Shown: positions 1 to 7,341 of the stretch, piece after piece
Layout: every line of letters starts with the position of its first letter
How positions within the stretch are numbered: the first letter of the stretch is position 1
From: Bacteroidales bacterium
GTDB taxonomy: Bacteria; Bacteroidota; Bacteroidia; Bacteroidales; F082
Assembly (NCBI GenBank): GCA_017508895.1
Contig: JAFWRA010000173.1
Span: 1 to 7,341 of the forward strand
Reading direction: 5' to 3'
DNA: 7,341 nucleotides
Position numbers and translations under genes: made by a program
The notes under the pieces: model-generated
Database searches by the model: none
What the model was told of the DNA's origin: nothing
Seen by the model: the letters and a program-made list of their open reading frames with translations, nothing else

Positions 1-27
1 GCCGTCAGGCCGGACCGAGAGAGACAA
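1..27 (+). other. Probable 23S-5S intergenic spacer (partial)
   Basis: These 27 bases lie directly upstream of the 5S rRNA and hold no gene. By position they should be the end of the transcribed spacer between 23S and 5S rRNA. The window edge cuts them off, so I cannot tell where the 23S rRNA ends. Confidence 0.5.
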
Positions 28-137
<110 letters not shown>

Positions 138-146
138 CCACACGAG

Positions 147-179
147 AAGCCCGCACCAGATAACGGTGCGGGCTTTCTT
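147..179 (+). terminator. Rho-independent terminator of the rRNA operon
   Basis: An 11-bp stem pairs 147-157 (AAGCCCGCACC) with 165-175 (GGTGCGGGCTT) around a 7-base loop. It is followed by a short T-rich tail (TTTCTT). It starts about 10 bases after the 5S helix, as expected for the end of an rRNA operon. Confidence 0.9.
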
Positions 180-207
180 GATTTAATATGACTACTCTCC
201 CACCCTA

Positions 208-238
208 TTTCTTCTTTTATCCAAACCGTGTTTCTTTG
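208..238 (+). promoter_or_regulatory. Weak candidate Bacteroidota promoter for the porin gene
   Basis: TTTCTTTG at 231-238 matches the Bacteroidota -7 consensus TAnnTTTG at all but one fixed position (T instead of A). TTTC at 208-211, 19 bases upstream, resembles the -33 TTTG box. Transcription would start near 245, so the ATG at 276 would have a leader of about 30 bases. The match is imperfect in a T-rich stretch, so this is tentative. Confidence 0.35.
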
Positions 239-275
239 CCAACTTTTTACTATTTTTACAGCCAAATTCCGAGAT

Positions 276-2375
276 ATGGCCAAGAAATTGGTTTTTATTT
301 TTATTTTACTTATTATCAGTGTTTTAGGATTTTCACAAAGTCCTGAACAAGATAGTATTGCACAGCAACAACCCCTACCTATAACCGCCAAAACCATCGA
401 TTCCACCTTTGTAACCTACAATGCCTATCAACTTGACAGCCTCTATCTGAATAGCAATAAAGTCATCGACACCTTGACTTTCCATGCCTCTGATTATGAG
501 GTTTTAGAATGCGAGAAGACTATTTACAGCACATTAAGCAACGCTGGACTTGCCTATAAGTCTATGAGATTCAAGCACCTGAGTCAAGTGGGATTCGATA
601 TGACACTTCCTGCCTTTTCCGCATACATGCAAAACGAGAGCAAGATGGTATCGCACCAGTCGGTCCTACCCTACTCCGAAATACGTTATTTAATGACCAC
701 AGCTGACAAGGAACAGCATCTCAACGTCAGATTTGGAAGACAATTCACCCCTCGCCTATTCATTTCTTTCGCCTTCAACACCGATTTCTCCCCAGGCGTC
801 TTCAAGAACAGCAAAAGCATCAACAACTACATTTGGATCAATGCGCATTATTTTAGCAAGAACAACCGATATGGTGCCACAGCCTACTATTACCGCAACA
901 AATTGGAAATGGGCGAAAACGGCGGTATCGTCAATGATGAAAACTATATTTCACATTCAGAATCAGACAATTCCGTCATTAGCACCAACCTTACCACGGC
1001 AACCAATTTCATTGTATCAAGCGGCATAGGCTTTGAACATTTCTTCAACCTACTGTCTCAAAAAAAGACCACCAAGAAAGAAGAAATTGTTCCCATCAAA
1101 AGCGACACCATAGCCCAATTCCCTAACGACAGTATTCGTCCCGATACCTTATTTTATCTCACTGACAGCATCCAAATTGATTCTATTTTGATGGACAGCT
1201 TAAAAGCCATCAGCCATGAGGTGGTTCAAGAGACAAAGGTGAGAAAATTCACTTTGGGCAGGATTTGCCACAGCTTCAGCTATTTGAACAACAAGCTGTA
1301 TTACAACGAGACCTCCCCTTCCGTGGCCTTCTATCAACCTTACGACACCTTGCTCAATACGAGCAAAACCACAGACACCACTTTGGTTAGAGCCATCAGG
1401 AACACGTTGAAATGGAATAGTTTAGGCTATCAAAAATACTATGACGATATCCCATTCTACCTTTACGCAGGCGTCTCGCATGGATTCTATAAGGTGAAAC
1501 ACTTCGATTATTTGGAGGGCGAAACGGTACTTTTACGCAACTTTAACCAACTGAGCGTAAACGGTGGTATCATCATCAACTTGTTCAAGTCAACGCGCAT
1601 CACAGGGCATGGCGAGCTCATCACTTTGGGCTATCAAATCGGCGACTTTGACATCAAGGGACAATGGAAACAGTTTCTGGGTACGACAGCCAAGAATTTC
1701 GGTTACGCCACCTTTGACGCGGAAATCAAGCGGCAAAGCTCCACGTGGTTCCAAGAAAGCTACTACTCAAACCACTTCCGTTGGGAGAACGACTTTAAGG
1801 CGGCTACTTACTTGACTTTCAACCTGAAATACAACTACAAGAGCTATTGTTTCGGTGTCAAGCAGACCACTATTTCCAATCTGATTTATTTCGGTACCGA
1901 TGCCCGTCCTACCCAGTTTGAGAATATCTTCAGCATTCGCGAAGCCTATCTCAGCTTCTACCAAAAACTCTGGCGTTTCGAGTTCGAGGGATTTGCCAGC
2001 CTGCAAAAGTCGAGCAACGAAGAGGTGATGCGTCTTCCCTTGCTTATGGGTCGACTGAAAATCGGTTATGCGCAACCTGTCTTCCACAAAGCAGCCACTT
2101 TGTATCCCAGCATCACCGTGCGTTATTTCACCAAATACTACGCCGATGCCTATATGCCCGCCACACGCACCTTCTATCTGCAAAATGAAGTGCAAATCGG
2201 CAACTTCCCCTTCATCGACATGGCCATCGCCTTAAAGGTAAAAAAGGCACATATCTACGTGGCTTACAGCAATATGTTCTTACTCACAGGCAACTATAAC
2301 TCATTCATTGCGCCCCACTACCCTATGCGCGACAGCCGTATATTTATTGGTGTCAACTGGCGATTGTTCAACTAA
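276..2375 (+). CDS. Putative outer-membrane porin, Porin_10-like beta-barrel protein
   Basis: Predicted outer-membrane beta-barrel of 699 aa. I chose the ATG at 276 because the protein then begins with a clean signal peptide: MAKK, a hydrophobic stretch (about residues 5-17), and a GFSQ cleavage region near 18-21. A GTG start at 228 in the same frame would put 16 extra residues in front of the signal and would overlap the candidate promoter. The body has alternating polar/aromatic strands, the region around 134-225 (EIRYLMTT, KEQHLNVRFGRQF, ENGGIVNDE) resembles the Bacteroidota 'putative porin' family (Pfam Porin_10), and the C-terminus FIGVNWRLFN looks like a barrel-closing strand. Residues about 262-319 form a lysine-rich then acidic insert with repeated D(S/T)(I/L), probably a loop. 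Its transport substrate is unknown. The antiporter gene follows 12 bp later, suggesting co-transcription. Confidence 0.8.
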   Translation: MAKKLVFIFILLIISVLGFSQSPEQDSIAQQQPLPITAKTIDSTFVTYNAYQLDSLYLNSNKVIDTLTFHASDYEVLECEKTIYSTLSNAGLAYKSMRFKHLSQVGFDMTLPAFSAYMQNESKMVSHQSVLPYSEIRYLMTTADKEQHLNVRFGRQFTPRLFISFAFNTDFSPGVFKNSKSINNYIWINAHYFSKNNRYGATAYYYRNKLEMGENGGIVNDENYISHSESDNSVISTNLTTATNFIVSSGIGFEHFFNLLSQKKTTKKEEIVPIKSDTIAQFPNDSIRPDTLFYLTDSIQIDSILMDSLKAISHEVVQETKVRKFTLGRICHSFSYLNNKLYYNETSPSVAFYQPYDTLLNTSKTTDTTLVRAIRNTLKWNSLGYQKYYDDIPFYLYAGVSHGFYKVKHFDYLEGETVLLRNFNQLSVNGGIIINLFKSTRITGHGELITLGYQIGDFDIKGQWKQFLGTTAKNFGYATFDAEIKRQSSTWFQESYYSNHFRWENDFKAATYLTFNLKYNYKSYCFGVKQTTISNLIYFGTDARPTQFENIFSIREAYLSFYQKLWRFEFEGFASLQKSSNEEVMRLPLLMGRLKIGYAQPVFHKAATLYPSITVRYFTKYYADAYMPATRTFYLQNEVQIGNFPFIDMAIALKVKKAHIYVAYSNMFLLTGNYNSFIAPHYPMRDSRIFIGVNWRLFN

Positions 2376-2387
2376 AAGCATACTTTC

Positions 2388-3956
2388 ATGATGCAGACCG
2401 AACTTACACCCACAACCAACACGCTTTCGGGAATCAACGACACTATCGCTCATTTCTCCGAAACCATTACCAATCCAAGCTTGGTCAACACGGTCACAGA
2501 ACAAATCTCCAACAGCAGTTCCTCGCGACAAATCGGGTTGACCATCGCCATTATCGGTCTACTCATTTTCACTGCACATCTCTTCAGCGAAATCTTCAGC
2601 CGCAAGCGTATCCCTGATGTACTGTTCCTCATTATTATTGGTCTGCTCATCGGTCCTATCTTCCATTGGCTCTCTCCCGACAGCTTAGGCAATGCAGGCA
2701 GTCTTTTCTCCGGCATCACTTTGGTAACCATTCTGTTTGAAAGTGGCACACAACTGAGATTCAGCGCATTGAAAGACTCATTCAGAGGTGCCTTGAGACT
2801 CACTGCATTGAACTTCATCATGTCGGCCATCGCCGTGTGGTTGGTTGCATGGCTTGCTCTGAAAATCGATCCTGTAGTCAGTATGATGTTAGGCTGCATC
2901 TTGGGCGGCACGGCATCGGCAGTCGTCATCCCCATCGTCAGGCAGATGCGCATGTCAGAGAAACCTGCCATCATGCTCATCCTTGAAGCCGCCATCGGTA
3001 ACGTGTTCAGCATTGTTTTGGCCTTGGCCTTGATGCAGGCCATCAAATCGCGGCACGTGGAGTTTGGTGCCATCCTTGGCGACATCTTCTCCTCCTTTAT
3101 CCTTGCCACGGTGATGGGATTGTTCGGCGCCATATTTTGGGCACTGATTCTTGACCAAGTGCGCAACATCAAATACTCCATCCTGACCACACCTGCCTTT
3201 GTGTTCATCATTTACGGCATCAACGAGTGGATGGGCTTCAGCGGCGCCATTGCTGCTTTAGCTTTTGGTATCGGTTTGGCCAACATCGACGGAATTTACA
3301 ACGCTTGGCTCAAAAAATTCATCAAAAAAGTACCTGTCAATCTGAATGAAACCGAACGCTCGCTATTTTCGGAACTAGTGTTGCTTTTGAAAACCTTCTT
3401 CTTTATCTATGTGGGCATTTCCATTCAACTGAAGCGATGGGAGCCCATTGTCATCGGATTGGGAATCAGTATTTTACTCTTTATCATTCGTATTCCAGCC
3501 GTTCGTTTTGCCATTTCTAAGAAAGAAGGCATTCCAGAAAAAGAAGTGGTGTTCATGTCGGCACTCAACCCCAAGGGACTGACGGCTGCGGTATTGGCCA
3601 CACAAGCCTTAATTTACATCCCCGACATTGAAACCGCCATGTTTGTGAGAAACATCGTCTTCTCAGTCATCCTTTTCAGCATCGTCATCAATTCCATTTT
3701 AATCCCCGTGATTGACAAGGAAGGAAGCCTTTACCGTTTCTATCTGCGTATGTTCAGCTTTAACCAAAAGATGAAAGATGTGGTGGTCAAGACCAAAAAC
3801 AAAGGCGAAAAACGGCGTAAGAAACACTCCATGGCGCATGAGATTGTCGATGAGATGTTCCAGTCGGAAGTCATTTCTGATATCATCAAGGAACAAGACC
3901 AACCTGGCGCCGTCAATTTCAAACTTGAATCCAGCAACTCGGATGTGGCGGATTAA
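2388..3956 (+). CDS. Cation:proton antiporter (CPA/NhaP-like) with an altered ion-binding site
   Basis: Inner-membrane protein of 522 aa, expected to exchange Na+ or K+ for H+. After a polar N-terminus of about 48 residues come about 12-13 hydrophobic segments (residues 49-442), then a cytoplasmic tail with a basic patch (KRRKKH, 475-480). Family-like motifs are RIPDVLFLIIIGLLIGP (74-90), the TM4-like GGTASAVVIP (173-182), FFFIYVGI (337-344) and the TM11-like PKGLTAAVLA (395-404). Unusually, the TM5 motif reads E200-A-A-I-G-N205, where CPA1-type antiporters usually have ESxxND or ESxxTD with an essential aspartate. Asn at 205 would remove the charged carboxylate, so activity or ion specificity may differ. 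ATG at 2388 or 2391 are equally possible starts. The gene sits 12 bp after the porin, and its TAA stop lies inside a 45-bp palindrome. Confidence 0.85.
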   Translation: MMQTELTPTTNTLSGINDTIAHFSETITNPSLVNTVTEQISNSSSSRQIGLTIAIIGLLIFTAHLFSEIFSRKRIPDVLFLIIIGLLIGPIFHWLSPDSLGNAGSLFSGITLVTILFESGTQLRFSALKDSFRGALRLTALNFIMSAIAVWLVAWLALKIDPVVSMMLGCILGGTASAVVIPIVRQMRMSEKPAIMLILEAAIGNVFSIVLALALMQAIKSRHVEFGAILGDIFSSFILATVMGLFGAIFWALILDQVRNIKYSILTTPAFVFIIYGINEWMGFSGAIAALAFGIGLANIDGIYNAWLKKFIKKVPVNLNETERSLFSELVLLLKTFFFIYVGISIQLKRWEPIVIGLGISILLFIIRIPAVRFAISKKEGIPEKEVVFMSALNPKGLTAAVLATQALIYIPDIETAMFVRNIVFSVILFSIVINSILIPVIDKEGSLYRFYLRMFSFNQKMKDVVVKTKNKGEKRRKKHSMAHEIVDEMFQSEVISDIIKEQDQPGAVNFKLESSNSDVAD

Positions 3957-3997
3957 TTATTTATAATGCGTAAAAATTACACATTATAAATAATTAA
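3953..3997. repeat. 45-bp near-perfect palindrome spanning the antiporter stop codon
   Basis: The arms 3953-3973 and 3977-3997 pair at 20 of 21 positions around AAA; the only mismatch is C3969/A3981. The outer 16 bp are pure A/T except one G:C pair. It includes the antiporter stop codon (3954-3956), and its core is the operator-like site at 3967-3983. It could act as a bidirectional AT-rich terminator, an extended protein-binding site, or both. There is no clean T-run directly after the stem, so a normal terminator role is uncertain. Confidence 0.75.
3967..3983. promoter_or_regulatory. Operator-like site O1, TGCGTAA-N3-TTACACA
   Basis: This 17-bp inverted repeat reads TGCGTAAAAATTACACA and has one asymmetric pair. 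It differs from site O3 (4084-4100) at only two positions. It lies 117 bp upstream of O3, centre to centre, within the palindrome after the antiporter gene. The likely binder is the Nudix/winged-helix protein encoded just downstream; this is inferred from position and symmetry. Confidence 0.5.
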
Positions 3998-4030
3998 AAA
4001 TCAAATTTTTATATTTTACACACAAAAGAT

Positions 4031-4047
4031 AATGTAAATTTTACACA
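4031..4047. promoter_or_regulatory. Operator-like site O2, core TGTAA-N3-TTACA
   Basis: TGTAAATTTTACA (4033-4045) is a perfect inverted repeat around three bases and continues into the shared right arm TTACACA. It sits just upstream of the -33 box of the Nudix gene promoter. Its centre is 64 bp from O1 and 53 bp from O3, close to six and five helical turns. A lone right half, TTACACA, also occurs at 4016-4022. Confidence 0.5.
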
Positions 4048-4054
4048 TTTTTCT

Positions 4055-4085
4055 ATTGTAGGTTTCAGAAATAGTCGTACTTTTG
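4055..4085 (+). promoter_or_regulatory. Bacteroidota-type promoter of the Nudix regulator gene
   Basis: TACTTTTG at 4078-4085 is a full match to the -7 consensus TAnnTTTG. ATTG at 4055-4058 serves as the -33 box with a 19-base gap. The transcript should start near 4091-4093, leaving a leader of only about 10-12 bases before the ATG at 4103. Operator O3 begins inside the -7 element and covers the start site, as expected for repression. Confidence 0.75.
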
Positions 4086-4100
4086 CGTCAAATTTACACA
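4084..4100. promoter_or_regulatory. Operator-like site O3 overlapping the transcription start
   Basis: TGCGTCAAATTTACACA matches O1 at 15 of 17 positions and keeps the TTACACA right arm. It overlaps the last two bases of the -7 box and the predicted start site, so a bound protein would block RNA polymerase. The symmetry is imperfect (C/A and C/T at two inner pairs). Confidence 0.5.
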
Positions 4101-4102
4101 AT

Positions 4103-4909
4103 ATGGAAAAACAAAAATACACCTACGACTATCCACGACCGGCAGTGACAACTGATTGTGTGGTATTTGGTTTTGACGGGCACGACCTGAAAATCCTGCT
4201 TATTCAACGTGGCATTGAGCCCTACAAAGGCACATGGGCCTTCCCTGGAGGATTCCTCAATATGGACGAGACGGCAGAGCAAGGGGCTTTGCGCGAACTG
4301 AAGGAAGAAACAGGGCTCGATTTGCGCTACATCAAACAGGTCGGGGCATTCTCCGATGTCAATCGTGACCCGCGCAGCCGCGTCATCACCATCGCTTTTT
4401 ATGCTTTGGCAAAGAAATCGGAAGTGCAAGGTGGCGATGATGCTGCCAAAGCACAATGGTTTGCCCTGAATGAAATACCTCGATTAGCTTTCGACCACGA
4501 CTATATCCTCAGGAAGACCATGGAAAGACTACGCAAGGACATTCACTTCGAACCAATTGGCTTTGGACTGTTGGACGAACAATTTACCATTCCTGAACTG
4601 CAACGTCTCTACGAAGCCATCCTCGGAGTGCAGTTTGATCGCCGCAATTTCTACAAGAAAATCTTGCAGACGGGCATCCTCGACGAGGTGGAAGATGATG
4701 ACGATCGACGTTATTTTGGAGAGCATCACGAAATGCGCAGCATGGACATCGGGGCATTGTTTGGAAGCATAGCTTCAGAAGCTCTTCCCTCCTACTCCAC
4801 TGCGCGTTCAGATGACGAAAGCCGCCGCCGAAAAGGAACGCGCTTCTCCTTCAACAAGAAACGCTACGACCAGTTTAAGGAAGACAATAATTTCAGATTA
4901 GAGTTTTAA
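4103..4909 (+). CDS. NrtR-like Nudix hydrolase / winged-helix transcriptional regulator
   Basis: Protein of 268 aa. An N-terminal Nudix domain (about residues 10-145) carries a complete Nudix box, GX5EX7REUXEEXGU, at 50-72 (G50, E56, R64-E65, E68-E69, G71). Hydrolysis of a nucleoside diphosphate derivative such as ADP-ribose is therefore possible. A C-terminal winged-helix region (about 150-200, with FTIPELQRLYEAILG and RRNFYKKIL) is the hallmark of the NrtR family and the Bacteroides AraR-type relatives. Those regulators bind DNA and use the Nudix fold to sense ADP-ribose or a sugar. An acidic patch (EVEDDDD) and a basic tail (RRRKGTRFSFNKKR) follow. The promoter carries operator-like repeats, so self-regulation is likely. 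The ligand is inferred: the two downstream genes point to ADP-ribose, while an AraR-like sugar role is the main alternative. Confidence 0.88.
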   Translation: MEKQKYTYDYPRPAVTTDCVVFGFDGHDLKILLIQRGIEPYKGTWAFPGGFLNMDETAEQGALRELKEETGLDLRYIKQVGAFSDVNRDPRSRVITIAFYALAKKSEVQGGDDAAKAQWFALNEIPRLAFDHDYILRKTMERLRKDIHFEPIGFGLLDEQFTIPELQRLYEAILGVQFDRRNFYKKILQTGILDEVEDDDDRRYFGEHHEMRSMDIGALFGSIASEALPSYSTARSDDESRRRKGTRFSFNKKRYDQFKEDNNFRLEF

Positions 4910-4911
4910 TC

Positions 4912-4985
4912 AGTTGAAAGTTGGAAGTTATTCAGTTGTTCAGTTATTAAATCTTGAATCTTTAAATCTTAAATCTTTAAATCTC
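4912..4985. repeat. Two back-to-back 7-8 bp tandem repeat arrays
   Basis: The gap between the Nudix and vWA genes is almost all repeat. First come five AGTTRNN units (4912-4948; AGTTGAA, AGTTGGA, AGTTATT, AGTTGTT, AGTTATT, the last two each preceded by an extra C). Then come five AAATCTT-like units (about 4949-4985; units of 7-8 bases). No TAnnTTTG promoter or TTACACA operator arm was seen in this gap. An A-rich stretch (AAAACAATAAATT) precedes the next ATG and probably serves translation initiation. Confidence 0.75.
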
Positions 4986-5001
4986 AATAAAACAATAAAT
5001 T

Positions 5002-6099
5002 ATGGAAACAAACAACACCACCGCAAAGACGCAGGTCTATAACCTGATCATCCTCGACAAGAGTGGCTCGATGAGCAGCATCGCCAACGCCGCCATCGCC
5101 GGATTCAACGAAACCGTGGGCGGCATCCGCTCGGCCCAAGAACGCTTCAAAGACACGCAAGAGCATTTTGTCTCGCTGATGATCTTCTGTAACTGCGAGA
5201 AGACCATGGTCTACGACATGGTGCCCGTTGACAAAGTCAAAGAACTGACATCCAAGGAATACCGCCCCTGCTGCTGCACGCCACTTTATGACGCTATGGG
5301 CATCAGTATCAATGCCTTGTACAACGCCATCAAGGACAAGGAAGACGCCACCGCCATGGTAACCGTCATCACCGATGGATTGGAGAATGCCTCGAAGGAA
5401 TACTCTGGCAAGGCTATCAAGGCACTTGTTGAACGCATGAAGGACGAGGAAGGCTGGAACTTCGCCTACATCGGCACCAACCAAGACGTGAGAGCCACTT
5501 CTGCCTCGCTCAGCATCGACAACCACATGGAATTCCGCGACGACGAAGTTGGTATGAGAGAAGCCTGGGAAAAGGAACGCAAGGCCAAGATGTCGATGTT
5601 CTCGCGATTCTCAATGGGTTTCGCTGCCACTTCTTCCATGACAAGTGCAGAGCGCAAGGCCTACCGCAGCAGAGAAAACCGCTCCTCAAAAAACTACCAC
5701 GAGATAGGCGAATTCCGTAACCGTGTCACGCCCGAGCATATCAATAGCCTTAAGGAAAACGAGATTTTCGTCTTTGGCAGCAACCTTGCAGGTATGCATG
5801 CCGGTGGCGCAGCTAGAATAGCCGTTGAAAAATTCGGCGCTATCATGGGTCAAGGCGTTGGCCTGCAGGGACAGAGCTATGCCATTCCTACGATGCAAGG
5901 CGGTCCTGACACCATCCTGCCCTATGTGGAGGAGTTCATCCGTTTCGCCGACATGCATCCTGAACTGACCTTCCTCGTCACCAAGATAGGCTGTGGCATC
6001 GCAGGCTTCACACCAAGGGAGATTGCACCCTTGTTTGCAGGAGCCATCAACGTGCAGAACATCCATTTGCCGATGGATTTTTGGAAGGAGCTGGTGTAA
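5002..6099 (+). CDS. vWA domain protein fused to an A1S_2505-type (macro-like?) domain
   Basis: Cytoplasmic protein of 365 aa without signal peptide or membrane segment. Residues about 10-175 are a von Willebrand A domain with a complete metal site: DxSxS (D19, S21, S23), T93 in CTPLYDAMG and D125 in ITDGLEN. A charged linker (about 176-245) follows. Residues about 248-362 resemble the small 'A1S_2505 family phage non-structural protein' group: NEIFVFGSNLAGMHAGGAA (253-271), GQGVGLQGQSYAIPTM (283-298), HPELTFLVTKIGCGIAGF (319-336) and a final LPxxFW. The glycine-rich start recalls nucleotide or ADP-ribose binding folds such as macro, but I cannot confirm that. vWA domains usually mediate metal-dependent protein assembly, so this may be a scaffold linking a partner to the C-terminal domain. 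It lies between a Nudix regulator and an ADP-ribosylglycohydrolase. C63, C65 and C90-C92 form an unusual cysteine group. Confidence 0.82.
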   Translation: METNNTTAKTQVYNLIILDKSGSMSSIANAAIAGFNETVGGIRSAQERFKDTQEHFVSLMIFCNCEKTMVYDMVPVDKVKELTSKEYRPCCCTPLYDAMGISINALYNAIKDKEDATAMVTVITDGLENASKEYSGKAIKALVERMKDEEGWNFAYIGTNQDVRATSASLSIDNHMEFRDDEVGMREAWEKERKAKMSMFSRFSMGFAATSSMTSAERKAYRSRENRSSKNYHEIGEFRNRVTPEHINSLKENEIFVFGSNLAGMHAGGAARIAVEKFGAIMGQGVGLQGQSYAIPTMQGGPDTILPYVEEFIRFADMHPELTFLVTKIGCGIAGFTPREIAPLFAGAINVQNIHLPMDFWKELV

Positions 6100-6122
6100 C
6101 TATGGCCCATGGCTGACAGCTC

Positions 6123-6176
6123 ATGGCCTGCTTCACCCAAAAGCTCTGTTTTCACGCCTTGGATGAAGCTGGCCAT
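6123..6176. repeat. Long imperfect inverted repeat (REP-like hairpin)
   Basis: ATGGCCTGCTTCA (6123-6135) pairs with TGAAGCTGGCCAT (6164-6176) at 12 of 13 positions. The pairing continues after a mismatch with CCAA (6137-6140) and TTGG (6159-6162). Additional GGCCATA words at 6171-6177 and 6187-6193 are complementary to TATGGCC at 6101-6107. There is no T-run, so it is not a classical terminator. It could be an mRNA-stabilising structure or a remnant of a dispersed repeat. Confidence 0.6.
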
Positions 6177-6204
6177 AAGGCTATAGGCCATACCATCGGC
6201 CCAA

Positions 6205-6244
6205 CAATTAAACAATTAAACAATTAAAAAATTAAACAATCAAC
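6205..6244. repeat. 8-bp tandem repeat CAATTAAA upstream of the glycohydrolase start
   Basis: Three exact CAATTAAA units (6205-6228), a variant AAATTAAA (6229-6236) and a degenerate CAATCAAC (6237-6244) end 10 bases before the ATG at 6255. Such a repeat can gain or lose units by slippage and so alter the translation-initiation region. Confidence 0.8.
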
Positions 6245-6254
6245 ATTAAACACC

Positions 6255-7109
6255 ATGTTAGGAGCAATCATAGGAGATACCGTTGGTTCGGTATATGAAT
6301 TTCACAACATAAAGACCACAGATTTTCCGCTGTTCAGTCCACAATGCGACTACACCGACGACAGCATCATGACCATAGCCGTGGCCGATTGGCTTTTGAC
6401 CGACCCGCAGCACGGCATGGACACCTTGGAGGCCTCTTTTTTGGCCTTTGCCAAGAAATACCCCTGCCCTATGGGTGGTTATGGAGGCGGTTTCCATCGC
6501 TGGCTGTTCCATCCCGAAGCATTGGGTGATTATGGGAGTCGCGACTTCAAACCTGGAACACGCCATCCCTACAACTCGTTCGGCAACGGTGCCGCCATGC
6601 GTTGCAGTGCCAACGGTTGGATGTTCGACAGCTTGGAAGAAACTGAGCGCGTGGCTGGGCTTTCTGCCGCCATCACCCACAACCATCCCGAGGGCATCAA
6701 GGGAGCGCAATCTACAGCGGCAGCCATCTTCATGGCCCGCAGCGGCAAAAGCAAAGAAGAGATAAGAAATTACATCTCAACGAAATACGGCTACAACCTC
6801 AACCGCACCTGCGATGAGATCCGACCCGTCTATGACTGGGATAGTTCCTGCCAAGGCACAGTACCCGAAGCCATGGTAGCCTTTTTCGACAGCACCGACT
6901 TCGAGTCAGCCATCAGGTTGGCGGTCTCGTTGGGCGGCGACAGTGACACCCTCGCCTGCATCACGGGCGGCATCGCGGAAGCGTTCTACAAGGATATTCC
7001 GGACAGCATCGCCTTGAAAATTTGGAGTCTCATTCCCGAAGATTTCAAGGGCATCCTCAGGAAAATGGAGGCACGGACGAGCTACCGCTTGCCGGAAATA
7101 CTCAAATAA
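6255..7109 (+). CDS. ADP-ribosylglycohydrolase (DraG/ARH family)
   Basis: Enzyme of 284 aa, expected to hydrolyse the N- or O-glycosidic bond linking ADP-ribose to a protein, nucleic acid or small molecule, using two metal ions (usually Mg2+). The all-helical family motifs are all present: GAIIGDTVGS (3-12), the first metal motif TDDS (34-37), NSFGNGAAMR (107-116), THNHPEGIKGAQ (141-152) and the second metal motif GGDSDT (227-232; D229, D231 and T232 as ligands by analogy with ARH3 and DraG). There is no signal peptide, so it is cytoplasmic. The length is normal for the family, and the ATG starts directly at the first conserved motif. It follows the Nudix regulator and vWA-fusion genes and ends before a strong terminator, so it is probably the last gene of that unit. 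The substrate (arginine, serine, nucleic acid or free metabolite) cannot be read from the sequence. Confidence 0.93.
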   Translation: MLGAIIGDTVGSVYEFHNIKTTDFPLFSPQCDYTDDSIMTIAVADWLLTDPQHGMDTLEASFLAFAKKYPCPMGGYGGGFHRWLFHPEALGDYGSRDFKPGTRHPYNSFGNGAAMRCSANGWMFDSLEETERVAGLSAAITHNHPEGIKGAQSTAAAIFMARSGKSKEEIRNYISTKYGYNLNRTCDEIRPVYDWDSSCQGTVPEAMVAFFDSTDFESAIRLAVSLGGDSDTLACITGGIAEAFYKDIPDSIALKIWSLIPEDFKGILRKMEARTSYRLPEILK

Positions 7110-7137
7110 GGGGAATTCATATAAAGATTATGTGTAT

Positions 7138-7170
7138 GGCTGGAGTCAGTGGGGGCTGGCTCCAGCCTTT
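7138..7170 (+). terminator. Intrinsic terminator after the glycohydrolase gene
   Basis: A 12-bp stem pairs 7138-7149 (GGCTGGAGTCAG) with 7156-7167 (CTGGCTCCAGCC), with one G:U pair and a 6-base G-rich loop. It is followed by TTT, then A7 and TTTT. The T-run is short on the + strand. It separates the ADP-ribose gene group from rpsO. Confidence 0.8.
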
Positions 7171-7193
7171 AAAAAAATTTTCTCAACAAATCC

Positions 7194-7223
7194 ATTCCAT
7201 TTTCCAAAAAAGTCGTATCTTTG
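7194..7223 (+). promoter_or_regulatory. Bacteroidota-type promoter of rpsO
   Basis: TATCTTTG at 7216-7223 is a full match to the -7 consensus TAnnTTTG. The -33 region is weak (ATTC at 7194-7197, gap 18). Transcription would start near 7230, giving a leader of roughly 38 bases. The leader is A-rich (AAAAAGAAGAAAATT) with no clear Shine-Dalgarno, as is usual for Bacteroidota ribosomal protein genes. Confidence 0.7.
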
Positions 7224-7267
7224 CAGCCCGTTTAGAACAACAAATTTAGTGTAAAAAGAAGAAAATT

Positions 7268-7341
7268 ATGTACTTAACTGCAGAAAAGAAATCAGAGATT
7301 TTCAGCCAATACGGCAAGAACGCTGCCGATACTGGTTCAGC
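7268..7341 (+). CDS. rpsO: Ribosomal protein S15 (N-terminal part, cut by window end)
   Basis: The first 24 codons read MYLTAEKKSEIFSQYGKNAA followed by DTGS, and the frame is open to the window edge. This is the usual start of Bacteroidota S15: MYL, a basic helix, then YGKxxxDTGSAE. S15 binds 16S rRNA and is an early assembly protein of the small subunit. The full protein should be about 89 aa, so roughly three quarters lies beyond the window. It has its own promoter and is separated from the upstream unit by a terminator. Confidence 0.9.
   Translation, partial: MYLTAEKKSEIFSQYGKNAADTGS

Follow-up and report, generated by a model that had tools for sequence, protein, structure and literature searches.

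A probable ADP-ribose-removing operon with a vWA-A1S_2505 fusion protein in a Bacteroidales bacterium

The DNA analyzed here, a 7,341-nucleotide stretch from a Bacteroidales bacterium (referred to below as the window), carries a three-gene cassette that is probably a dedicated inducible operon, removing ADP-ribose from molecules of the cell and then destroying it, with its own product as the switch. The three genes, described in an earlier note made from the letters of the sequence and recovered by our analysis, follow each other on the + strand at positions 4103-4909, 5002-6099 and 6255-7109. They encode a Nudix protein with an NrtR-type winged helix (gene 1, ORF of 268 aa), likely a repressor and possibly an ADP-ribose hydrolase, a fusion of a vWA domain with an A1S_2505 domain (gene 2, 365 aa), and an ARH-family ADP-ribosylhydrolase with conserved metal-site residues (gene 3, 284 aa). 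No transferase or sirtuin was detected among the five genes of the window scanned with Pfam, in line with the note's remark that an ADP-ribosyltransferase gene is missing, and no phosphatase, NAD or sugar gene was found in the operon. PADLOC returned a weak match for gene 1 and none for genes 2 and 3. The host is a rumen bacterium, and the flanks of the cassette are ordinary (a porin, an antiporter and the start of the ribosomal protein S15 gene).

Gene 1 combines a Nudix domain (about 4142-4513, + strand; PF00293, E 9.3e-23) with a winged helix (about 4559-4702, + strand; NrtR_WHD PF21906, E 1.9e-17), and its full Nudix signature is intact at residues 50-72, which bears out the earlier assignment; the strict signature is present in only 40/54 cassette genes. 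This architecture is common to the NrtR and AraR regulators. Of the relatives with a solved structure, AraR (5bs6) matches best, with E 4e-45, and the AraR_C family PF19368 scored just above its cut-off, as would be the case if the repressor sensed a sugar like AraR does, the operon were sugar-related and ADP-ribose were a misreading. This is very improbable as the Nudix signature, impaired in AraR (PMC4666351), is intact in gene 1, and as the operon has no sugar gene, its partners being an ARH enzyme and a macrodomain-like domain; we rejected AraR-like sugar sensing on this signature and gene content. PMC4666351 also states an impaired signature for NrtR-type regulators, which gene 1 does not share, and the protein stays far below the cut-off of the NCBIfam equivalog for NrtR (NF050029, 131.3 of 400 bits). 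The same paper places tandem sites at the promoter for AraR, and the cassette promoter likewise has two boxes.

Gene 3 matches PF03747 with an E-value of 8.9e-35 and has the ARH motifs TDD (34-36) and GGDSDT (227-232) in place, which makes it a complete ARH-family enzyme, as had been proposed. In the columns listed, E15, T34-D35-D36 and the G227-T232 region were conserved in 14 of the 14 aligned rows. The protein falls below the equivalog cut-offs of the DraG/Tri1 models (42.5 bits against 337 and 41.6 against 490).

The middle protein gave no Pfam family at E 1, Macro included, so the vWA call (about 5026-5601, + strand) rests on a complete metal-site motif (D19xSxS, T93, D125) and on an AlphaFold2 model, for which the top Foldseek match was a TFIIH entry (3.1e-7), followed by integrin-type vWA domains. 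The other part of the fusion, at about 5740-6084 on the + strand, is recognized by the A1S_2505 model NF049995 (residues 255-360, E 3.2e-42), and the vWA-A1S_2505 architecture reported earlier therefore stands. The A1S_2505 domain is predicted to have a macrodomain-like fold. Foldseek against the PDB gave no match to it at E 0.001 (the best was 0.057), and a profile search of PDB sequences with gene 2, read up to E 10, returned only weak matches; the macrodomain BT1257 is one of them (E 1.1), in the company of unrelated proteins. A1S_2505 domains are also fused directly to ARH and to Nudix domains, repeatedly so on a tree that leaves out the Nudix-A1S gene L313. The modeled fold and these fusions support the suggestion that the domain deals with ADP-ribose; the binding that the earlier note had guessed for it, and the handing of a target to the hydrolase, are predictions. 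Compared to macrodomains of the TARG1, Poa1p and DarG type, the domain is short (~115 residues) and has no Pfam Macro match. In addition, by motif comparison it seems to have no counterpart of the catalytic lysine and aspartate of TARG1, and it may hence bind ADP-ribose and not cut it. Its own features include an invariant Asn261 and a GCG loop.

Exploring the gene neighborhoods of relatives, with 99 genomes of the nearest genus as the main sample, uncovered an adjacency of the three families far above chance. The full vWA-A1S fusion was present in only 33/99 of these genomes, and a Nudix-winged-helix gene adjoined 32 of the 33 fusions. In 24 of these 32 an ARH gene lay downstream, 16-186 bp away, and in the other 8/32 ARH was missing next door. 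None of the 58 Nudix matches without a winged helix stood beside a fusion, and two genomes (G663 and G646) have complete-looking Nudix-winged-helix genes with neither a vWA nor an A1S neighbor. The count took in 61 match rows, the remaining rows having been set aside on inspection by eye, as located on different contigs or more than 40 kb from a Nudix match. Rare adjacency, on which the earlier note would have given up its interpretation, is thus not what is seen within the nearest genus, where the families belong together. A phylum-wide search matched some part of the cassette in 34/345 genomes and the full fusion only in G001, so that, in these samples, the cassette looks confined to Bacteroidales. 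A contig scan of the best 80 of 482 relatives, biased to vWA genes because the vWA part supplied its search patterns, gave among the matches listed 31 fusion ORFs of at least 340 aa, which overlap with the loci of the genome search; the mapped neighborhoods held a Nudix gene in 28/31 and an ARH gene in 15/31.

The region upstream of gene 1 holds three palindromic boxes, a feature absent from the earlier note. Box 1 (GCGTAAAAATTACAC, 3968-3982, at -135) is an exact match to the pattern GYGTAAWWWTTACRC, while box 2 (ATGTAAATTTTACAC, 4032-4046, at -71, upstream of a -33-like element) and box 3 (GCGTCAAATTTACAC, 4085-4099, at -18, covering the presumed start of transcription) each have one mismatch. 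Together they account for 5 strand-matches, against 0.01 expected from shuffles. The palindromes stand on both sides of a core promoter (4056-4085, + strand) recognized by eye as TTG (4056-4058), 19 bases and TACTTTTG (4078-4085), which we take to be of the Bacteroidota type from its likeness to the consensus of that phylum. The promoter that the earlier note had placed here is supported by this match and not by a sigma-70 scan, which does not cover Bacteroidota and stayed at chance (8 promoters found, 9.1 expected, none above chance). A box near the position of box 2 was found in most related promoters, and no box in 6/54, in a set that left out five duplicates and the locus L037, which has boxes. 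The exact pattern occurs 23 times across 16 genomes, and 22 of these sites belong to the cassette, so that, unlike in NrtR/AraR systems, exact boxes are private to the cassette bar one site. These patterns were derived from the same promoters in which they were later counted, with shuffles and the reversed pattern as the controls, and the box test in Nudix genes was made without L323 (a Nudix gene) and L313. Downstream of gene 3, the expected terminator was recovered as a hairpin of 13 pairs ahead of TTTAAAAAAATTTT (7138-7167, + strand; -26.1 kcal/mol, z -6.4), which is absent from the list of a general terminator scan.

The cassette could also serve housekeeping salvage, returning free ADP-ribose, along with by-products like O-acetyl-ADP-ribose, to NAD-related pools, with the vWA part only aiding assembly and no role in conflict. 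The intact Nudix signature would suit such a role, as would the place of the cassette between the antiporter and S15 genes in several relatives, as ordinary chromosomal genes, the plain Nudix gene without a winged helix that occupies this place in G023 and G033, and the Nudix-macrodomain fusion, a plausible salvage enzyme. We consider salvage unlikely as the full fusion is found in so few genomes, the vWA part would be odd there, the repressor appears tight and private, with its boxes at the cassette operon, and NAD genes are missing from that operon. Moreover, the partners interchange with NADAR and phosphatase in related loci (a PTP-type phosphatase in L139), which resembles predicted conflict systems.

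In the operon model that we favor, the Nudix-winged-helix protein would sit at rest on the palindromes, defined by comparison, that flank the core promoter, and so keep expression low. A rise in ADP-ribose or a related product, entering the Nudix pocket, would release the repressor, as inferred from NrtR. The ARH enzyme, predicted to be active from its family and active-site residues, would cut ADP-ribose off modified targets. These would be held by the middle protein, whose vWA domain may bind a peptide through its metal site and whose macrodomain part may bind or cut the ADP-ribose end, both functions being suggested by predicted folds. With its intact Nudix box, the repressor would finally cleave free ADP-ribose and reset itself. 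The usual trigger, the least certain step, is probably ADP-ribosylation by outside enzymes, e.g., of phages, because the window has no transferase and the DarT model was found in 0/16 cassette-bearing genomes, in a search that covered DarT only. On that count a DarTG-like pair was rejected. The cassette might also be an antidote or off-switch for an ADP-ribosylating enzyme of the cell itself, in the manner of DraT-DraG or DarT-DarG; this enzyme would be a transferase or sirtuin with its gene at another locus. A SIR2 gene adjoins vWA and A1S genes on a Prevotella plasmid, and sirtuin-macro pairs are known (PMC9503650). Such an antidote is, however, improbable given the DarT result and a window free of transferases.

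A1S_2505 relatives were also found in 362/50,697 phage records, one labeled N4 gp14-like and some labeled macro domain by their depositors, and in phage AL25 an A1S_2505-type gene lies just before the RNA polymerase genes. The A1S_2505 / PHROG 2072 proteins of N4-like phages have the same domain as the cassette; there it is mostly a single early-region protein, whereas here it is joined to a vWA domain and its operon is regulated. Among the papers listed by a literature search, none presented N4 gp14 as a macrodomain (the passages considered from PMC4193335 are not relevant), and two Acinetobacter papers were listed for A1S_2505. Tentatively, A1S_2505 / PHROG 2072 could be an unrecognized minimal macrodomain family that phages and bacteria alike use in their conflict. 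Among Bacteroidales, this domain might be the common module of a self-resetting circuit in which the repressor is the enzyme destroying ADP-ribose, a hydrolase frees ADP-ribose and a vWA-macrodomain protein is the reader. The modules would have been re-fused repeatedly (vWA-, ARH- and Nudix-macrodomain), and collapsed cassettes would have kept a Nudix joined to the macrodomain and lost the DNA-binding domain and operator. If these readings of the operon and the domain are right, predicted anti-ADP-ribosylation operons would be extended to Bacteroidota, and a domain of unknown function, found in thousands of proteins and in hundreds of phage genomes, would gain a likely fold and ligand. With the operator defined, induction would be directly testable, and the natural variants, some having the regulator and others lacking it, would be ready-made comparisons.

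A de-ADP-ribosylation system with a Nudix repressor, an ARH enzyme and a vWA chaperone is an idea already in print. In section 3.8 of their article, Iyer, Burroughs, Anantharaman and Aravind (Viruses 2022, PMC9503650) predicted ARG-centered host anti-ADP-ribosylation systems with an ARH/ARG core, a Nudix repressor, a vWA chaperone and no coupled transferase; a role against viral ADP-ribosylation is a prediction there too. That section gives a Nudix-HTH negative regulator, together with WYL, in over 42% of systems, a coupled phosphatase in a little over 55%, hence not obligatory, and variable Macro, NADAR and phosphatase partners, with vWA among the chaperones. The main text, the part considered here, names actinobacteria, planctomycetes and proteobacteria, and the word "bacteroidetes" is absent from it. 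As far as section 3.8 describes these systems, the cassette shares their ARH core, the absence of a coupled transferase or sirtuin (in the window), a one-component regulator (Nudix or WYL there, Nudix-winged-helix here), a predicted peptide-binding chaperone such as vWA and the same proposed logic. It differs in that its vWA is fused to the macrodomain-like A1S_2505 domain, its operon in the window has no phosphatase and its conserved operator pair is defined. Measured against that section, the cassette is most likely a Bacteroidota variant of this kind of system, with a new putative macrodomain.

The three genes of the cassette lie on the + strand and begin with ORF 1 (4103-4909), in which Pfam recognizes a Nudix domain and an NrtR winged helix; its Nudix signature is intact, and AraR is its closest solved structure. 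The product of ORF 2 (5002-6099) was assigned to no family by the Pfam scan, and the NCBI A1S_2505 model places that domain at residues 255-360. ORF 3 (6255-7109) encodes an ADP-ribosylhydrolase (ARH) with the metal-site residues of the family conserved and ARH3 as the nearest solved sequence (E 1.1e-16). The intergenic gaps are 92 and 155 bases, and the 3' end of the operon is a strong hairpin. Upstream are a Porin_10 gene and a Na/H-exchanger-type gene (both by Pfam); on the downstream side the window includes the beginning of what we read as a ribosomal protein S15 gene. A second terminator-like hairpin, of 12 pairs, is found 5' of the porin gene (146-176).

The earlier note had read the three genes as one set, and gene neighborhood analysis supported this. 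Some match to the middle protein was found in 34 of 60 relatives. In the window and 15 loci (L031-L045), a Nudix gene was directly 5' of the full vWA-A1S_2505 fusion in 16/16 cases and ARH directly 3' in 12/16. The cleaner count is that of the whole nearest genus (99 genomes, 33 full fusions), where a same-strand Nudix-winged-helix gene adjoins 32 of the 33, the sole exception being a fusion that starts at contig base 1 (genome G660). ARH lies 16-186 bp from 24 of these 32; among the other eight, two stop at a contig edge (G643, G020) and six have no ARH at that place (G031, G216, G638, G021, G013, G011). Order-wide (247 genomes), an ARH match lay within 5 kb of 12 of the 50 A1S_2505 matches, with 0.11 expected, one of the 12 being a 29-residue fragment. 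The cassette is real and conserved.

The winged helix accompanies the cassette. The genus yielded 107 Nudix matches. For the 49 that extend into the winged helix, the neighbor was a full fusion in 32 cases and a vWA or A1S part in 12. The remaining five had neither: G685 and G683 are at a contig edge, G660 is the split case, and G663 and G646 are genuine exceptions. None of the 58 matches lacking the winged helix was beside a full fusion; five were in-frame A1S fusions, four neighbored an A1S gene and 49 had no such neighbor. The position that the cassette occupies in the window, behind the antiporter gene, is taken by a plain Nudix gene in G023 and G033, and by a Nudix-A1S gene followed by an S15-sized ORF in G672. 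In the A1S tree, which has only 115 columns, many open forks and one very long branch (L147), and in which counted changes may be gains or losses, four Nudix-A1S rows of the genus fall inside a clade with 17 vWA-A1S rows (98/93), and that of G114 groups with ARH-A1S rows from its own family. The cassette has likely collapsed repeatedly, with Nudix and the predicted macrodomain (A1S_2505) retained.

A candidate operator, the 15-base palindrome GYGTAAWWWTTACRC, usually occurs as two boxes ~50-53 bp apart, one on each side of the core promoter, with a third further upstream in the window's clade. Boxes precede 48 of 54 cassette Nudix genes, at least two in 38 (shuffled controls: 1.6%, and 0.04% for two or more). 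A search of 16 cassette-bearing genomes with the exact pattern returned 23 sites, of which 22 belonged to the cassette and the remaining one, in G031, did not; the reversed pattern gave none. As the pattern was derived from the very promoters in which it was counted, these numbers are strong for box conservation, not for binding. Boxes are also kept before ARH-A1S and Nudix-ARH-phosphatase architectures, and were not found before Nudix-A1S (0/4) or plain Nudix genes (0/3 checked).

Partners vary among loci: Nudix-ARH-PTP phosphatase-A1S (L139), Nudix-radical SAM-NADAR-ARH (L145), a second vWA (L174), DUF1810 (L176), and adjacent SIR2, vWA and A1S genes on Prevotella plasmid pE2-28 (L250:2179-5369). 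In G639 (L322:404-4443), a Nudix-winged-helix gene with boxes precedes, in this order, a NADAR-like gene (called by inspection of the sequence), a pair of unassigned ORFs and a vWA gene; here NADAR seems to replace ARH. Such swapping of ADP-ribose-handling parts is as Iyer et al. describe (Viruses 2022, PMC9503650).

Other A1S_2505 architectures were observed. The domain is fused to an HTH/ECF-sigma-like protein (a region scored in L052 only) in genes divergent from a separate vWA gene (L052:7604-8701, L053:7706-8791, L054:7421-8506, L058:7526-8626). It is N-terminal in proteins of 373-533 aa (L060:6735-8210, L132:560-1681, L068:6875-8476), whose remaining 245-400 residues had no Pfam or NCBIfam match in the two scanned (L060, L068); the L132 gene adjoins a Nudix-winged-helix gene. 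Related small ORFs of 108-123 aa (L167:7425-7796, L170:2848-3174, L171:6126-6455; no match for L170 in the Pfam scan) adjoin ARH or ARH-A1S within vWA-A1S operons. A1S_2505-like domains also lie within very large phage proteins (L078:1-7116; BFVD models A0A7M1RUN7 and A0A7M1RZQ7), one of which is labelled ART-PolyVal-like, so polyvalent proteins of phages may carry a macrodomain together with a transferase. The Escherichia phage AL25 homologue (L248:4019-4399) is an early-region gene immediately 5' of the RNA polymerase genes, and that of LIT1 is annotated N4 gp14-like.

The window's genes are best read, with somewhat better than even confidence, as an inducible operon removing ADP-ribose, for which an anti-phage purpose is plausible. 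According to PMC4666351, AraR and the NrtR regulators of NAD metabolism have an impaired Nudix signature, whereas it is intact in the window's protein, which suggests a repressor that could also degrade its own inducer. Our literature search, thin on subscription papers and preprints, found no paper calling A1S_2505 a macrodomain. Host systems centered on ARG (ARH) have been predicted to combine a Nudix or WYL repressor with phosphatases, chaperones that include vWA, and Macro or NADAR as accessories, and to stay silent until ADP-ribose is released and induces them (PMC9503650). The window operon has every core feature of these that could be checked, but differs in phylum, in having no phosphatase and in its fused, newly recognized predicted macrodomain. 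This kind of system was already predicted, and what is new is the variant and the macrodomain assignment of A1S_2505.
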